From positions 248,001 through 312,000 of the forward strand of contig NZ_JAERSG010000005.1 of NCBI RefSeq assembly GCF_016735675.1: a stretch of DNA of 64,000 nucleotides, given 5' to 3'. The first letter of the stretch is position 1; every line of letters begins with the position of its first letter. The notes under the pieces were generated by a model that did no database searches, had not been told where the DNA came from, and saw nothing but the letters and a program-made list of their open reading frames with translations. Source of the stretch: Nocardioides baculatus. Its GTDB lineage: Bacteria; Actinomycetota; Actinomycetes; Propionibacteriales; Nocardioidaceae. Position numbers and translations under genes: made by a program. Below are positions 1 through 64,000 of the stretch, one piece after another.

Positions 1-583
1 TCGCCTCCATCACGCGCGGCTGCTGCGCGACCGCGGCATCGGTGAACGCCTCGACGTCGAGGACGATGCCGCCGCTCACGAAGTGCAGGCTCCCACCTCC
101 GCCGCGCTCGGCGATCGCGCCGCCGACGCCGGCGACCTGGTCCGCGAGATCGGGGTACTCCGCCGCTTCGGCCCACCCGATGATGACGGGATCCGCTCGG
201 CCGAACAGCTTCACGCCGCCCGGAAACGGACGCTTGTCGGTGTCGCCCTCGTCCTCGAACGCCAGCCCGGTCGCGTCGCTGATCCTCGCGATCGCCCGGT
301 CGATCAGCGCGCGGCCGCCCTGCGGCTCTCCGGACGGATTCACCCGGTAGCGGATCTCCTCGCACGGGTCCCAGCCGACCGGCTCGCTGTCGTCGCCAGG
401 CTGGGTCATCGCATAGCTGAACGTCCCGCCCGCCCGTACGACGGTGGGCGCGGGCAGCGGTCGCTGCGCCCCGAGCCCGATCGCCCGGCGGACCGTCGCG
501 AACTGGTCGGACGGGTGGAACGCCAGGATCGCGACCATCACCGCGACCGTGGCGATCACGGTCATCCAGGTCCGACGGGGCAC
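1..583 (-). CDS. Matrixin-like secreted metalloprotease, N-terminal part (runs off left edge)
   Basis: About 194 codons are visible; the 3' end lies beyond base 1. The start is GTG 583 or ATG 565, both in front of one hydrophobic helix (about residues 7-22) that would act as signal anchor. Then follow a Pro/Ala linker and a soluble domain with WDPCEEIRYRVN near residue 71 and segments such as GGRALIDRAIARISDATGL, typical of actinobacterial M10/matrixin-like peptidases. The zinc motif HExxHxxGxxH would be expected just past the last visible residues (PRVMEA), so catalytic competence cannot be confirmed here. It lies downstream of the toxin-immunity pair on the same strand. Family call is from overall pattern; moderate confidence. 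Confidence 0.55.
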   Translation of the reverse strand, partial: MPRRTWMTVIATVAVMVAILAFHPSDQFATVRRAIGLGAQRPLPAPTVVRAGGTFSYAMTQPGDDSEPVGWDPCEEIRYRVNPSGEPQGGRALIDRAIARISDATGLAFEDEGDTDKRPFPGGVKLFGRADPVIIGWAEAAEYPDLADQVAGVGGAIAERGGGGSLHFVSGGIVLDVEAFTDAAVAQQPRVMEA

Positions 584-670
584 CTGACGATTGTCGGGTG
601 CGGGTGGGCGTGCGTCAGCGGTTTGCGCCGGCCTGCGGTCACTCCGCGGCAACAGTGGAGCGCTCGACCC

Positions 671-1051
671 CTAGGTCGGGTCGTCGGCTCCACTGTCGAG
701 CTCGGTGGGAAGGAGTCCGAGCTCCCCGGCTACCTGAGTCAGCTCTGGCCCCAGTCGCAGCAACAGAGCCGCGCCTTCGGGCGGGTAGGGGATGGCCTCG
801 ACAAACCCAAGGCCGATCAGGTCCTTCTCGGGAGCTTCGGCGTGCACGAACTCACGCTCCAGCCAGTCCGTGACGGCCCCTACGGTGACGGGGTCGTCCG
901 TGAGCAAGTCCTGAGCCCACCGCGCCACGTCGGGCAGGAAGAGGTAGGGCAGGAGCTCTCCGCCCTGGTCCGCGAGGTGGTCTGCCATGAGGGGCGCGAG
1001 AAGCGGGAAGTCGTCGACCAGGCGGAGGACGAGCTGTTGTGACGACGTCAT
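671..1051 (-). CDS. DUF7674-like probable immunity protein
   Basis: A 126-residue acidic, alpha-helical protein without signal peptide or membrane helix. The pattern (GELLPYLFLPDVARW, then a short DWLEREF stretch) resembles the DUF7674 family as I remember it. Its ATG shares four bases (ATGA, 1048-1051) with the stop of the upstream polymorphic toxin gene, so the two are translationally coupled. Small size, acidity and position directly after a toxin gene are what one expects of a cognate immunity protein; that role is inferred from context and not from a catalytic motif. Confidence 0.65.
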   Translation of the reverse strand: MTSSQQLVLRLVDDFPLLAPLMADHLADQGGELLPYLFLPDVARWAQDLLTDDPVTVGAVTDWLEREFVHAEAPEKDLIGLGFVEAIPYPPEGAALLLRLGPELTQVAGELGLLPTELDSGADDPT

Positions 1052-2355
1052 GAGTCCAGTGCCTCCCGGATCTCGGCTGCGAGCTTCCGAGCCAGGTCGC
1101 GGTCGGAAGTGGATGCGTCCAGATTGTTGCGTAGCCAGTTCTCGAGACCGCGGAGGGTCTCCTGACCCTTGATCACGTGGCGTCGGTCGTGCACCGTCTC
1201 ACCCGTCCGCAATTCGTGCCGGATGGCGTCCATGGTGGTGCCGTCGCCTGTGCGACGCGGGTTGTCGACGCCCTTGAACAGCTGGTCGACGTAGTTCTTG
1301 AGCTTCTGGTTCTCGACGTCGGGCCGGCTCCGCACGCCTCGCCCAAGGCCGCCGGCCCGAGTGCCCGGCCCGAGCGCACCGACCTCGTTGCGGGCTGGCA
1401 CCCGGACGAACTTCTCGACTCGCCCGCGTACGGCGTTGAGCTCGGTGCGGACTCGTTCGAGGCGGGCGGCGGTGGCGGCGACGCCAGCACGCAGGGCGGT
1501 GAGCAGGGCGTAGAACCGCGGGGCGTGCGAGCGGACCTTGGCGGCCGCAGCGGCCACCGACGCCGCGCCGCCGAGACCACCGGTCAGACCGGTGACGATC
1601 ACCGAGATGGCGGCGCCCTCGACGATCATCTGGGCGACCTCCTCCAGCAGCGCCCGCGTGCGGTCGCGGGTGGCCTCGACTCCGTCGGCGTAGTCCTCGC
1701 AGGCGTCGGCCAGTCCGCCGAGCTGCCACGCGGTGTCGCCGACGAGGGTGGCGAGGTCGCGCAGTGCGTCGACGGCGAGCGGCACCTCGGGAGAGTGCTG
1801 TGCTTCGACCAGGGTGATGGCGACGTCGACCTCGTCGGCCAGGCCGGCGGTCGAGGCCGCCGCCCGGCGCCACGCGGTCCCTGCCGCGCGCAGCCGGTCG
1901 ACGTCCGCGCCGGGCCAGACGAATCCCTCGACCTGGTCGAGGATCCAGGCGTCGACACCACTGAGCGAGAGCTCTCGATCACCGAGGCTCGGCGGGGGAG
2001 CGTCCGGCCGCACCCGGACGTACTCCGACTCGTGCAGCCCGTCGCCGGAGTAGCCGAGGACGGCGAGCGCACCGGCCGAGGACTCCGCGGACTCGTGGTT
2101 GGCGCCGGTCGCCGCAAGCAGCCTTCCGGCGCCGATGAAGGCGTGGGTCAGGTCGGCGAGGGCGGCGACGGCCTCGCGGGCCCCGGCGTCGTACGCCGTC
2201 GCGAAGTCTGCGCTCGTCGCGTCGTCGCCTGCCATCCCCGACGTGGCCGCGAGCCGCTCGACGAGGGACGTGACGAGCAGGGCCGAGGTCTGGTTCGCCG
2301 TCAGGCAGGCGTCCGCCGCCCGGGTGAACCCGCCGCACTCCACCGTGATCCGCAC
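1048..2355 (-). CDS. WXG-type polymorphic toxin
   Basis: 435 residues from GTG 2355; an upstream in-frame extension runs through the promoter region and is non-coding in character. Residues 1 to about 110 form a helical WXG100/ESAT-6-like leader, with a YDAGAREAVAALADL-type repeat common in actinobacterial toxins exported by type VII secretion. A long helical middle follows, with a small Gly/Ala-rich hydrophobic stretch near residues 245-275. The last 90 residues are a distinct basic module containing NYVDQLFKG, GDGTTMDAIRHE and HVIKGQETLRGLENWL. I recall similar modules at the ends of Rhs/CdiA-type toxins, but cannot assign an activity. The gene is followed by a 4-bp-overlapping immunity candidate. 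Export by type VII secretion is inferred; no secretion ATPase is in the window. Confidence 0.7.
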   Translation of the reverse strand: MRITVECGGFTRAADACLTANQTSALLVTSLVERLAATSGMAGDDATSADFATAYDAGAREAVAALADLTHAFIGAGRLLAATGANHESAESSAGALAVLGYSGDGLHESEYVRVRPDAPPPSLGDRELSLSGVDAWILDQVEGFVWPGADVDRLRAAGTAWRRAAASTAGLADEVDVAITLVEAQHSPEVPLAVDALRDLATLVGDTAWQLGGLADACEDYADGVEATRDRTRALLEEVAQMIVEGAAISVIVTGLTGGLGGAASVAAAAAKVRSHAPRFYALLTALRAGVAATAARLERVRTELNAVRGRVEKFVRVPARNEVGALGPGTRAGGLGRGVRSRPDVENQKLKNYVDQLFKGVDNPRRTGDGTTMDAIRHELRTGETVHDRRHVIKGQETLRGLENWLRNNLDASTSDRDLARKLAAEIREALDS

Positions 2356-2403
2356 ACCGACCACCCTCGCCGACGCCCACCGACGCTCGCGAGACTGCGG
2401 GTC

Positions 2404-2416
2404 GATCTGTGGACAA
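2404..2416 (-). other. DnaA-box-like site
   Basis: The minus strand reads TTGTCCACAGATC, matching the high-GC actinobacterial DnaA box (TTGTCCACA). It sits between the divergent toxin gene and the frameshifted gene. A perfect 13-bp inverted copy occurs at 2991-3003. It may also just be an AT-richer promoter element. Confidence 0.35.
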
Positions 2417-2466
2417 GGGTGCCGCGTGGTCGTTGGCAGAGGCTCGGGGTGCTGCACAGTGGTGCT

Positions 2467-2891
2467 GTGGAGGTGCGGCCGGAGGTCCTGCGGATGATGC
2501 AGGAGCGACCCGCAGCCGAGGTGTGGCTGGCGCTGGCGGCCACCGATGGTGTGGAGAACTTCGACGACCTCTCCCGCCTGGCTGGCCTCCGTCCCCTTGG
2601 CGGGGCTTGGGTTGAGCTCGACGAGATGCGCGCCCGACAGGTCTTGGCCGACATCCTCCGGTGGTGGCCTACAGGAGTGAGCTGGCACCGACACAGCAAG
2701 CGGAGTGGCTTGCCGCTGAGTTCCTTCTCGCCGCTGGACCATCTGGTGCCCGGTACGCCACCAACAGCGCCGACAAGCTGCACGGGTCTGCCTACAGATT
2801 CACCCCGGCGTCGGACTACACCTTCGATGCCGGGATCGCAGTCATCGGCGAAGCAGGCTCCGCGATCTATTGGGTTGCTGACGAGGACTGA
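2467..2891 (+). pseudogene. Frameshifted small gene of unknown family
   Basis: Two consecutive reading frames both look coding. From GTG 2467 the frame gives VEVRPEVLRMMQERP and continues to about 2660 (DEMRARQVLADILRW). Good coding sequence then continues in the frame one base back (AYRSELAPTQQAEWL to IYWVADED, stop at 2891). Joined, they give one protein of about 141 residues. The switch falls in the short repeat GGTGGTGG near 2658-2666, consistent with loss of one base, either a real mutation or an assembly error. No classic slippery heptamer is present, so programmed -1 frameshifting is less likely. The gene is divergent from the toxin gene; a defence or immunity role is possible but not shown. 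Confidence 0.6.
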
Positions 2892-2990
2892 CCACACTCC
2901 GGGCAGGTTTCGATGTTGATTCCCGACCCACCCCGACGGCGTCGTGCATGGGAGTGCGCTCGCTAGCCGTGAGTCCGTGCTCACCTGGAG

Positions 2991-3003
2991 TTGTCCACAG
3001 ATC
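2991..3003 (+). other. DnaA-box-like site
   Basis: TTGTCCACAGATC, the exact inverse of the copy at 2404-2416, located about 50 bp upstream of the next gene's start. It matches the actinobacterial DnaA box but could be incidental. Confidence 0.35.
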
Positions 3004-3050
3004 GCGCGAGCCGCGTTTCCGCCGAACGCCGGGGCGGGCACGAGAGCGGC

Positions 3051-3548
3051 ATGACGCACTTCATCGGCTGCATCCAGGTCCGGCCCCCGCTCAACGAGGT
3101 CGAGCGCGGCTACTTCCTCGAGCTGCTCGACTCCGACCGGACGCTGCGCGGTACGCCGACCGGGCGGGGCGACGCCGACGTGCCGTTCGCGCGACTCGGC
3201 TGGGAGGTCTGCCGCGACGGCTGCTGCCTCGAGTGGGACACCACGGCCGAGGACGCGAAGTGGATGGTCGAGACGCTGCGGTTCGTCATCGACCACCTGC
3301 TGCGCGACGGCGCGAGGGCCCAGGGGCGCGCGAGGTTCGACGGGTTCGGCTTCGACCACGTGCTCAGCGGTGCGGTGATGGGCCGTGGCCCGGGCGACCG
3401 GACGACGCACTTCGTGACCGTCGCCGACAACGTCGTGCACGGACGCGCGGTGCCCGAGCACTGCGTCGTACACGTGCCGAGGCCGCGCGCTGCGTCCAGC
3501 CGGACGCGGGCGACGAACGTCATCGAGTTCCGCCCGCGACGCGCGTGA
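3051..3548 (+). CDS. Hypothetical protein
   Basis: 165 residues from ATG 3051 (MTHFIGCIQVRPPLNEVERG). A longer in-frame ATG at 2991 would translate the promoter region and is not preferred. The protein is soluble, with conserved-looking Cys residues (EVCRDGCCLEW, residues 52-62) and a C-terminal basic tail ending EFRPRRA. The middle (DAKWMVETLRFVIDHLL) is helical. I do not recognise the family. It ends 4 bp before the MOSC gene and may be co-transcribed with it. Confidence 0.7.
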   Translation: MTHFIGCIQVRPPLNEVERGYFLELLDSDRTLRGTPTGRGDADVPFARLGWEVCRDGCCLEWDTTAEDAKWMVETLRFVIDHLLRDGARAQGRARFDGFGFDHVLSGAVMGRGPGDRTTHFVTVADNVVHGRAVPEHCVVHVPRPRAASSRTRATNVIEFRPRRA

Positions 3549-3552
3549 CAGC

Positions 3553-4287
3553 ATGCGACCCATGGAGGGAGTGGTGCGCGGTGTCGGGTTCTCGCCCGTC
3601 AAGGGGATGCGCCACCTCGCCCTCGACCACGTCGACCTCGACGAGCTCGGAGCCGTCGGCGACCGGGCCTTCTGCCTCGTCGACACCGCGCAGCGGCGCG
3701 TGCTGCGGACGGTGCAGCACCCGTCCCTGATGGGCATCGTCGCGCAGGCGTACGACGACGGGCTGGCGCTGACGCTGCCGACCGGGGAACACGTCGAGGG
3801 ACCGGTCACCGTCAGCGGGGAGACGATCACCTGCGACTACTGGGGTCGATCGGTCGACCTCGCGCTGACCGACGGCCCGCACGGTGGGCTCATCTCCGTT
3901 CACCTCGGACGGGACGTCCGGCTCGCGCGGGCGCCGCGCGGCGGCGTCGTCTTCGCCGATCCGATCACCGTCGTGACGACCGCGTCCCTGGCCGAGATCG
4001 AGGCCGAGGCTGCCCGGTTCCGGGCGACGCTCGTCCTCGACACCGAGGAGCCCTGGGCCGAGGACACCTGGCTCGGCACGGAGATCACGGTGGGCGAGGC
4101 GACCCTCAGGATCGGCGGACCGATCCCACGATGCGCGGTCATCGACCACCACCCGGAGACGGGCGAGAAGGACGCCCAGCTCCTGAAGGCGCTCGTGCGG
4201 CAGCGGCCCACCAACAGGGCCGGCGAGCCGATGTTCGGCGTCTACGCCACCGTCACGAGGCCGGGACGGGTGAGCGTCACGCGCTGA
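3553..4287 (+). CDS. MOSC domain protein
   Basis: 244 residues. The N-terminal MOSC_N beta-barrel-like part begins GVVRGVGFSPVKGMRH and the C-terminal MOSC domain includes LGTEITVGEATLRIGGPIPRC, with the cysteine (about residue 196) that in MOSC proteins handles the sulfur of molybdenum cofactor or related ligands. MOSC proteins are molybdenum-dependent reductases or sulfur carriers; substrate is unknown here. Start ATG 3553; ATG 3562 is an alternative. The 3' end overlaps the convergent Esx-like gene by 11 bp. No molybdenum enzyme gene is nearby. Confidence 0.88.
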   Translation: MRPMEGVVRGVGFSPVKGMRHLALDHVDLDELGAVGDRAFCLVDTAQRRVLRTVQHPSLMGIVAQAYDDGLALTLPTGEHVEGPVTVSGETITCDYWGRSVDLALTDGPHGGLISVHLGRDVRLARAPRGGVVFADPITVVTTASLAEIEAEAARFRATLVLDTEEPWAEDTWLGTEITVGEATLRIGGPIPRCAVIDHHPETGEKDAQLLKALVRQRPTNRAGEPMFGVYATVTRPGRVSVTR

Positions 4288-4576
4288 CCTGCTCCCAGAG
4301 CCGGAGGTTGGCGGACGCGGCCCGCGCGTAGGACTCGTCGGCGGTGGTGACGATCGCCCGCAGCCCGGCGAGCGCGGTGACCATGTCGGCGCAGCCGTCG
4401 CGCCACGCGTCGTACGCCAGCACCTCGGCGTCGGCAGCGCGGCCGGACCACCCGCCCTGGAGGCGTGACTGTGCCTGGTGGATCTCGGCGGCGATGCCGA
4501 CGAGGTCGCGCTGGCAGGCGGCGAGGTCGGCGAGGGTCGCCCGGAGCTCGTCGAGGTCGACGTCGTAGGACGTCAC
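4277..4576 (-). CDS. WXG100/Esx-like protein (second of pair)
   Basis: 99 residues from GTG 4576, which overlaps the stop of the upstream partner by four bases (GTGA). Two helices flank a WSG turn at residues 43-45 (LQGGWSGRAADA), the hallmark of the WXG100 family of helical-hairpin proteins exported as dimers by type VII secretion. The C-terminus (ANLRLWEQVSA) is short. Size and pairing fit an EsxA/EsxB-like heterodimer. No EccC ATPase or membrane components lie in the window, so the cognate secretion machine is elsewhere. Confidence 0.7.
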   Translation of the reverse strand: MTSYDVDLDELRATLADLAACQRDLVGIAAEIHQAQSRLQGGWSGRAADAEVLAYDAWRDGCADMVTALAGLRAIVTTADESYARAASANLRLWEQVSA

Positions 4577-4878
4577 GCGAGCCGCCGCGTGCGCTGCTCG
4601 GAGGAGGCGTCGGCGGCCACCGCGTCGGCCCGCGCCAGGTCGAGGGCCTGTGCCGCAACGGCCAGGTCGTCGACGACGCCGGCCGTCGCGGCGCTCCACT
4701 CCTCCCACCGCGCGCGGAAGGCGTCGGCCGCGGCGCCGCGCCACGTGGCGAGGACGGCCTCGATGGAGCGGTCGGCCCGGCGACGGCGCAGGTCGAGGTC
4801 CTCGAGCCGCGCCCGCAGCTCGGCCGTGGTCGCCGCGTGCTCGGCGGGGGAGAGGGTGATCGTGCCCGAGAGGATCAT
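4573..4878 (-). CDS. WXG100/Esx-like protein (first of pair)
   Basis: 101 residues from ATG 4878 (MILSGTITLSPAE); an upstream ATG at 4911 would add 11 residues. The helical hairpin has a WRG turn (ATWRGAAADAFRARW) around residues 43-57. The start pattern with ITLSPAE resembles other actinobacterial Esx-like proteins. It is translationally coupled to the downstream 99-residue WSG protein. This pair, 2 kb from a WXG-leader toxin, suggests a small type VII effector region. Divergent from gntP, with about 130 bp between them. Confidence 0.68.
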   Translation of the reverse strand: MILSGTITLSPAEHAATTAELRARLEDLDLRRRRADRSIEAVLATWRGAAADAFRARWEEWSAATAGVVDDLAVAAQALDLARADAVAADASSEQRTRRLA

Positions 4879-5010
4879 GCGTCGATCCTGCTCGGCGAGG
4901 CGCCCGAGCAACAGGCGCCGGACGCGATCTGTGGAGAACCTGCACGAGCGGCGTCGGCGTGAGCGCCTAGGGTGGACCGATCACCCCCTGCCAGCTCGGA
5001 GGCACCACCC

Positions 5011-6387
5011 GTGGACACCATGGACCCGGTCTACGGCTCCGGCACGCTGCTGCTCATCGCAGCGATCGCCGTCGCCGTCCTGCTCGTCCTCATCATCGCC
5101 CTGCGCATGCACGCCTTCGTGGCGCTGGTGCTCGTCAGCTTCGGCACGGCCATCGCCGCCGGCGTACCCCTCGCGGACGTGCCGGCGATCTCCATCGCCG
5201 CCTTCGGCAGCACGCTCGGCACGGTCGCGCTGCTGGTCGGGCTCGGCGTGATGATCGGGCGGCTGCTGGAGGTGACCGGAGGAGCACAAGTGCTCGCCGA
5301 CACCCTCGTGAGCCGCTTCGGCGAGAAGCGCGCCCCGTTGGCGCTCGGCGTCGCGGCGCTGCTCTTCGGCCTCCCGATCTTCTTCGACGCCGGGCTCGTG
5401 GTCTTCCTGCCGATCATCTTCGCCGTCGCCAAGCGCTTCGGCGGGTCCGTCCTGATGTACGCCCTGCCCGCCGCGGGCGCGTTCGCCGCGATGCACGCGA
5501 TCGTGCCGCCGCACCCCGGCCCGGTCACCGCCGCGACCGAGATCGGCGCCAGCATCGGCCTCACCCTGCTCGTCGGGGTGGTCGTCGCGGTGGTCGCCTG
5601 GTTCGTCGGTGTGTACGTCGTCACCACCGCGTGGCTCGGCAAGGTGCACGTCCCGGTCGACGACTCGGTCCTCACGGGCGGTCGCGACGCGGAGCACGAC
5701 AACCCGCCGAGCTTCGGGCACGTGCTCGGGATCCTGCTGCTGCCGCTCGTGCTGATCGGGGCCAACACCGTCCTCACCACGCTGCGCACCAACGAGTCGA
5801 TCTCCGCCGAGGGTGGGCTCGTCGACGCCGTCATCTTCGTCGGCCAGACGCCGGTCGCGCTGCTCATCGCCCTGCTCGTGGCGACGTACACCCTGGCGAT
5901 CAAGCGCTACCCCCGCGGTGAGATCGAGTCGATGCTCAACGACGCGCTCGGCCCGATCTGCGCGATCATCCTGATCACCGGCGCGGGCGGGATGTTCGGC
6001 GGGGTGCTGCGCTACAGCGGGATCGGGGCTGCGCTGTCCGACTCGCTGTCCGACCTCGGGCTGCCGCTGATCGTGTCCGCCTTCGTGATCGCCACGATCC
6101 TGCGGGTCGCCCAGGGATCCGCGACCGTCGCGCTCACGACCACGGCCGGGCTGATCTCGGCCGGCGTCGCCGACGCCGATCCGTCGTCCCTCCAGCTCGT
6201 CGCACTCGTGCTCGCGATCGCCGCCGGTGCCACCGTGCTGTCGCACGTGAACGACTCCGGCTTCTGGCTGGTCGGCCGGTTCTTCGGGATGGACGTGAAG
6301 ACCACGCTGCGCACGTGGACGGTGCTCGAGACGACGCTCGGTCTCTCGATCTTCGTCCTGGCGCTCGGGGTCTGGGCGGTCGGATGA
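5011..6387 (+). CDS. gntP: Gluconate:H+ symporter, GntP family
   Basis: 458 residues from GTG 5011, chosen because a good ribosome site (CGGAGG, 4997-5002) lies 8 bp upstream. About 12-14 hydrophobic segments span the protein. GntP-type features include LLVGLGVMIGRLLEVTGGA, FGLPIFFDAGLVVFLPI (residues about 119-135) and the C-terminal SHVNDSGFWLVGRFFGM. The family imports D-gluconate and related sugar acids with protons across the inner membrane. The overlapping downstream gene encodes gluconokinase, so the substrate assignment is strong. The two form an uptake-and-phosphorylation operon feeding 6-phosphogluconate into the pentose phosphate pathway. No GntR repressor is adjacent. Confidence 0.93.
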   Translation: MDTMDPVYGSGTLLLIAAIAVAVLLVLIIALRMHAFVALVLVSFGTAIAAGVPLADVPAISIAAFGSTLGTVALLVGLGVMIGRLLEVTGGAQVLADTLVSRFGEKRAPLALGVAALLFGLPIFFDAGLVVFLPIIFAVAKRFGGSVLMYALPAAGAFAAMHAIVPPHPGPVTAATEIGASIGLTLLVGVVVAVVAWFVGVYVVTTAWLGKVHVPVDDSVLTGGRDAEHDNPPSFGHVLGILLLPLVLIGANTVLTTLRTNESISAEGGLVDAVIFVGQTPVALLIALLVATYTLAIKRYPRGEIESMLNDALGPICAIILITGAGGMFGGVLRYSGIGAALSDSLSDLGLPLIVSAFVIATILRVAQGSATVALTTTAGLISAGVADADPSSLQLVALVLAIAAGATVLSHVNDSGFWLVGRFFGMDVKTTLRTWTVLETTLGLSIFVLALGVWAVG

Positions 6388-6884
6388 CGATGCACCTCGT
6401 CTTCATGGGCGTCTCCGGCTCGGGCAAGTCCACGGTCGCCCGCGCGGTTCAGGACAAGCTCGGCTGGGAGCTGGCCGAGGGTGACGACTTCCACCCGCCG
6501 GAGAACGTCGCGAAGATGAGCGAGGGCACGCCGCTCACCGACGCCGACCGGTGGGGCTGGCTGGAGTCGCTCGCCGACTGGACGGGTGAGCGGGACGCCA
6601 GCGGCACGCCGACGATCATCACCTGCAGCGCCCTGCGCCGCACCTATCGCGACGTGCTGCGCCGTGGCGGTGAGGCGACGTTCTTCGTGCACTGCACCGG
6701 CGACAAGCACATGATCCTCGACCGGATGAACGCGCGCGAGCACTTCATGCCCCCCAGCCTGCTGGAGTCGCAGCTCGACACCCTCGAGCCGCTCCAGCCC
6801 GACGAGGAGGGGATGGACGTCGACATCGCCCTGCCCGTCGACCGGATCGTCGCGGAGGTGCTCGCGCGCCTGGGGCTGGGGTGA
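6384..6884 (+). CDS. gntK: Gluconokinase
   Basis: 166 residues from ATG 6384, overlapping the gntP stop by four bases (ATGA). The P-loop GVSGSGKST lies at residues 9-17 and is followed by the gluconate-binding EGDDFHPPENVAKM segment and LTDADRWGWL. The later CSALRRTYRDVLR motif is also characteristic of GntK. It phosphorylates D-gluconate to 6-phosphogluconate with ATP. The length is normal for the family, and coupling to the transporter ensures stoichiometric expression. The stop lies 4 bp from the end of the convergent tspO gene. Confidence 0.95.
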   Translation: MTMHLVFMGVSGSGKSTVARAVQDKLGWELAEGDDFHPPENVAKMSEGTPLTDADRWGWLESLADWTGERDASGTPTIITCSALRRTYRDVLRRGGEATFFVHCTGDKHMILDRMNAREHFMPPSLLESQLDTLEPLQPDEEGMDVDIALPVDRIVAEVLARLGLG

Positions 6885-6888
6885 GGCC

Positions 6889-7377
6889 TCAGTTGAGGAC
6901 GACGATCCCCGCGTTGAGGGCCGTCGCGAAGCAGACCCACGCCAGGTAGGGCACGAGCAGCCACGCCGCCACCCGCGAGCGGTGCCACGACCACGCGACG
7001 AGCAGCGCGATCGAGGCGGCCAGCACGACGATCTCGACCAGCGCGAACACGTAGAGGTCGGCCGCGAAGAACAGCGGCGTCCACAGCAGGTTGAGCACGA
7101 GCTGTGCCGTCCACAGCCACATCACGCGGTCCCACCCGCCGGCCCGCCAGAGCAGCCAGCCCGCGATGCCGATCATCACGTAGAGCACCGTCCAGACGGG
7201 CCCGAACAGCCACGACGGCGGCGCGTAGGGCGGGAGCTCGAGGGCACGGTACGTCGCCTGCGACCCCGCCGCGGCCAGCCCACCGACCCCGGCGGCGACC
7301 GCCACCGCGAGGAGGAACGGCACGAGGGTCACCCAGGTGCGGGCGGGCGGCACGACGGAGGCATCCCGAGAGCTCAT
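6889..7377 (-). CDS. TspO/MBR family membrane protein
   Basis: 162 residues with five transmembrane helices. The family signature LPPYAPPSWLFGPVWTVLY (residues about 49-67) and the aromatic-rich helices (LNLLWTPLFF, AWSWHRS, PYLAWVCFATALN) fit TspO/MBR. TspO binds porphyrins and cholesterol-like ligands in the membrane and is linked to tetrapyrrole regulation or stress; the exact role here is not evident. Start ATG 7377. The neighbour upstream on the same strand, 30 bp away, is the reductase/methyltransferase fusion, so the two may share a transcript. Confidence 0.9.
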   Translation of the reverse strand: MSSRDASVVPPARTWVTLVPFLLAVAVAAGVGGLAAAGSQATYRALELPPYAPPSWLFGPVWTVLYVMIGIAGWLLWRAGGWDRVMWLWTAQLVLNLLWTPLFFAADLYVFALVEIVVLAASIALLVAWSWHRSRVAAWLLVPYLAWVCFATALNAGIVVLN

Positions 7378-7407
7378 GGAGCCATCATGCCGCCCCGACC
7401 CACGCGA

Positions 7408-8985
7408 TCAGCCCGCGCGCCGGACCTTCAGCACCGCGTCCGCGATCGCGATCTCCTCGCCCGTGTGCGGGTGCAGCTGGGTGCGTGGGCGGGCCTCGCA
7501 CACCTCGACCACGAAGTCCTCAGGCACGGCGGGCAGCAGGTCCTCGGCCGTGAACATGAACGAGGTGTGCCCGTGCCGCAGCCCGGTCGCCAGGTCGTCG
7601 GGGTGGTGCCCGACCACCAGCAGCGTGCCACCCGGCGCGACCGCGGACGCGAGACGTCGTACGACGTCCGGCATCCCGCCGTCGGGCAGGTGGAAGAAGT
7701 GCGACGTGACGAGGTCCCAGGTCTCGCCTGCCGGCTCGAAGGTGCGTACGTCGACCCGGCGGGTCTCGACGCGGTCGCCGACCCCGGCCTGCTCGGCGTG
7801 CGTCGTCGTCCGCGCGAGGGCGGCGTCGGCGAAGTCGACCGCCGTCACCTGCCAGCCCTGCTGCGCCAGCCAGATCGCGTCGCCGCCCTCGCCGCAGCCG
7901 ATGTCGAGCGCGCGACCGGGAGCGAGCGCGGGCGCCTCGGCGGCGAGCTGGACGTTGACCTTGCCGCTCCACACCTTGTCGCCGGAGTAGCGCTCCTCCC
8001 AGGCCGGGCGCTCGAAGAAGCCGTCGCGACGGGCCTGCACCGCGCGCACCGCGTCGGCGGACGCCAGCTCGGCGTTGATCCACGCGCCGACGCGGACACC
8101 GTGGGCGGCCGAGGCGACGAGGATCATCGCGATGTCGGTCGCGTTGCCGGCGGCGAAGATGCCGGGCACCGAGGTCGCGCCCGTGTTCGGCTCGACCTCG
8201 ATCACCGAGCCGAAGGCGGTGCCGTTCATCTCGAAGGGCTTCGGCTCGATGCCCATCGGGCCGAGGAAGTCGGCGCGCACGTGCGGCTGCGAGGCCACCA
8301 CGATCGCGTCGCGCTCGAGGACCGTGCCGTCGACCAGCCGCAGCCCGACGAGCGCGTCGCCGTGGTCTGTCGCGACGACCTCCTGCGGCGTGCCGTACGC
8401 GAACCGGACACCGATCGCCCCGAGCTTCTCCGTCTCCTCCTCCGGGAGCTCGACGCCGTCGTGGACGACCACCACCACGTCCTCGGAGAGCTGGCGGAAG
8501 AGCAGTCCCTGGTGGCCGGCCATCGGGGTCGTCGCCAGCACGGCGATCGCGCGGTCGCGCACCTCCCACCCGTGGCAGTAGGGGCAGTGCAGGACGTCGA
8601 TGCCCCACCGCTCGGCCAGGCCGGGCACGTCGGGCAGCTCGTCGACGACGCCAGCGGTGACGAGGATCCGCCGGGCGCGCACGCGCCGGCCCCCGGCGGT
8701 GGTGACGAGGAAGTCGTCGACCTCGCCGGACAGCCCGACCACGCGGTCGGCCAGCACCTCGACGCCGTACGCCGCCACCTCGGCGCGGCCGATCTCGAGC
8801 AGCTCGAGCGGGTTGACGCCCTCGCGCCCGAGGTAGTTGTGGGCATGGTCAGCGGGCGCGTTGCGCGGCTCGCCGGCGTCGATGACCAGCACCGACCTCT
8901 TCGACCGGCCGAGCGCCATCGCTCCGCTCAGGCCGGCCGCGCCGCCGCCGACCACCACCACGTCGTACGTCATCTCATCGCTCAT
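7408..8985 (-). CDS. Thioredoxin reductase-like FAD oxidoreductase fused to SAM methyltransferase
   Basis: 525 residues from ATG 8985 (MSDEMTYD); a 13-codon upstream extension crosses the regulatory region. Residues 1 to about 300 are a thioredoxin reductase-like fold: FAD motif VVGGGAAGLSGA, redox cysteines in HCPYCHGWE (about residue 135), and a closing FAD motif IFAAGNATD. From about residue 345 a class I methyltransferase follows, with motif I ALDIGCGEGGDAIWL and VTAVDFADAAL. Such fusions are known in actinobacteria; the substrate is unknown, possibly a thiol, selenium or tellurium compound. The usual NADPH loop is shorter than in true TrxB. It is divergently transcribed from an XRE-cupin regulator that probably controls it. 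Confidence 0.88.
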   Translation of the reverse strand: MSDEMTYDVVVVGGGAAGLSGAMALGRSKRSVLVIDAGEPRNAPADHAHNYLGREGVNPLELLEIGRAEVAAYGVEVLADRVVGLSGEVDDFLVTTAGGRRVRARRILVTAGVVDELPDVPGLAERWGIDVLHCPYCHGWEVRDRAIAVLATTPMAGHQGLLFRQLSEDVVVVVHDGVELPEEETEKLGAIGVRFAYGTPQEVVATDHGDALVGLRLVDGTVLERDAIVVASQPHVRADFLGPMGIEPKPFEMNGTAFGSVIEVEPNTGATSVPGIFAAGNATDIAMILVASAAHGVRVGAWINAELASADAVRAVQARRDGFFERPAWEERYSGDKVWSGKVNVQLAAEAPALAPGRALDIGCGEGGDAIWLAQQGWQVTAVDFADAALARTTTHAEQAGVGDRVETRRVDVRTFEPAGETWDLVTSHFFHLPDGGMPDVVRRLASAVAPGGTLLVVGHHPDDLATGLRHGHTSFMFTAEDLLPAVPEDFVVEVCEARPRTQLHPHTGEEIAIADAVLKVRRAG

Positions 8986-9013
8986 GGATCCATCGTGCGG
9001 GTCGTTCGCGCTA

Positions 9014-9043
9014 TTGACAAACATTCTTGCTGAAATGACAAAC
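9014..9043. promoter_or_regulatory. Direct-repeat operator/promoter region of the divergent pair
   Basis: Two near-identical 9-mers, TTGACAAAC (9014-9022) and ATGACAAAC (9035-9043), are 21 bp apart, two helical turns. They lie in an unusually AT-rich 66-bp gap between the fusion gene and the XRE-cupin gene. The spacing suits a dimeric HTH regulator, most likely the adjacent one. The first copy contains a -35-like TTGACA. Confidence 0.5.
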
Positions 9044-9051
9044 TGGGCGGC

Positions 9052-9612
9052 ATGGACGACGTCTCAGTGCTCCGCGGGGTCGGCCCCCGGCTGCGCCAGC
9101 TCCGGCTCGAGCGCGAGGCGACGTTGACCGACCTCGCCGAGGAGACCGGCATCTCCGTCAGCACCCTGTCGCGGCTCGAGTCGGGCCAGCGCAAGCCGAC
9201 CCTCGAGCTGCTGCTGCCCCTTGCGCGGGCCCACCGTGTCGCGCTCGACGAGCTCGTCGACGCACCCGAGACCGGCGATCCGCGGATCCGTTCGAAGCCG
9301 GTCGTGCGGCACGGGCGGACGTTCATCTCCCTGACCCGCCGGCCGGGGGGACTCCAGTCGTTCAAGATGCTGCTGCCCGTCGACAACACGCCACCGCCCA
9401 CGCTGCAGACCCACGAGGGCTACGAGTGGCTCTACGTCCTCAGCGGCAAGGTCCGACTGCTGCTCGGCAGCCGCGACCTCACCCTCGAGCCCGGAGAAGT
9501 GGTCGAGTTCGACACCCGTACGCCCCACTGGGTCGGCAACCCCGGGCCCGTCCCGGCCGAGGTGCTGGCGATCTTCGGGCCCCAGGGCGAGCGGATGCAC
9601 GTCCGGTCCTGA
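9052..9612 (+). CDS. XRE-family regulator with C-terminal cupin domain
   Basis: 186 residues. The N-terminal helix-turn-helix (residues about 8-65) includes LRQLRLEREATLTDLAEETG and ISVSTLSRLESGQRKPT. The C-terminal cupin (about 105-180) contains HEGYEWLYVLSGKVRLLLG and PGEVVEFDTRTPHWVGNPG, the two cupin motifs, which suggests a small-molecule or metal ligand sensor. The ATG at 9052 is only 66 bp from the divergent fusion gene. Regulation of that gene, and of itself through the direct repeats at 9014-9043, is inferred from this arrangement. Confidence 0.9.
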   Translation: MDDVSVLRGVGPRLRQLRLEREATLTDLAEETGISVSTLSRLESGQRKPTLELLLPLARAHRVALDELVDAPETGDPRIRSKPVVRHGRTFISLTRRPGGLQSFKMLLPVDNTPPPTLQTHEGYEWLYVLSGKVRLLLGSRDLTLEPGEVVEFDTRTPHWVGNPGPVPAEVLAIFGPQGERMHVRS

Positions 9613-9653
9613 GGGGTGACCTGCGTGGCGCCGGCGGGTGGCACGGTGGTGGC

Positions 9654-9866
9654 ATGACGATCCGCACCGGCACCAACGTGAAGTGGAAGTGGGGCTCGTC
9701 GTGGGCCGAGGGCAAGGTCACCGAGGTGCACCACGACGACGTCTCCCGCACGACCAAGGGCGAGAAGATCACCCGGCACGGCAGCGACGACGACCCGGCG
9801 TACGTCATCGAGCAGGAGGACGGCACCACCGTCCTCAAGCTGCAGAGCGAGGTCGAGAAGGCCTGA
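9654..9866 (+). CDS. HVA1/TUDOR-domain (DUF2945) small protein
   Basis: 70 residues from ATG 9654. It begins TIRTGTNVKWKWGSSWAEG and contains KVTEVHHDDVSRTTKGEKITRHG-type text (here split for length), then DDPAYVIEQEDGTTVLK. This is the short SH3/Tudor-like fold annotated as hypervirulence-associated TUDOR domain, DUF2945, widespread in bacteria and of unknown function. It is charged and cytoplasmic. It lies 41 bp after the XRE-cupin gene and may be read from the same transcript. Confidence 0.85.
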   Translation: MTIRTGTNVKWKWGSSWAEGKVTEVHHDDVSRTTKGEKITRHGSDDDPAYVIEQEDGTTVLKLQSEVEKA

Positions 9867-9899
9867 GACCGGTCGCGGTGTGGCCTAGGGTCCTGCCCC

Positions 9900-10658
9900 G
9901 TGGCAGCTCTCGGACACCCACCCGCGCCGGCGGGCCGGCGGCTGGTCGTCGACTCTCCCCGCCCTGTCGTGCGCCGCGGCTGGCGGCGAGGCCTCCCGGT
10001 GGGGGTGCTCCACCTGGTCGCGACAGCGGTCGTGCACGCGACGCTGCTCCCGGCGACCGATCGGTCCGGTAACGCCGGTGACCGCGCGCTCGAGCACTGG
10101 CTGCTCGCGTGCGTCCTCGTCGCTGCCGGCACGACCCTGCTGTGGCTGGCCTGCTGCGTACGGATCGAGCCCGGCGGCAACCGCTGGGTGCCGCCGCCGC
10201 GGCGCTCGGGCGTACCGCCCGTGCCGGATCCGGCGACCGGCTGCCTGCCGGCGTCCCAGGCGATCGTCGCGGTCACCCTGGCCACGTTGGTCGAAGTGCT
10301 CGCGGTGGTCGGCCCTGCCGACGCCGTCTGGCTCACCGCCGTCACCCTGCTCGTCCAGCTCGTCGGCGTCGTCGTGACGTCCTTCGTCGTGCTGTCGGCC
10401 GTCATGCCGGCCGTGCTGATCGTGACCGGCCTGCGCCGTCGCGGCCCGGCCGAGGGTGGTGGCGCGGCGACCGGTCCGGCGCTCGTGACCTCTGGCGTGG
10501 CGTCGTACGCCGCCCTCGCGCTCGCGGCGCTGCCGGTCGCGGTGCTCGGCCTCGACCTCGCCGTGGGCGGGTGGGCGACGGCGTCGGTCCTGGCCGTGGT
10601 GCTCGTCGCGGCCCTCGCCGTGCGGTTCGGCTACGTACGCCGCGCGCGACCCGCGTGA
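9900..10658 (+). CDS. Multi-pass membrane protein, unknown
   Basis: 252 residues from GTG 9900. A Pro/Arg-rich cytoplasmic N-terminus (about 30 residues) is followed by some six hydrophobic segments, for example VLHLVATAVVHATLL, LLACVLVAAGTTLLWLACC, AVWLTAVTLLVQLVGVVV and TASVLAVVLVAALAVRFGY. No catalytic motif is visible and I do not recognise the family. The 3' end lies 13 bp from the convergent desaturase gene without an obvious terminator hairpin. Confidence 0.65.
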   Translation: MAALGHPPAPAGRRLVVDSPRPVVRRGWRRGLPVGVLHLVATAVVHATLLPATDRSGNAGDRALEHWLLACVLVAAGTTLLWLACCVRIEPGGNRWVPPPRRSGVPPVPDPATGCLPASQAIVAVTLATLVEVLAVVGPADAVWLTAVTLLVQLVGVVVTSFVVLSAVMPAVLIVTGLRRRGPAEGGGAATGPALVTSGVASYAALALAALPVAVLGLDLAVGGWATASVLAVVLVAALAVRFGYVRRARPA

Positions 10659-10671
10659 CGACCGACGGACC

Positions 10672-11604
10672 TCAGGCCTGGCGGGCCGCCTTCTTGGCCT
10701 CGGCCTCGGCGCGACGCTCGACGAAGCGGGTCGCCTCAGCGTCGAGCGCAGCGACTGCGGCAGCGAGCTCGTCGCGCGCCTTCTCGCCGTCCTCGTCGAG
10801 ACCCTCGAGCTCCCAGACACCCCACTGGCGGAGCAGTGGCGTGACGATGTCGTCGTGGTGGATCCGCAGGTCGTAGATGCCCGCCTTGGCCATCTGCACG
10901 GCCTTGCGGGAGAAGCCGGGGATCACGCTGCCGGGCATCTGGAAGTCGACGACCTCCTCCGTGATCGCCCGCATCGTCTGGCTGGGGGTGAGCTGGAGGG
11001 CGGCCGTCACGATGTTGCGGTAGAACAGCATGTGGAGGTTCTCGTCCTTGGCGACGCGGCTCAGCAGCTTCTCCGCGATCGGCTCCTCGGTGTAGCGGCC
11101 GGTGTTGCGGTGCGAGATGCGGGTCGCGAGCTCCTGGAAGGAGACGTAGGCGCAGACGTTGAGCAGTGACTTGTCGAGCGCCTCGTAGCCGGTCTCCATC
11201 GTCTCCATCCGGGCCCGCTCGAGCTCGACGGGATCGACGCCTCGGGTGACCAGGAGGTAGTCGCGGATGCAGAAGGCGTGCCGACCCTCCTCCGCGGTCC
11301 ACCGGTTGACCCACGTGCCCCACGCGCTGTCCCGACCGAACGCCCGGTCGATCTCGCGGTGGTAGCTCGGCAGGTTGTCCTCGGTCAGCAGGTTGACCTC
11401 GAGCGCCGTACGCGCGATGGGCGAGAGCTGCGACTGGGCGACCTCCCACGGATCACCGCCGAGGTCGGCGAAGTCGCGCCCGAGGCTCCACGGGACGTAC
11501 TCGTGCGGCATCCACTCGTCGGCCGTCGCGAGGTGCCGGTTGAGGTTCTCCTCGACCACCGGCTCGAGCTCGGTCAGCAGCTGTTCGGTCTCGAGTGCGG
11601 TCAT
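10672..11604 (-). CDS. Acyl-ACP desaturase (FA_desaturase_2, di-iron)
   Basis: 310 residues from ATG 11604 (MTALETEQLLTELEPV). It carries the soluble stearoyl-ACP desaturase di-iron ligands: an early Glu in LLTEDNLPSYH (about residue 75), the EEGRH motif (about 107-111), a second Glu in YVSFQELATRISH and the DENLH motif (about 194-198). The family inserts a cis double bond in acyl-ACP with O2 and ferredoxin; mycobacterial DesA1/DesA2 are relatives. The C-terminal 40 residues are a charged helix rich in Ala, Glu and Lys. No electron-transfer partner lies next to it. Confidence 0.9.
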   Translation of the reverse strand: MTALETEQLLTELEPVVEENLNRHLATADEWMPHEYVPWSLGRDFADLGGDPWEVAQSQLSPIARTALEVNLLTEDNLPSYHREIDRAFGRDSAWGTWVNRWTAEEGRHAFCIRDYLLVTRGVDPVELERARMETMETGYEALDKSLLNVCAYVSFQELATRISHRNTGRYTEEPIAEKLLSRVAKDENLHMLFYRNIVTAALQLTPSQTMRAITEEVVDFQMPGSVIPGFSRKAVQMAKAGIYDLRIHHDDIVTPLLRQWGVWELEGLDEDGEKARDELAAAVAALDAEATRFVERRAEAEAKKAARQA

Positions 11605-11666
11605 GTGCTCCTGCCTACACCCGCGCGACCCCTGCTGAACAGGGGTGCGCCCCGGCACCAACGGAA

Positions 11667-11728
11667 GCAGTTCGCCCGGTCGACGTGCCCGTCCACGCGT
11701 GGACCGGACCCTTCGCCGGGCGAACTGC
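11667..11728. terminator. Nested inverted repeat, probable terminator
   Basis: A 13-bp perfect inverted repeat (arms 11667-11679 and 11716-11728, GCAGTTCGCCCGG and its complement) encloses a perfect 14-bp palindrome GTCCACGCGTGGAC (11691-11704). It lies between the end of the endonuclease I gene and the start of the desaturase gene, both on the minus strand, so it fits an end-of-transcript structure. No T-run follows. Confidence 0.5.
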
Positions 11729-11742
11729 CTGCTGTGGTGCGC

Positions 11743-12927
11743 TCAGTTCCAGATCGCGGCCGCCCACTCGGGGTGGTCGATGAACGGGTTGCGGTTGCCC
11801 TGCCACTGGGAGTGGATCCGGTCGTTGCGGCGCATCTCGAAGGAGTCGACCGGGTCGGCGGAGTTCCAGGCGAGGAGGATGTCGAGGTCGCCGATCCGCG
11901 GGACGGCGCTGCCGGAGACGTTGCTCAGCTCGAGGTTGGCGAAGGCGTCGTCGCCCTCGTAGCGGATCGCCATGTAGAAGAGCATCCGCGCCACGTCGCC
12001 CTTGACCGAGTCGCGCGGCTCGAAGGAGTCGGAGTCGGTCCAGCAGTCGGTGCAGCCCGACACGGCGGTGCCGCCGTTGTCGAAGTCCTTGTTGCCGCGG
12101 GTGCCGTTGACCGTGACGTCCTCGGCGCGCAGGTGGTGCAGGTCGGTGCCCGGTCCGGCGCTGGTCGTGAAGCCGCCGCGCGACTGGGCGAAGACGTGCT
12201 CACGGTTCCACTGGCCGGCGTTGCCGCCGTTGCTGCTCTTGGGGATGGAGCGACCGGTGTAGAGCTCGATGACGTTGTTGGTGTTGTTGGGGTCCTGGTC
12301 GGTGTCCTTCAGCGCGGTCCACACCGCGTCGTACGACAGCTTGGTGTTGTTGTCGATGATGTCGTGGAGCGAGGTGCGCAGGGCCGAGCCGGTCTTGCCG
12401 ACCGCGGGTGCGTAGTAGGTGGAGTCCCACGGGCTCGTGCCGCCGGTGGGCGGTGGGTCGGTCGGCGTACCGCCACCGGCGAGCGCGAACGCCGACGTGC
12501 TCGTCATGCCCGGGTGGGAGAAGTACGCCGACAGCGCGCCGGTCACGTCGATCTGCTTGCCCATCAGCGACGGGTTGGACCGCAGGCCCCACTGCGACCG
12601 GAAGGCCGAGGGGATCTGCACGTAGAGCATCGACGAGGTGCTGGTCTGCGAGGCCGAGTCGGCGATCGCCAGGGCGTAGTCGTTGGGGAAGCCGGAGCGT
12701 ACGACGGTGCTCGTGGCGGTCGGCTGCCCGACGACGTAGCCGCGGACCGTCTGCGACGAACCGTTCTGCTGGCCGATGGCCTGGCTGACGGTCAGGGGCG
12801 TGGCAGCGCGTGCCGGCGCCGTGCCCGACGGGGACACGAGCGCGGCGAGCGCGAGCACGAGGGACAGGACGAGGGAGGTGACAAGGGCGGGCGCGAGCGG
12901 CCGGACCTTCCCGAGATGAAGGGTCAT
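11743..12927 (-). CDS. Secreted endonuclease I family nuclease
   Basis: 394 residues with a signal peptide (basic start, hydrophobic core LALAALVSP, cleavage near ARA-AT at about residue 41). A small OB-like domain (about 45-150; SQAIGQQNGSSQTVRGYVVG) is of the kind found in extracellular nucleases. A Gly/Pro linker leads to the endonuclease I domain, with its WNREHVFAQSRGG active site (about 235-247), LHHLRAEDVTVNGTRGN and CTDCWTDSDSFEP. The WxNEREHV-like His and metal-binding Asn are in place. It would degrade extracellular DNA or RNA for nutrient release. It stands alone, downstream of the conservon promoter region and divergent from it. Confidence 0.88.
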   Translation of the reverse strand: MTLHLGKVRPLAPALVTSLVLSLVLALAALVSPSGTAPARAATPLTVSQAIGQQNGSSQTVRGYVVGQPTATSTVVRSGFPNDYALAIADSASQTSTSSMLYVQIPSAFRSQWGLRSNPSLMGKQIDVTGALSAYFSHPGMTSTSAFALAGGGTPTDPPPTGGTSPWDSTYYAPAVGKTGSALRTSLHDIIDNNTKLSYDAVWTALKDTDQDPNNTNNVIELYTGRSIPKSSNGGNAGQWNREHVFAQSRGGFTTSAGPGTDLHHLRAEDVTVNGTRGNKDFDNGGTAVSGCTDCWTDSDSFEPRDSVKGDVARMLFYMAIRYEGDDAFANLELSNVSGSAVPRIGDLDILLAWNSADPVDSFEMRRNDRIHSQWQGNRNPFIDHPEWAAAIWN

Positions 12928-13240
12928 GGCGGGTGAGCCTGCCCGAACTTCGCGTCCGGTGGAAGAGGCAGGGCGGGGTCGACCGGGCTGGACCAGTGGA
13001 GTTCATTCGGGGGATTCCCACCCGTCACTCCACGCCCTCGTGACCCGTACCTGCTGTGACGTGTGGTGATCGTGGTGCCGACGTCACGCTCAATCGAGTC
13101 GTCGTACATCCCTTTACACCGCTTCATACCCAGTTCTGCGAAAACGCCACGGAATGTCGCGGGACTCTTTAAGTTGAGTCTGCTCCGGGGTCCCGGGGCA
13201 CGTTTCGTCGTCGAAGTCGCTCAGACAACGTGAGGCACAC
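12928..13240. other. Intergenic region between divergent endonuclease I and conservon genes
   Basis: 313 bp without a supported gene. The stretch 13080-13180 is markedly less GC-rich (for example CCCTTTACACCGCTTCATACC and CTTTAAGTTGAG) and should hold the promoters of both flanking transcripts. A short inverted GC element, CCGGGGTCCCGG, lies near 13184-13195. No operator could be assigned. Confidence 0.4.
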
Positions 13241-16200
13241 ATGACTCAGGATGCAGCCCAGCCCCGGAAGGGCGCGGGCAGTTCGGTCGCCGGCTGGCCG
13301 TTGGGCCGCAAGATGGCCATGGCGCTCACGATCCCGCTGCTGCTCGCCGCCATCCTCGGTGGCCTGCGCGTCTCCGGTGACCTGGGCGACTCCCGCCAGG
13401 CCGCCACGAGCGCCAAGCAGGTCACGATCATCCAGCCCGCGATCGACTACCTGACGTCATCCGAGGCCGCGATGGTGGCCGCGCAGACCGACAGTGCGGC
13501 GAGCCAGGGCGACCTGATCGACGCGATCGACGACATCATCACCAACGGCGAGGCGCTGGCCCAGGCCAAGGACGCCGCCGACCTCAACGACCTCCAGGCC
13601 GAGCACGTCGATGCGCTGCTCGACCTCAGCCAGGCCATGCGCGGCACCGGTGCCGAGACCCTCGGCCCCGCCACCTGGGTGGCCCTCGTCCGCCAGCTCG
13701 AGTCCAGCGTCTCGCAGCTCATCACCAGCGTGAATGCCGCGCAGGAGACCCCCGAGCCCCGTCTCGAGCAGCTCTCCCAGCTGATGAGCGGTCGCCTGTC
13801 CCTCGCCCTCCAGCAGGGCCTGCTCGCGGTCACCCTCAAGCAGTCGACCTCGCAGGAGCTCTTCTCCGAGATCGGCGTCGAGGCGGCGGCCATCGACCGT
13901 CTCGCCGGCTCCGTCGCCGGCGCCGAGGACCAGACCGCCCTCCTGCGTCTTCAGAACACCAAGCACGCCAGCCAGGTCCGCGACGACTCCGCCACGAACC
14001 TCGACGGTCGCGACGCCTACACGCCCTACGACGAGATCACCCAGACCCTCACCCAGGGCGTGACCTCGTCGCTCGACGAGGCCGCCTCGGACGCCCAGCG
14101 CAACGCAATCATCGGCGCCGCGCTGACGCTCATCGCCCTCGGCCTGGCCATCGCGATCGCCTTCTACATCGCCCGCAGCCTGCTCGACCCGATCAACAAG
14201 GTGCGCGAGGGTGCGCTCGCGGTGGCCCGCCACCGCCTGCCCGACGCCGTCGCCCGGATCCGCGCCGGCCAGGAGCCGGAGGAGATCACCACGATCGATG
14301 TCACCACCAACGAGGAGATCGGCCAGGTCGCCCGCGCGGTCGACGACCTCCACCGCCAGGCCATCCACCTCGCGTCCGGTGAGGCCCAGCTCCGCCAGAC
14401 GGTCAACGCGATGTTCGTGACCCTGTCGCGCCGGTCCACCTCGCTGGTCAACCAGCAGCTGGCCCAGATCGAGCGCCTCGAGCACGACGAGGAAGACCCC
14501 AAGCGCCTCGAGTCGCTGTTCCGCCTCGACCACCTCGCCTCGCGCATGCGTCGTACGGCCGACTCGCTGCTGATCCTGGCCGACGCCCCGAACCGCGCCG
14601 CCGGCCAGTTCAGCCTCACGGTGGGCGAGGCCCTCCAGGCTGCGACCTCCGCGGTGCAGGACTACCAGCGCGTGCAGATCCTGTCGCACCTCAACACCCG
14701 CGTCGGTGACGAGGCCGCGGCCGACGTCGTCCACCTGCTCACCGAGCTCGTCGACAACGCGCTCACCTACTCGCCTCCCGGCGAGCCCGTACGCCTGGCC
14801 GCCAAGCAGACCGACGAGGGCGTGGTCATCACGATCACCGACTCCGGCCTGGGCGTCCCGCCGGCCGAGCTCGAGGTGCTCAACCGCGACCTCGCCCACG
14901 GCGCCGAGGCGACGCCCGACACGGCCCGCCGGATGGGTCTGTTCGTGGTCTCGCGCCTCGCCGACCGCCACGACATCGACGCCTCGCTCGCCCGCAACCC
15001 GGGCGGCGGCATGACGGCATCGGTCGTCCTGCCGACGTCGATCCTGCCCGACCTGCCGCAGGCCACCGCGCCGGCTGCCGGTGCGGCCGCGCGCAGCACC
15101 GAGCCCGCCACGGTCGGTGCCGCCACCACGGTCGAGACCGTCGAGGCCGGCGCTCCGCAGGAGTCGCGCCGCGAGGCCCGCAACCGGGCCCGGGTCGAGA
15201 AGGCAGAGGCCCGGAAGGCCGCGAAGGCTGCGAAGGCCGCGGACGCTCCCGTGGAGCCGGCTGCCGTCGCCACGCCGGTCGTCGAGCCCGAGGTCGAAGC
15301 TGCTCCGGTCGCGCCGGAGAAGCCCGCCGTCGAGACGTCGGTCGAGACTGCGCCCGCCGCGACCGAGCGCCCGTCGCTCGACAGCCTGCTGCCGCGCCGT
15401 GAGCCCGGCGCCAACATGCCCCGCACCGGCGCGGAGGCCTTCCTGCCGCCCGAGACGTCCGGTGCCACCGGACCGCTCTTCGGCAAGCGCGAGGAGCCGA
15501 CCGTCGGAGGCGACGCCGGCTCGGACGACTCCGCCGCCAGCCGTACGCAGAAGGTCGCGTCCGTCGTTCCGATCACCGCCCTGGCCTCCCGCCAGCGCGC
15601 CCAGGCCGAGCAGGCCCGCGCCGAGGTGCAGGCCCAGGATCCGGAGACCGATGTCGTCGAGGAGCCGGCCGCCGCGTCGGACGACGCCGTCGCCGGTGAC
15701 ACCATCGCCCACGACACGGTCGCCGAGGCGGACGTCGCGGACGAGGTGGTGGCCGACGAGCCCGACGACGAGCCCGCCGAGGAGCCCACAGAGGAGACCG
15801 TTGCCGAGGAGCCGGTCGAGGCCGAGCCGGTCGTCGAGCCCGTCCGCGCGCACGACCCGCTGTCCGACCCGTTGCCCGCGGACGCCTTCGACGAGGCCCG
15901 GCCCGAGGAGCACGTCGAGGAGCAGGTCGAGGAGCACGTCGAGGACCAGGTCGAGGAGCACGAGCAGGTCGCCGAGGCCGAGCCCGAGGAGGAGCTCGTC
16001 CACGAGAGCGCCGAGGAGCCGGTCGCGATCGACGAGCACCACGACGAGCACCCGGACGACGTACGCGTCGACGCCGACGACCCGCTGGGTCTGGGCACGC
16101 ACCGCGACGACCGCGACGACCAGTACGAGCAGGTCGCACACGTCGAGGAGCCCGTTGCCGAGCCCGTCGCCGAGGAGGCTCCCGTGGAGCCGGCCGCGGA

Positions 16201-16648
16201 GCCCGAGCCGGTCCTCGAGCCGGTCGCCCTCGCGGACGACTCGCTCAACGGCCACTCGCTCAACGGCCACGGGTCCAACGGTCACGCGCCGGCGCGCACC
16301 GGTGGTGACTCGCCGATCTTCAAGTCGATGCGCTCGGGATTCCTCACGGGGAATGCCGACGAGATCCACGAGACCGAGGTCGACCGGGGGTGGGAGATCG
16401 CGGCCAACGCGGTCGTCGACACGCCTCCGCTCGCCGAGCCGGCAGCGGCGGCGTCAACGGTCACCGGACTGCCGCGTCGCGCACCGGGGGAGCGTCTCGT
16501 GCCCGGTAGCGTGACCGCGCCCACGGCGGCCCGCACACGTGACCCCGAGGCGATCCGCCGCCGTCTCCAGGCCCACACCGCGGGAGTGTCCCGCGGTCGA
16601 CAGGCAGCCCAAAGTTCCTCACAGCACACGGAAGCAGGCCCCGCATGA
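13241..16648 (+). CDS. cvnA: Conservon sensor kinase (CvnA-like) with long acidic tail
   Basis: 1135 residues. Membrane helices at about 26-43 and 287-310 bracket an extracellular four-helix sensor region. A HAMP-like linker (about 311-370) and a helical dimerisation region (LSRRSTSLVNQQLAQIERL) follow. The HATPase_c domain is at about 490-603 (ELVDNALTYSPPGE, ITDSGLGVPPAEL, RRMGLFVVSRLADRH). As in CvnA proteins the usual phospho-acceptor His box is atypical. Residues 604-1135 are low-complexity, first Ala/Lys-rich, then strongly acidic (VEEQVEEHVEDQVEEH), ending in a basic segment with PRRAPGERLVPGS. It is the first gene of a four-gene conservon that in Streptomyces links a membrane sensor to a small GTPase at the membrane. 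The stop overlaps cvnB (ATGA). Confidence 0.9.
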   Translation: MTQDAAQPRKGAGSSVAGWPLGRKMAMALTIPLLLAAILGGLRVSGDLGDSRQAATSAKQVTIIQPAIDYLTSSEAAMVAAQTDSAASQGDLIDAIDDIITNGEALAQAKDAADLNDLQAEHVDALLDLSQAMRGTGAETLGPATWVALVRQLESSVSQLITSVNAAQETPEPRLEQLSQLMSGRLSLALQQGLLAVTLKQSTSQELFSEIGVEAAAIDRLAGSVAGAEDQTALLRLQNTKHASQVRDDSATNLDGRDAYTPYDEITQTLTQGVTSSLDEAASDAQRNAIIGAALTLIALGLAIAIAFYIARSLLDPINKVREGALAVARHRLPDAVARIRAGQEPEEITTIDVTTNEEIGQVARAVDDLHRQAIHLASGEAQLRQTVNAMFVTLSRRSTSLVNQQLAQIERLEHDEEDPKRLESLFRLDHLASRMRRTADSLLILADAPNRAAGQFSLTVGEALQAATSAVQDYQRVQILSHLNTRVGDEAAADVVHLLTELVDNALTYSPPGEPVRLAAKQTDEGVVITITDSGLGVPPAELEVLNRDLAHGAEATPDTARRMGLFVVSRLADRHDIDASLARNPGGGMTASVVLPTSILPDLPQATAPAAGAAARSTEPATVGAATTVETVEAGAPQESRREARNRARVEKAEARKAAKAAKAADAPVEPAAVATPVVEPEVEAAPVAPEKPAVETSVETAPAATERPSLDSLLPRREPGANMPRTGAEAFLPPETSGATGPLFGKREEPTVGGDAGSDDSAASRTQKVASVVPITALASRQRAQAEQARAEVQAQDPETDVVEEPAAASDDAVAGDTIAHDTVAEADVADEVVADEPDDEPAEEPTEETVAEEPVEAEPVVEPVRAHDPLSDPLPADAFDEARPEEHVEEQVEEHVEDQVEEHEQVAEAEPEEELVHESAEEPVAIDEHHDEHPDDVRVDADDPLGLGTHRDDRDDQYEQVAHVEEPVAEPVAEEAPVEPAAEPEPVLEPVALADDSLNGHSLNGHGSNGHAPARTGGDSPIFKSMRSGFLTGNADEIHETEVDRGWEIAANAVVDTPPLAEPAAAASTVTGLPRRAPGERLVPGSVTAPTAARTRDPEAIRRRLQAHTAGVSRGRQAAQSSSQHTEAGPA

Positions 16649-17076
16649 CGCACGAATCCGCCGCACAGGCAACCGCCGACAGCCCGACCGGCGACCTCGA
16701 CTGGGTGATGTCGCGCTTCGTCGACGACGTACCCGACGCAGCGCACGCCATCCTGGTCTCGGCCGACGGCCTCCTGATGGCCTCGAGCACCAGCATCCCT
16801 GGTGAGCGGGCCGAGCAGGTCGCCGCCGTCTCCTCCGGTCTGGCCAGCCTCGCCGTCGGCGCGGCTCGCCTCTTCGAGGGCGGCTCGGTGATGCAGACCA
16901 TCGTCGAGATGGAGATGGGTTTCCTCATGCTGATGAGCGTCGGTGACGGGTCGAACCTCACCGTGCTCACGACGGAGGAGGCCGACATCGGCCAGGTGGG
17001 CTACGAGATGGCCCTGCTGGTGGACCGTGTGGGACGTACCGTCGAGGCCCAGGCCCGCGTCGGTACGGGCGGCTGA
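16645..17076 (+). CDS. cvnB: Roadblock/LC7 protein of conservon (CvnB-like)
   Basis: 143 residues, one roadblock/LC7 domain: LDWVMSRFVDDVPDAAHAILV, SADGLLMASSTSIP, then MQTIVEMEMGFLMLMSVG and LTVLTTEEADIGQVGYEMAL. Roadblock proteins act as GTPase-activating or regulatory partners of MglA/Ras-like GTPases; in conservons CvnB interacts with CvnC and CvnD. ATG 16645 overlaps the kinase stop by four bases, so translation is coupled. Normal length for the family. Confidence 0.93.
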   Translation: MTHESAAQATADSPTGDLDWVMSRFVDDVPDAAHAILVSADGLLMASSTSIPGERAEQVAAVSSGLASLAVGAARLFEGGSVMQTIVEMEMGFLMLMSVGDGSNLTVLTTEEADIGQVGYEMALLVDRVGRTVEAQARVGTGG

Positions 17077-17090
17077 GCCGGACCCGTGAC

Positions 17091-17459
17091 ATGACGCCGC
17101 CACACGAGCCCGAGGACGAGGTCTACCGACCCCGCCTCATCCGCTCCTACACCATCACCGCAGGTCGCACGGCCACCAAGGTCGAGCTGGCCATGGAGGC
17201 GACCCTTCGTCTCCAGCCTGGTGTCGAGGCGCCCGTCCTCAGCTATCCCGCCGCGCAGGTTCTCGAGGTCTGCGATCGGCGTTCCGTCGCCGAGGTGTCG
17301 GCACTGACCAAGATGCCGATCGGCGTCACCCGGGTGCTGCTGGGTGACCTGATCGAGCAAGGCCTGGTCCGCATCCAGGCCACCATCACCGACAACACGT
17401 CGACAGATGAGCGTCTCGAGCTCATCGAAAGGACCCTCCGTGGACTTCGAAACTACTAA
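17091..17459 (+). CDS. cvnC: DUF742 protein of conservon (CvnC-like)
   Basis: 122 residues with the DUF742 pattern: RPRLIRSYTITAGRT near the start, a middle with SYPAAQVLEVCDRRSVAEVSAL and a winged-helix-like end (KMPIGVTRVLLGDLIEQGLV). DUF742 proteins are the third member of conservons; the function is not firmly known, and a DNA- or protein-binding winged helix is suggested by the fold. ATG 17091 follows cvnB by 14 bp, and the 3' end overlaps the GTPase start by 20 bp. Confidence 0.92.
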   Translation: MTPPHEPEDEVYRPRLIRSYTITAGRTATKVELAMEATLRLQPGVEAPVLSYPAAQVLEVCDRRSVAEVSALTKMPIGVTRVLLGDLIEQGLVRIQATITDNTSTDERLELIERTLRGLRNY

Positions 17460-18036
17460 GGCACAGCGCGCGGCTGCGTCGACGAAGATCGTCATTGCCG
17501 GCGGCTTCGGCGTCGGCAAGTCGACGCTCGTCGGCGCCGTCTCGGAGATCGACCCGCTGCGCACCGAGGCACTCGTCACCAACGAGTCCGAGGGCGTCGA
17601 CGATCTCGCCGCCGTGCCCACCAAGGCCACCACCACGGTCGCCATGGACTTCGGTCGCCTCACCCTGGCCGAGGACCTGGTCCTCTACCTCTTCGGCACG
17701 CCCGGGCAGCGCCGCTTCTGGTTCATGTGGGACGACCTGTGCCGCGGCGCCATCGGCGCCATCGTGCTGGTCGACGTGGCCCGCCTCGACGAGTCCTTCT
17801 CGCCGCTGGACTACTTCGAGTCCAAGGGGATCCCGTTCATCGTCGCCGTCAACGAGTTCGACGGCGTGCCCCGCTACCCCGCCGAGGAGATCGCGGCCGC
17901 GCTGGCCCTTCCGGCCGAGGTGCCGATCATCAGCCTCGACGCCCGCGACCGCGAGCAGGCCAAGGGTGCGCTCGTGAAGATCACCGAATACGCCCTCACG
18001 CGACTGCGCGAGTCGCTCACCGCGAATGCGAACTGA
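17440..18036 (+). CDS. cvnD: Small Ras-like GTPase of conservon (CvnD-like)
   Basis: 198 residues from GTG 17440, supported by AAAGGA 7 bp upstream; an ATG at 17407 lies deeper in cvnC. P-loop GGFGVGKSTLVGAVSEI (about residues 21-37), switch region TTTVAMDFGRLTL, Walker B-like LYLFGTPGQRRFWFMWDD and NEFD specificity motif (about 142-145). This is the ATP/GTP-binding CvnD family related to MglA. In the conservon it is thought to cycle at the membrane with CvnA, CvnB and CvnC. It is followed within 5 bp by a solute-binding lipoprotein gene, an unusual fifth partner. Confidence 0.92.
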   Translation: MDFETTKAQRAAASTKIVIAGGFGVGKSTLVGAVSEIDPLRTEALVTNESEGVDDLAAVPTKATTTVAMDFGRLTLAEDLVLYLFGTPGQRRFWFMWDDLCRGAIGAIVLVDVARLDESFSPLDYFESKGIPFIVAVNEFDGVPRYPAEEIAAALALPAEVPIISLDARDREQAKGALVKITEYALTRLRESLTANAN

Positions 18037-18040
18037 CACC

Positions 18041-18847
18041 ATGAACCGACGTCCCACCTCCGTCCGCGCTGCCGCTGCAGCGCTGTCCTCCGCGGGCCTG
18101 ATGCTCACGCTCAGCGCCTGCGGTGGTGCCGCCAGCGGCAGCTCCGCCGAGAGCCTCTCCGAGGTCTCGCTGGTCTTCAAGGGTGCCCTCACCGTGTGCA
18201 CGGACAGCCCCTACGCGCCGTTCGTCTACGAGGAGAAGGGCAAGCTCATCGGCTTCGACGTCGACCTGGCCAAGCAGGTCGCCGACAAGCTCAAGGTCGA
18301 CCTCGACGTGATCGACGTGGCCTTCGACGACATCACCTCCGGCACCTCGCTCAACACCGACGTCTGCGACGTGGCGGTCTCGGCGATGACGATCACCGGC
18401 GAGCGTGCTCGCGTGCTCGACTTCTCCAGCCCCTACTTCGACGCCAAGCAGGCGCTCATCACGCCGCGCGGCTCGGGCCTCGACCAGCTCACCGAGCTGG
18501 CCGGTGCGCGGGTCGGTGTCCAGAAGGACACCACGGGCGAGACGTTCATGAGCGACTTCGCCCCGGCCACCGCCCAGGTGACGGCGTACGACGACGCGGC
18601 GGGTCTCCAGGCCGCCCTCGACGCGGGCGAGATCGACGCCGCGATGCTCGACAACACCGTCTCCGGCGAGTTCGTGGCCTCCAACGGCAAGCTCAAGCTC
18701 GCGCGCGAGTTCGACACCGGTGAGCAGTACGGCATGGCGGTCAAGAAGGACGGCAACATCCCGCTCCTGCGCCAGATCAACAGCGTCCTGGCCGGCCTCC
18801 GCGAGGACGGCACCTACGACAAGATCTACGACAAGTACTTCGGCTGA
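18041..18847 (+). CDS. Amino-acid-type ABC substrate-binding lipoprotein
   Basis: 268 residues from ATG 18041; an ATG at 18026 overlapping cvnD is an alternative. A lipoprotein signal with lipobox LSAC (TLSAC-GG) anchors it to the outer face of the membrane. The type 3 solute-binding fold is clear: LTVCTDSPYAPFVYEEKGK, LIGFDVDLAKQVADKL, CDVAVSAMTITGERARVLDFS and a C-terminal DGTYDKIYDKYFG. Such proteins bind polar amino acids. No permease or ATPase gene adjoins it, so it is an orphan receptor, and its position as fifth gene of the conservon suggests a sensing role. It ends before a repeat array that may terminate the transcript. Confidence 0.88.
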   Translation: MNRRPTSVRAAAAALSSAGLMLTLSACGGAASGSSAESLSEVSLVFKGALTVCTDSPYAPFVYEEKGKLIGFDVDLAKQVADKLKVDLDVIDVAFDDITSGTSLNTDVCDVAVSAMTITGERARVLDFSSPYFDAKQALITPRGSGLDQLTELAGARVGVQKDTTGETFMSDFAPATAQVTAYDDAAGLQAALDAGEIDAAMLDNTVSGEFVASNGKLKLAREFDTGEQYGMAVKKDGNIPLLRQINSVLAGLREDGTYDKIYDKYFG

Positions 18848-18924
18848 TCGCGGTCCCTGCGGCCCGGTGGACACTGTCCGCCGGGCCGCTCCGCGATTTC
18901 CCGCCCGTCGTCGGCTCCCGCGCT

Positions 18925-19020
18925 GGGTGGCGGCATCCGACATCGGCCTCTGCCTTGGGTGGCGGCATCCGACATCGGCCTCTGCCTTGGGTGGCGGCGC
19001 CCGACATCGAACGGCGCCTG
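18925..19020 (+). repeat. Tandem 32-bp repeat, 3 copies (family A, forward arm)
   Basis: Copies start at 18925, 18957 and 18989 with exact 32-bp period; the core is GGGTGGCGGCATCCGACATC and the third copy is degenerate at its end. They face a second array (19025-19203) carrying the inverse core. The array occupies the convergent gap between the binding-protein gene and the antiporter gene. The same core recurs at 54211-54424. Confidence 0.9.
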
Positions 19021-19024
19021 GGGA

Positions 19025-19203
19025 ATGTCGTGTGCCGCCACCCACCCGGCCTCTGATGTCGTGTGCCGCCACCCATCCGGCCTCTGATGTCGTGTGCCGC
19101 CACCCACCCGGCCTCTGATGTCGTGTGCCGCCACCCACCCGGCCTCTGATGTCGTGTGCCGCCACCCACCGGGCCTCTGATGTCGTGTGCCGCCACCCAA
19201 GAC
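19025..19203 (-). repeat. Tandem 31-bp repeat, 6 copies (family A, reverse arm)
   Basis: Six copies start at 19025, 19056, 19087, 19118, 19149 and 19180, period exactly 31 bp; the core ATGTCGTGTGCCGCCACCC is nearly the inverse of the core at 18925. Copies are almost identical and contiguous, so this is not a CRISPR. Together the two arrays can fold into very strong hairpins and may end transcription from both sides. Confidence 0.92.
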
Positions 19204-19218
19204 CAGCGGCGTCCGGAG

Positions 19219-20355
19219 CTACGGGGCGATCGTCAGGAAGAGGAACGCCGCCAGCAGGACGAGGTGTACGCCGCCCTGCAGGGGCTTGGCCCGCCCGGGG
19301 ACGACGGTCAGGATCGCCACCGCGGCGGTGAGGAGCAGCAGCACGGTCTGCAGCTGGTTGAGCCCGAGCTCCAGCGGCCCGTCGAGCCAGATGCTGGCGA
19401 TGGCGATCGCCGGGATGGTGAGGCCGATAGAGGCCATCGCCGAACCCAGCGCGAGGTTGAGGCTGACCTGCACGCGGTTGCGGGAGGCGGCGCGGACGGC
19501 CGCGATCGTCTCGGGCGCGAGGACGAGCAGCGCGATCACGACACCGACGACGGCTGCGGGGAACCCCAGCGCCGCCACTCCGGACTCGATGGCGGGGGAC
19601 TCGATCTTGGCCAGTCCGACCACCGCCACCAGCGACACGACGAGCAGGCCGAGGCTGGCGTAGGCCGCGCGGTCGGTCGGCGGATCGGCGTGGCCGTCCT
19701 CGTCGAGGTCGACCTGCGCGTGCTCGAAGGAGTCGTAGCCGGACGAGGCCACCAGCGGGGAGTGCTGGTCGCCCGACACCGGGAGGAAGAAGTCGCGGTG
19801 CCGGATGGTCTGGGTGAAGACGAACATCCCGTAGAGCGCCAGGGACGCTGTGGCGGCGAACGCGAGCTGGGCGCCGGTGAACTCCGGTCCGGGCTCCGAG
19901 GTGGTCACCGACGGCACCACGAGGCACAGCACCGCCAGCGTGATGACGGTGCCCAGCGCGGCGCCGGTGCCCTCCGGGTTGAAGACGGCCAGGTGGTGCT
20001 TGAGCGCGCCGACCAGCAGCGAGATGCCGACGATGCCGTTGACGGTGATCATCACGGCGGCGAAGACCGTGTCGCGGGCCAGCCCGGACGCGTCCTTGTC
20101 CGCGGTCACCATGAGGGTGACGATGAGGCCGACCTCGATGATCGTCACGGCGACGGCGAGCACGAGCGAGCCGTAGGGCTCACCGACGCGGTGCGCGACG
20201 ACCTCGGCGTGGTGGACGGCCGCGAGCACGGCGGCGATCAGCAGGATCGCCAGTCCGCCCAGCACGACGGGACCCTCAGGATGTGCGAACCACGCGGGCA
20301 CGAGCGCCGCGATGGCCAGGAGGGGGGCGACGGTCGTCCACGATGGCCTGCTCAC
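19219..20355 (-). CDS. Ca2+:H+ antiporter, CaCA/ChaA-like
   Basis: 378 residues from GTG 20355, with about 11 membrane helices. The two CaCA alpha-repeats are visible: HRVGEPYGSLVLAVAVTIIE in the first half (about residues 55-74) and APETIAAVRAASRNRVQ with VSLNLALGSAMASIGLTIP in the second (about 288-325), containing the conserved acidic residues. An acidic loop (HAQVDLDEDGHADPP) sits between the halves. The family exports Ca2+ or Na+/K+ in exchange for protons. It stands alone, with repeat elements at both ends. Confidence 0.9.
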   Translation of the reverse strand: MSRPSWTTVAPLLAIAALVPAWFAHPEGPVVLGGLAILLIAAVLAAVHHAEVVAHRVGEPYGSLVLAVAVTIIEVGLIVTLMVTADKDASGLARDTVFAAVMITVNGIVGISLLVGALKHHLAVFNPEGTGAALGTVITLAVLCLVVPSVTTSEPGPEFTGAQLAFAATASLALYGMFVFTQTIRHRDFFLPVSGDQHSPLVASSGYDSFEHAQVDLDEDGHADPPTDRAAYASLGLLVVSLVAVVGLAKIESPAIESGVAALGFPAAVVGVVIALLVLAPETIAAVRAASRNRVQVSLNLALGSAMASIGLTIPAIAIASIWLDGPLELGLNQLQTVLLLLTAAVAILTVVPGRAKPLQGGVHLVLLAAFLFLTIAP

Positions 20356-20387
20356 ACGCTCAACCCTAGGGGTCGTTCCTGAACCCA

Positions 20388-20544
20388 GCCTGATCCATCG
20401 ATCTCTCGCCTGCTGCGCGCCACCATGCGGGCGCGCTGGCTGCGTTGTCGAGCACTCGACGGGCCTGCGGCCCGCCTTCGGCCCTCCGCCTTGCCATCAC
20501 ACCCGCCTGATGTCGCTCGCGACGGCGTCGATCGATGGCCAGGC
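20388..20544. repeat. Structured intergenic element with imperfect terminal inverted repeats
   Basis: GCCTGATCCATCGATC at 20388-20403 is mirrored, with one gap and one mismatch, by GATCGATGGCCAGGC at 20530-20544. Inside are smaller hairpins (GCGCGCC/GGGCGCGC, TCGAG/CTCGA, GGGCC/GGCCC). It fills the gap between the antiporter start and the synthetase stop. It looks like a dispersed REP/MITE-like element, which needs other genome copies to confirm. Confidence 0.5.
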
Positions 20545-20550
20545 TGCTTC

Positions 20551-21549
20551 TCAGCTCTCCGGGGTGGTGAGCTTCTCCAGCCGTGCCCGCAGGAGCGGGG
20601 CCCGGTGGCTGTTGCCCTCGAGCGTGACGTACTGCTCGCCGAAGATCGCGAGGAGCGCGTCGTCGAGGCGGCGTACGGCACCGGCGGGGTAGCGGTAGCC
20701 CATCCGGCGGATGACCGCGTCGGCGTCGACCGACGTGAGCAGGTCGGCGAGGTCGTCGATCGTGTCGATGCCCAGCTCGGTCAGGAGGCCGGCGATCCAG
20801 TCGTAGTGGTCGGTGTGCGACCAGCCGGCGTCGCTGTAGTGGCCGGCGAGGAAGGTCGCGAGGTCCTGGCCGGCGATGTGGCCGTCCTCGGCGTCGGTCG
20901 CGCTGCCGGGAGCGGCCGCCTGGATCCGCTCGCGGATCGTGGCGAACTCGCGGTCGGCGAGCTCGATCAGGCCGGCCGCGAGGGTGAAGCGCCGGTCGAG
21001 GTCGGCCGCCGCGTCCTCCGGGACGTTGCCCTTGTAGCGGATGTCGTGCTCGAACTCCGCCCACGCGTGCTGGAGGACCGTACGGACCTGGACGCTCGCG
21101 CGGTGGCCCTCCAGCACCGGCAGCTCGGCGCCGGGCAGGGTCTCCACGAGCAGGTGGCGGCTGGCGTAGCCGAACCGGCCGGCGCGAGCCGTCTCCTCGC
21201 CGAGGTCGCGGTCGTCGAGCATCGCGAGCTCGTCGTCGAGCACCTCCGCCACGGCCGCGACGTCACTGTGCACGTAGGTGATGACGCGCACGCCGACCTG
21301 GTCGGTGATCTGCGTCAGCGGGTCGGGATAGAGCGGGCGGCCGTCCTCGGTGCGGTTGGCCTTCGCGGCGAACGAGGCGACGCTCTTCGTACGGCCGGTG
21401 ACGCTGAGGTAGTCGATGCCGGCGTCGTCGAGCAGCACCTGGATGAGTGCGACGTAGGCCTGGGTGGCGGCGACCAGCTGGGGCTGTCGCGCGGCGTAGG
21501 CGCGTACGGCCTCGCGCACCGGCTCCGTGTCCTCCCGCAGCTCGCTCAT
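20551..21549 (-). CDS. GTP pyrophosphokinase, RelA/SpoT synthetase-like
   Basis: 332 residues. The synthetase core shows GIDYLSVTGRTKSVASFAAKANR-type text (G-loop for ATP, about residues 44-66), DPLTQITDQVGVRVITYV (metal-binding Asp) and VRTVLQHAWAEFEHDIRYK (about 155-173). There is no HD hydrolase domain and no TGS/ACT regulatory domains, so it is a small alarmone synthetase-like protein with a helical C-terminal extension of about 120 residues. It should make (p)ppGpp or related alarmones in the cytoplasm. Some stand-alone synthetases act as toxins; no antitoxin is visible. It is divergent from a lipoprotein gene, 82 bp away. Confidence 0.85.
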   Translation of the reverse strand: MSELREDTEPVREAVRAYAARQPQLVAATQAYVALIQVLLDDAGIDYLSVTGRTKSVASFAAKANRTEDGRPLYPDPLTQITDQVGVRVITYVHSDVAAVAEVLDDELAMLDDRDLGEETARAGRFGYASRHLLVETLPGAELPVLEGHRASVQVRTVLQHAWAEFEHDIRYKGNVPEDAAADLDRRFTLAAGLIELADREFATIRERIQAAAPGSATDAEDGHIAGQDLATFLAGHYSDAGWSHTDHYDWIAGLLTELGIDTIDDLADLLTSVDADAVIRRMGYRYPAGAVRRLDDALLAIFGEQYVTLEGNSHRAPLLRARLEKLTTPES

Positions 21550-21631
21550 GCACGCAGCCTGCCAGACCGCGGGGACGCCGACGACGTGCCTGACCGTGGA
21601 GCGGGCCGGGCGTGGCTATCGTCGGAGGACC

Positions 21632-22204
21632 ATGACTACTCGGATGACCTCGCGGACCACCGCCTCCTTCGCGCTCGCCGTCACGCTCTCCGTCGGCCTC
21701 GCCGCCTGCACCGGCGACGAGGGCGGCGACACCGCGACCGACCCGGACGCCTCGAGCAGCACCCCCTCGCCGACCGACTCGCCGACGGAGGAGACCCCCA
21801 CCCCGAGCGAGCCGGAGCCCGACCCGGGGACGGCGGAGACGGTCGACGTGATCGGCTCGGCCGGGGTCACCCAGGCCACGATGGTGCACGCGACCGAGGT
21901 CGGCGGCTCCGCCTCGACGCTCGCGTTCGCCCTCGACACCGACCAGGCGGTCACCGACTTCACCGGCCAGTTCGACCCGTCCTTCGAGGGTCCGCTCGGC
22001 GCGGCGATCGGCGCCGAGTCCGGGCTGGCCCCCGACGCGACGCCGTACGCCGCCACCGTGGCGGTGGGCTGCGACGCTCCGCGGTCGGTCGCGATCGACG
22101 CCGGCGAGGCGGGCTTCGAGGTCGTCCCCAAGCTGCCCAAGAACACCGTGCAGTGCCTCGCGCCGATGACCTACGTGGTCGTCTTCACCGTCCCCGACGC
22201 CTGA
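21632..22204 (+). CDS. Hypothetical lipoprotein
   Basis: 190 residues from ATG 21632. Signal peptide with lipobox LAAC (SVGLAAC-TG, cysteine about residue 26), then a Ser/Thr/Pro/Glu-rich linker (TPSPTDSPTEETPTPSEPEP) that would span the cell wall, and a globular domain of about 115 residues with two cysteines (VGCDAPRSV, TVQCLAPM) likely forming a disulfide. Family not recognised. The stop is 4 bp from the end of the convergent phosphodiester glycosidase gene. Confidence 0.75.
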   Translation: MTTRMTSRTTASFALAVTLSVGLAACTGDEGGDTATDPDASSSTPSPTDSPTEETPTPSEPEPDPGTAETVDVIGSAGVTQATMVHATEVGGSASTLAFALDTDQAVTDFTGQFDPSFEGPLGAAIGAESGLAPDATPYAATVAVGCDAPRSVAIDAGEAGFEVVPKLPKNTVQCLAPMTYVVVFTVPDA

Positions 22205-22208
22205 CCGA

Positions 22209-23609
22209 TCAGGTCGGCGGCGGTGTCGTCGGCGGGGTGGTGGTCGGAGGCGGCGTCGGCGTGGGCGTCGGCGTCGGGGTGGGGGTCGGCGTCGGGATCA
22301 GGTTCACCACCGGCGGCAGCTCGCCCCCGTAGATCAGTCCGAAGCCGTTGGCCACCTTGCGCTCGCCGCCGTCCGACGGCTCGTTGACCACCGCCATGCC
22401 GCCGGTGAAGTTGCGGGTGTACATCGCCGACGAGCCGCCACCGTCGAGGTTGATGGCGTTCTCGGCGCCCAGCGCGGTCATGAAGTCGGCGAGCTCGACC
22501 ATCGTGTAGCCGCGGCTGGTCGCCGAGCGGCCGTCGACGACGAGGATGTAGAGCTTGCGACCGTCGGCGTCGATGCCGACCGCGGTGCGCGGGTGGGCGA
22601 TCGTGTTGTTGATGACGGTCCGGACGCTGTTGACGAGCAGCGGCCGGTCGCCGCTGATCGCGGCCGTGGGGCGCCCGCCCTCGATCCGCTTGGCGAGGGT
22701 GACCCGCTCCTTCGGCTTGAGGGTCTTGAGCTGCTTGGCAGCAGATCCCACGCCGATCAGCACGCGGTCCTTCTTCCGGATCTTCTTCCCCAGCGACAGC
22801 GTCGCCCTGTTGGAGATCACCCGGTTCTTGCGCAGCCACACCTCGCGCGCGTTCTTCTTGCCGTCGGTGACGAGGTAGCCCTTGGTGCGGTTGAAGTCAT
22901 GGGTGAAGACGCCGATCTGGCGGCGGGGGACGCGCGGGTGGTTGAAGCCGCTCACCGTCCAGTCACGGTGCTGGCGGAGCGCGTACTGCACGCTCAGCGG
23001 GCTGACGTGCGGGCCGGACGAGTCGAACCACAGGGTCGAGTTCACCCCGGGGATCCAGCCGTCCCGGGATCCAGTGAGCACCCCGTTGTCCTTGATCGTC
23101 ACGCCCATCGGCGCGTCGGTGCGGCCGATGTCGAAGAAGTCGCCGTTGACGGCGGTCAGTGCGCCGCCCCACCGGCCGAGCTGGCTGACGGTGCGGCGGC
23201 TGGTGACGAAGCTGGGCGTCAGTGCACCGAAGCTGATGTTGGGTGCGTCGAGGTTGACGGTCACCAGGTTGATCTTGACCTGGCCGACCGGCTGGCGACC
23301 GTCGATCTGGTCCCACTCGCGCAGGGTGACGCCGGGTGCGATCTCGAACGCCGTCTCGTTGGCGACGGTGACCGCCCGTCCGCGCCGAGCCACCGGCGGC
23401 CCGACGACGATGCCCGGCTTGCCGTCCGAGGTCTGGTTGCGCCCGCGGTAGCCGTTGGCGGCTCCGGACGTCGGGAGGCCCTGCCGGGCCGACGCACCCT
23501 CGCGGTCGCTCGCGACCGACGGGCTCGTACCGGAGCCGATGGCGAGGCCTGCGACGAGGACGCCGGCGGTCGCGAACGTCAGGGCTGGGCGGCGAGGAAG
23601 GAGAGGCAC
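22209..23609 (-). CDS. Secreted phosphodiester glycosidase family protein
   Basis: 466 residues from GTG 23609, the start just before the signal peptide (PLLPRRPALTFATAGVLVAG); a 22-codon upstream extension has no signal character. The NAGPA/phosphodiester glycosidase domain occupies the C-terminal two thirds, with VNGDFFDIGRTDAPMG (about residue 145), RTAVGIDADGRKLYILVVDG and ENAINLDGGGSSAMY. The family cleaves phosphodiester-linked sugars such as GlcNAc-1-phosphodiesters; in actinobacteria the substrate may be a cell-wall glycopolymer. The protein ends in a Thr/Pro repeat tail (PTPTPTPTPTP and PPPTTTPPTTPPP). Confidence 0.85.
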   Translation of the reverse strand: MPLLPRRPALTFATAGVLVAGLAIGSGTSPSVASDREGASARQGLPTSGAANGYRGRNQTSDGKPGIVVGPPVARRGRAVTVANETAFEIAPGVTLREWDQIDGRQPVGQVKINLVTVNLDAPNISFGALTPSFVTSRRTVSQLGRWGGALTAVNGDFFDIGRTDAPMGVTIKDNGVLTGSRDGWIPGVNSTLWFDSSGPHVSPLSVQYALRQHRDWTVSGFNHPRVPRRQIGVFTHDFNRTKGYLVTDGKKNAREVWLRKNRVISNRATLSLGKKIRKKDRVLIGVGSAAKQLKTLKPKERVTLAKRIEGGRPTAAISGDRPLLVNSVRTVINNTIAHPRTAVGIDADGRKLYILVVDGRSATSRGYTMVELADFMTALGAENAINLDGGGSSAMYTRNFTGGMAVVNEPSDGGERKVANGFGLIYGGELPPVVNLIPTPTPTPTPTPTPTPPPTTTPPTTPPPT

Positions 23610-23722
23610 GCGTTCCAGAGTAAAGGACGGGGTGGGACTGGAGGGAAAATTGGGATCAGCGCGTCCCCCCGACACCTTGCGACAGCCGGTGTCGCCCGGC
23701 GCACCGGCCGTAGGCTGCCGAC

Positions 23723-24892
23723 GTGCCCGCCGAGCCCTGGAACACCTTCCACGCCGGCGACAACCTCGACGTCCTGCCGATGCTCCCGCCGGGCTCGGTC
23801 GACGTCGTCTACACCGACCCGCCCTACAACACCGGCAACGACTTCGCGTACGCCGACCGCTTCCGCGACCACGCGGCGTGGACGGCGATGATGCGCCCGC
23901 GGCTCGCGGTCATGCGCGAGGCGCTCGCCGAGCACGGGGCGATCTTCGTCAGCATCGACGACAACGAGGTCGCGCACCTGCGACTGCTGATGGACGAGGT
24001 CTTGGGCGAGGCGAACTTCCTCGCGCAGATCGTCGTCAACCTCAACCCCAAGGGGCGCCAGCTCGGCCGGGGGTTCGCGACGAGCCACGAGTACGTCCTG
24101 GCGTACGCCCGCCACCTCCCGTCCTGCGTCGTCGAGGGGAGCTCGACCGAGGCCGTCGACGAGGGCGACTTCCCGCTGACCTCGCCGGACGGGCGCCGCT
24201 TCCGCTACCTGCCGCTGCGCAACACCAACAAGAAGTTCAACCCGGTCACCGCGCCGACGCTGCACTTCGAGCTGTACGGCGACCCGGTGACCGGACGCGT
24301 CGCCACCACCTCGTTCGACGGGAGCCGCGCGCTGACACCGGTCTTCGGCGACGGCCGGCCGGCGGTCTGGCGGTGGTCGCGACGCAAGGTCGACGAGCGC
24401 CCGGACGACCTGGAGTGCCGCGTGATCCGTGGCCGGACGGGCGAGCGGGCCGACGTCTTCCAGCGCGACTGGCTCGAGCGGGAGGGCGGGCGCCGCAAGA
24501 AGCTGCGCACCATCTGGCTGGCCGAGGAGATCGGGTCGACCGACACCGCCGTGGCCGAGCTCAAGGCCCTCGTCGGCCACGTCTTCGAGTCGCCCAAGCC
24601 GACCGGGCTCGTCCGCCGGATCCTGTCCACCGTGCCCGCCGACGCGGTCGTGCTCGACCCCTTCGCCGGCAGCGGGACCACCGGCCACGCGGTCGCCCTG
24701 GCCAACGTCGCCGACGGCGGCACCCGCCGCTGCATCAGCATCAACTCGACCGAGCCCACCCGTACGGGTTCCAACGCCCAGCTCGCCGGCCTCGCGACCG
24801 TCGCCGACATCACCCGCGCCCGCCTCGCTGCGGTCGCGGAGACCGTCGGCGGCGGGCTCGAGGTCGTGGGCAAGTCCCCGGATATCCGGTGA
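23723..24892 (+). CDS. Orphan site-specific DNA adenine-N6 methyltransferase (beta class)
   Basis: 389 residues. Catalytic motif IV DPPYNTGNDF lies near residue 32 and the SAM-binding motif I DPFAGSGTTGHAV near residue 312, the order of beta-class N6-adenine methyltransferases such as type III Mod subunits. An internal region (RYLPLRNTNKKFNP, VWRWSRRKVDE, KLRTIWLAEEIGSTD) carries the target recognition part. At 389 residues it is shorter than most Mod proteins. No Res, R or S subunit is nearby, so it is an orphan methylase, possibly epigenetic. The gene's last codons form one arm of a large inverted repeat (24870-24959). Confidence 0.88.
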   Translation: MPAEPWNTFHAGDNLDVLPMLPPGSVDVVYTDPPYNTGNDFAYADRFRDHAAWTAMMRPRLAVMREALAEHGAIFVSIDDNEVAHLRLLMDEVLGEANFLAQIVVNLNPKGRQLGRGFATSHEYVLAYARHLPSCVVEGSSTEAVDEGDFPLTSPDGRRFRYLPLRNTNKKFNPVTAPTLHFELYGDPVTGRVATTSFDGSRALTPVFGDGRPAVWRWSRRKVDERPDDLECRVIRGRTGERADVFQRDWLEREGGRRKKLRTIWLAEEIGSTDTAVAELKALVGHVFESPKPTGLVRRILSTVPADAVVLDPFAGSGTTGHAVALANVADGGTRRCISINSTEPTRTGSNAQLAGLATVADITRARLAAVAETVGGGLEVVGKSPDIR

Positions 24893-24959
24893 CCTAGCCG
24901 CTTACAGGTAGAGATCCGTACCTGTAAGCGGGCAGGTCCCCGGATATCCGGGGACTTGC
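24870..24959. terminator. Triple-hairpin inverted repeat at the methyltransferase 3' end
   Basis: A perfect 20-bp inverted repeat has arms 24870-24889 and 24940-24959. Each arm is largely itself palindromic (core CCGGATATCCGG). Between them lies a second perfect hairpin with 12-bp arms (24899-24910 and 24919-24930, CGCTTACAGGTA) and an 8-base loop. The left arm lies inside the methyltransferase coding end. It separates convergent genes and may terminate both. Confidence 0.6.
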
Positions 24960-24972
24960 GGACGGCCCGGAC

Positions 24973-26382
24973 TCAGATGCCGGCGGCCCTCTCGAGGGCC
25001 TTCAGCTCGTCGTCGAGGTACTGGAGCAGCACCTGGAGGTGGGGGACGGTGCGGCGGCAGCCCGTGAGGCCGAAGCACATCTTGCCGTCGTAGGACGTGC
25101 AGGTGATGTTGAGCGCCATCCCGTTGATCGGGATCGAGAGGGGATAGGTGCCGGTGAGCTTCGCGCCGTTCCAGTAGTGAGTCGTGCGCGGGCCGGGGAC
25201 GTTGCTGACGATGAGGTTGTACGGCGGCCGCACGACGCCCGACATCCGGAGGGCGGGGCCGAGGATGGCGGGCGCCTGACCGAGCGCGCTCATCGCGAGG
25301 ATCTGCGCGGGGGTCATCGACGAGAGCACCTCCTTGCCGTCCTTCATCGAGGTGTGGATCGCCGACAGCCGCTGGGCCGGATCCGGGAGGTGGGTGCCGA
25401 GCTGCACCATCACCGAGCCGACGGCGTTGCCGCCCTCGGCGGAGGCGAGCCCGGACTGCTTGGCGTTGAGGCCGACCGGGACCATCGAGACGAGGGTCGT
25501 GTCGGGCAGCGCGTCGAGGTCGGCGAGGTAGGTGCGCATCGCACCGCTGACCATCGCCAGCACCACGTCGTTGATCGTGGTGCCGGTGGCCTTGCCGACG
25601 CCGCGCAACCGCTCGACCGGCCAGTCCTGGGCGGCGAAGCGGCGCGAGCCGGTGATGTTCTGGTTGAGGATCGTGCGCGGTGCGTAGAGCGAGAGCGCCG
25701 AGGTCTCGTTGCGCACGGACTTGTTGAGGGTGCGGATCAGCGCACCGGGCATCCCGGCGGCCTCGGTCGCCAGCGCGAGGGCCGTACGCACCGTGGTGGC
25801 CGAGACGTCGGACAGCGAGGCGCCGCCGTCGTCCCGGCCGGGCGCCTCCTCACGAGGCGCCCGCGGTCGCATCGCCCACGGCGCGGGCATGTTGCGCTCG
25901 TCGGGGTCGGTCGACAGAACGCTCGCGAGCAGCCGCATCGCCGAGACGCCGTCGACGAGGGCGTGGTGGGTCTTGGTGTACATCGCGACGCGGCCGTCGC
26001 GCAGGCCCTCGATGACGGTGGCCTCCCACAGCGGCCGCTCCCACGCGAGCCGGGTGCTGTGCAGGCGCGAGCAGAGCTCGAGGAGCTCGCGGATCCGGCC
26101 GGGCCTGGGCAGTGCGCTGTGGCGGACGTGGTGCTCGATGTCGAACTGGTCGTCGGGCTGCCACACCAGCTGGCCCGCCGTACGCGCGGAGCGGTGCGGG
26201 TGCTTGAGGAAGAGCGGCGCGATCTGCTCGACGTCGCGCATCTGCTCGTACATCTCACGGACGTAGTTGCGCCCCGCGCCCTCGGGCTTCTCGAACAGCT
26301 GGAGTCCGCCGACGTGCATCGGCATGTTGCGGTTCTCGGCGAGCAGGAACCCGGTTGCGGTCGGGTCGATCGGGTTCACCAC
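24973..26382 (-). CDS. Wax ester synthase/diacylglycerol acyltransferase (WS/DGAT)
   Basis: 469 residues from GTG 26382, with GAGGAG 6-7 bp upstream; GTG 26379 is an equal alternative. The start NPIDPTATGFLLAENRNMPMH is typical. The catalytic HHxxxDG motif appears as HHALVDG (about residue 138-144). Later family motifs include NDVVLAMVSGAMRTYL, SMVPVGLN and NLIVSNVPGPR. The enzyme transfers acyl-CoA to diacylglycerol or fatty alcohol, making storage triacylglycerols or wax esters at the membrane or lipid bodies, a trait of many actinobacteria. It precedes a GCS2-type ligase gene on the same strand in gene order, separated by a terminator hairpin. Confidence 0.93.
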   Translation of the reverse strand: MVNPIDPTATGFLLAENRNMPMHVGGLQLFEKPEGAGRNYVREMYEQMRDVEQIAPLFLKHPHRSARTAGQLVWQPDDQFDIEHHVRHSALPRPGRIRELLELCSRLHSTRLAWERPLWEATVIEGLRDGRVAMYTKTHHALVDGVSAMRLLASVLSTDPDERNMPAPWAMRPRAPREEAPGRDDGGASLSDVSATTVRTALALATEAAGMPGALIRTLNKSVRNETSALSLYAPRTILNQNITGSRRFAAQDWPVERLRGVGKATGTTINDVVLAMVSGAMRTYLADLDALPDTTLVSMVPVGLNAKQSGLASAEGGNAVGSVMVQLGTHLPDPAQRLSAIHTSMKDGKEVLSSMTPAQILAMSALGQAPAILGPALRMSGVVRPPYNLIVSNVPGPRTTHYWNGAKLTGTYPLSIPINGMALNITCTSYDGKMCFGLTGCRRTVPHLQVLLQYLDDELKALERAAGI

Positions 26383-26437
26383 GGCGTACTCCTCAAATTC
26401 CCCGGGTCGGGAGCGTCCGGGCATCCTCTCGCCCGGT

Positions 26438-26469
26438 GACGACCGCCACAAGGGAGGGTGGCGGTCGTC
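26438..26469 (-). terminator. Terminator hairpin of the GCS2-type ligase gene
   Basis: Perfect 12-bp arms GACGACCGCCAC (26438-26449) and GTGGCGGTCGTC (26458-26469) with an 8-base loop, directly after the stop codon of the minus-strand gene ending at 26470. No T-run, as common in high-GC actinobacteria. Confidence 0.65.
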
Positions 26470-27603
26470 TCAGGGATGCAGCGAGTGGTCGAGCTCCGCG
26501 ACCAGCGCGTCGACCACGGCGACCAGGTCGCCGCCGGACTCGCGGGCGACCGCGCGCTGGCGCTGGTAGGAGGCGCCACGGGTCGGGATGTCGGCGACGG
26601 TGCGCAGCTCGGCCTCGCAGCCGAGCCGGCGGGCCACCGGCGTGAGCCGCTCGAGCAGGTCGTCGAGGTCGTCGGTCACCAGCCGCTCGCGGTTGCGGTC
26701 GTCGAGGATGACGATCGCCTCGAGGCCGTAGCGCGCGGCGCGCCACTTGTTCTCCTGCACCTGCCACGGCGGCATCGTCGGCAGCGCCTCACCGTCGGCG
26801 AGCCGGGTGTCGAGGTCGACCACGAGGCAGTGCACCAGCGCGGTGAGCGCGGCGATCTCGCCGAGGTCGGACATGCCGTCGCACACCCGGTGCTCGAGCG
26901 TGCCGAGGTGCGGTGCGGGGCGGATGTCCCAGCGCACGTCGGCCATCGAGTCGATGATCCCGGTCGTCGTCTGGTCGTCGATGCACTTCTCGAACTCGGC
27001 CCACGTGTCGAACGTGAACGGCAGCCCCGCGGTCGGGAGCTGCTGGAACATCAGCGCCCGGTTGGAGGCGTAGCCGGTGTCCTGGCCGGCCCAGATCGGC
27101 GAGCTGGCCGAGAGGGCGAGGAGGTGGGGGTACGTCGTCAGCATCGACGCCAGGACCGGCATCACCCGGTCGCGCTCGGGCATCCCGACGTGCACGTGGA
27201 CGCCCCAGATCAGCATCTGTCGGCCCCACCACTGGGTCCGGTTGATCAGCTCTGCGTAGCGGTGGCCATCGGTCAGCTGCTGGTGCGACCAGTCCGCGAA
27301 GGGGTGCGACCCGGCGCCGAGCAGGTCGACGCCGAGCTCACGGGCCGCGGGCGCGACCACCGCGAGGGTCTCCCGCAGGTCGGTCACCGCCTCGCCGACG
27401 GTGTCGCAGATCCCGGTGACGATCTCGACGGTGTTGCGCAGCAGCTCCTTGTGCAGGCGGCCGGGGTCGTCGAGGCGTCCGCCGGCGAGCTCGTGCAGCT
27501 CGGAGCCGCTGCTGACGAGGTCGCGGCTCACCCGGTCGACGAGCATCAGCTCCCACTCCACGCCGAGCGTGGGCTCGGGCGACGCGTGGAAGTCGATGCG
27601 CAT
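26470..27603 (-). CDS. Glutamate-cysteine ligase family carboxylate-amine ligase (YbdK-like)
   Basis: 377 residues from ATG 27603. GCS2-family motifs: TLGVEWELMLVDR near the N-terminus (about residues 12-24), GAGSHPFADW, VHVHVGMPERD (about 133-143), then the late NKWRAARYGLEA. The fold is that of the two-domain glutamate-cysteine ligase class found in YbdK and actinobacterial relatives such as EgtA. The product may be gamma-glutamylcysteine or another gamma-glutamyl compound; mycothiol-producing actinobacteria lack classical glutathione, so the physiological role is open. No ergothioneine genes adjoin it. Confidence 0.88.
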   Translation of the reverse strand: MRIDFHASPEPTLGVEWELMLVDRVSRDLVSSGSELHELAGGRLDDPGRLHKELLRNTVEIVTGICDTVGEAVTDLRETLAVVAPAARELGVDLLGAGSHPFADWSHQQLTDGHRYAELINRTQWWGRQMLIWGVHVHVGMPERDRVMPVLASMLTTYPHLLALSASSPIWAGQDTGYASNRALMFQQLPTAGLPFTFDTWAEFEKCIDDQTTTGIIDSMADVRWDIRPAPHLGTLEHRVCDGMSDLGEIAALTALVHCLVVDLDTRLADGEALPTMPPWQVQENKWRAARYGLEAIVILDDRNRERLVTDDLDDLLERLTPVARRLGCEAELRTVADIPTRGASYQRQRAVARESGGDLVAVVDALVAELDHSLHP

Positions 27604-27674
27604 GACCCAACTCTAGGGAGCGCGCAGCGGGGCCGGATCACCCCTCTGACGGGCGGACCGCCAGCGGTGCGAGC

Positions 27675-29102
27675 ATGGCCTGCGTGGACCAGCGCGACGC
27701 CCTCACCCCGGACGACGAGCAGGCGGCCGAAGAGGCAGCCGAGGAAGCTGCCGAGCGCGCCCGCGAGGTCCACCTGACCATGGATCTCTGCCTGCGGATC
27801 GGCGAGATGCTGCTGTCCTCGGGCGCCGGTGCCGCCGACGTGACGGCGACGATGCGGTCCGTCGCCGATCACCTCGGGCTGCGCCAGGCCGAGATCGACG
27901 TGACCTTCACGGCCCTCTCGATGAACTACCAGCGCTCCGCCGACGACGTACCGGTGCTGCTCATGCGCCACGTCCAGCAGCGCGACATCGACTACGAGGA
28001 CCTGACCGCGGTCGACCACCTCGTCCGTGACCTCCTCACCGACCAGTGCGACCTCTACCTCGCGCGGTCGCGGATGGCGACGATCGTCTCGCTCGGCCAC
28101 GCGTTCCCACGCTGGGCGGTGACCGTCGCGTGGGCGGTGATGGCCGCCGCGGTCGGCGTCTTCCTCGGTGGTGGTGCGGTCGTCTCCGTCGTGGCCGCGA
28201 TCGCAGCCGCGCTGATCGACCGGGTGCAGATCCTGATGGCCCGGCGGCGGCTGCCGTTCTTCTACCTCCAGGTCGCCGGCGGCGCGATCGCGACGCTGCT
28301 GGCCGCCGGTGTCGCCGCGACGCCCGTCGACGTGGACCCGTCCCTCGCGGTGACCGCCAACATCATCCTGCTGCTCGCCGGCATCGGGCTGATGGGAGCC
28401 GTGCAGGACGCGCTCACCGGCTTCTACCTGACCGCGAGCGCACGCCTCATCGAGGCGATGATGGCGACGGCGGGCATCATCGCCGGCGTCGCGCTCGGCA
28501 TCTCGATCGCCGACGGCATCGGCCTCCGGCTCGGCCAGCTCGTCCCCGGCAAGCTGGGCAGCATCTCGGAGCTCCCCACGATCCTCGTCGGCGCGGCGGT
28601 GTCGGCGGCCGCCTTCAGCGTGGCGTCGTACGCACCCCGGCGTGCGGTGCTGCCCGTCGGCCTCATCACCGCGGTCGCGGCGACGATCTCGCAGGGCGTG
28701 GAGTACGTCGGCTTCGGCCGGGCGGCCGGCGCAGGTGCGGCCGCGTTCTTCATCGGCCTCGTGGCCTACGCCGTGGCGGGTCGCGTGCGGGTGCCGCCGC
28801 TCGTCGTCGCGGTGCCGGCGATCGTGCCATTCCTGCCCGGTCTCTCGATCTATCGCGGCCTGACGTTCCTCGCCAACGGGGGCGACGACGTGTCGCAGGG
28901 CATCCTCGCGCTGATGACCGCGATCTCCGTCGCGATCGCGCTGGCGTCCGGCGTGATCCTGGGGGAGTACGTCGCCCAGCCGCTGAAGCGCGAGGCCCGC
29001 AAGCTGGAGAGCCGGCTCTCCGGGCCGCGCCTCGTCGGCCCGTTCCGGGCGATGACGCGCAGCGAGCGGCGGGCGCTCAGGCGGACGTCGTCCGACGACT
29101 GA
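27675..29102 (+). CDS. Threonine/serine exporter family protein (ThrE-like)
   Basis: 475 residues. A cytoplasmic N-terminal domain (about 1-135; LRIGEMLLSSGAGAADVTATM) contains the conserved segment of the ThrE/YjjP family. Ten predicted membrane helices follow in two blocks, a first half (AVTVAWAVMAAAVGVFLGGG through GIIAGVALGISIADG) and a second half ending LASGVILGEYVAQPL. ThrE of Corynebacterium exports L-threonine and L-serine using the proton gradient. Full-length fusion of both halves is normal for actinobacteria. The 3' end overlaps the convergent DUF402 gene by 26 bp. Confidence 0.88.
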   Translation: MACVDQRDALTPDDEQAAEEAAEEAAERAREVHLTMDLCLRIGEMLLSSGAGAADVTATMRSVADHLGLRQAEIDVTFTALSMNYQRSADDVPVLLMRHVQQRDIDYEDLTAVDHLVRDLLTDQCDLYLARSRMATIVSLGHAFPRWAVTVAWAVMAAAVGVFLGGGAVVSVVAAIAAALIDRVQILMARRRLPFFYLQVAGGAIATLLAAGVAATPVDVDPSLAVTANIILLLAGIGLMGAVQDALTGFYLTASARLIEAMMATAGIIAGVALGISIADGIGLRLGQLVPGKLGSISELPTILVGAAVSAAAFSVASYAPRRAVLPVGLITAVAATISQGVEYVGFGRAAGAGAAAFFIGLVAYAVAGRVRVPPLVVAVPAIVPFLPGLSIYRGLTFLANGGDDVSQGILALMTAISVAIALASGVILGEYVAQPLKREARKLESRLSGPRLVGPFRAMTRSERRALRRTSSDD

Positions 29103-29649
29103 GGTCGTCGAGCCACCGCTGCGCGGTGCCGTCGTACGGCGCCCGCCCGGCGCGGACGTCCGCGAGCACCTCGTCGCAACTGGCCTGCGCCCGCTCGATG
29201 ACGTCGGCGGGATAGCCGTAGGCGACCTGGTGCTCGGCGAACTCGTCCTCGTCGTCGACGAAGATCTCGCCGGCGACGCGCCCCGCGTCTGCCGCCGCCT
29301 GGTAGACCACGGTCGGGAGCGGGTCGGCCATCCGGATCACGTCGAGGTCGAGGTCGACCGCGCGCAGCACGGCTCCGTCCCAGCGGCCGGGGGTGGCGAT
29401 GTCCACGTAGAGGTCGCACCAGATGCCGGGTGCGTGGAAGGTCGCTGCCCACCACCCGTCGGGCGTCACGAGCGTCACGCAGGCGGCCTTCGAGACCAGC
29501 TCGAGCCCCGGGCGCGTGTTGACCGTGCCCTCGGGGAACCCCAGCCACTCGCCGTGCTCGTCGGACCCGAGGTGGATGCCGTCGAACTCCCAGTGCGGCC
29601 GGTCGCCCCACTTCGTCATCTCACAACGGATCGGGGTCCCGGGCTCCAT
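29077..29649 (-). CDS. DUF402 family protein (nucleotide phosphatase-like)
   Basis: 190 residues from ATG 29649. DUF402 pattern: GDRPHWEFDGIHLGSDEHGEW, then WCDLYVDIATPGRWDG, VDLDLDVIRM and EIFVDDEDEFAEHQVAYGYP, which carry the conserved acidic residues that bind metal in FomD/Ntdp-like proteins. Relatives hydrolyse nucleoside di- or triphosphates or CMP-linked intermediates. The C-terminal helix ends in LDDLSRRTTSA. Confidence in the family is high; the substrate is unknown. The upstream gap is filled by repeat family B. Confidence 0.85.
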   Translation of the reverse strand: MEPGTPIRCEMTKWGDRPHWEFDGIHLGSDEHGEWLGFPEGTVNTRPGLELVSKAACVTLVTPDGWWAATFHAPGIWCDLYVDIATPGRWDGAVLRAVDLDLDVIRMADPLPTVVYQAAADAGRVAGEIFVDDEDEFAEHQVAYGYPADVIERAQASCDEVLADVRAGRAPYDGTAQRWLDDLSRRTTSA

Positions 29650-29666
29650 GCCCCGACCCTAGGTGA

Positions 29667-29845
29667 GTGGGACGCATGTGTTCGCGGCAGAGCTGCCGAG
29701 TGGGCCCATGTGTTCGCAGAAGAGGTGCCGAGTCGGCGCGTGTGTGCGCGAGAAAGGTGCCGAGTCGGCGCATCTGCACGGCGCGGACAAACAGATGCGC
29801 CGACTCGACCGGTCTTGGGCGTACACATGCGCCGACTCGGCGGGG
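29667..29845. repeat. Repeat family B: four forward and two inverted ~32-bp units
   Basis: Forward units begin at 29667, 29700, 29732 and 29764 (spacing 33, 32 and 32 bp), sharing the core GTGCCGAGTCGGCGCATGTG with variations. Two inverted units follow near 29792-29808 and 29823-29840 (CATGCGCCGACTCG). The array lies between the DUF402 start and the histidine kinase stop. It has the same head-to-head plan as family A but an unrelated core. Confidence 0.8.
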
Positions 29846-29856
29846 TGTACGCCCGG

Positions 29857-31272
29857 TCAGTGGGGGAGGTGGACGGTGAGGGTGGTGTCGCCCGGGGCGG
29901 TGTCGAGGGAGACCGAGCCGCCGTGGGCGGCGACGATGGCCTCGACGAGGGAGAGGCCGAGGCCGGCGCCGCCGGCGCGGGTGCGGGCGACGTCGCCGCG
30001 GACGAAGCGCTCGAAGGCGCGGGGGGCGAGCTCGGGCGGGAAGCCCGGTCCGTCGTCGTGGACCGTGAAGCCGTACGCCGTCCCGGTGACCGTGACGGTG
30101 CTGCCGGCAGGGGTGTACTTGCGGGCGTTGGTCAGCAGGTTGGTGACGACCTGGTGCAGCCGCGCCTCGTCGCCGGGGACGGTGAGCGGCGCGTCGGGCA
30201 GGGACAGCCGCCACTGGTGGTCGGGGTCGACCACTCGTGCGTCGTTGACCGCCTCGAGCAGCAGGCGGGACAGGTCGACGGGGGTGCGCTCGAGCGGTCG
30301 ACCGGCGTCGAGCCGGGCGAGCAGGAGCAGGTCCTCGACCAGGGCGGTCATCCGGGCCGACTCGGTCTCCACCTTGTCGAGCGCGGTGCCGGTCGTCTCC
30401 GGGCGCCGGCGGGCCAGCTCGGTGTAGCCGGCGATGGTGGCCAGCGGCGTACGCAGCTCGTGGGAGGCGTCCGCGACGAACTGGCGCACCTGCTGCTCGC
30501 TGCGGTGCCGCTGGTCGAGGGACGCCTCGACGTGGTCGAGCATCGTGTTGAGCGCAGCACCGACCTGGCCGACCTCGGTGCGCTCGTCGGCGAGCCGGTC
30601 GGGAACCCGCTCGGTCATCTCGATCTCGCCCGACGCGAGCGGGAGCTCGGACACGCGGTGCGCGGTGGCCGCGACCTCGCGCAGCGGCGCCACCTGGCGG
30701 CGTACGACCCAGGTCCCGACGCCGGCCGCAGCGACGACGCCGAGGATGGTGGCGAGCAGCTCGAGGCGCACCAGCTCCTCGAGCGTCTGGTCGATGCCCG
30801 ACGTGGGCAGCCCGAGGAGCTCGTAGGTCCCGTCGAAGGGACCTCGGACGAGCACCCGGTAGCTGCCCAGGCCGGGGATCCGGACGTCCTGGGGACTCTT
30901 CGAGCCGACCACGCCGGCGATGGCCGCGAGCTGCTCGGAGGTCAGCGCGGGGGTGCCGGAGTCGCCGCCGCGGATCACCTGTCCGTAGCCGGTGCCGTTC
31001 GTCGTCAGGCGGGCGAAGACCGAGCCGTAGCGCTGACCGATGTAGTCGTCGCGGTCACCGTCGTCGTCACGGATGACCGGGGGACCGCCGTCCCCGGGGC
31101 CCGGCCCGAAACCGCGCCCGACGCTCGCGCGGAGCTCGTCGTCGAGCTGGCTGCTCAGCTGGGACCGCATCGCCAGCGTGGTCGCCGTACCGATGAGGAG
31201 GGCGGTGACCGCGACGAGCAGCACCGCCACGGCGACCAGGCGGGCGGTCAGGGTCAGCGGACGGCGGGTCAT
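29857..31272 (-). CDS. Two-component sensor histidine kinase
   Basis: 471 residues from ATG 31272, overlapping the response regulator stop by four bases (ATGA). Membrane helix at about 10-32, extracytoplasmic sensor of about 130 residues with a Gly/Pro/Asp-rich stretch, second helix near 175-195, HAMP, then the H-box DASHELRTPLATIAGY (about 265-280) with the phospho-accepting His. The ATPase domain has VTNLLTNARKYTP (N-box), DDGPGFPPEL (G1) and AGLGLSLVEAIVAAHGG (G2). It phosphorylates the OmpR-type partner encoded directly upstream. The signal is unknown. It resembles the CutS/TcrY/PrrB group of actinobacterial kinases. Confidence 0.93.
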   Translation of the reverse strand: MTRRPLTLTARLVAVAVLLVAVTALLIGTATTLAMRSQLSSQLDDELRASVGRGFGPGPGDGGPPVIRDDDGDRDDYIGQRYGSVFARLTTNGTGYGQVIRGGDSGTPALTSEQLAAIAGVVGSKSPQDVRIPGLGSYRVLVRGPFDGTYELLGLPTSGIDQTLEELVRLELLATILGVVAAAGVGTWVVRRQVAPLREVAATAHRVSELPLASGEIEMTERVPDRLADERTEVGQVGAALNTMLDHVEASLDQRHRSEQQVRQFVADASHELRTPLATIAGYTELARRRPETTGTALDKVETESARMTALVEDLLLLARLDAGRPLERTPVDLSRLLLEAVNDARVVDPDHQWRLSLPDAPLTVPGDEARLHQVVTNLLTNARKYTPAGSTVTVTGTAYGFTVHDDGPGFPPELAPRAFERFVRGDVARTRAGGAGLGLSLVEAIVAAHGGSVSLDTAPGDTTLTVHLPH

Positions 31273-31982
31273 CCCGCCGGCTTCAGGACGTAGCCCGCGC
31301 CGCGCATGGTGTGGATCATCGGCTCGCGGCCGGCGTCGATCTTCTTGCGGAGGTAGGAGATGTAGAGCTCGACGACGTTGGCCTGCCCGCCGAAGTCGTA
31401 CTGCCACACCCGGTCGAGGATCTGCGCCTTGCTCAGCACGCGTCGCGGGTTGCGCATCAGGAACCGCAGCAGCTCGAACTCCGTCGCCGTGAGACCGATC
31501 TCGGTGCCCGCGCGGTGCACCTCGTGGCTGTCCTCGTCGAGCGTCAGGTCGCCGACGACGAGCACGTTGCCGGCCTCGGCCTGGGCCGCGCTGCCGCCCC
31601 GCCGGATCAGCCCGCGCAGCCGCGCCACGACCTCCTCGAGCGAGAACGGCTTGGTGACGTAGTCGTCGCCGCCCGCGGTCAGGCCGGCGATCCGGTCCTC
31701 GACGGCGTCCTTGGCGGTGAGGAAGAGGACGGGGACGTCGTTGCCGTCGGCGCGCATCCGGCGCAGCACCTCGAGGCCGTCGAAGTCGGGCAGCATGATG
31801 TCGAGCACCACGGCGTCGGGGCGGAAGTCGCGGGCGGTCGAGACGGCGTCCGTGCCGGTGTGGGCCATCGCGAGGTCCCAGCCCTCGTAGCGCAACGCCA
31901 TCGCCAGCAGCTCGGCGATGTTGACCTCGTCGTCGACCACGAGCACGCGCACGGGTGAGCCGTCGGGGCGGGTGAGGACCAT
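31269..31982 (-). CDS. OmpR-family response regulator
   Basis: 237 residues. Receiver domain with acidic pocket VLVVDDEVN (about 13-21), phospho-acceptor Asp in VVLDIMLPDFDG (about 60), Thr/Ser switch VLFLTAKD and Lys in DYVTKPFSLEEV. The C-terminal winged helix (about 140-235) includes LTATEFELLRFLMRNPRRVL and VVELYISYLRKKID, the OmpR recognition helix region. The ATG at 31982 begins the two-gene operon. Expected to bind direct repeats upstream of its targets; none could be identified with confidence. Confidence 0.94.
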   Translation of the reverse strand: MVLTRPDGSPVRVLVVDDEVNIAELLAMALRYEGWDLAMAHTGTDAVSTARDFRPDAVVLDIMLPDFDGLEVLRRMRADGNDVPVLFLTAKDAVEDRIAGLTAGGDDYVTKPFSLEEVVARLRGLIRRGGSAAQAEAGNVLVVGDLTLDEDSHEVHRAGTEIGLTATEFELLRFLMRNPRRVLSKAQILDRVWQYDFGGQANVVELYISYLRKKIDAGREPMIHTMRGAGYVLKPAG

Positions 31983-32040
31983 GGCAGCATCCTGCCGCCG
32001 ATTCCTGTGGAGTTCCTGTGCGACACCTGTCGGGCCTCGA

Positions 32041-33195
32041 TCAGTGGTGGAGGCGTGCGGCCTGCTTCGTCAGGTGGGTCCGCTCGGCCGCACTCGTCGC
32101 AAGCGCCGCCGCCTCGGCGTAGAGCCGCGCCGCGGCTGCGAGGTCGCCGTCCTTCTCGTGGAGGTACGCCGACACGGCCCGGTGGCGCGGCAGGGCGGGG
32201 TCGACCTCGGCGAGTGCGGCGAGACCCGCCCGGGCGCCGTCGGCCTCGCCCACGGCCACCGCCCGGTTGAGCCGGACGACCGGGCTGCCGGTCAGCGCCA
32301 GCAGCTCGTCGTACCACTGCACGACCTGCACCCAGTCGGTCTCCGCGGCGGTCGGGGCGTCGGCGTGAAGGGCGGCGATCGCGGCCTGGAGCTGGTACTC
32401 GCCACGCTGCTCGCGGGCGAGCGCGGCCTGCAGGACGGCCACGCCCTCCTCGACCAGCGCCGTGTCCCACAGGCTGCGGTCCTGGTCGGCGAGCGGTACG
32501 AGCGTGCCGTCCGCGCGCCGCCGGGCAGGCCGCCGCGCGTGGTGCAGCAGCATCAGCGCGAGCAGTCCGTCGGTCTCCGGGTCCGGTCCATGATGGCTGG
32601 CCAGCACCGCCAGCTCGCGGGTCAGCCGGATGGCCTCGGCGGCGAGGTCGACGTCGCCGGAGTAGCCCTCGTTGAAGACGAGGTAGAGCACCCGCCGCAC
32701 CGTCGCGAGGTCGCCGGGCCGGTCGAACGACTCGCCCGACACCGTCCGCTTCGCGCGGCTGATCCGCTGCGCCATGGTGGCCTCGGGCACGAGGTAGGCC
32801 TCGGCCACCTGACGCGTGGTCAGGCCCGCGACGGCTCGCAACGTCAGCGCCACCGCGGACGCGGGCGTCAGGGCGGGGTGGGCGCAGAGGAAGAAGACGC
32901 GCAGCGTGTCGTCGGTCGTCTCGACCGGACCGGTCTCCGGCTCCGCCTCGACGGTCTCCTCGCGCCGCTGTCGCGCCGCCCCGGACCGTACGCCGTCCAG
33001 GAACCGTCGCCACGCGACGGTGACCAGCCAGCCCTTCGGGTCGCGCGGCGGGTCGTCCGGCCACGACCGGACGGCCTCGACGAGCGCGTCCTGCACGGCG
33101 TCCTCGGCCGCCGCGAAGTCCGCTCCGCGGCGGACGAGGACGCCGATGACCGCGGGCACGAGCGGCCGCAGGACCGCCGCGTCGAAGACGTCCAC
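32041..33195 (-). CDS. ECF sigma factor of the large ECF42/DUF6596 type
   Basis: 384 residues from GTG 33195, 8 bp after the upstream gene's stop. Sigma region 2 (FAAAEDAVQDALVEAVRSWP, DPKGWLVTVAWRRFLD) and region 4 (LTLRAVAGLTTRQVAEAYL, EATMAQRISRAKRTV) are followed by a long C-terminal extension with TPR-like helices and the conserved YNEGYSG-like segment (here FNEGYSGDVDLAAEAIRL) and VVRLNRAVAVGEADG. ECF42 sigma factors lack a classical anti-sigma factor and are encoded with a DGPF/YCII protein, as here. They respond to unknown stresses. Normal length for the group. Confidence 0.9.
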   Translation of the reverse strand: MDVFDAAVLRPLVPAVIGVLVRRGADFAAAEDAVQDALVEAVRSWPDDPPRDPKGWLVTVAWRRFLDGVRSGAARQRREETVEAEPETGPVETTDDTLRVFFLCAHPALTPASAVALTLRAVAGLTTRQVAEAYLVPEATMAQRISRAKRTVSGESFDRPGDLATVRRVLYLVFNEGYSGDVDLAAEAIRLTRELAVLASHHGPDPETDGLLALMLLHHARRPARRRADGTLVPLADQDRSLWDTALVEEGVAVLQAALAREQRGEYQLQAAIAALHADAPTAAETDWVQVVQWYDELLALTGSPVVRLNRAVAVGEADGARAGLAALAEVDPALPRHRAVSAYLHEKDGDLAAAARLYAEAAALATSAAERTHLTKQAARLHH

Positions 33196-33203
33196 CGGCA
33201 GGG

Positions 33204-33614
33204 TCAGTCCTCGGTGCCGGACGGAGCGCCGTAGAACGGGCGCACCTCGAGCCACTCGTGGATCGGCCTGCCGCCCTTGCCCGGTGCCAGCGAGAGCTCG
33301 CCGGCGAGCTCGACCGCGCGGTCCCAGCCGTCGACGTCGACGACGTACCACCCCGCGATGAGGTCCTTGGTCTCGGCGAACGGCCCGTCGGTCACGGGGC
33401 CGGTGCCCTCGTCGTTGGCCCGCACGAACGCACCCTCGGGGGAGAGCGCCTGCGCGTCGACGAACTCGCCGCTGGCCTCCAGCCGCTTGCCGAAGTCGTC
33501 CATGAACTGCATGTGCGCGTCGACCTCGTCGGGCGCCCACTCCTCCATCGGGTGGTCGTTGACGGTGCCCGCCGGAACGCCGCGGTAGTGCTTGAGGATG
33601 AGGTACTTCGGCAT
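33204..33614 (-). CDS. YCII/DGPF-domain protein, ECF42 partner
   Basis: 136 residues from ATG 33614, with GAAGGAGAA upstream. The YCII-related fold includes KYLILKHYRG, HMQFMDDFGKRLEASGEFV and TDGPFAETKDLIAGWYVVDV, where DGPF is the signature. DGPF proteins co-occur with ECF42 sigma factors and may modulate their activity, replacing anti-sigma factors. The sigma gene follows 8 bp later in a two-gene operon. The 154-bp gap to the divergent SigE-family gene must hold both promoters. Confidence 0.9.
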   Translation of the reverse strand: MPKYLILKHYRGVPAGTVNDHPMEEWAPDEVDAHMQFMDDFGKRLEASGEFVDAQALSPEGAFVRANDEGTGPVTDGPFAETKDLIAGWYVVDVDGWDRAVELAGELSLAPGKGGRPIHEWLEVRPFYGAPSGTED

Positions 33615-33768
33615 CTCGTTCTCCTTCTCAGGTGCGGCCCATTGTGGCCGCGTCCATCCCGGGGACGGAGCCGCCGAGCAGTTCTCGACATGGATCCACG
33701 GATTTCTCCCAACCGATCGCCGCCCGCCTCCGTCTATCGGGTGAGACTGGCCAGACACAGGGGGCACG

Positions 33769-34275
33769 ATGCCGGATCGCGACGGGGACTTCACGACGTA
33801 CGTCGTGCAGCGGCGCCCGCAGCTCTACCGCCTGGCCTACCTCCTGTGCGGCGACGCGCACCGCGCCGAGGACATCGTCCAGGTGGCGCTCGCCAAGCTC
33901 TACGGGGCCTGGGACAGAGCGTCGCGGCTCGAGGGGATCGACGCCTACGTCCGCCGGATCGTGGTCAACAGCCACCTCGACGAGACGCGCCGTCCGTGGC
34001 GCCGCGAGCGGCTGCGCGACCGGGAGCAGCTCGACGTCCCGGTCCCCGCGCCGCTCGGGGTCGAGGAGACCGACGCCCTCTGGACCGCCCTGCGGGGGCT
34101 GCCGGAGGGTCAGCGTCGGGTCGTCGTCCTGCGCCACTACTGGGGCCTCTCCGTCGAGGAGACGGCCCGCGACCTCGGGATCAGCACCGGAACGGTCAAG
34201 AGCCAGACCTCGCTGGCCGTCCACGAGCTCAGGCGGGTCCTCGACCCGGCTGCCATGACGGGAGAACGTCCATGA
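33769..34275 (+). CDS. SigE-family ECF RNA polymerase sigma factor
   Basis: 168 residues. Region 2 includes LYRLAYLLCGDAHRAEDIVQ and VALAKLYGAWDRASR; region 4 includes LPEGQRRVVVLRHYWGLSVEE and ARDLGISTGTVKSQTSLAVHEL. This is the short SigE-family (SACE-type) sigma group common in actinobacteria. Its stop overlaps the start of a single-pass membrane protein (ATGA), the usual place for an anti-sigma partner. The start ATG 33769 follows GGGGGCACG, a weak ribosome site. Confidence 0.9.
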   Translation: MPDRDGDFTTYVVQRRPQLYRLAYLLCGDAHRAEDIVQVALAKLYGAWDRASRLEGIDAYVRRIVVNSHLDETRRPWRRERLRDREQLDVPVPAPLGVEETDALWTALRGLPEGQRRVVVLRHYWGLSVEETARDLGISTGTVKSQTSLAVHELRRVLDPAAMTGERP

Positions 34276-35432
34276 TCGACCTCGAGGACCGGCTGCACGC
34301 GCTGGCCGATGCCGTCGACGTGCCCCCCGTGTCGCCACACGACGACCTGCTCCGGGGGCGACGCCGGCGTCGGCGTCGCCAGTGGGCGACGACGGGCGGA
34401 ACAGCGCTCGCCAGCGCCGCGGTCGTCGTGGCGGTCTGGGGCGCGGTCGGCGGCCCGTCGTCGGAGAAGGTCGGTCCGGCCGATCGGACCGTGCCGCCCG
34501 CGCAGGTGGAGGAAGACCTGCGCCGCGACCTCGACGCCCGGCAGAGCGAGCTCGCAGCGATGGATGCCGACCGGCGGGCCTACGACCTCCTCGTCGACCG
34601 GCTCGGCCTCGAGCCGGCCGCCCCCTATCGCCTGAGCCTCATCCCGAGCTACGACGCGGACGACCGCATCCAGATGCTCGCCCCCTCGGTGGTCGTCCAG
34701 GACGACGCGACGGGTGAGCTCCGCGAGGTGTCGGCACGGATCGCGCGCACGTGGGAGGCCACGGAGTGGCGCGACTTCTCGTGCTACCCCGGCTGCGCGA
34801 CCTACGAGCTCGGTGGTCGCGCGGTCGAGGTCGGGAGGTACGCCGACCAGTGGGGGTGGGCGACCGATCGGGCCGACGGCACCGTCGTCGTCGTCCTGCT
34901 CCCGAATCCTGCGAACATCCTCGGCATCCAGCAGGACCAGGTCGACGCCGTGCTGCGCGACGCAGTCCTGCCGGACTCCGTGGACGAGGCCGCCGCGTGG
35001 AACGACCGGATGCTCGACGTCGGCCTCCAGTACTTCACCGACTCGCCGTACTCGATCATCACCGGCGACGCGAGCGCCCACACGGGTCCGACCGTCAAGG
35101 CGCAGGCGGCGTTCCGCGGCACCGTCGAGGGCGAGGTGTGGTGGCAGGCCGAGCTCCTGTCCACCGCTCCCGACGGCTGCCGGCCCGGGTTCGAGTGCCA
35201 GGACCGCGTCATCGACGGGACCCCGCTCACGTTCCGGTTCATCCGGGGCGGTGAGCACGACGGCTGGGCGTGGATCGAGCACGACGGACCGGTCGTGCGC
35301 TCCCGGGTGCTGATGGAGCCCAGCAGGGCGGAGGGAGTGGCGTGGCCCATCCCGCTCGAGCGGGTCGCGTCCTTCCTCAGCCACCCGTTCTGGCAGGACC
35401 TGCCCCCCTCGCAGAGCGTCCCGATCGGCTGA
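34272..35432 (+). CDS. Membrane protein, probable anti-sigma partner
   Basis: 386 residues from ATG 34272. A short cytoplasmic N-terminus (about 1-37; IDLEDRLHALADAVDVPPV, then a run of arginines) could bind the sigma factor, followed by one membrane helix (about 40-62; ALASAAVVVAVWGAV). The extracellular part has no recognised domain; it contains Cys pairs in FSCYPGCATYELGG and DGCRPGFECQDRV that may form disulfides. No HxxxCxxC zinc anti-sigma motif is present, so the anti-sigma role rests on coupling to the sigma gene and topology. Confidence 0.7.
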   Translation: MIDLEDRLHALADAVDVPPVSPHDDLLRGRRRRRRRQWATTGGTALASAAVVVAVWGAVGGPSSEKVGPADRTVPPAQVEEDLRRDLDARQSELAAMDADRRAYDLLVDRLGLEPAAPYRLSLIPSYDADDRIQMLAPSVVVQDDATGELREVSARIARTWEATEWRDFSCYPGCATYELGGRAVEVGRYADQWGWATDRADGTVVVVLLPNPANILGIQQDQVDAVLRDAVLPDSVDEAAAWNDRMLDVGLQYFTDSPYSIITGDASAHTGPTVKAQAAFRGTVEGEVWWQAELLSTAPDGCRPGFECQDRVIDGTPLTFRFIRGGEHDGWAWIEHDGPVVRSRVLMEPSRAEGVAWPIPLERVASFLSHPFWQDLPPSQSVPIG

Positions 35433-35496
35433 GATCCACGGCGGGCTGCGAGCCCGGGCACAGGTCGGGCACAGGAAGCAGGCCCACGCTCAGCGC

Positions 35497-35952
35497 ATGA
35501 GCGACGACCAGCAGGGCACGCCCCGGCCCGACGACGAGACCCAGCCCGTACGCCGCGACGGAGGGCTGCCACCCGCCCCCGACCCGGCACCGGTCGCGCC
35601 GGCCGCCACCGCGGCAGCACCAGAGCCCGTCGGTCGCCGTGGCTTCCGTGAGCGCTTCAGCAGCCTGCGCCGCTCCGACGGCCGGGACCGCACCTACGGA
35701 CTGGCCGCCCTCATCGCCTCGGCGCTCGCCGGCGTCATCGTCGGCGGCCTGGGCCTGACCGTGGTGCACGCGATCACCCACGACGGGCCGGGCGACCGTG
35801 GTGGGTGGGCGGAGCGCCGCGACGACAGGGGAGGTCCCGGGTTCGACCGCGGGTTCGGCGGACGCGACGGCATGCACGGTGGTCCTCCCGTGATGCCCGG
35901 CCAGGTCCAGCCGACCACGCCCCCCGAGGAGGACGAGGGCTCCAGCTCCTGA
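35497..35952 (+). CDS. Small single-pass membrane protein, Pro/Gly-rich
   Basis: 151 residues. A Pro/Ala-rich cytoplasmic stretch (PAPDPAPVAPAATAAAPEP) and a basic FRERFSSLRR segment precede one membrane helix (about 68-90; LAALIASALAGVIVGGLGL). The outer part is rich in Gly, Arg and Asp (GGWAERRDDRGGPGFDRG) with a Met/His/Pro motif GMHGGPPVMPG. I do not recognise the family. It is followed by a clear hairpin terminator. Confidence 0.65.
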   Translation: MSDDQQGTPRPDDETQPVRRDGGLPPAPDPAPVAPAATAAAPEPVGRRGFRERFSSLRRSDGRDRTYGLAALIASALAGVIVGGLGLTVVHAITHDGPGDRGGWAERRDDRGGPGFDRGFGGRDGMHGGPPVMPGQVQPTTPPEEDEGSSS

Positions 35953-35955
35953 CAT

Positions 35956-35977
35956 GATCCCCGGCTGACCGGGGATC
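35956..35977 (+). terminator. Hairpin terminator
   Basis: Perfect 9-bp arms GATCCCCGG (35956-35964) and CCGGGGATC (35969-35977) with loop CTGA, 4 bp after the stop of the small membrane protein gene and about 30 bp before hrpA. Confidence 0.7.
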
Positions 35978-36008
35978 GCTGGAAACCCGGTTGCCGCCGT
36001 GGGCGAGA

Positions 36009-39000
36009 ATGGCGCCCGTTGTGAAGATCTCCTACCCCGCCGAGCTCCCGGTCTCCGCACGCCGCGACGACATCGCTGCGGCCATCCGCGACCACCAGGT
36101 CGTGATCGTGGCCGGCGAGACCGGCTCGGGGAAGACCACCCAGCTGCCGAAGATCTGCCTGGAGCTCGGCCGGGGCCAGGGGTCCCCCGAGGGCGGCAAG
36201 GGGGGCGGCAGGGGTGGCGGCAAGCTCATCGGCCACACCCAGCCGCGCCGGATCGCGGCCCGCTCGGTGGCCGAGCGCATCGCCGAGGAGCTCGGCACCG
36301 AGCTCGGCGACGTCGTCGGCTACCAGGTCCGCTTCACCGATCGCACGTCGAAGGCCAGCCGGGTGAAGCTGATGACCGACGGCATCCTGCTGGCCGAGCT
36401 CCAGCGCGACCGCGACCTCCGCAAGTACGACACGATCATCATCGACGAGGCCCACGAGCGCAGCCTCAACATCGACTTCCTCCTCGGCTACCTCAAGCGC
36501 CTGCTGCCGCGCCGCCCCGACCTCAAGCTCATCATCACGAGCGCGACGATCGACGTGGACCGCTTCGCGAAGCACTTCGACGCACCCGTCGTCGAGGTCT
36601 CGGGTCGTACGTACCCGGTCGAGGTCCGCTACCGCCCGCTGCTGGAGCTGCCGGAGGACGACGAGGACGGCGAGCCGGTCCAGCGCGACCAGACCGAGGC
36701 GATCGTCGACGCCGTGCGCGAGCTCTCGGCCGAGGGCCCCGGTGACGTGCTGGTCTTCCTGCCCGGAGAGCGCGAGATCCGTGACACCGCCGACGCGTTC
36801 GACGCACTCAAGAGCGACCGCCTCGAGATCGTGCCGCTCTACTCGCGGCTCAGCGCTGCCGACCAGCACAAGGTCTTCTCCAGCCACCCGTCGACGGTGC
36901 GCCGTGTCGTGCTGGCCACCAACGTCGCCGAGACGTCGCTCACCGTCCCCGGGATCGCGTACGTCGTCGACACGGGCGTCGCACGGATCAGCCGCTACTC
37001 CGTACGCACCAAGGTGCAGCGGCTGCCCATCGAGCCGATCAGCCAGGCCTCCGCCAACCAGCGCTCCGGCCGCTGCGGACGCGTGTCCGACGGCATCGCC
37101 ATCCGGCTCTACTCCGAGGAGGACTTCGAGGGGCGCCCGGAGTTCACCGACCCCGAGATCCTGCGGACCAACCTGGCCAGCGTCATCCTCCAGATGGCCT
37201 CGCTGCGCCTCGGCGACATCGCCCGCTTCCCGTTCGTCGAGCCGCCCGACCGCCGCAACATCAAGGCCGGCACCGACCTGCTCGAGGAGCTCGGCGCCGT
37301 GCAGACCTCGCCCGCCCCGCAACGTCATACGGAGGGGGCATCCGCTCGCCCCGACCGTATGACGTCCCAGCCGGGGCTGCGCCTGACCAACGTCGGCAAG
37401 CGCCTCGCCCGCCTCCCGATCGACCCGCGCCTGGGTCGGATGATCCTCGAGGCCGAGCGCCTCGGGTGCGTCCGCGACGTGCTCGTCATCGCGGCCGCCC
37501 TCTCGATCCAGGACCCGCGCGAGCGGCCGGAGGAGCAGCGTCCGCAGGCCGACCAGCTGCACGCCCGCTTCAAGCACGAGTCCAGCGACTTCCTGACCTG
37601 GCTCAACCTGTGGCGCCACATCAAGCAGCAGCAGAAGGAGCTCTCGTCGAGCGCCTTCCGCCGGATGTGCAAGCGCGAGTTCCTCAACTACATGCGGATC
37701 CGCGAGTGGCAGGACTACGAGTCCCAGCTGCGCCAGGTCGCCAAGGAGATGAAGCTCGAGGTGGGGCACCCGTCCGACCTCCCCGACGCGGACGGCATCC
37801 ACCAGGCCCTGCTGTCCGGCCTGCTCAGCCACATCGGCGCGCTCGAGGAGCGCGAGCAGGGCAAGCCGGGGGAGCGGCGCCCGATGCGGGAGTACCTCGG
37901 CGCCCGCAACGCCCGCTTCGCGATCTTCCCCGGCAGCGTCCTCAAGGGCCGCAACCCGGGCTTCCTGATGAGCGCCGAGCTCGTCGAGACGTCGCGGCTG
38001 TGGGCCCGCCAGAACGCCGCGATCAACCCCGAGTGGGCCGAGCGGCTCGGCTCCCACCTGGTCAAGCGGACGTACTCCGAGCCCCACTGGTCGCGCAAGC
38101 GCGCGGCCGTGATGGCGCGCGAGCGCGTCACGCTGTACGGCGTGCCGCTGGTCGCCGACCGCCTCGTGCAGTACGGCCGGATCGACGCGCCGCTCGCCCG
38201 CGAGCTCTTCATCCGTCATGCCCTCGTGCAGCGCGAGTGGGACTCGCGGCACCGCTTCCTCGCCGAGAACGCGCGGCTGCTCGAGGAGGCCGAGGAGCTC
38301 GAGCACCGCGCCCGCCGCCGCGACATCGTGGTCGACGAGGAGACGCTCTTCGAGTTCTACGACGGCCGCGTCGGCGCCGACGTCATCAGCGGCCAGCACT
38401 TCGACCAGTGGTGGAAGCGGGCCCGGCAGAAGCGTCCCGACCTGCTCACCTTCGACCCGGAGATGCTCACCCACGACACCGCGGCAGAGGTGCGCGCCCT
38501 CGACTTCCCGACGCAGTGGCACGACAGCGACGAGGCCGGGCTGACCTTCCCGATCAGCTACCACTTCGAGCCCGGCGCGGCCGACGACGGCCTCACCATC
38601 GACGTCCCCGTCGCGACGCTGAACCGCATCGAGGCCGACGACTTCTCCTGGCTGGTGCCCGGACTGCGCGAGGAGCTGGTCACTGAGCTGATCCGCTCGC
38701 TGCCCAAGAACCTCCGGGTCGCGATGGTGCCCGCGCCCAACACCGCCCGCGAGTTCCTCGCCGCCACGCCGCCCGGCTCCGAGCCGCTGCTCGACGCCCT
38801 CGAGCGGTTCGCCCGCAGCACCCGCAGCCTGGTCATCGACCGCGAGGCGTGGGACTGGTCGAAGGTGCCGACCCACCTCCAGCCGACCTACCGCGTGGTG
38901 ACCGAGGAGGGCGGCGAGGCCGGCCGCGGCAAGGACCTCGACGCGCTCAAGGAGCCGCTGCGCTCGACCTTCGAGCAGGCGATGGCCGACGTCGCGTCCG

Positions 39001-39896
39001 ACTCCGGCATCACCGCGACCGGCCAGACGGCGTGGACCTTCGGCACGATCGACGAGTCCTTCGTCCAGCGCAGGGCGGGGCACGAGGTGCGCGGCTTCCC
39101 GGCCCTCGTCGACGAGGGCACCACCGTCGGGCTCCAGGTGCTCGCCACGCCCGACGTCGCCGCGGCGCACCACCGCCTCGGCGTACGCCGGCTCGTGCTG
39201 CTCGCGCTCGGACCGGCCGATCCCGTCGACGAGGTGCTCGCCGCTGCCGGCCTCGACCAGAGGGCCAAGCTCGCCCTCGTCGGGTCGCCCTACGCCAGCG
39301 TCGGCGACCTGCTCGACGACGTGCGCGCCGCGATCGTCGGCGAGGTGGTCGACGCACGACCGACCGTCCGCGACGAGGCGGCGTACGACGTGGTGGTGGC
39401 CGCCGCCCGCACCGCGGTCGCCGAGGGGATGAGCCCGGCCGTGCACGAGGTGATGCGCGTGCTCGAGTCGTGGCGCGCCACCGACCGCGCGATCTCCGGG
39501 CGCGCCGACCTGATGACGTTGCCCGCGATGACCGACATGCGCGCGCAGGTCGCCCGGCTGATGGAGCCGGGGTTCGTCGGCATGGCAGGCATCAGCCGGC
39601 TGCGCGACTACCCGCGCTACCTCGCCGCGGTGACCCATCGCCGCGAACGGCTCGACGGCCAGGTGGCCCGCGACCGCCAGCTCCAGGACCAGCTCTCCGG
39701 CCTTCAGGACGCCTGGCTCCACGCCGTCGCCGCGCTGCCCGAGGGCCAGCCTGTCCCGCAGCACCTGCGCGACTCGCGCTGGCTGCTGGAGGAGTACCGC
39801 GTCTCGCTCTTCGCGCAGCAGCTCGGGACCCGGGAGAAGGTCAGCGACCAGCGGATCCGCAAGGTGATGGGCACCTCCCTCCAGCACCAGTCCTAG
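36009..39896 (+). CDS. hrpA: ATP-dependent RNA helicase HrpA
   Basis: 1295 residues from ATG 36009; a TTG at 35991 is an upstream alternative. DEAH-box motifs: Walker A AGETGSGKTTQLPK (about residues 35-48), IIIDEAHERSLNIDFLLGYL (II), LIITSATIDVDRF (III), VLATNVAETSLTVPGI and ANQRSGRCGRV (VI). Helicase-associated HA2/OB domains and the C-terminal DUF3418 region complete the family's usual length. HrpA unwinds RNA and rescues stalled ribosomes. Two oddities: a glycine-rich insert (GGKGGGRGGGK, about 62-72) after Walker A, and a 17-residue segment (about 437-454) encoded by a perfect inverted repeat at 37323-37364 that looks inserted. Confidence 0.95.
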   Translation: MAPVVKISYPAELPVSARRDDIAAAIRDHQVVIVAGETGSGKTTQLPKICLELGRGQGSPEGGKGGGRGGGKLIGHTQPRRIAARSVAERIAEELGTELGDVVGYQVRFTDRTSKASRVKLMTDGILLAELQRDRDLRKYDTIIIDEAHERSLNIDFLLGYLKRLLPRRPDLKLIITSATIDVDRFAKHFDAPVVEVSGRTYPVEVRYRPLLELPEDDEDGEPVQRDQTEAIVDAVRELSAEGPGDVLVFLPGEREIRDTADAFDALKSDRLEIVPLYSRLSAADQHKVFSSHPSTVRRVVLATNVAETSLTVPGIAYVVDTGVARISRYSVRTKVQRLPIEPISQASANQRSGRCGRVSDGIAIRLYSEEDFEGRPEFTDPEILRTNLASVILQMASLRLGDIARFPFVEPPDRRNIKAGTDLLEELGAVQTSPAPQRHTEGASARPDRMTSQPGLRLTNVGKRLARLPIDPRLGRMILEAERLGCVRDVLVIAAALSIQDPRERPEEQRPQADQLHARFKHESSDFLTWLNLWRHIKQQQKELSSSAFRRMCKREFLNYMRIREWQDYESQLRQVAKEMKLEVGHPSDLPDADGIHQALLSGLLSHIGALEEREQGKPGERRPMREYLGARNARFAIFPGSVLKGRNPGFLMSAELVETSRLWARQNAAINPEWAERLGSHLVKRTYSEPHWSRKRAAVMARERVTLYGVPLVADRLVQYGRIDAPLARELFIRHALVQREWDSRHRFLAENARLLEEAEELEHRARRRDIVVDEETLFEFYDGRVGADVISGQHFDQWWKRARQKRPDLLTFDPEMLTHDTAAEVRALDFPTQWHDSDEAGLTFPISYHFEPGAADDGLTIDVPVATLNRIEADDFSWLVPGLREELVTELIRSLPKNLRVAMVPAPNTAREFLAATPPGSEPLLDALERFARSTRSLVIDREAWDWSKVPTHLQPTYRVVTEEGGEAGRGKDLDALKEPLRSTFEQAMADVASDSGITATGQTAWTFGTIDESFVQRRAGHEVRGFPALVDEGTTVGLQVLATPDVAAAHHRLGVRRLVLLALGPADPVDEVLAAAGLDQRAKLALVGSPYASVGDLLDDVRAAIVGEVVDARPTVRDEAAYDVVVAAARTAVAEGMSPAVHEVMRVLESWRATDRAISGRADLMTLPAMTDMRAQVARLMEPGFVGMAGISRLRDYPRYLAAVTHRRERLDGQVARDRQLQDQLSGLQDAWLHAVAALPEGQPVPQHLRDSRWLLEEYRVSLFAQQLGTREKVSDQRIRKVMGTSLQHQS
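37323..37364 (+). repeat. 42-bp inverted-repeat insert inside hrpA
   Basis: Perfect 10-bp arms CGTCATACGG (37323-37332) and CCGTATGACG (37355-37364) flank 22 bp. It is 42 bp long, so the frame is kept. The encoded stretch is polar and unlike the surrounding helicase. It resembles a small palindromic element inserted in frame. Confidence 0.55.
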
Positions 39897-39905
39897 GCTG
39901 GGTCG

Positions 39906-40502
39906 GTGACCGGCCGCATCCACCACCGCCCGATGACGCCGGGCGACGGCTTCTTCGACGAGATCATCGGCGGCGCCGACCCCGCGCAGGTGCGCGAGGC
40001 CGGCGACCTGGCCGCGACGATCCTGGTGCGCGGCGCCCGCGACTCCGACGACCCCGAGCTCGCGGAGCGCATCGTCCACCTCGCCGAGAGCGAGGGCCTC
40101 GAGACCCTCGCCGAGGTCTGGTCGGGTGCGCCGTCCGACACCCTCGCGGGCAGCCTGTGGCGACTGTTCCTCCTCCGCTCCTGGGTGTACGCCGCCCCGG
40201 AGCAGGTCGCGAGCGAGTACGACGCCGGCCACCGTCGCGTCGACGTCGCGCGGGTGGTCGCCGGCGTGGCCGACCCGCCCGGGCCCGACGAGCTGCGCCA
40301 CATGGTCGACGACGTCCTTCGTGGCATCGCCCGGGGCGACTTCGCCGTGACGCTCTTCCGAGCCGCCGCCTTCGCCCGCATCGTCGCCGCGGGCCGGGCG
40401 AGCCTCGGCGCGGCGACGCACGAGGAGATCAGCCGGATGCTCGTGCTCTCCGAGCAGCTCGAGGCCGCGGGTCAGGTGGAAATAGCGCACTCGCTGGGGT
40501 GA
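39906..40502 (+). CDS. Hypothetical protein
   Basis: 198 residues from GTG 39906, 9 bp after hrpA. A soluble all-helical protein: DEIIGGADPAQVREAGDLAAT, LFLLRSWVYAAPEQVASEY, ELRHMVDDVLRGIARGDF, FRAAAFARIVAAGRASLG. I recognise no catalytic motif. Its arrangement suggests co-expression with hrpA. The last codons fall into an AT-richer hairpin (TAGCGCACTC with GTGAGTCGCTA) that runs into the RNA-like element downstream. Confidence 0.7.
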   Translation: MTGRIHHRPMTPGDGFFDEIIGGADPAQVREAGDLAATILVRGARDSDDPELAERIVHLAESEGLETLAEVWSGAPSDTLAGSLWRLFLLRSWVYAAPEQVASEYDAGHRRVDVARVVAGVADPPGPDELRHMVDDVLRGIARGDFAVTLFRAAAFARIVAAGRASLGAATHEEISRMLVLSEQLEAAGQVEIAHSLG

Positions 40503-40507
40503 GTCGC

Positions 40508-40513
40508 TAAAAT
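40508..40513 (+). promoter_or_regulatory. Possible -10 element of the structured element
   Basis: TAAAAT, in a locally AT-rich stretch, ends 6 bp before the first paired base of the element at 40520. No good -35 is visible. A start of transcription near 40520 would put the closing stem at the RNA 5' end. Confidence 0.35.
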
Positions 40514-40519
40514 GGATCC

Positions 40520-40610
40520 TGAGTGCGTCGGGCTGTGGCAGCCCCGGGTCCCGAAATTAGCCGCTACGAGCGGCCACGCGCCGTGAGGCGCTCCCGGTCC
40601 GGCGCACTCA
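40520..40610 (+). ncRNA. Candidate structured RNA, multi-branched, 91 nt
   Basis: Perfect 8-bp closing stem TGAGTGCG (40520-40527) / CGCACTCA (40603-40610). Inside are three perfect hairpins: GGGCTG/CAGCCC (40530-40544, loop TGG), GCCGCT/AGCGGC (40560-40574, loop ACG) and GCGCC/GGCGC (40578-40591, loop GTGA), plus a possible 4-bp stem CGGG/CCCG (40545-40548 with 40593-40596) enclosing the last two. The linker CGAAATTAG is unusual for this genome. It does not have tRNA arms and I could not match it to a known riboswitch. The strand is uncertain because the fold is nearly symmetric. Confidence 0.5.
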
Positions 40611-40656
40611 TACACGTCTGGCCCATCCCCGGTGACCTGCGCTCTAGGCTCGTGGG

Positions 40657-41127
40657 ATGACGATCGGCAAGCGCGTCCGCGCCTTCTTCGGCTCCTCCGG
40701 CTCGAGCAGCTCGGGCAGCTCGGGCGGCTCGACCTCCGACGGCGCCCGCTACGCGCCCGAGGCCGACGGCGAGCCCGACCCGGGCGAGGTCGTCTGGGCG
40801 TGGGTGCCCTACGAGGACGACCCGACGCAGGGCAAGGACCGACCGGTCCTGCTGCTCGACACCGCCGGCCCGGGCGAGGGCGACGGATGGGTCGGTCTGA
40901 TGCTGAGCAGCCAGGACCACGACCGGGACGCCGAGGACGAGGCACGCCACGGTCGCCACTGGATGGACGTCGGCACGGGAGCCTGGGACAGCCAGCGGCG
41001 CCCCAGCGAGGTCCGGCTCGACCGCCTCATCCACCTCGAGCGCGACGCCATCCGCCGCGAGGGAGCCGCGCTGGACGAGACGACCTTCCGTGACGTGGCC
41101 GAGGCATGGCGTGGCCTCTCCCGTTAG
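40657..41127 (+). CDS. PemK/MazF-like protein
   Basis: 156 residues. A Ser/Gly linker (SSGSSSSGSSGGS) follows a basic amphipathic start. The PemK/MazF fold is suggested by DPGEVVWAWVPYEDDPTQGKDRPVLLL (here shown only for its PGEVVWAWVPYEDD and KDRPVLLL parts) and MLSSQDHD. MazF-type toxins cleave mRNA at short sites, but many actinobacterial PemK-like proteins of this long form have no partner, and no antitoxin gene of matching type is adjacent. The C-terminal half (ERDAIRREGAALDETTF) is helical. Start ATG 40657. Confidence 0.75.
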   Translation: MTIGKRVRAFFGSSGSSSSGSSGGSTSDGARYAPEADGEPDPGEVVWAWVPYEDDPTQGKDRPVLLLDTAGPGEGDGWVGLMLSSQDHDRDAEDEARHGRHWMDVGTGAWDSQRRPSEVRLDRLIHLERDAIRREGAALDETTFRDVAEAWRGLSR

Positions 41128-41137
41128 GGTTCCCTCC

Positions 41138-42559
41138 GTGCTCGCCCGCCCTTCCTCCCCGCGCCGGTCCCTGCGCAGCAGCGGCCTCGTCGCCTGCGCA
41201 CTGGCGCTCGCGCTGTCCCTGGCGGCGTGCACCGACGACGCCGAGCCGGGCCCGGGCCCCTCGCCGACGAAGACCTCGAAGCCGACGGACAAGCCGCGCA
41301 AGATCACCTTCGGCGCCTACGGCTCCGAGGAGGAGGTGGCCGCCTTCCAGAGCGTCGTCGACTCCTTCAACGCCAGCTCGACCACCCGGCAGGTCACGCT
41401 GAAGTCGTGGCCCGACCACGAGTCGGCGCTCGCGGACGTGCTCGCCGGCAACGCGCCCGACGCCTTCCTCACCTCGCGCATCGACCTCGGCCAGCTCGTC
41501 GACGCCGAGGCGCTCCAGCCGGTGAGCCTGCTGCTCGACGAGCGCGGCGTCGACTTCGGCGACCGCTTCTCGCGCGACGCCGTCGACGCGTTCGCGATGG
41601 ACGACGAGCTCCAGTGCATGGCGTACTCGGTGTCCCCGATGGTCATCTACTACAACACCGACCTCGTCGACTTCGACAAGATGGAGCGCCGCGAGCTCGA
41701 CGTGCCGACGGCCGACGACGAGGGCGTACGCGACCGGTGGACGCTGGCGGAGTTCGAGGCTGCCGCGCGCTTCGCCTCGCGCCGCGGCGACACGCGCGGG
41801 GTCTGGATCGACCCGACGCTCCAGGGCCTCGCCCCCTTCATCTACTCCGGCGGCGGCCAGGTCTTCGACGACGACCGCGAGCCCACGTCGCTCGACTTCA
41901 GCGACGACAACACCCGCGAGGCGCTCGACCAGACGCTGCGGGTCCTGCGTGACTCGACGATCACGCCGACCAACGCCCAGCTCGCGCGGGCCACCCCGAC
42001 CCAGCTGTTCAAGCGGGGCGAGCTCGCGATGATCGCGGGGTTCCGCAACCTCGTCCCCGAGCTGCGCGACGCCGAGGACCTCGACTTCGACGTGCTCCCG
42101 ATGCCGATCATCGACTCGCGCGCGACCGTCGGCGACATCAACGGCCTCTGCATCTCCGCCGACTCCGAGGTCACCAACGACGCGGCCGACTTCATCGCGT
42201 ACGCCGTCTCGGACGCCGCGATCGCGACGGTCGCAGCGACCGGCTACATCGTGCCGGCCAACACCCAGGTCGCCGCGTCCGACGACTTCCTTGCGCCCGA
42301 CGACGAGCCGGCCAACTCGGCGGTCTTCAACGCGAGCATCCGCTACATGGTGGTGCCGCCGTTCATCGACCAGCGCGTCGCCCTCGTCGAGGCGGTGACC
42401 CCGCTCCTCGAGCGGCTCGTCACGGCGCCGGGCGTGCTCGACCTCGAGCTCACCACCGAGGAGATCGACCAGGCGTCGCGCACGATCCTGTCGCCCGAGG
42501 AGACCGAGTCGCCGACGGAGTCACCCACCGAGGAACCGACGGAGTCCCCGACCGAGTAG
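41138..42559 (+). CDS. ABC sugar-type substrate-binding lipoprotein
   Basis: 473 residues from GTG 41138, 11 bp after the previous stop; an in-frame GTG at 41090 inside the PemK gene is rejected. Signal peptide and lipobox LAAC (SLAAC-TDD), then a linker and the type 1 extracellular binding fold: KITFGAYGSEEEVAAFQSVV, ALADVLAGNAPDAFL, MVIYYNTDLVDFDK, RWTLAEFEAAARFA and the GELAMIAGFRN region. Such proteins bind oligosaccharides for ABC uptake. No permease genes follow, so it is an orphan. The tail is an acidic TESPTEEPTESPTE repeat. Confidence 0.85.
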   Translation: MLARPSSPRRSLRSSGLVACALALALSLAACTDDAEPGPGPSPTKTSKPTDKPRKITFGAYGSEEEVAAFQSVVDSFNASSTTRQVTLKSWPDHESALADVLAGNAPDAFLTSRIDLGQLVDAEALQPVSLLLDERGVDFGDRFSRDAVDAFAMDDELQCMAYSVSPMVIYYNTDLVDFDKMERRELDVPTADDEGVRDRWTLAEFEAAARFASRRGDTRGVWIDPTLQGLAPFIYSGGGQVFDDDREPTSLDFSDDNTREALDQTLRVLRDSTITPTNAQLARATPTQLFKRGELAMIAGFRNLVPELRDAEDLDFDVLPMPIIDSRATVGDINGLCISADSEVTNDAADFIAYAVSDAAIATVAATGYIVPANTQVAASDDFLAPDDEPANSAVFNASIRYMVVPPFIDQRVALVEAVTPLLERLVTAPGVLDLELTTEEIDQASRTILSPEETESPTESPTEEPTESPTE

Positions 42560-42617
42560 CCGCGGGGCACCGCCCCGAGCGATGGTCCACCCACACTCCC
42601 GCGCGCGGAAAGGGTGG

Positions 42618-43922
42618 CTACTCCGGGGCGGGCTCGTCCGGCTCGATGTCGGCGAGGAGGATCGCGCCGACCAGGGCCCCGGTGACGAGCTCGGCCTGCC
42701 ACGGCCGGGCGCCGAAGGCAGCGAGCTGCTCGCGGACCGCGAGGGCGAGGTCGGCGGGGTCGCGGGTGGCCGGCGGCGCCCACATCAGGCGGCGGAGGTA
42801 GTCGGGGGTCAGCAGGTTCTCGACCGGCAGGTGGTGCACCTCGGCGAGGTTGAGCATCGACTCGCGGGCCGCCTTGAAGCGTCGGTCGGCCACCGGCTCG
42901 CGGTCGCCCCAGGTGCGCGGGTGCGGGGGACCGTCGCCGCGCGGCGCCCGCGCGGGCAGCTCGTCCTCGCTCATCTCCCGGACCCGCTGGAGCGCCTCGA
43001 CCCAGGTGGCGGAGTAGCGGCCGGCGCCCCGGCCGTGGAAGCCCGGCGTCGCGAGCAGCGCCCGGCGATCGGTCGGCATCGCCGTGGCGGCGACGACGAT
43101 CGCGGAGTCGGGCAGGATCCGGCCGGGCGTCACGTCGCGCTCGGCCGCGATGGCGTCGCGCGCCTCCCAGAGGGCGCGAGCGGCACCGAGCGCCCGGCGA
43201 CCGCGCAGCCGGTGCACGCCCGACGTACGCCGCCACGCGTCGACGCGCACGGCCGGCTCGAAGTCGAGCAGGTGGTCGAACTCCTGGCGCGCCCACTCGG
43301 CCTTGCCGGTCTCCTCGAGCTCGGCGGCGATGTGGTCGCGCAGCTCGATGAGGACCTCGACGTCGAGCGCGGCGTACTCCAGCCACGGCGTGGGCAGGGG
43401 GCGCGTCGACCAGTCGGCGGCGGAGTGCTCCTTGCGCATCCGCTGGCCGAGCACCGTCTCGACGAGCGTGGCCAGACCGACGCGGGGGTAGCCGAGCAGC
43501 CGCCCGGCGAGCTCGGTGTCGAAGAGGCTCGTCGGCGTGAGGCCGACCTCGCGCAGGCAGGGCAGGTCCTGGGTGGCCGCGTGGAGGATCCACTCGGACC
43601 CGGCCAGCGCCTCCTGGAGCGGCGCCAGCGTGGTCATCTCGATCGGGTCGACCAGCCACGTGCCGGCACCCTCGCGGCGCAGCTGGATCAGGTAGGCCCG
43701 GTTGGAGTAGCGGTAGCCCGACGCGCGCTCGGCGTCGATCGCGACCGGACCGGTGCCGGCGGCCAGGGCGGCACTCGCCTCGGCCAGCCCCTCGTCGGTG
43801 TCGACCACCTCGGGCAGGCCGTCGCGCAGCACCAGCAGCGGAGCCGGCGCCGCCTCAACCGCGTCGCGGTCGGGTGAGGGCTCAGTCGTGGGCTCGGTCT
43901 CGGCCGGCTCGCGGTCGGCCAT
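42618..43922 (-). CDS. rnd: Ribonuclease D family 3'-5' exonuclease
   Basis: 434 residues from ATG 43922. The DEDD exonuclease domain (about 45-215) has VAIDAERASGYRYSNRAYL (Asp and Glu metal ligands), ILHAATQDLPCLRE, SLFDTELAGRLLGYP and WLEYAALDVEVLIEL (Tyr and Asp ligands). HRDC-like helical domains complete the C-terminus. It trims tRNA and structured RNA 3' ends. The rnd / DUF3000 / hemE arrangement is conserved in actinobacteria. It starts 2 bp after the DUF3000 stop on the same strand, forming an operon. Confidence 0.92.
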   Translation of the reverse strand: MADREPAETEPTTEPSPDRDAVEAAPAPLLVLRDGLPEVVDTDEGLAEASAALAAGTGPVAIDAERASGYRYSNRAYLIQLRREGAGTWLVDPIEMTTLAPLQEALAGSEWILHAATQDLPCLREVGLTPTSLFDTELAGRLLGYPRVGLATLVETVLGQRMRKEHSAADWSTRPLPTPWLEYAALDVEVLIELRDHIAAELEETGKAEWARQEFDHLLDFEPAVRVDAWRRTSGVHRLRGRRALGAARALWEARDAIAAERDVTPGRILPDSAIVVAATAMPTDRRALLATPGFHGRGAGRYSATWVEALQRVREMSEDELPARAPRGDGPPHPRTWGDREPVADRRFKAARESMLNLAEVHHLPVENLLTPDYLRRLMWAPPATRDPADLALAVREQLAAFGARPWQAELVTGALVGAILLADIEPDEPAPE

Positions 43923-43924
43923 GC

Positions 43925-44542
43925 TCACGTGCCGCGCTGACCGCGCCGGCTCGGGATCGCCGTGACGCCCTCGGGCACCGGCGGCAGCCCGACGGCGGTG
44001 CACATCAGCTCGCCCCACGCCTCGACGTGCGCGGTCATGTCGAGGCCGTCGTCGCCGACGGTCGGCGTCCACGACGCGCGGATCTCGACCTGCGCGGTGC
44101 CGGGCTCGTCGGCCATCCCGCCGAAGCTCTCGGTGGTGACGCAGGTGACCGTCCCGGAGGCGGCGTGGAACGCGGCGCCGTGCGCCTCGAGCGCCTCGGT
44201 GAGCCACGACCAGCCGACCGCGGCCAGCATCGGGTCGGCTCCGAGCTCGGGGTCGATGTCGGCGCGGGCGTAGGCCACGCAGCGGTAGGTGCCGTCCCAG
44301 GCGTCATTGCCCGCCGGGTCGTGCAGCAGGATCAGGCGGCCGGTGCCGAGGTCCTCGTCGTCGACGGTGACGTCGCCGCTGAGGGCCGACGACCACGGCG
44401 CGATGCGCTGCGGCGCGGGCATCTCCTCGCAGAAGACCTCCGGGCGCAGCGAGGCCTGCCGCATCGACTCCACAGCCGCACGGAACTCCGCAGGCCCAGC
44501 CCCGGCACCGCTGCCCGGGTGGGTCTCGTGACGGGCCACCAT
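43925..44542 (-). CDS. DUF3000 family protein
   Basis: 205 residues. The pattern EFRAAVESMRQASLRPEVFCEEMPAPQRIAPWS (quoted only as PAPQRIAPWS), DGTYRCVAYARADIDPE and AAVGWSWLTEALEAHG fits DUF3000, an actinobacterial family of unknown function that sits between rnd and hemE. Soluble and alpha/beta in character. The ATG at 44542 is 72 bp from the divergent hemE start at 44614. Confidence 0.88.
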   Translation of the reverse strand: MVARHETHPGSGAGAGPAEFRAAVESMRQASLRPEVFCEEMPAPQRIAPWSSALSGDVTVDDEDLGTGRLILLHDPAGNDAWDGTYRCVAYARADIDPELGADPMLAAVGWSWLTEALEAHGAAFHAASGTVTCVTTESFGGMADEPGTAQVEIRASWTPTVGDDGLDMTAHVEAWGELMCTAVGLPPVPEGVTAIPSRRGQRGT

Positions 44543-44613
44543 TCGGCCAGACTAGGCCAGCCGTGCGCTTCGCCGATGTGCCGCCACGCCGCCTGACCTG
44601 CGAAGATTCGGCC

Positions 44614-45660
44614 GTGACCGACGCCTCCGCCACGCCCCACCCCGGACTGTCCGAGAGCCCGTTCCTGGTGGCCGCGCGCGGCGGGAAGCCGTCGCACACT
44701 CCCGTCTGGTTCATGCGCCAGGCCGGTCGCTCGCTCCCGGAGTACCTCAAGGTCCGCGAGGGCATCGGGATGCTGGAGTCCTGCATGGACGCCGACCTGG
44801 TCACCGAGATCACCCTGCAGCCCGTCCGCCGCTACGGCGTCGACGCCGCGATCTTCTTCTCCGACATCGTGCTGCCGCTGAAGGCGGTGGGCGTCGACCT
44901 CGACATCAAGCCCGGCGTCGGCCCCGTCGTCGCCTCACCGGTCCGCACGCTCGCCGACGTCGAGGCGATCCCCGACCTCACCGACGAGCACGTCCCCTTC
45001 ATCTCCCAGGCCGTGCGCCAGCTCGTCGCCGAGCTCGGTGCGACCCCGCTCATCGGTTTCGCCGGGGCACCCTTCACCGTCGCGTCCTACCTCGTCGAGG
45101 GCGGTCCGTCGAAGGAGCACGCGAAGACCAAGGCGATGATGTTCGGCGCCCCCGACGTCTGGGACGCGCTGATGCGCAAGATCGCCGGCATCGCGGCGGC
45201 CTACCTCCGCATCCAGGTCGAGGCCGGCGCCTCCGCGGTGCAGCTGTTCGACTCGTGGGCGGGCGCCCTCACCCCGGCCGACTACCGCGCCTCCGTCATG
45301 CCCCACTCCGAGCGCGTCCTCGCGGCGGCGGGCGAGCTCGGCGTGCCGCGCATCCACTTCGGCGTGGGCACCACCAACCTGCTCGGCCTCATGGGCGAGG
45401 CCGGTGCCGACGTGGTCGGCGTCGACTGGCGTACGCCGCTGGAGCAGGCGATCCCGCTCGTCGGCGACCGCGTCGTGCAGGGCAACCTCGACCCGACGCT
45501 CGTCTTCGCGCCGACCGAGGTGATGACCGCGCGAGCGGCCGAGATCATCGAGGCCGGACGCGCGGCCAAGGGACACATCTTCAACCTCGGCCACGGGGTC
45601 ATCCCGTCGACGAACCCCGATCAGCTCACTGCGCTGACCGACTTCGTGCACGGCTACTGA
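44614..45660 (+). CDS. hemE: Uroporphyrinogen III decarboxylase
   Basis: 348 residues from GTG 44614, the start after which the conserved region begins; an upstream ATG (44563) adds non-conserved residues. Signature motifs are TPVWFMRQAGRSLPEY (substrate-binding Arg), AAIFFSDIVLPLKAVG, GFAGAPFTVASYLVEGG and HIFNLGHGVIPSTNPD. The enzyme converts uroporphyrinogen III to coproporphyrinogen III. Downstream heme steps are encoded at 56486 and 57840, not contiguous. Its 3' end overlaps the convergent LysR gene by 35 bp. Confidence 0.96.
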   Translation: MTDASATPHPGLSESPFLVAARGGKPSHTPVWFMRQAGRSLPEYLKVREGIGMLESCMDADLVTEITLQPVRRYGVDAAIFFSDIVLPLKAVGVDLDIKPGVGPVVASPVRTLADVEAIPDLTDEHVPFISQAVRQLVAELGATPLIGFAGAPFTVASYLVEGGPSKEHAKTKAMMFGAPDVWDALMRKIAGIAAAYLRIQVEAGASAVQLFDSWAGALTPADYRASVMPHSERVLAAAGELGVPRIHFGVGTTNLLGLMGEAGADVVGVDWRTPLEQAIPLVGDRVVQGNLDPTLVFAPTEVMTARAAEIIEAGRAAKGHIFNLGHGVIPSTNPDQLTALTDFVHGY

Positions 45661-46600
45661 TCGGCGTCACGACCGCCGGGTCCGCCTCGAGCGACGCGAG
45701 GTAGTCCCGCGCCTGGCGCACGAGCGCGGTCTGCAGGTCGCGGACCGGCTCGGGCACGCGCTCGGCGCGGCGGCGCAGCATCAGCAGGGTGACCGTCGTC
45801 GCCCCCTGACCGGCCAGGATCGGCCGCGTCGTCAGGATCCCGGCGCGCACCAGCGGGTCACCGGTGATGGAGAAGTCGGGCAGGATCGAGATCCCCAGCC
45901 CGGCGGCGACCATCGCCTTGCCCATCTCGGCCCCGTCGGTGGCGTACGTCGTCCCCGGCAGCGACCCGGCGAAGAGCCGGTGGGCGTAGCGGTGCATCAC
46001 GAAGCCCGGACGCATCAGGACGTGCGGCTCGGCGCGCAGGTCCTCGACGCTCACGTGGGGCTGCGAGGCGAGGGGGTGGTCGGCGCGCATGCACGCGACC
46101 GGGGTGCCCTCGATGAGCTTGTCGGCGACGATCGAGGCCGGGATCTCGTCGCCCGGGAGCACGTTGACCAGCCCCAGGTCGAGCGACCCCTCGGCGAGAC
46201 CCTGCTGGATGTCGGCCTGGCGAGCGTTGACCACCTCGACGCCGCCCGACCCGTGCTGGGCGTGCAGGTCGCGCAGCGCGGGCGCGAGCAGGGTGGAGGA
46301 GGCGGCGTTGACGGTGCCGATCCGCAGGTCGCGACGACGTACGGACTGCTGGCCGGCGGCCTGCCGCAGCCGGTCGACGGCCTCGAGGACGTCGGTCATG
46401 TTCTGGAGGAGGTCCAGTCCCTGGCGGCTGATCCGCGAGCCGGTCCGGCGACGGTCGAGGAGGGTGGCGCCGAGCTCCTTCTCGAGCTTGGTCACCGCCT
46501 CGCTCAGCGCGGGCTGGGAGATGTGCATGGCCTCGCTCGCCCGGCGGAGCGAGCCGTGCTCGGTCACCGCCGCGAGGTACTCCAGTTGTTCGATCCGCAC
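45626..46600 (-). CDS. LysR-family regulator of the sulfur cluster
   Basis: 324 residues from GTG 46600 with CAGGAG upstream. The N-terminal HTH (about 1-60) includes VRIEQLEYLAAVTEHGSLRRA and ISQPALSEAVTKLEKELGATL. The C-terminal effector domain has GTVNAASSTLLAPALRDL, LGLVNVLPGDEIP and ATDGAEMGKAMVAAGLGISIL. It faces the sulfone/sulfonate operon with 117 bp between starts, the classic divergent LysR layout. By analogy with Cbl/CysB/CmbR it likely senses sulfate, adenylylsulfate or an acetylserine-type signal; that is inference. Confidence 0.9.
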   Translation of the reverse strand: MRIEQLEYLAAVTEHGSLRRASEAMHISQPALSEAVTKLEKELGATLLDRRRTGSRISRQGLDLLQNMTDVLEAVDRLRQAAGQQSVRRRDLRIGTVNAASSTLLAPALRDLHAQHGSGGVEVVNARQADIQQGLAEGSLDLGLVNVLPGDEIPASIVADKLIEGTPVACMRADHPLASQPHVSVEDLRAEPHVLMRPGFVMHRYAHRLFAGSLPGTTYATDGAEMGKAMVAAGLGISILPDFSITGDPLVRAGILTTRPILAGQGATTVTLLMLRRRAERVPEPVRDLQTALVRQARDYLASLEADPAVVTPISSRARSRSAQ

Positions 46601-46643
46601 CCGATGCTCCTGCTCTGACGTGGTGGTCGGGAAAACCTTGCGC

Positions 46644-46662
46644 CCGGAAGTCACGCTTCCGG
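46644..46662. promoter_or_regulatory. Inverted-repeat operator candidate
   Basis: CCGGAAG (46644-46650) and CTTCCGG (46656-46662), a perfect 7-bp dyad with a 5-bp centre, lies between the LysR gene and the first oxidoreductase gene. An AT-rich stretch (TCTACTAAGTAACTATAC, 46680-46697) follows and likely holds the promoter. Confidence 0.5.
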
Positions 46663-46717
46663 ACCCCGGCTCCCTAAAGTCTACTAAGTAACTATACAAA
46701 ACGGGAGGAACCCACCC

Positions 46718-48022
46718 ATGACCACCCTGCGTGTCCGGCCCGCCCTCAGCCGGAACAGCTCGTCCGTCAGTCCCACCCCGCCTACCGCGGCCTCCGTCGA
46801 CTGGGCCGAGATCTTCTCGACCGTCGGCGAGGGTGCGCTCCAGCGCGAGCTCGACGGTGAGCTGCCCGTCGAGGCGGTGCGCCTCCTCAAGGCCGAGGGC
46901 TTCGGCGCGCTCCGGGTGCCGACGGCGTTCGGCGGCGGCGGGGTCGGCCTCGTCGACCTCGCCCGGCTCTGGATCGAGCTCGCAGCCGTGGACGCCAACC
47001 TCCCGCAGGCATTCCGCGGCCACTTCGCCCTCGTCGAGGACCGGCTGTGGCACCACGCCCGCTCGAGCGACCAGCGCGTGTGGTTCGACCGCTTCGTCGC
47101 CGGCGAGATGGCCGGCAACGCCTGGTCCGAGGTCGGCTCCGACATCGACCTGCCGCGCACGGTGATCCGCCCGCGCGCCGACGGGTCCTGGCGGCTGGAC
47201 GGCACGAAGTACTACACGACCGGCACGATCTTCGCGGAGTGGGCCGACGTCCACGTGCGCGTCGCGCGCCCCGGCCACCCCGACGAGGTCGAGGACCCGA
47301 CCGCGATCGCGCTGGTCGACACGCGCGACCCGGGTGTCAGCGTCACCGACGACTGGAACGGCTTCGGCCAGAAGGGCACCGGCAGCGGCACCACGACCTT
47401 CGACAACGTCGGCGTGCCGGCCGACCACGTGCTGCCCTTCGAGGAGCGCTTTCCCTACCAGACCGCGTTCTACCAGCTGAACCTCCTCGCGACCCTGACG
47501 GGCATCGCGAAGTCCGCCCTGGCCGACGTCGTCGACGCCGTCCAGAAGCGCACCCGCAACTTCTCCCACGCCAACGCTCCGCGCGTGCGCGACGACGCCC
47601 AGGTGCTCGCCCGGATCGGCGAGATCGCTGCTGCGGTGTACGCCGCCGAGGCCGCGACGCTCCGCGTGGCGGCCAGTGTCCAGGCCGTGGCCGATGCGGT
47701 GCTGGTCGGCGACGACGAGGTCGGCGCGCTGGTCGAGGCGAGCGAGATCGAGTCCTCCACCGCGCAGGTCGTCGTCTCCGAGCTCGTCCTGCGCGCGACG
47801 TCCGACGTCTTCGACGCGCTCGGTGCCTCGGCGACCGCGCGGCCCCTCGCCCTCGACCGGCACTGGCGCAACGCCCGCACCGTCGCCTCGCACAACCCGC
47901 GCATCCTGAAGGCCCGCGTCGTCGGCGCGCACGTCGTCAACGGGACCCCGCCGCCGTACGCCTGGTCGATCGGCGGCACCCGCCGGCGCCAGGACTGGAC
48001 GGAGAAGGCCCCGCAGGGCTGA
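46718..48022 (+). CDS. Acyl-CoA dehydrogenase-fold monooxygenase, SfnB/DszC type
   Basis: 434 residues with GGGAGG 9 bp upstream of ATG 46718. Acyl-CoA dehydrogenase fold: LPVEAVRLLKAEGFGALRVP, GNAWSEVGSDIDLPRTV, GSWRLDGTKYYTTGTIFAEW, VTDDWNGFGQKGTGSGTT and C-terminal RHWRNARTVASHNPRI, the DszC-like ending. Such enzymes use FMNH2 from a partner reductase to oxidise organosulfur compounds (DszC, SfnB/SfnC groups). The exact substrate is unknown. It is the first gene of the sulfur operon, separated from sfnG by 186 bp that hold a second promoter region. Confidence 0.85.
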   Translation: MTTLRVRPALSRNSSSVSPTPPTAASVDWAEIFSTVGEGALQRELDGELPVEAVRLLKAEGFGALRVPTAFGGGGVGLVDLARLWIELAAVDANLPQAFRGHFALVEDRLWHHARSSDQRVWFDRFVAGEMAGNAWSEVGSDIDLPRTVIRPRADGSWRLDGTKYYTTGTIFAEWADVHVRVARPGHPDEVEDPTAIALVDTRDPGVSVTDDWNGFGQKGTGSGTTTFDNVGVPADHVLPFEERFPYQTAFYQLNLLATLTGIAKSALADVVDAVQKRTRNFSHANAPRVRDDAQVLARIGEIAAAVYAAEAATLRVAASVQAVADAVLVGDDEVGALVEASEIESSTAQVVVSELVLRATSDVFDALGASATARPLALDRHWRNARTVASHNPRILKARVVGAHVVNGTPPPYAWSIGGTRRRQDWTEKAPQG

Positions 48023-48141
48023 CCGGTCACGCACCGGCTCCGGAGGGGGTGGCGGGTATTGCCTGCAAGGCAGCGCCTGTCACCCCCTCGACATCCCCGC
48101 TGTCCGGCAATTCGACGGACCGGGGGAGACCGCTGCTACGT

Positions 48142-48170
48142 TTGTCTACAAGATCGATAGAGATTAAGTA
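48142..48170 (+). promoter_or_regulatory. Promoter candidate for sfnG
   Basis: TTGTCT (48142-48147) and TAAGTA (48165-48170) at 17-bp spacing in the only AT-rich part of the 186-bp gap upstream of sfnG. The sequence GTCTAC followed by AAG resembles GTCTACTAAG near 46679, suggesting common control. The ribosome site GAGGAG lies near 48197. Confidence 0.4.
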
Positions 48171-48208
48171 GGAACCGGCACCGTCCGCTGCATCCCGAGG
48201 AGAGCCCG

Positions 48209-49324
48209 ATGAGCACGTCCCCCGCTCGCACCGCCGAGCCGCTGCAGTTCGCCTACTGGGTGCCCAACGTCTCCGGTGGCCTCGTCATCTCCGACATCGA
48301 GCAGCGCACCGGCTGGGACTACGACTACAACAAGCGCCTCGCGCAGACCGCGGAGAACAATGGCTTCGACTACGCCCTCACGCAGGTGCGCTACACCGCG
48401 TCCTACGGCGCCGCCTACCAGCACGAGGCGACCTCGCTGAGCCTGGCGCTCCTGCTCGCAACTGAGCGGCTCCAGGTGATGTCGGCCGTGCACCCCTACA
48501 TGTGGCACCCGGGCGTGCTGGCGAAGTTCATCGCGACCGCCGACCACCTCAGCAACGGTCGGGCCTGCATCAACGTCGTGTCGGGCTGGTTCAAGGACGA
48601 GGCCACGAGCATGGGCGTGCGGTGGCTCGAGCACGGCGAGCGCTACCGCATGACCGAGGAGTTCATCGCCTACATGCGCGCGATCTGGACCGACGACCAC
48701 GCCAGCTTCCGGGGCGACTTCTTCCAGCTCACCGACTTCGACATGAAGCCCAAGCCGCTGGACCTGCCCGGCAGGCCTACTCCTCAGGTCTTCCTGGGTG
48801 GCAACTCGACCGTCGCGCAGGGCGTCGCGGGTCGGCAGGCCGACTGGTACTTCGCCAACGGCAACACCCCCGACGGCATCGCCGAGCAGATCGCCGGCGT
48901 CGGCGCCTCCGCGCGGGCAGCCGGCCGCACGGTCAAGGTCGGCGTCAACGGCTTCATGGTCGCCCGCGAGACCGAGGCGGAGGCGCACGCCACCCTCGAG
49001 GAGATCATCGCGAAGGCCAACCCCGAGGCCGTCCAGGGCTTCGGCGACGCGGTGAAGCAGGCCGGCCAGTCCACCGGTGACAAGAAGGGGATGTGGCAGG
49101 ACTCCGACTTCCGCGACCTCGTCCAGTACAACGACGGCTTCCGCACCGGACTGGTCGGCACTCCCGAGCAGGTCGCGCACCGGATGATGGAGTTCAAGCG
49201 CCGCGGCGTCGACCTCTTCCTCCTCGGCTTCCTCCACTTCCAGGAGGAGGTCGAGCACTTCGGCCAGCACGTGCTCCCGATCGTGCGCGAGCTCGAGGCC
49301 GCCGAGGCCGAGAAGGTCGCGTGA
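48209..49324 (+). CDS. sfnG: Dimethylsulfone monooxygenase, SfnG-like
   Basis: 371 residues, bacterial luciferase-like (LLM) TIM barrel. The start QFAYWVPNVSGGLVISDIEQ and NKRLAQTAENNGFDYALTQVR, then RACINVVSGWFKDEA and ERYRMTEEFIAYMRAIW, match SfnG. SfnG is an FMNH2-dependent enzyme that converts dimethyl sulfone to methanesulfinate and formaldehyde. The operon also supplies FMN reductases and an SsuD-like desulfonase. The stop overlaps the next start (TGATG). Confidence 0.9.
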   Translation: MSTSPARTAEPLQFAYWVPNVSGGLVISDIEQRTGWDYDYNKRLAQTAENNGFDYALTQVRYTASYGAAYQHEATSLSLALLLATERLQVMSAVHPYMWHPGVLAKFIATADHLSNGRACINVVSGWFKDEATSMGVRWLEHGERYRMTEEFIAYMRAIWTDDHASFRGDFFQLTDFDMKPKPLDLPGRPTPQVFLGGNSTVAQGVAGRQADWYFANGNTPDGIAEQIAGVGASARAAGRTVKVGVNGFMVARETEAEAHATLEEIIAKANPEAVQGFGDAVKQAGQSTGDKKGMWQDSDFRDLVQYNDGFRTGLVGTPEQVAHRMMEFKRRGVDLFLLGFLHFQEEVEHFGQHVLPIVRELEAAEAEKVA

Positions 49325-50541
49325 TGCTCGCTCCTGCGCGCACCCGCGTCCCGGTGCTCTCCACCGACGAGGCGATCGCCGTCGCCGGCGAGATCGCGGC
49401 CGACCTCTCGGCCGGTTCGGCCGCGCGCGACCGCGACCGGGTGCTGCCCGCGCACGAGCTCGCGCGACTCTCGGAGTCCGGCCTGCTCGCGGCGACCGTA
49501 CCGGCGTCGTACGGAGGTGCCGGGCTGTCCGTCGAGACGCTGGTCGAGGTCTTCCGGGTCCTCGCCGCCGGCGACCCGAGCGTCGCGCAGGTGCCCCACA
49601 GCCACTTCGTCTACGTCAACGCGATGCGCCACCAGGGCACGCCCGAGCAGCAACGCTTCTTATTCGGCGAGGTGCTGGCGGGCAAGCGCTTCGGCAACGC
49701 GCAGTCCGAGACCGGCACCCGGCGCGTCCGCGACATCCGCACCGCGCTCACCCTTGTCGGCCAGGGTCGGTGGACCCTGAGCGGCACCAAGGGCTACAGC
49801 ACCGGCGCGCTCTTCGCTGACTGGATCCCGGTGCTGGCCCGCAAGGACACGCTCGCCGCACCGGGCACCGGCCCGCTGCACGTCGCGTGGGTCGAGCGCC
49901 ACGCCCCGGGCGTCACGGTCACCGACGACTGGAACGGCATGGGGCAGCGCACCACCGCCAGCGGCACCGTCGACCTCGTCGACGTGGAGGTCCACGACGA
50001 CCGGATCACGCCCTACCACCTGACCTTCGAGGGTCCGCAGACCTACGGCGCCTTCGCGCAGGTCCTGCACGCCGCCCTCGACGTCGGCATCGCCCGCTCC
50101 GCGCTGCGCGACGCGGCCGACTTCGTGCGGACGTCGTCGCGCCCCTACCCCGACGCCGAGGTCGAGCGCGCGGCCGACGACCCGCTCGTCGTCCAGGCGC
50201 TGGGTCAGATGGAGGTCGACGTACGCGCCTCGGAGGCGCTGCTGCGCGAGGCCGCGCGTGCGGTCGACGCCGCCGATGCAGACCTGACGTCCGAGTCCGC
50301 CGCCGACGCCAGCCTGGCCGTCGCGGCCGCCCGCGCGCACTCCGCGTCGACCTCGGTCGAGGTGTCCAGCCGGCTCTTCGAGGTCGCCGGCACCCGCTCG
50401 GCCCTCGACTCGCTCAACCTCAACCGGCACTGGCGCAACGCGCGCACCCACACCCTGCACGACCCGGCCGCATGGAAGGTCCAGCATCTCGGCCGGCACG
50501 TGGTCGACGGCACCCCGCCGCCCAACCACGGTCAGCTCTGA
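49324..50541 (+). CDS. sfnB: SfnB family sulfur acquisition oxidoreductase
   Basis: 405 residues from ATG 49324, overlapping the sfnG stop by one base. Acyl-CoA dehydrogenase fold: LPAHELARLSESGLLAATVP, SYGGAGLSVETLVEVFRVL, GNAQSETGTRRVRDIRTAL, GYSTGALFADWIPVLARKD, VTDDWNGMGQRTTASGTVD and the ending LNRHWRNARTHTLHDP. This is the SfnB-type family seen in sulfone-use operons; its precise reaction is not settled. Translationally coupled to sfnG. A repeat-like GC element follows in the 50-bp gap to the next gene. Confidence 0.87.
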   Translation: MLAPARTRVPVLSTDEAIAVAGEIAADLSAGSAARDRDRVLPAHELARLSESGLLAATVPASYGGAGLSVETLVEVFRVLAAGDPSVAQVPHSHFVYVNAMRHQGTPEQQRFLFGEVLAGKRFGNAQSETGTRRVRDIRTALTLVGQGRWTLSGTKGYSTGALFADWIPVLARKDTLAAPGTGPLHVAWVERHAPGVTVTDDWNGMGQRTTASGTVDLVDVEVHDDRITPYHLTFEGPQTYGAFAQVLHAALDVGIARSALRDAADFVRTSSRPYPDAEVERAADDPLVVQALGQMEVDVRASEALLREAARAVDAADADLTSESAADASLAVAAARAHSASTSVEVSSRLFEVAGTRSALDSLNLNRHWRNARTHTLHDPAAWKVQHLGRHVVDGTPPPNHGQL

Positions 50542-50580
50542 GGGTTTCGAGGCTCGCTGCGCTCGCACCTCACCCACCGA
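50542..50580. repeat. Short family C repeat fragment
   Basis: GGGTTTCGAGGCTCGCTGCG followed by CTCGCACCTCACCCACCG, with internal CGCTGCGCTCGC near-dyad. Similar elements begin at 60908 (GGTTTCGACGCGCC) and 62109 (GGTCGAGGA...TCCTCGACC). It lies inside the sulfur operon between sfnB and the SsuD-like gene. Confidence 0.4.
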
Positions 50581-50591
50581 AAGAGAGAGAC

Positions 50592-51734
50592 ATGAAGTTC
50601 CACTGGTTCCTGCCCACCAACGGCGGCGACGGCCGCCAGGTCGTCAGCGGCGGCCACGGCGTCGAGCACGGCAACGCCGGCCGCCCCGCGAGCGTGCCCT
50701 ACCTGGGCCAGATCGCCCGGAGCGCCGAGCAGCTCGGCTTCGAGGCCGCGCTGACCCCGACCGGCGCGTGGTGCGAGGACGCCTGGCTCACCACCGCGAT
50801 GCTCGCCCCGCTGTCGGAGCGGCTCAAGTTCCTCGTCGCGTTCCGGCCCGGCCTCACCTCGCCGACGCTGGCCGCCCAGATGGCTGCCACCTTCCAGAAC
50901 CTCACCGAGGGCCGCCTCCTGCTCAACGTCGTCACCGGCGGCGAGTCCCACGAGCAGCGTGCCTACGGCGACTTACTCGACAAGGACGGCCGCTACGAGC
51001 GCTGCGGCGAGTTCCTGTCGATCGTCCGCCGGCTCTGGACGGGGGAGGAGGTGACGTACGCCGGCAGGCACCTGCGCGTCGAGGGTGCCAAGCTGCAGCA
51101 GCTGCCCGACCCGGTCCCGGGGATCTACTTCGGCGGCTCGTCGCCCGCCGCCGGCGAGGTCGCCGCCGAGCACGCCGACGTCTACCTGACGTGGGGCGAG
51201 CCGCCGGCCGCGGTCGAGAAGAAGGTCCAGTGGATCCGTGAGCTCGCGGAGAAGAAGGGCCGCGAGCTGACCTACGGGCTCCGCGTGCACACGATCTCTC
51301 GCGACACCTCCGAGGAGGCGTGGGCCGAGGCCGACCGCCTGCTCGAGGGCATCTCCGACGACGACATCAAGCGCGTGCAGGACGGCCTCAAGCGCTCGGA
51401 GTCCGTCGGTCAGAAGAACATGCTCGCCCTCAACGAGGGCAGCAAGGACGGCCTCGAGATCCACCCCAACCTCTGGGCCGGCGTCGGCCTGGTCCGCGGC
51501 GGTGCCGGCACCGCGCTCGTGGGCAGCCACGAGGAGGTCGCCGACCTCATCGAGCAGTACGCCGCCGTGGGCATCGACGAGTTCGTCCTCTCGGCCTACC
51601 CCCACCTCGAGGGCGCCTACCACTTCGGCGAGGGCGTGCTTCCCCTGCTGGAGAAGCGCGGGGTCTGGACCAACCCGGCGCCCGTCAGCAACCGGTCCTC
51701 GGTGCCCTTCGGCGGGCAGCGGGCCGCGTCATGA
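50592..51734 (+). CDS. ssuD: FMNH2-dependent alkanesulfonate monooxygenase, SsuD-like
   Basis: 380 residues, LLM luciferase-like fold. MKFHWFLPTNGGDGRQ at the start, AEQLGFEAALTPTGAWCEDAW (shown in part: GFEAALTPTGAWCED), LKFLVAFRPGLTSPTLAAQM, GRLLLNVVTGGESHEQRAYG and a C-terminal EFVLSAYPHLEGAYHFGEGV, which matches SsuD. The enzyme releases sulfite from alkanesulfonates using FMNH2 and O2. Length is that of SsuD. It is coupled to an FMN reductase gene downstream (ATGA). Substrate range could include methanesulfonate from sulfone breakdown. Confidence 0.9.
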   Translation: MKFHWFLPTNGGDGRQVVSGGHGVEHGNAGRPASVPYLGQIARSAEQLGFEAALTPTGAWCEDAWLTTAMLAPLSERLKFLVAFRPGLTSPTLAAQMAATFQNLTEGRLLLNVVTGGESHEQRAYGDLLDKDGRYERCGEFLSIVRRLWTGEEVTYAGRHLRVEGAKLQQLPDPVPGIYFGGSSPAAGEVAAEHADVYLTWGEPPAAVEKKVQWIRELAEKKGRELTYGLRVHTISRDTSEEAWAEADRLLEGISDDDIKRVQDGLKRSESVGQKNMLALNEGSKDGLEIHPNLWAGVGLVRGGAGTALVGSHEEVADLIEQYAAVGIDEFVLSAYPHLEGAYHFGEGVLPLLEKRGVWTNPAPVSNRSSVPFGGQRAAS

Positions 51735-52249
51735 CCAACCGCGTCGCCGTCGTCGTCGGCAATCCCAAGCCCGTCTCCCGCACCTACGAGGCCGCCCTGG
51801 CCCTGGCCGAGCGCCTCGGTGGGGCCGACCTCGTGGTCGACCTGGCCGACCACACCGGCGAGCTCTTCGACTGGTCGTCCGCGACCGTCGACGAGCTCGT
51901 CGCGGAGGTCGCCGCCAGCGACGTGGTGATCGTGGCGAGCCCGACCTACAAGGCGACCTACACCGGTCTCCTCAAGGTCTTCCTCGACCGTTTCCCGCAC
52001 CAGGGGCTCAGCGGCGTCACCGCGATCCCGCTGATGCTAGGCGCGGCCGACACCCACGCGCTGTCGGTCGAGCACGGCCTGCGCCCGCTGCTCGTCGAGC
52101 TCGGCGCGTCGGTGCCGACCCGTGGCCTGTTCGTCCTCGACTCCGAGCACGCCGACGCGGCGCCGTACGACCGCTGGTTCTCCTCGGCCCGGCACCTCCT
52201 CCCCACCACTCCCGCAACCACCCCCACCAGTCAGGCGGTGTCCGCATGA
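51731..52249 (+). CDS. NAD(P)H-dependent FMN reductase (SsuE-like)
   Basis: 172 residues, flavodoxin-like fold: VAVVVGNPKPVSRTYEAALAL (FMN phosphate loop), VVIVASPTYKATYTGLLKVFLD and a later GAADTHALSVEHGLRPLLVELG. SsuE-type reductases produce free FMNH2 for SsuD and SfnG. ATG 51731 overlaps the ssuD-like stop (ATGA) and its own stop overlaps the next gene the same way, a tightly coupled set. The C-terminus is a Thr/Pro tail. Confidence 0.88.
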   Translation: MTNRVAVVVGNPKPVSRTYEAALALAERLGGADLVVDLADHTGELFDWSSATVDELVAEVAASDVVIVASPTYKATYTGLLKVFLDRFPHQGLSGVTAIPLMLGAADTHALSVEHGLRPLLVELGASVPTRGLFVLDSEHADAAPYDRWFSSARHLLPTTPATTPTSQAVSA

Positions 52250-52854
52250 CCCAGTCCCTCACCTCCACGCCCGCGCTCGACCCGCGCACCCTGCGCGACG
52301 CGTTCGGTGCCTTCCCGTCCGGCGTCGTCGCCGTGGCGGCCTCCGTCAAGGGCCAGCTCACCGGCATCGCGGCGTCGTCGTTCACCTCGGTGAGCATCGA
52401 CCCGCCGCTGGTGTCGTTCTCGATCTCGACGACCAGCTCGACGTGGCCGCTGCTGCGCGAGGCCGACCACCTCGGCATCAGCGTGCTCGCCGACCACCAC
52501 GACGCGGTGTGCCGCCAGCTCGCCGGGCCGCGCGAGGAGCGCTTCGCCGGGCTGCCCTTCCGGGTCACCGGGAACGGCTCGGTCCTGCTCGACGAGGCCG
52601 TCGCGACCTACGACTGCTCGGTGCACCAGGAGGTCGTCGCCGGCGACCACCTGATCGTCCTGCTCGAGGTGCACGAGGTCGGCGGCGGCGACGGCGAGCA
52701 CCCGCTCGTCTTCCACCGCTCGGGCTTCGCCAAGCTCCACCGCGACGACCTCGACCCCGCCCGCCTCGACGGCCGGATCAACGGCGCCGAGGTCGACCGC
52801 GGTCGCGAGTCCGCCGACTCCGGCGAGCACGAGTCGAAGGAGGACGCCGCGTGA
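52246..52854 (+). CDS. Flavin reductase domain protein (HpaC/DszD-like)
   Basis: 202 residues. Split-barrel FMN-binding reductase: LRDAFGAFPSGVVAVAA, GIAASSFTSVSIDPPLVSFSIS, SSTWPLLREADHLGISVLA and a final FHRSGFAKLHRDDL. Such proteins reduce FMN with NAD(P)H for two-component monooxygenases. Together with the SsuE-like protein the operon has two unrelated FMN reductases, possibly one for the LLM enzymes and one for the acyl-CoA dehydrogenase-type ones. ATGA overlap with the upstream gene and GTGA overlap with the transporter gene. Confidence 0.9.
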   Translation: MTQSLTSTPALDPRTLRDAFGAFPSGVVAVAASVKGQLTGIAASSFTSVSIDPPLVSFSISTTSSTWPLLREADHLGISVLADHHDAVCRQLAGPREERFAGLPFRVTGNGSVLLDEAVATYDCSVHQEVVAGDHLIVLLEVHEVGGGDGEHPLVFHRSGFAKLHRDDLDPARLDGRINGAEVDRGRESADSGEHESKEDAA

Positions 52855-54194
52855 GCACCCACAAGAGCACCGACCTGCCGCCCAGCCCGCGCCGCGTGGC
52901 CCTCGCGTCGGCCGTCGGCGCCACCATCGAGTGGTACGACTTCTTCCTCTACGGCACGGCTGCCGCCGTCGTCTTCGACAAGCTCTACTTCAACGGCCTC
53001 AACGGCCCGGCCGCGCAGTTCGCCGCCTTCGCGACCTTCGCCGTCGGCTTCTTCGCCCGGCCGATCGGCGGCCTGGTCTTCGGGCACTTCGGCGACCGGA
53101 TCGGTCGCAAGCAGATGCTCCTGCTGACGCTGGTCATCATGGGCATCGGCACGGCCCTCATCGGCCTGCTGCCGACCTACGACTCCATCGGCGTCTGGGC
53201 GCCCATCGCCCTCGTCGTGCTGCGCGTGCTGCAGGGCATCGGGGTCGGCGGTGAGTACGGCGGTGCCGTGCTGCTCGCGGTCGAGTACGCCCCGGCGGAG
53301 CGCCGCGGCTTCTACGGCAGCTTCGCCCACATCGGCGTACCCGGCGGCCTCGTCCTCGCGGCCGGCGCCTTCTCGCTCGCCGGCCTGCTCCCCGGGGAGG
53401 ACTTCCTCGCCTGGGGCTGGCGCGCGTGCTTCCTGGTCAGCATCGTGCTGCTCGGCATCGGCGCCTACATCCGGCTGTCGGTGATGGAGACCCCGGAGTT
53501 CGCCAAGGTGCAGGAGCGCAAGGAGATCTCGCGCATCCCGCTGAAGGACCTCGTCGCCGAGCAGCCGCGGCCACTCCTGCTGGGCATGGGCACGCGCTTC
53601 ATCGAGGGCTTCACGTTCAACCTGTTCTCCGTCTACCTGCTCGCCTACGTCGCGACCAACCTCGAGCTGCCGCGTGCCTGGGCGCTCGACGCGATCATCG
53701 TCGGCGCCGCGATCGGCGTGGTGCTCGTGCCGGTCGCCGGCGCGCTGTCCGACAGGGTCGGCCGCAAGCCCGTCTACCGCGTCGGCGCCTGGCTCGGACT
53801 GCTGTTCGCGTTCCCCGCGGCCCACCTCGTCCAGACCGAGAACCGCTGGGCGATCTCGGCGGTGTTCATCGTCGGCCTCGGTGCGATCTACGGCATCGTC
53901 TACGGCCCGCTCGCCGCCTTCTGGTCCGAGCTCTTCGACACCCGCTACCGCTACACCGCGCTCAGCACGCTCTACCAGGTCTCCGGCATCCTCGCCTCCG
54001 GCCTCACCCCGCTCATCGCGGCGTGGCTGGTGACCAAGGGGGAGGGCACGCTCTGGTGGGTCGCGGGCTACAACGTGCTCGTCGCGGCCATCTCGCTCAT
54101 CTGTGCGCGCTTCCTCCCCGAGACCCGCGGGCGCGGGCTCGACCGTGAGGACCTCGATCCGGAGCTCGAGAGGCGCGAGCCCGTCACCGTCTGA
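52851..54194 (+). CDS. MFS transporter, metabolite:H+ symporter (MHS) family
   Basis: 447 residues from GTG 52851, overlapping the previous stop (GTGA). Twelve membrane helices. MHS signatures: ASAVGATIEWYDFFLYGTAA at the first helix, GHFGDRIGRKQMLLLTLVIM (loop 2-3 motif), VLRVLQGIGVGGEYGGAVLL and YRYTALSTLYQVSGILASGL. The family imports organic acids, osmolytes or sulfonates with protons. Its place at the end of the sulfur operon makes it the probable uptake system for the sulfone or sulfonate substrate. It ends at repeat family A. Confidence 0.9.
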   Translation: MSTHKSTDLPPSPRRVALASAVGATIEWYDFFLYGTAAAVVFDKLYFNGLNGPAAQFAAFATFAVGFFARPIGGLVFGHFGDRIGRKQMLLLTLVIMGIGTALIGLLPTYDSIGVWAPIALVVLRVLQGIGVGGEYGGAVLLAVEYAPAERRGFYGSFAHIGVPGGLVLAAGAFSLAGLLPGEDFLAWGWRACFLVSIVLLGIGAYIRLSVMETPEFAKVQERKEISRIPLKDLVAEQPRPLLLGMGTRFIEGFTFNLFSVYLLAYVATNLELPRAWALDAIIVGAAIGVVLVPVAGALSDRVGRKPVYRVGAWLGLLFAFPAAHLVQTENRWAISAVFIVGLGAIYGIVYGPLAAFWSELFDTRYRYTALSTLYQVSGILASGLTPLIAAWLVTKGEGTLWWVAGYNVLVAAISLICARFLPETRGRGLDREDLDPELERREPVTV

Positions 54195-54210
54195 GGGGTC
54201 CGTCCGCCGA

Positions 54211-54424
54211 GGGTGGCGGCACATGACATGTGGCAGGGCGGTGTGGATGTCGTGTGCCGCCACCCTGGTGGCACCGGGGTCCCGAGGGTGGCGGCACATG
54301 ACATGCGGTGGGGCGGTGTGGATGTCGTGTGCCGCCACCCTGGTGGCGCCGGGTCCCGAGGGGTGGCGGCACATGACATGCGGTGGGGCGGTGTGGATGT
54401 CGTCTGCCGCCACCCTGGCGGCAC
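54211..54424. repeat. Repeat family A: three 75-bp tandem hairpin units
   Basis: Units start at 54211, 54286 and 54361, period 75 bp. In the first, arm GGGTGGCGGCACATGACAT (54211-54229) pairs with ATGTCGTGTGCCGCCACCC (54247-54265), 18 of 19 matching. The same core forms the arrays at 18925-19203. The array fills the convergent gap between the MHS transporter and the DUF4349 gene. Confidence 0.9.
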
Positions 54425-55411
54425 CTACGCGGTCGGCGTCTCGGTCGGGACGGCGGCGGGCTCGGCCGACCGGCGACGGCGTACGACGAGCCAGATCGGC
54501 AGCCCCACCACGAGGGCCACGACGCCGAAGGGCAGCAGCGCGCCGAGGACCAGGCCGACCGCGCCGAAGGTGCCGTCGAGGGCCTTGAGGCCTCCGCGCA
54601 GCCCGTCGAGGAACCCGGCGGGCGGCTCGGCGGCCTTCTCCTCCTCCTGCTCGACCGCCGCCTTCTTCTTCTCGGAGATGTCGACGCTGATCGTCGACAG
54701 CGAGGTCTGGTCGGTCAGCCACGACTGCTGCGACTTCAACGAGTCCAGCTCGGCCTGCCGGGTGGTGAGCTGCGACTCGATCCAGACCAGGTCCTTGAGC
54801 GACTCGGACTCCGCGAGCAGCAGCTCGACGCGCTTGAGGCTCGCCTCCTGCGCCCGCACCCGGGCGGCGGTGTCGATGACCTGGGTGGTCACGTCGTCGG
54901 ACCCGCGACTCGCGGAGACGAGGCCGTCGAGCTGCGAGAGCGCCGACATCGCGGCGCCGAACCGGTGGCTGGGCACCCGGATCACGAAACGCGAGTGCGA
55001 CGACGAGCCCTCCTCGTCGGTCGTGGTGTCCTCCTCGGTGATGTCACCGCCCTGGACGTCGACGATCCGCTGCACCTCCTGGCGGGTCTCCGCGACGTCC
55101 GTGCTGGCCAGGGACACCGAGCCGCTGGAGACGACGGCCCGCTCCATCTGCGGGGCGTCCGGCCCTCCGGCCGACGGCGACGAGGTGGTGTCGTCCTCGT
55201 TCCCGAGGTCCCCGGGCTCGCGGCTCGCGCCGCCCGGCGACCCGGCCATCCCGTCAGTGCCGGACGTACGGCCGGACTCGCCGCCGAACGACGAGGAGGT
55301 GTCCGCGTCCGCGGACGAGCCGCCTCCGCTGTCCGAGGCCGAGCAGGCGGCCAGTGCGGCCGTCATGGTGATCGCTGCGAGGAGACCGGTGGCGCGGGTA
55401 CGAGTGCTCAT
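54425..55411 (-). CDS. DUF4349 lipoprotein
   Basis: 328 residues from ATG 55411. Lipoprotein signal with lipobox LAAC (ALAAC-SAS), a Ser/Gly/Asp-rich linker, then the DUF4349 domain: MERAVVSSGSVSLASTDVAE, SRFVIRVPSHRFGAAMSAL, a coiled-coil stretch (VRAQEASLKRVELLLAESES) and a C-terminal membrane helix (LVLGALLPFGVVALVVGLPIWLV, quoted in part) followed by RRRR. The protein would be anchored at both ends. Function of DUF4349 is unknown; similar proteins occur near cell envelope genes. Confidence 0.9.
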   Translation of the reverse strand: MSTRTRATGLLAAITMTAALAACSASDSGGGSSADADTSSSFGGESGRTSGTDGMAGSPGGASREPGDLGNEDDTTSSPSAGGPDAPQMERAVVSSGSVSLASTDVAETRQEVQRIVDVQGGDITEEDTTTDEEGSSSHSRFVIRVPSHRFGAAMSALSQLDGLVSASRGSDDVTTQVIDTAARVRAQEASLKRVELLLAESESLKDLVWIESQLTTRQAELDSLKSQQSWLTDQTSLSTISVDISEKKKAAVEQEEEKAAEPPAGFLDGLRGGLKALDGTFGAVGLVLGALLPFGVVALVVGLPIWLVVRRRRSAEPAAVPTETPTA

Positions 55412-55469
55412 GCCCGTCCGACGCCGGTCGCGCCGAGGCCGGTTCCGGCCGTGACGCAACTGTGACGTG

Positions 55470-56450
55470 TCAGGACTTCTTGGCCGCGGCCTTGCTGCTC
55501 TTCCTCGCGGCGCGCGTCGTGGTGGTGACGGTCGGGACCGGGGCCGGGGCCTGGGCCGGGGTCTCGGCCGGCTGCGTCGTCTCGGCGTTCGTGGCTGCCT
55601 TGGCCTTCTTCGCCCGCGGTGCCCGCGGCTCCTTGGTCACGTCCTTGGCCGCGTCCCTGGTCTCCTTCGGAGCCGACTTCGGGGCCGACTTCGGAGCCGA
55701 CCTGCCGGCGGCCTTCTTCGCGGGTGCCCCGCCCTTGCGGCGTACGCGCATCGCGTTGCCGGTGCCCGTCGTCTCGAGGTAGGGCTGCTCCGCGACCAGC
55801 GTGCTGAGCCGGGCGCCGGGACCGGCGAAGGTCCGTGCGTCGAACGACGGGTGGGTGCGGATCAGCTGGTTGCCGAGCGTCGGCAGCGGGACCCAGCCCT
55901 CGTCGTCGGAGACCGCGTTGATCGCGCGGGTGAGCGCGCTCTCGAGGTTGATCTCGGCGGAGGCCGGCTCCTGCGAGTCGTCCTGCGGGTCCTCGGGGTC
56001 CTCGGCGGCGTCGGGGGTCTCGGCGACGACCGCGAGGTCGATGAACTTGTCGCAGGCGTTGCGCAGCGACTCGGGAGCCTTGTTCTCGCCCAGCACGTAG
56101 ACGGTCTTCCCGGACTCGCGCAGCCGGTGCGCGAGGCTGGTGAAGTCGCTGTCGCTGGTCACCAGCGCGAAGGCCTCCACGTTGCCGTCGTAGAGCAGGT
56201 CCATCGCGTCGATGACGAGGGCGAGGTCGGTCGAGTTCTTGCCGTGCGTGAAGGCGTTCTGGTGCATCGCGCGCAGCCCGAGGCTGTTGAGCTTGCGGGC
56301 CCACTGGGTGAGGTGCGGGTTGGTCCAGTCGCCGTAGACGCGCCGGATCGTCGGGTTGCCGTACTTCGCGACCTCGCTCAGCACCTCGTTGGCGTACGAC
56401 GGCCGGGTGTTGTCGGCGTCGATCATCACGGCGATCCGGTCGGTGCTCAC
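55470..56450 (-). CDS. NYN domain protein with OST-HTH/LOTUS domain
   Basis: 326 residues from GTG 56450, supported by GGAAG upstream; a GTG at 56462 is an alternative. The PIN-like NYN nuclease domain (about 1-150) has acidic residues in IAVMIDADNTRPSY, NSTDLALVIDAMDLLYDG and LVTSDSDFTSLAHRLRES. A LOTUS-like region follows (ALTRAINAVSDDEGWVPLP). The tail from about residue 245 is Lys/Ala-rich with repeats of APKSAPKS, as in nucleic acid-binding tails. Likely an RNA-processing endonuclease. Divergent from cgoX with 35 bp between starts. Confidence 0.9.
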   Translation of the reverse strand: MSTDRIAVMIDADNTRPSYANEVLSEVAKYGNPTIRRVYGDWTNPHLTQWARKLNSLGLRAMHQNAFTHGKNSTDLALVIDAMDLLYDGNVEAFALVTSDSDFTSLAHRLRESGKTVYVLGENKAPESLRNACDKFIDLAVVAETPDAAEDPEDPQDDSQEPASAEINLESALTRAINAVSDDEGWVPLPTLGNQLIRTHPSFDARTFAGPGARLSTLVAEQPYLETTGTGNAMRVRRKGGAPAKKAAGRSAPKSAPKSAPKETRDAAKDVTKEPRAPRAKKAKAATNAETTQPAETPAQAPAPVPTVTTTTRAARKSSKAAAKKS

Positions 56451-56485
56451 GTTGGCTTCCACACCGCTCACCCTAGGCTGACGGC

Positions 56486-57835
56486 GTGGCATGGGACGTG
56501 GTGGTCGTCGGCGGGGGAGTCGCCGGGCTCGTCGCGGCCCGCGGGCTCGCCGCGACCGGACGCGACGTCCTGCTGCTCGAGGCCTCGCCGCAGGTCGGCG
56601 GCAAGCTGCGCAGCGCCGAGGTCGCCGGGCTCACCGTCGACGTCGGCGCCGAGGCGATGCTGGCCCGCCGGCCGGAGGGTCTCGACCTGGCGGACGAGCT
56701 CGGCACCGAGGTCCTGCACCCGACGGCCGCGACCTCCGGCGTCTGGTCGCGCGGAGCCCTCCGTCCGCTCCCGCGGTCGCTGATGGGCGTCCCGCTCGAC
56801 CTGGACCAGCTCGCCGGGAGCGGGGTGCTCAGCCCCGAGGGACTGGCGCGCGTCTCCGCCGAGACCCCGACCGACGTCGCCGACGACGTGTCGGTCGGCG
56901 ACCTCGTCGCCTCGCGACTCGGCGTCGAGGTGGTCGAGCGGCTGGTCGAGCCGCTCCTCGGCGGCGTGTACGCCGGCCACGCCCGCCGCATCTCGGCCGC
57001 CGCCGCTGTGCCGCAGCTGCTGGCGATGGCCCGCCGTGGCTCGCTCCTCGACCAGGCCGCGTCCGTCCCCGTCTCCGCCGCTCCGGTCTTCGCCACCCTT
57101 CCCGGGGGGATGGGCCGCCTGCCCGGCCTCGTCGTCGCCGGCGGTGGCTTCGAGGCCCGGACCTCGGCGACGGTCCGCGCCCTGCGGCGTACGGCGGACG
57201 GCTGGGCGCTCACCGTCGGTCCGACCACGCACCCCGAGACCGTCGAGGCGGGCGCCGTCGTGCTGGCCACCCCGGCCACCCCGACGGCCAGGCTGCTCGC
57301 CGACGTGACGCCGGCCGCTGCCGCCGAGCTCGCGAGCGTCGAGTCCGCGAGCGTCGCCGTCGTGACGCTCGCCTTCCGGGCGCAGGACCTGCCGGACGCG
57401 CTCTTCGAGCGCTCCGGCTTCCTGGTGCCGCCGGTCGAGCGGCGCGCGATCAAGGCGGCCACGTTCTCCTTCGCGAAGTGGGGCTGGGTGCGCGACCTCG
57501 ACCCGGACGTCGTGGTGCTGCGCACCTCGCTCGGCCGGCACCGCGAGGAGGCGACGCTGCAGGCCACCGACGAGGGCCTGGTGCGGGTCTCGCTCGCCGA
57601 CCTCGCCTCACTGGCCGGCATCACGGCACGTCCCGTCGACACCCACGTGCAGCGGTGGGGCGGCGCCCTGCCGCAGTACGCCGTCGGCCACCTCGACCGC
57701 GTCGCCCGCATCCGCGCAGCCGTCGCCGACCTGCCCGGGCTCGCCCTGTGCGGGGCGACGTACGACGGCGTCGGCGTCCCGGCGGTGATCGGGTCCGCCC
57801 GCCGCGCTGTGGCCTCGCTCACGCAGGCAGAATGA
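56486..57835 (+). CDS. hemG: Protoporphyrinogen/coproporphyrinogen III oxidase
   Basis: 449 residues from GTG 56486. FAD-binding amine oxidase-like fold: [18 protein letters not shown] (Rossmann motif), [21 protein letters not shown], a central [21 protein letters not shown] and a C-terminal [21 protein letters not shown] closing the FAD site. Because a coproheme decarboxylase gene follows, this is most likely the coproporphyrinogen III oxidase (CgoX) of the Gram-positive pathway. It is often called HemG/HemY in annotations. Its stop lies 4 bp before the chdC start. Confidence 0.93.
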
Positions 57836-57839
57836 ACGC

Positions 57840-58547
57840 ATGAGTAGCGACAAGACGAACGCGGCGCGCACCCGCGAGCTCAACGACACCATCCGCTACA
57901 CGATGTGGTCGGTCTTCAAGCTCCGCGACCTCATCGGGGAGGCCGACCGCGACGCCGACGCGCTCGAGGTCGAGGCGCTCTTCTCCTCCCTCGCCGAGCA
58001 GGGCGTGGTGGTCCGCGGGCTCTACGACGTCAGCGGCCTGCGCGCCGACGCGGACCTGATGGTCTGGTGGCACGCCGCGGACTCCGAGGCGCTCCAGGGC
58101 GCCTACAACGCCTTCCGTCGCACCACCTTCGGCAACCGCCTCGAGCCCGTCTGGTCACAGATGGCGCTGCACCGGCCGGCCGAGTTCAACAAGTCGCACA
58201 TCCCGGCGTTCCTCGCCGACGAGGAGCCGCGGGCGCACATCTGCGTCTACCCGTTCGTCCGGTCCTACGAGTGGTACCTCCTCGAGGACTCCGAGCGCCG
58301 TCGGATGCTGGCCCAGCACGGGCAGCAGGCGCGCGGCTACGCCGACGTACGGGCCAACACCGTCGCGTCCTTCGCGCTCGGCGACTACGAGTGGATCCTC
58401 GCCTTCGAGTGCGACGAGCTGCACCGCATCGTCGACCTCATGCGCGACCTGCGCGCGTCGGACGCCCGGATGCACGTGCGCGAGGAGGTGCCGTTCTACA
58501 CCGGCGCCCGCGTCACCGCCGCGGACCTCATCGCGCGCCTGCCCTGA
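57840..58547 (+). CDS. hemQ: Coproheme decarboxylase ChdC (HemQ)
   Basis: 235 residues. The chlorite dismutase-like ChdC family: [79 protein letters not shown] (catalytic Tyr region) and [20 protein letters not shown]. It decarboxylates coproheme to heme b with H2O2, the last step of the coproporphyrin-dependent pathway used by actinobacteria and firmicutes. Coupled with cgoX. No ferrochelatase gene is in the window. Confidence 0.95.
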
Positions 58548-58601
58548 CCTGTCACCGGCGCTCGGCAACACGTGGCGCCCAATGGCAGGATCGGCTGTCG
58601 T

Positions 58602-58634
58602 GAGCAATGTAGAGTAAGTCACTCGACATTGTTC
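58602..58634. promoter_or_regulatory. Inverted-repeat operator candidate upstream of cysteine dioxygenase
   Basis: GAGCAATGTAGAGT (58602-58615) and ACTCGACATTGTTC (58621-58634) form a 14-bp dyad with 12 matches and a 5-bp spacer. It is AT-rich against its surroundings and lies just upstream of the ribosome site AAAGGA and ATG 58647, so it may overlap the promoter or transcript start. Confidence 0.6.
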
Positions 58635-58646
58635 AAAGGAGCGAGC

Positions 58647-59162
58647 ATGACCGCCATCTTCCCCACCTCCAGCCCCTCGATCAGCCTTTCATCCAGCCCC
58701 TCGTCCAGCCCGGTCCGCCGCCGCCCGACCTCCGGGACCGCCCGCGCGGCACTCGCCCAGTACCTCGCCACGCACGACCCGCTCAGCGCCGTGGACCTCT
58801 CCGTCCCCGAGCGCACGTGGGTGCGGGTCGCGCACGGCGAGGACGCCGACATCTGGCTGATCACCTGGCCGGCCGGGTCGAGCACCGGCTGGCACGACCA
58901 CGGCTCGGCCAGCGGCGCGTTCGTCGTGCTGGAGGGGCAGCTCACGGAGTACGTCTGGACCGGCGTGGCCACCGCCACGACGCTGCAGTCGCCCGGCGTC
59001 CGCGAGTTCGACGGCAGCCACATCCACGACGTGATCAACCACGGCGTCCGTACGGCGGTGTCGCTGCACGCCTACGCCCCCTCGCTCGCCGCGATGACGC
59101 GGTACGAGCTGGTGCGCGGCCGGCTCCAGGTGACCGGCGTTGAGCAGCGGGAGACCTGGTGA
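58647..59162 (+). CDS. Cysteine dioxygenase family cupin protein
   Basis: 171 residues from ATG 58647. A Ser-rich start leads to a cupin: ADIWLITWPAGSSTGWHDHG (iron-binding His pair, about residues 71-90), SGAFVVLEGQLTEYVW, and SHIHDVINHG with the third ligand. Pattern matches the cysteine dioxygenase (CDO_I) family, which oxidises cysteine to cysteinesulfinate with O2. The following rhodanese overlaps it (GTGA). The pair would handle excess cysteine and sulfane sulfur. A dyad operator lies upstream. Confidence 0.88.
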   Translation: MTAIFPTSSPSISLSSSPSSSPVRRRPTSGTARAALAQYLATHDPLSAVDLSVPERTWVRVAHGEDADIWLITWPAGSSTGWHDHGSASGAFVVLEGQLTEYVWTGVATATTLQSPGVREFDGSHIHDVINHGVRTAVSLHAYAPSLAAMTRYELVRGRLQVTGVEQRETW

Positions 59163-59581
59163 CCGCCGTCGCGAGCCCGCCGCACCACGACGGGGTCGAC
59201 GCCCTCCTGGCCGACGCGCGCTCGCGCCTGGACCGGATCGACGTCGAGGCGGCCTACCGCGAGACGCTCGACGGCGCCCTCCTCGTCGACATCCGGCCCG
59301 CCGCGCAGCGTGCTGCGGAGGGCGAGGTGAGCCCGGCGCTGCGGCCGCTGGTCGTCGAGCGCAACGTGCTCGAGTGGCGCTTCGACCCGCGGTCCGAGGC
59401 GTGCCTGCCGGAGGCGTCGTACGACGCCCGGATCGTGGTGCTGTGCCAGGAGGGCTACACCTCCAGCCTCGCCGCGGACGCGCTGCGCAGCCTCGGGCTC
59501 GACGCGACCGACGTCGTCGGCGGGTTCAAGGCGTGGCGCGAGGCGTACCTGCCGACGGCGTGCCCGGGCCGCGCCTCCTGA
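59159..59581 (+). CDS. Rhodanese-like sulfurtransferase
   Basis: 140 residues from GTG 59159, overlapping the cysteine dioxygenase stop (GTGA). Rhodanese fold with DGALLVDIRPAAQRAAEGEV, NVLEWRFDPRSEAC and the active-site loop VVLCQEGYTSSLAADALRSLG, where the Cys (about residue 102) would carry a persulfide. This single-domain, actinobacterial form commonly follows cysteine dioxygenase. It likely transfers sulfane sulfur or detoxifies sulfide products. Confidence 0.9.
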   Translation: MTAVASPPHHDGVDALLADARSRLDRIDVEAAYRETLDGALLVDIRPAAQRAAEGEVSPALRPLVVERNVLEWRFDPRSEACLPEASYDARIVVLCQEGYTSSLAADALRSLGLDATDVVGGFKAWREAYLPTACPGRAS

Positions 59582-59618
59582 CGCGGAACGAGAGCTGCCG
59601 CAGTAACGTCGGACCACC

Positions 59619-60461
59619 ATGACGTACTCACGCCTGGCCCCAGCCCTCGCCCTCGTCCTGTCCGTCACCGCCCTCGCCGCCTGCGGCAACGAGGGCGACA
59701 CGAACGCCGTCGACCCCGCGGCCTCCGGTGAGCCGTCGTCGACGGCTGCGCCGACCCCCGTCCCCGAAGGGCAGGTCCGCACCCGCGGGCTGGTCACCGT
59801 CCTCGACGCCGGCGAGGGCCCCGAGCTCTGCCTCGGCGCGATCGCCGAGTCCTACCCGCCCCAGTGCGGCGGCCCCGCGCTCGTGGACTTCGAGTTCGGC
59901 GACGTCGGCGCGGAGAAGGCCTCGGGCGTGACATGGGGGCAGTACAACGTGACCGGCACCTACGACGGCACGACCTTCACGGTCACCGACAGCATCCCCG
60001 CCGCGCTGTACGACGCGATGGCCGAGCCGGAGACGGGCGGGCTCGAGCCGGCCTGCGACGACGCGACCACGACCGATGCCGACATGGCGAGCCCCGAGGA
60101 CATGGACGCCACCCTGGCCGCGGCCGCCGCGCTGCCGTCGTACGCCACCGCGTGGCTGAGCAACGGCACGATCAGCGTCGCCGTCACCGAGGACCCCGAG
60201 GGTGCCGAGGCCGAGCTCCGCAAGACGTGGGGCGGGCTGCTGTGCGTGACCACCGTCGAGAAGACGGACGCGGACCTCAACGAGGTCAACCAGGAGCTCC
60301 AGGCGGCGCTCGGCGAGCAGCTGCTCACCAGCGGCTCGACCTCGCCCGACTCGCTCGACGCGACGGTGGTCTTCGACGACGGGTCGATCCAGGACTGGGC
60401 CGACACGACGTACGGCGACGGGCTGGTGCGGATCAGCTCCGCACTCGAGCCCGTCTCCTGA
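59619..60461 (+). CDS. Hypothetical lipoprotein
   Basis: 280 residues. Lipobox LAAC (VTALAAC-GNE), Ser/Thr/Pro/Ala linker, then a soluble domain with cysteines in ELCLGAIAESYPPQCGG and EPACDDATT, likely disulfides, and later LLCVTTVEKTD. The middle (VTWGQYNVTGTYDGTTFTV) is beta-rich. I do not recognise the family; a secreted or cell-wall role is likely. Convergent with msrB, one base apart. Confidence 0.75.
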   Translation: MTYSRLAPALALVLSVTALAACGNEGDTNAVDPAASGEPSSTAAPTPVPEGQVRTRGLVTVLDAGEGPELCLGAIAESYPPQCGGPALVDFEFGDVGAEKASGVTWGQYNVTGTYDGTTFTVTDSIPAALYDAMAEPETGGLEPACDDATTTDADMASPEDMDATLAAAAALPSYATAWLSNGTISVAVTEDPEGAEAELRKTWGGLLCVTTVEKTDADLNEVNQELQAALGEQLLTSGSTSPDSLDATVVFDDGSIQDWADTTYGDGLVRISSALEPVS

Positions 60462-60462
60462 G

Positions 60463-60861
60463 CTACTTCTTCTCGTTGAGCGTGATGCTGATGGAGTTGA
60501 TGCAGTAGCGGTCGCCGGTGGGCGTGCCGAAGCCGTCGGGGAAGACGTGGCCGAGGTGGGAGCCGCACTTCGCGCAGCGCACCTCGACCCTCTTCATGCC
60601 GTGGGTGTTGTCCTCGATGTACTCCACGGTGTCGGTCATCGGCTGGTAGAAGCTCGGCCAGCCGCAGCCGGAGTGGAACTTCGTGTCGCTGGTGAACAGC
60701 TCCGAGCCGCACGCCTTGCAGGAGTAGGTGCCCTCGGTCTCGGTGTCGGTGTACTCACCGGTGAACGCGCGCTCGGTGCCCGCCTGCCGCAGGACGGCGT
60801 ACTCCTCCGCGCTGAGCTCTTCACGCCACTGCTCGTCGGTCTTCTGCACGTCGTAGGCCAT
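60463..60861 (-). CDS. msrB: Peptide-methionine (R)-S-oxide reductase
   Basis: 132 residues. MsrB signature: zinc-binding CKACGSELF and CAKCGSHLGHVF pairs, FHSGCGWPSF, and the catalytic Cys in GDRYCINSISITL near the C-terminus. It reduces methionine-R-sulfoxide in proteins using thioredoxin, repairing oxidative damage. Complete length. Stand-alone gene with a family C repeat upstream. Confidence 0.95.
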   Translation of the reverse strand: MAYDVQKTDEQWREELSAEEYAVLRQAGTERAFTGEYTDTETEGTYSCKACGSELFTSDTKFHSGCGWPSFYQPMTDTVEYIEDNTHGMKRVEVRCAKCGSHLGHVFPDGFGTPTGDRYCINSISITLNEKK

Positions 60862-60894
60862 GGCTCCAGTTTACGGACGCGGGCCAGCGTGCGG

Positions 60895-60962
60895 CCCGGA
60901 GGAGCCTGGTTTCGACGCGCCTGACGCGACTTCGCAAGCTCAGTCGCGGGCTTGCTCAACCT
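60895..60962. repeat. Family C repeat-like element
   Basis: Contains GGTTTCGACGCGCCTGACGC and a later TCGCGGGCTTGCTCAACC, resembling the elements at 50542 and 62105. The part CTTCGCAAGCTCAGTCGCGG is imperfectly mirrored. It lies between msrB and the LigD-type polymerase gene. Confidence 0.4.
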
Positions 60963-61011
60963 CCCGACCCACGCCGTGTCCGACTGCGTCGGCCCCGGCT
61001 AGGGTCGGGAC

Positions 61012-62094
61012 ATGGCAGCTGCGAAGCCGGTGATGGTCCGGGCCGGCGAGCGAGAGGTCCGCGTCTCCTCGCCCGACCGCGTCATCTACGAGGCCACGGA
61101 GACGACCGGCGAGGTCACCAAGCTGATGGTCGCGGAGTACTTCGCGAGCGTCGAGGACGGCCTGATGCGCGCCCTGCGGGACCGCCCGACGGCGCTGGAG
61201 CGGTGGACGTCCGGCGTGCGCCCGGGGATGAAGCTCGCCACCGGGCCGCAGGACCGCAACGCCGACGCGTTCTACCAGAAGCGTGTCCCCAAGGGGGCTC
61301 CGGACTACCTCGAGACCGCCACCATCACGTTCCCGTCCGGCCGCACGGCCGACGAGATCTGCCCGACCGAGATCGCCGTGCCGGTCTGGTGCGCCCACAT
61401 GGGCACGCTGACGTTCCACCCGTGGCCGGTCCGGCGCGCGGACGTCGACCATCCCGACGAGCTGCGGATCGACCTCGACCCGCAGCCGGGCACGGGCTTC
61501 GCCGACGCCGTACGGGTCGCGGGCGTGGCGCGCGAGCTGCTGGCGGACCTCGGGATGACGGGCTTCGCCAAGACGTCGGGCAACCGGGGCATCCACGTCT
61601 ACGTGCGGATCGAGCCGCAGTGGGACTTCGCGGCCGTACGGCACGCGGCGATCGCCTTCGGGCGCGAGCTCGAGAAGCGCGACGACGGCGTGACCACGGC
61701 GTGGTGGAAGGAGGAGCGGGGGACGAGGATCTTCGTCGACTTCAACCAGAACACCCGCGACCGCACGATCGCGTCGGCGTACTCCCTGCGCCCGATCGCC
61801 GGGGCGCCCGTCTCGACGCCGCTGTCGTGGGACGAGCTGGCGACGCTCGACTCGCCCACGGGGCTGAACCTGTTCACGGTCCCCGAGCGGCTCGCCTCCG
61901 ACGGCGACCCCTGGGCGACGATCGACGACGTCCACCACTCGCTCCAGCCGCTCCTCGACCTCTGGGACGAGCACCCCGTCGAGCTCAACTTCCCGCCCGA
62001 CCACCCGAAGATGCCCGGTGAGCCCCCGCGGGTCCAGCCGTCGAAGAAGGTCGAGTCCCACTGGGACGAGGACGGCAACAGGATCGAGGGCTGA
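61012..62094 (+). CDS. Stand-alone LigD-type polymerase domain (NHEJ)
   Basis: 360 residues. The eukaryotic/archaeal primase-like PolDom of LigD: SSPDRVIYEATETTGEVTK, KRVPKGAPDYLETATI, HPWPVRRADVDHPDELRIDLDP (metal-binding Asp pair), KTSGNRGIHVYVRI and VDFNQNTRDRTIASAYSLRP. In LigD the domain fills in and primes DNA ends for Ku-dependent joining. Here the ligase and nuclease domains are absent from the gene, a common actinobacterial split form. No ku gene lies in the window. Confidence 0.93.
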   Translation: MAAAKPVMVRAGEREVRVSSPDRVIYEATETTGEVTKLMVAEYFASVEDGLMRALRDRPTALERWTSGVRPGMKLATGPQDRNADAFYQKRVPKGAPDYLETATITFPSGRTADEICPTEIAVPVWCAHMGTLTFHPWPVRRADVDHPDELRIDLDPQPGTGFADAVRVAGVARELLADLGMTGFAKTSGNRGIHVYVRIEPQWDFAAVRHAAIAFGRELEKRDDGVTTAWWKEERGTRIFVDFNQNTRDRTIASAYSLRPIAGAPVSTPLSWDELATLDSPTGLNLFTVPERLASDGDPWATIDDVHHSLQPLLDLWDEHPVELNFPPDHPKMPGEPPRVQPSKKVESHWDEDGNRIEG

Positions 62095-62104
62095 GCCTGA
62101 CCAC

Positions 62105-62202
62105 CGGTGGTCGAGGAAGGCGTCCTGGCGCCTGTCACGAGACCGCACGTGTCAGGCGGCCCTGGTCTCGTGACGGTCGCTGCGCGACCTCCTCGACCGG
62201 CG
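62105..62202. repeat. Family C nested hairpin
   Basis: Outer arms GGTCGAGGA (62109-62117) / TCCTCGACC (62190-62198); inner arms GTCACGAGACC (62134-62144) / GGTCTCGTGAC (62164-62174), both perfect. It sits between the convergent LigD-type and Stealth-type genes, 10 bp after one stop and at the other. Elements of this kind are frequent in Nocardioides-like genomes as I recall. Confidence 0.7.
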
Positions 62203-62203
62203 G

Positions 62204-64000
62204 CTAGCCGAGCTCCCAGGGGGCCGGGATCGGGAAGTACTGCTCGAGGAACTCGTGGAGCAGGCCGTCGGCCCGCTCGTCGTCGAACGCCGAGAGCATG
62301 TTGTCGGCGACGCAGAAGAAGTCGCGGTCGCGCTTGAGCATCTGCTTGAGCTGGGCGGGCAGCTGCTGGTGGCCGAGGTCGACGTAGCCGTGGTGGGCGC
62401 TCGCGCGGAAGGCTTGGCCGGTGATCAGGCCGTAGTTCTGGGCGAAGGACGACAGCAGCGAGAGGTCGGTCGCGGAACGGAACGGCGCCTGGGTCGTCGC
62501 GTCCACCTCGGACGGGAAGCGGGCCGCGATCTCCTCGAGGGTCGTACGCCGTTGCGGGTGCGGGCTGTGCATCATCGTCTGCGTCAGAGCGACACCGAAC
62601 GCGTCGGTGAGCACGCGACGGTTGTTGAGCCCGGCAGTCAGGTAGGGGCGGTCGTCCGTGCCGGGGAGGCCGACGGCGCGGTGGTCGGCGACGAACGCGG
62701 CGTAGTGCCCGCCGGGGGTGAAGAAGTGCTCGGGCCGTCTCGGCCGGCCGAGGAACACGTCGTCGTTGACGTAGACGAAGTGGTCGGCCAGGTCGGGGAC
62801 GGCGTGCAGTCGCGTCTCGATGGCGTGCGAGCTGAAGGTGGGCAGCGCCGATGCGGGGAGGATGTCGCGGTGGTCGACGACCCGGATCCGGTCGTGCGAG
62901 GTGTCCAGCCAGGTCGGCACCTGGCCGGCGGTGACGAGGTGGATCCGGCGCACCCATGGCGCGAAGAGGTGGAGGCTGCGCATGGAGTAGCGCAGCTCGT
63001 CGCGGGACTTGTAGCGCTGCGCGCCGCCCGCGCGCTCGCTCGGGGTGCCGCCGGTCTCGACGATCCGGCGGTCGCGCGCGTCGAGCCATTCCTCGTCGTC
63101 GCCGTCGACCCAGGTGTAGACGACGTCGACGTCGAAGCGGACGTCGTCGACCGTCGGCAGCGCCATCAGCTCCAGGGTGGGCACGTCGATGCCCTCGACC
63201 GGGATCGTGGTGCGCGGGGTGCCGGCCGGGACGCGGTCGCCGTAGCGGTTGAGGCCGGGCGCGAACAGGTCGCCCTCGGGCGACTCCTCCCAGAACTGCA
63301 CGCCGACCTCGACGCCCTCGCCGAGCACGCCGTCGTGCCCACCGCGCATCGGCCACGGCTCCAGGAAGAGGGAGGCGGTGCGGGTGCGGGAGAGCTCGTC
63401 GGTCATCGCCGCGACGGTCCCGCGGCGCTCGTGCCAGCCTCGCTCGGCGGGATCGCGGACCGACAGCCAGTCCGGCACGCCGGCGGCCGCGAGCGCGGAC
63501 AGGAAGTCGCCGCGGCGCGACGACGGCACGACGACCACCGGGTGCGGGTCGAGGCCGCGCGCGGGCATCACGAACCAGCCGTCCCCGGCTGCCGCAGCGG
63601 CGGAGGTGAGCACCCGCAGGGCCGTCGTACGCGCCTCGGCGGGGGTGATGCCCGCTGCCGAGCTCGTCTCGGGGAGGTCGCCCAGCGGACCGGGACGCAG
63701 GCCGTGCAGCACCCGGCGGGGAGCGAGGGGGTCGGCACGACGCTCGACGGCCGTGCGGAACACGCCGACCCACTGGCGGCCCAGCGCCTGGCCGTCCCAG
63801 CGCTCCGACCGGGCGAGCGCGGCGGCACCGAGGCGCGTCCGCAGGTCGTCGTCGGTCGCGATGCGCAGCATCGCGGCGGCCATCGCGGCCTTGGACGCCG
63901 GCGGCACGAGCAGCCCGTCGACGTCGTGGGTGATCATCTCGCGCGGTCCCGACGGGCAGTCGTACGACACCGGCGGCACGCCCGCCGACATCGCCTCCTG
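62204..64000 (-). CDS. Stealth-family phosphotransferase with glycosyltransferase domain (runs off right edge)
   Basis: The visible 598 codons end at 62204. At the right edge the frame is open (QEAMSAGVPPVSYDCPSGPR), so the true start lies beyond 64000. The visible beginning is the C-terminal part of a GT4-type glycosyltransferase (DVDGLLVPPASKAAMAAAML). Then comes the Stealth protein: CR1 VYTWVDGDDEEWLDARDR, CR2 ELRYSMRSLHLFAPWVR and DHFVYVNDDVFLGRPRRPEH, CR3 MMHSPHPQRRTTLEEI, and CR4 near FFCVADNMLSAFDDERADG. Stealth proteins transfer sugar-1-phosphate residues to make capsule or cell-wall polymers. The GT4-Stealth fusion suggests both steps in one protein. Confidence 0.88.
   Translation of the reverse strand, partial: QEAMSAGVPPVSYDCPSGPREMITHDVDGLLVPPASKAAMAAAMLRIATDDDLRTRLGAAALARSERWDGQALGRQWVGVFRTAVERRADPLAPRRVLHGLRPGPLGDLPETSSAAGITPAEARTTALRVLTSAAAAAGDGWFVMPARGLDPHPVVVVPSSRRGDFLSALAAAGVPDWLSVRDPAERGWHERRGTVAAMTDELSRTRTASLFLEPWPMRGGHDGVLGEGVEVGVQFWEESPEGDLFAPGLNRYGDRVPAGTPRTTIPVEGIDVPTLELMALPTVDDVRFDVDVVYTWVDGDDEEWLDARDRRIVETGGTPSERAGGAQRYKSRDELRYSMRSLHLFAPWVRRIHLVTAGQVPTWLDTSHDRIRVVDHRDILPASALPTFSSHAIETRLHAVPDLADHFVYVNDDVFLGRPRRPEHFFTPGGHYAAFVADHRAVGLPGTDDRPYLTAGLNNRRVLTDAFGVALTQTMMHSPHPQRRTTLEEIAARFPSEVDATTQAPFRSATDLSLLSSFAQNYGLITGQAFRASAHHGYVDLGHQQLPAQLKQMLKRDRDFFCVADNMLSAFDDERADGLLHEFLEQYFPIPAPWELG

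Follow-up and report, generated by a model that had tools for sequence, protein, structure and literature searches.

What is encoded by the 91 nucleotides at 40520-40610, which lie beyond a gene for a 198-aa protein (39906-40502) and ahead of a PemK-like gene (40657-41127) in the window, that is, the whole 64,000-nt stretch of DNA analysed here? The initial annotation proposed a structured RNA not yet described, with a promoter box in front of it. This proposal is supported by homologues, by compensatory changes and by the spacing of the promoter, with the qualification that the Streptomyces member is probably the small RNA scr2952. We regard the segment as almost certainly a real structured RNA, and propose that it is a stand-alone gene whose product is a small, structured RNA about 91-97 nt long.

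At gathering thresholds, Rfam 15 has nothing at 40520-40610. Its only match in the window is ASdes at 11222-11289 (RF01781, 49.4 bits), possibly mere similarity of a desaturase-type gene. Relaxing the search to E 10 across 40400-40700 returned one weak minus-strand match at 40401-40458, off the RNA. Among relatives, none of 18 loci had a gathering-level match over the RNA, and seven loci searched up to E 5 gave three matches far under the cut-off, none of them over the RNA; for locus L088 there were three weak matches, one of which, a plant microRNA model, lay over the RNA at 16.6 bits (cut-off 65). A tRNA was rejected because the ARAGORN tRNA model yields 0 genes in the window. The absence of a match to a known riboswitch or tRNA, as first stated, thus stands: the Rfam covariance search produced no credible match and no tRNA was found.

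The + strand of the 91 nt folds at -53.1 kcal/mol against a shuffle mean of -39.9 (z -4.0; 0/200 shuffles as good), and the - strand reaches z -3.1, with one shuffle as good. In the alignments of relatives described below, G.U cells exceed A.C cells (70 versus 4 in the genus, 173 versus 21 in the class), an excess that identifies the + strand as the RNA. The promoter box and the predicted parts of the RNA are as follows.

40508..40513, + strand: -10-like box TAAAAT (TAnnnT), read from the sequence and from TAnnnT spacing in relatives
40520..40610, + strand: structured RNA, probably all or almost all of the transcript (model matches spanning 1-91 of 91)
40520..40535, + strand: P1 5' strand of the 16-bp closing stem (computed fold; double-sided changes in genus and class)
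40537..40541, + strand: P2 5' strand, GG, bulged C, AG (covariation of four P2 pairs)
40542..40559, + strand: J2/3 joining strand, with CCCCGGG at 40542-40548 nearly invariant
40560..40574, + strand: P3 hairpin GCCGC-TACGA-GCGGC (100% paired cells)
40575..40578, + strand: J3/4 joining strand, CACG (read; alignment columns)
40579..40590, + strand: P4 hairpin CGCC-GTGA-GGCG with GNRA loop (100% paired cells)
40591..40594, + strand: P2 3' strand (CU, CC), abutting P4 directly
40595..40610, + strand: P1 3' strand (computed fold; double-sided changes in genus and class)

Several elements of this fold differ from the original reading of an 8-bp closing stem with three perfect hairpins. The 8-bp stem is present as the outer half of a longer one: the true closing stem has 16 bp (40520-40535 with 40595-40610, including three G.U pairs) and is followed by a short second stem, P2, a covarying helix absent from the first fold. 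The proposed first hairpin (GGGCTG-TGG-CAGCCC) is not part of the conserved structure, since it is fully pairable in only 8/39 genus members and uses the inner half of the P1 5' arm, so that it competes with the covarying P1. The second hairpin, GCCGC-TACGA-GCGGC, was confirmed by pairing in all 99 distinct class sequences (alignment A7). For the third, the inner four pairs (CGCC-GTGA-GGCG) likewise hold in 99/99 class sequences, and its outermost pair does not, being unpaired in 31/98 class cells; the outermost 3' base pairs better with P2 (79/98 Watson-Crick), the combinations at 40541-40591 among 98 sequences being G-C 50, A-T 23, C-G 5 and T-A 1. In the computed fold, CGGGTCCCG makes a weak hairpin of 3 bp; it reads CGGGTCCCA in 35/39 genus sequences, and the first G of CGAAATTAG is unusual, occurring in 3/39 genus rows.

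Homologues are plentiful within the source genus and the core of the RNA, 40526-40604, is retained there nearly base for base while the flanks diverge. BLASTN with 40490-40640 matched 59/59 genus genomes, own genome included, with best E values from 4e-74 to 4e-17. Compensatory change, proposed at the outset as the test of the structure, exceeds shuffled expectation both in the genus and more widely. In the genus test (38 distinct sequences; structure of P1, two P2 pairs, P3 and P4), 98.8% of cells were paired, and double-sided changes occurred in 9/17 pairs of helix 1, that is, P1 plus the two P2 pairs. The covariation score was 0.221 versus 0.149 in shuffles (0/500 reach it) and 0.012-0.080 with slid partners; the count of further pair types was unexceptional (52/500 shuffles equal it). 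All nine double changes fall within the closing helix, and P3 and P4 are almost constant among genus members and so contribute little covariation information there.

The class alignment (100 sequences) extends the test to more divergent relatives. Double changes were found in 15/15 P1 pairs, with a score of 0.438 versus 0.154 shuffled, although 30/500 shuffles equalled the number of double-changed pairs, and one P3 pair switches from C-G (78) to U-A (21). This alignment was fitted to P1, P3 and P4, so its counts lean towards these helices; P2 was unpaired in the alignment model and its counts are free of that lean. Across its four pairs, P2 has 78.1% paired cells, 68 double-changed cells versus 19.7 shuffled, and a score of 0.412 versus 0.179 (0/500 shuffles), with slid versions at or below 0.083. 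Its counts of pairs and pair types were matched by 490/500 and 169/500 shuffles, respectively, as expected with four variable pairs. Both innermost P2 pairs form in 75/100 ungapped sequences, one of them in 15 and neither in 10. For the complete structure in the class, the score is 0.433 versus 0.157 shuffled. Because P2 ends where P4 starts on the 3' side, stacking of the two is probable. Sequence comparison thus gives a three-way junction from which P3 branches off.

Conservation is concentrated in the joins and loops of this junction, and stem sequence is free to vary across the class. In the CCCC-S-GG strand, CCCC is kept in 98-100 of 100 class sequences per place, S is G in 89 and C in 11, and GG is kept in all 100; in the tail of the strand, nnYCA, C is present in 100 and A in 99. 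The P3 loop YNNGA has its G in 100/100 and its A in 99/100, and the P4 loop G-[A/T/C]-G-A conforms to GNRA in 99/100, the exception having C at the third place. A possible resemblance between CCCGGGCCU and 16S rRNA was considered and set aside because most subgroups lack it.

The family has so far been found only in the class of the source organism. A covariance model built from 39 genus sequences (R1) matched 169/296 class genomes at E 0.01, and a second, built from 100 class sequences (R2), matched 238/393 class genomes selected for completeness of at least 90%, mapping to 69/122 genera. R2 also matched 31/396 genomes of a phylum sample, and 31/31 belong to this class; at least seven further class genomes in that sample had no match. 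The large model searches ran with stricter filters, so weak matches were lost in them. With 155/393 class genomes unmatched by R2, including one of the source genus (G754), the RNA is not universal at this sensitivity. An exact-pattern scan of a contig collection found at least 120 stretches. The 80 titles among the matches listed are all actinobacterial by name, including Streptomyces, Nocardia, Gordonia, Microbacterium, Arthrobacter, Kocuria, Cellulomonas, Brevibacterium, Geodermatophilus and two Mycobacterium records, and R1 recovers the RNA in 80/80 of those listed matches.

Genomes usually have one match in the genus and class searches. The initial annotation had named a dispersed DNA repeat among the findings that would count against an RNA, and the element is not one: the own genome has a single strong copy, plus weak partial matches at E 0.007 and 0.59. 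Some genus genomes bear a weaker second match group (L031-L034), a paralogue with the same core. A longer second form, in which P3 is much longer, measures 117 nt in four Streptomyces-like genomes (f20) and 120 nt in one f38 genome (L242-L246), and a GGAAC-N18-GTT-like site can be read ahead of it in L242. We take the f20 genomes to be Streptomyces because their RNA and its neighbours match those of named Streptomyces loci. Elsewhere, the RNA occurs in two tandem copies (L114:1818-2088), both having a GGAA[TC]-GTT-type site of their own, and plasmid copies are found in two Rhodococcus fascians strains, one of them flanked by short hypothetical genes (L250:4001-4052), and on a 754-kb Arthrobacter plasmid. 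Carriage by phages was considered and rejected. The two INPHARED matches (L252, L253) are 73% GC stretches in unverified faecal scaffolds deposited in GenBank as ‘Bacteriophage sp.’, and since they also bear the neighbour gene they are probably pieces of bacterial chromosome; a search of viral contigs gave one stretch with the RNA, about 1 kb from the contig end.

The genes beside the RNA change from family to family. A linkage to hrpA-linked and PemK genes, on which the collection of homologues was originally to be based, does not hold outside near relatives. The window has a PemK-like gene, Arthrobacter has DUF47 with a phosphate transporter, and g8 has a carboxyltransferase-like gene (named by eye). 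A separate TAGGCT box appears to serve the PemK-like gene of the window, lying just a few bases ahead of the ATG (40640-40660), an arrangement resembling that of a leaderless mRNA. The upstream 198-aa protein has no Pfam or NCBIfam family; among 85 relatives, two touch DUF6895 and one TetR_C_33, weakly. Against PDB sequences it gives three weak matches only (best E 0.045), and its AlphaFold model, all-helical with a mean pLDDT of 84, matches no fold in the PDB at an E value of 0.001 or lower. PADLOC found nothing in either neighbour of the window RNA. Of 226 loci, 127 have the 198-aa gene upstream on the strand of the RNA, 16 have it downstream in convergent orientation and 3 have it upstream on the opposite strand; at 80 it was not found in the examined stretch. 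Nor was it found in 20 of 30 RNA-carrying genomes (f20, 8; f5, 8; f19, 3; f2, 1), for which reason it was rejected as an obligatory partner; the other ten have it, in G086 and G134 away from the RNA. Named Streptomyces loci are more uniform, with a helD-like gene adjoining the RNA in 21/21 and a gene for malic enzyme flanking it opposite in 20/21, the helD-like gene being the only neighbour found in the remaining one. The RNA points to the malic-enzyme gene in most of them. It is inverted between the same two genes in 1/21 Streptomyces and 3/3 Kitasatospora loci, together 4/24 (L168, L135, L141 and L157).

Promoter-like sites accompany the RNA across these settings. In the window, the TAAAAT box reported earlier is indeed present at 40508-40513 (+), ending 6 bp ahead of the stem start at 40520 by our reading of the sequence; this copy has no clear -35 element and no GGAAT-N18-GTT upstream. 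TAnnnT precedes the RNA by 2-9 nt in 39/39 genus sequences (A3), most often at a spacing of 6 (13 sequences) or 7 (10). In the 222 unique loci whose upstream DNA was long enough, TAnnnT at the matching distance occurs in 170, compared with 479/4440 shuffles, and GGAA[TC]-N17-19-GTT in 82, compared with 1/4440 shuffles, with a spacing of 18 in 56; both are present in 57/222. We take GGAAT-N18-GTT to be the SigR/SigH (thiol-stress) consensus, and the sites here are assigned by that consensus. Counted by group, with a slightly different distance window and before four short-upstream loci were dropped to give the 222, the GGAA-type site is present in 9/61 genus, 22/49 class and 52/116 named loci. 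The genus figure, together with the window copy that lacks the site, indicates that stress control does not cover the whole family.

We infer the transcript ends from the promoter spacing and from the first nine bases past the closing stem, which in 100 sequences are T-richer (0.30, 0.24 and 0.20 versus about 0.15) and G-poorer. Downstream of the RNA there is a strong hairpin (z below -2 versus simple shuffles) at 97% of 37 Streptomyces-type loci and at 69% of 29 loci of the CCTCA, TACCA and CCCCA types, but at only 11% of 94 window-type loci and 12% of 66 others; with this hairpin so rare in window-type loci, the 3' end here is a putative one.

In the mechanism that we propose, the transcript would begin with the outermost 5' base of P1 or right beside it. 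The promoter here would be a -10 box of the housekeeping type, and in many relatives a thiol-stress site of the SigR/SigH type. P1 and P2 form one long stem on which P4, with its GNRA loop, probably stacks, and P3 branches off after the invariant single strand CCCCSGGnnYCA. The invariant junction, comprising the CCCCGGG strand, the YNNGA loop and the GNRA loop, would offer a compact binding surface for a conserved protein or ligand of the cell and so act in trans, and the amount of RNA would be expected to rise in thiol-oxidative stress in lineages with a SigR-type site. The changing neighbours, the inversion, the RNA’s own promoter sites and the Streptomyces-type following hairpin favour a trans-acting transcript, and an independent one is very probable. 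RNAs that hold a protein or a ligand usually combine fixed joins and loops with a stem that is free to change, so we lean somewhat towards binding rather than antisense as its mode of action. T-loop motifs have the form U-N-N-R-A, to which the P3 loop YNNGA can be likened. A more specific version, offered tentatively and rather unlikely in its full detail, is a class-wide ribonucleoprotein RNA, hitherto unrecognised and made on thiol stress in many lineages, in which the YNNGA loop and GG strand would form a tRNA-elbow-like T-loop contact docking on conserved translation, RNA-processing or transcription machinery.

The alternative that we take most seriously, while considering it unlikely, is a base-pairing small RNA in which the unpaired CCCCGGGnYYCA would be the seed for mRNAs in trans and the remainder a stabilising scaffold. 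Other C-rich small RNAs pair with mRNAs through such seeds, and here a long, C-rich strand hardly varies, at a locus that resembles those of small RNAs, with a stress-type promoter site and, in Streptomyces-type loci, a following hairpin. A seed alone, however, does not explain why two hairpins and their loops are about equally invariant, and the bases after CCCCGGG that would extend it differ between lineages. A regulator of RNA polymerase, similar to 6S or Ms1, is improbable. RNA polymerase of S. coelicolor is bound by the scr0792 RNA of about 85 nt (PMC11077062), which shows that RNAs this short are capable of it in the class; yet, for the conditions used, that study lists no polymerase-associated RNAs of S. 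coelicolor other than scr3559 and scr0792, the main Streptomyces copy of the present RNA sits instead at the helD/malic-enzyme locus, and the fold has no large internal bubble.

Control of the next gene in cis, by a leader, attenuator or riboswitch, is very improbable. The architecture, with its free closing stem and conserved junction, is riboswitch-like, and the orientation towards the malic-enzyme gene in most named Streptomyces loci would suit a leader, as would a premature transcription unit before a malic-enzyme gene of S. clavuligerus, suggested to be a riboregulator (PMC8269248) and lying at the same locus or another. Against this, the downstream gene differs between families, the 4/24 inversions between the same genes are incompatible with a leader of either, most Streptomyces-type loci have a hairpin after the RNA, and the PemK gene here has its own box near its start. 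The inverted-repeat shape, and nothing more, would fit a dispersed DNA repeat, a DNA binding site or a small coding sequence in place of an RNA, a reading that is hardly credible given the usual single match per genome, the G.U asymmetry of 70 to 4, one-base insertions within the genus that break the reading frame, and the covariation in genus and class.

A compact RNA with a strictly kept junction, present in 69 of 122 sampled genera and unmatched in Rfam, probably has a basic function, in a class that includes Streptomyces and the mycobacteria-Nocardia group. The link to SigR/SigH promoter sites offers a first condition for a phenotype search, and the covariance models enable annotation of further genomes. 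The results here establish the family with its fold, strand and distribution in the samples, its association with promoter sites and its varying neighbours, and ‘undescribed’ is qualified by the probable identity of the Streptomyces member with scr2952. We found no description of a class-wide family in the literature covered, which was largely open-access, and the available parts of PMC4046766, PMC5775266, PMC9205884, PMC11678152 and PMC3848588 contain nothing attributable to this RNA.

Several known systems resemble the RNA in part. Both ends of bacterial Y RNA (YrlA) close a long stem bearing a structured head, and the window RNA is similar. A search for the Ro/TROVE protein gave 0 matches in the own genome, the control search being positive in 1/14 genomes (Deinobacterium chartae), and with no TROVE protein there and no Rfam match, Y RNA was rejected. 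6S and Ms1 RNAs are built around a central bubble. They measure about 160-300 nt (PMC11077062), unlike the 91-nt three-way junction described here. 6C RNA is likewise an actinobacterial small RNA with conserved unpaired cytosines. It consists of two stem-loops, each containing at least six cytosines (PMC8388888), and the window RNA has no Rfam match. The scr0792 RNA, at about 85 nt, is of similar length and from the same class as the present RNA (PMC11077062); it is named for the SCO0791-SCO0792 interval, in contrast to the helD/malic-enzyme interval of the main Streptomyces copy. The second form of 117-120 nt (L242-L246) is a candidate for comparison with scr0792.

The closest counterpart is scr2952, listed among 11 S. 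coelicolor small RNAs with confirmed expression (PMC8388888). To judge from the places given for scr4677 (PMC8388888) and scr0792 (PMC11077062), an RNA called scrN lies between SCO(N-1) and SCO(N), which puts scr2952 between SCO2951, a malic enzyme (PMC7244524), and SCO2952, HelD (PMC8655204). The named Streptomyces loci fit this expectation, S. coelicolor itself not being among them. The helD-like and malic-enzyme flanks and the naming rule together indicate that the main Streptomyces member is probably scr2952, an identification by name and gene order rather than by sequence. According to PMC8388888, scr2952 is in Rfam, whereas Rfam 15 has no gathering match on L086-L088 and its weak matches on L088 are unrelated. 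The same source describes scr2952 as conserved in Streptomyces; the family described here spans the class.
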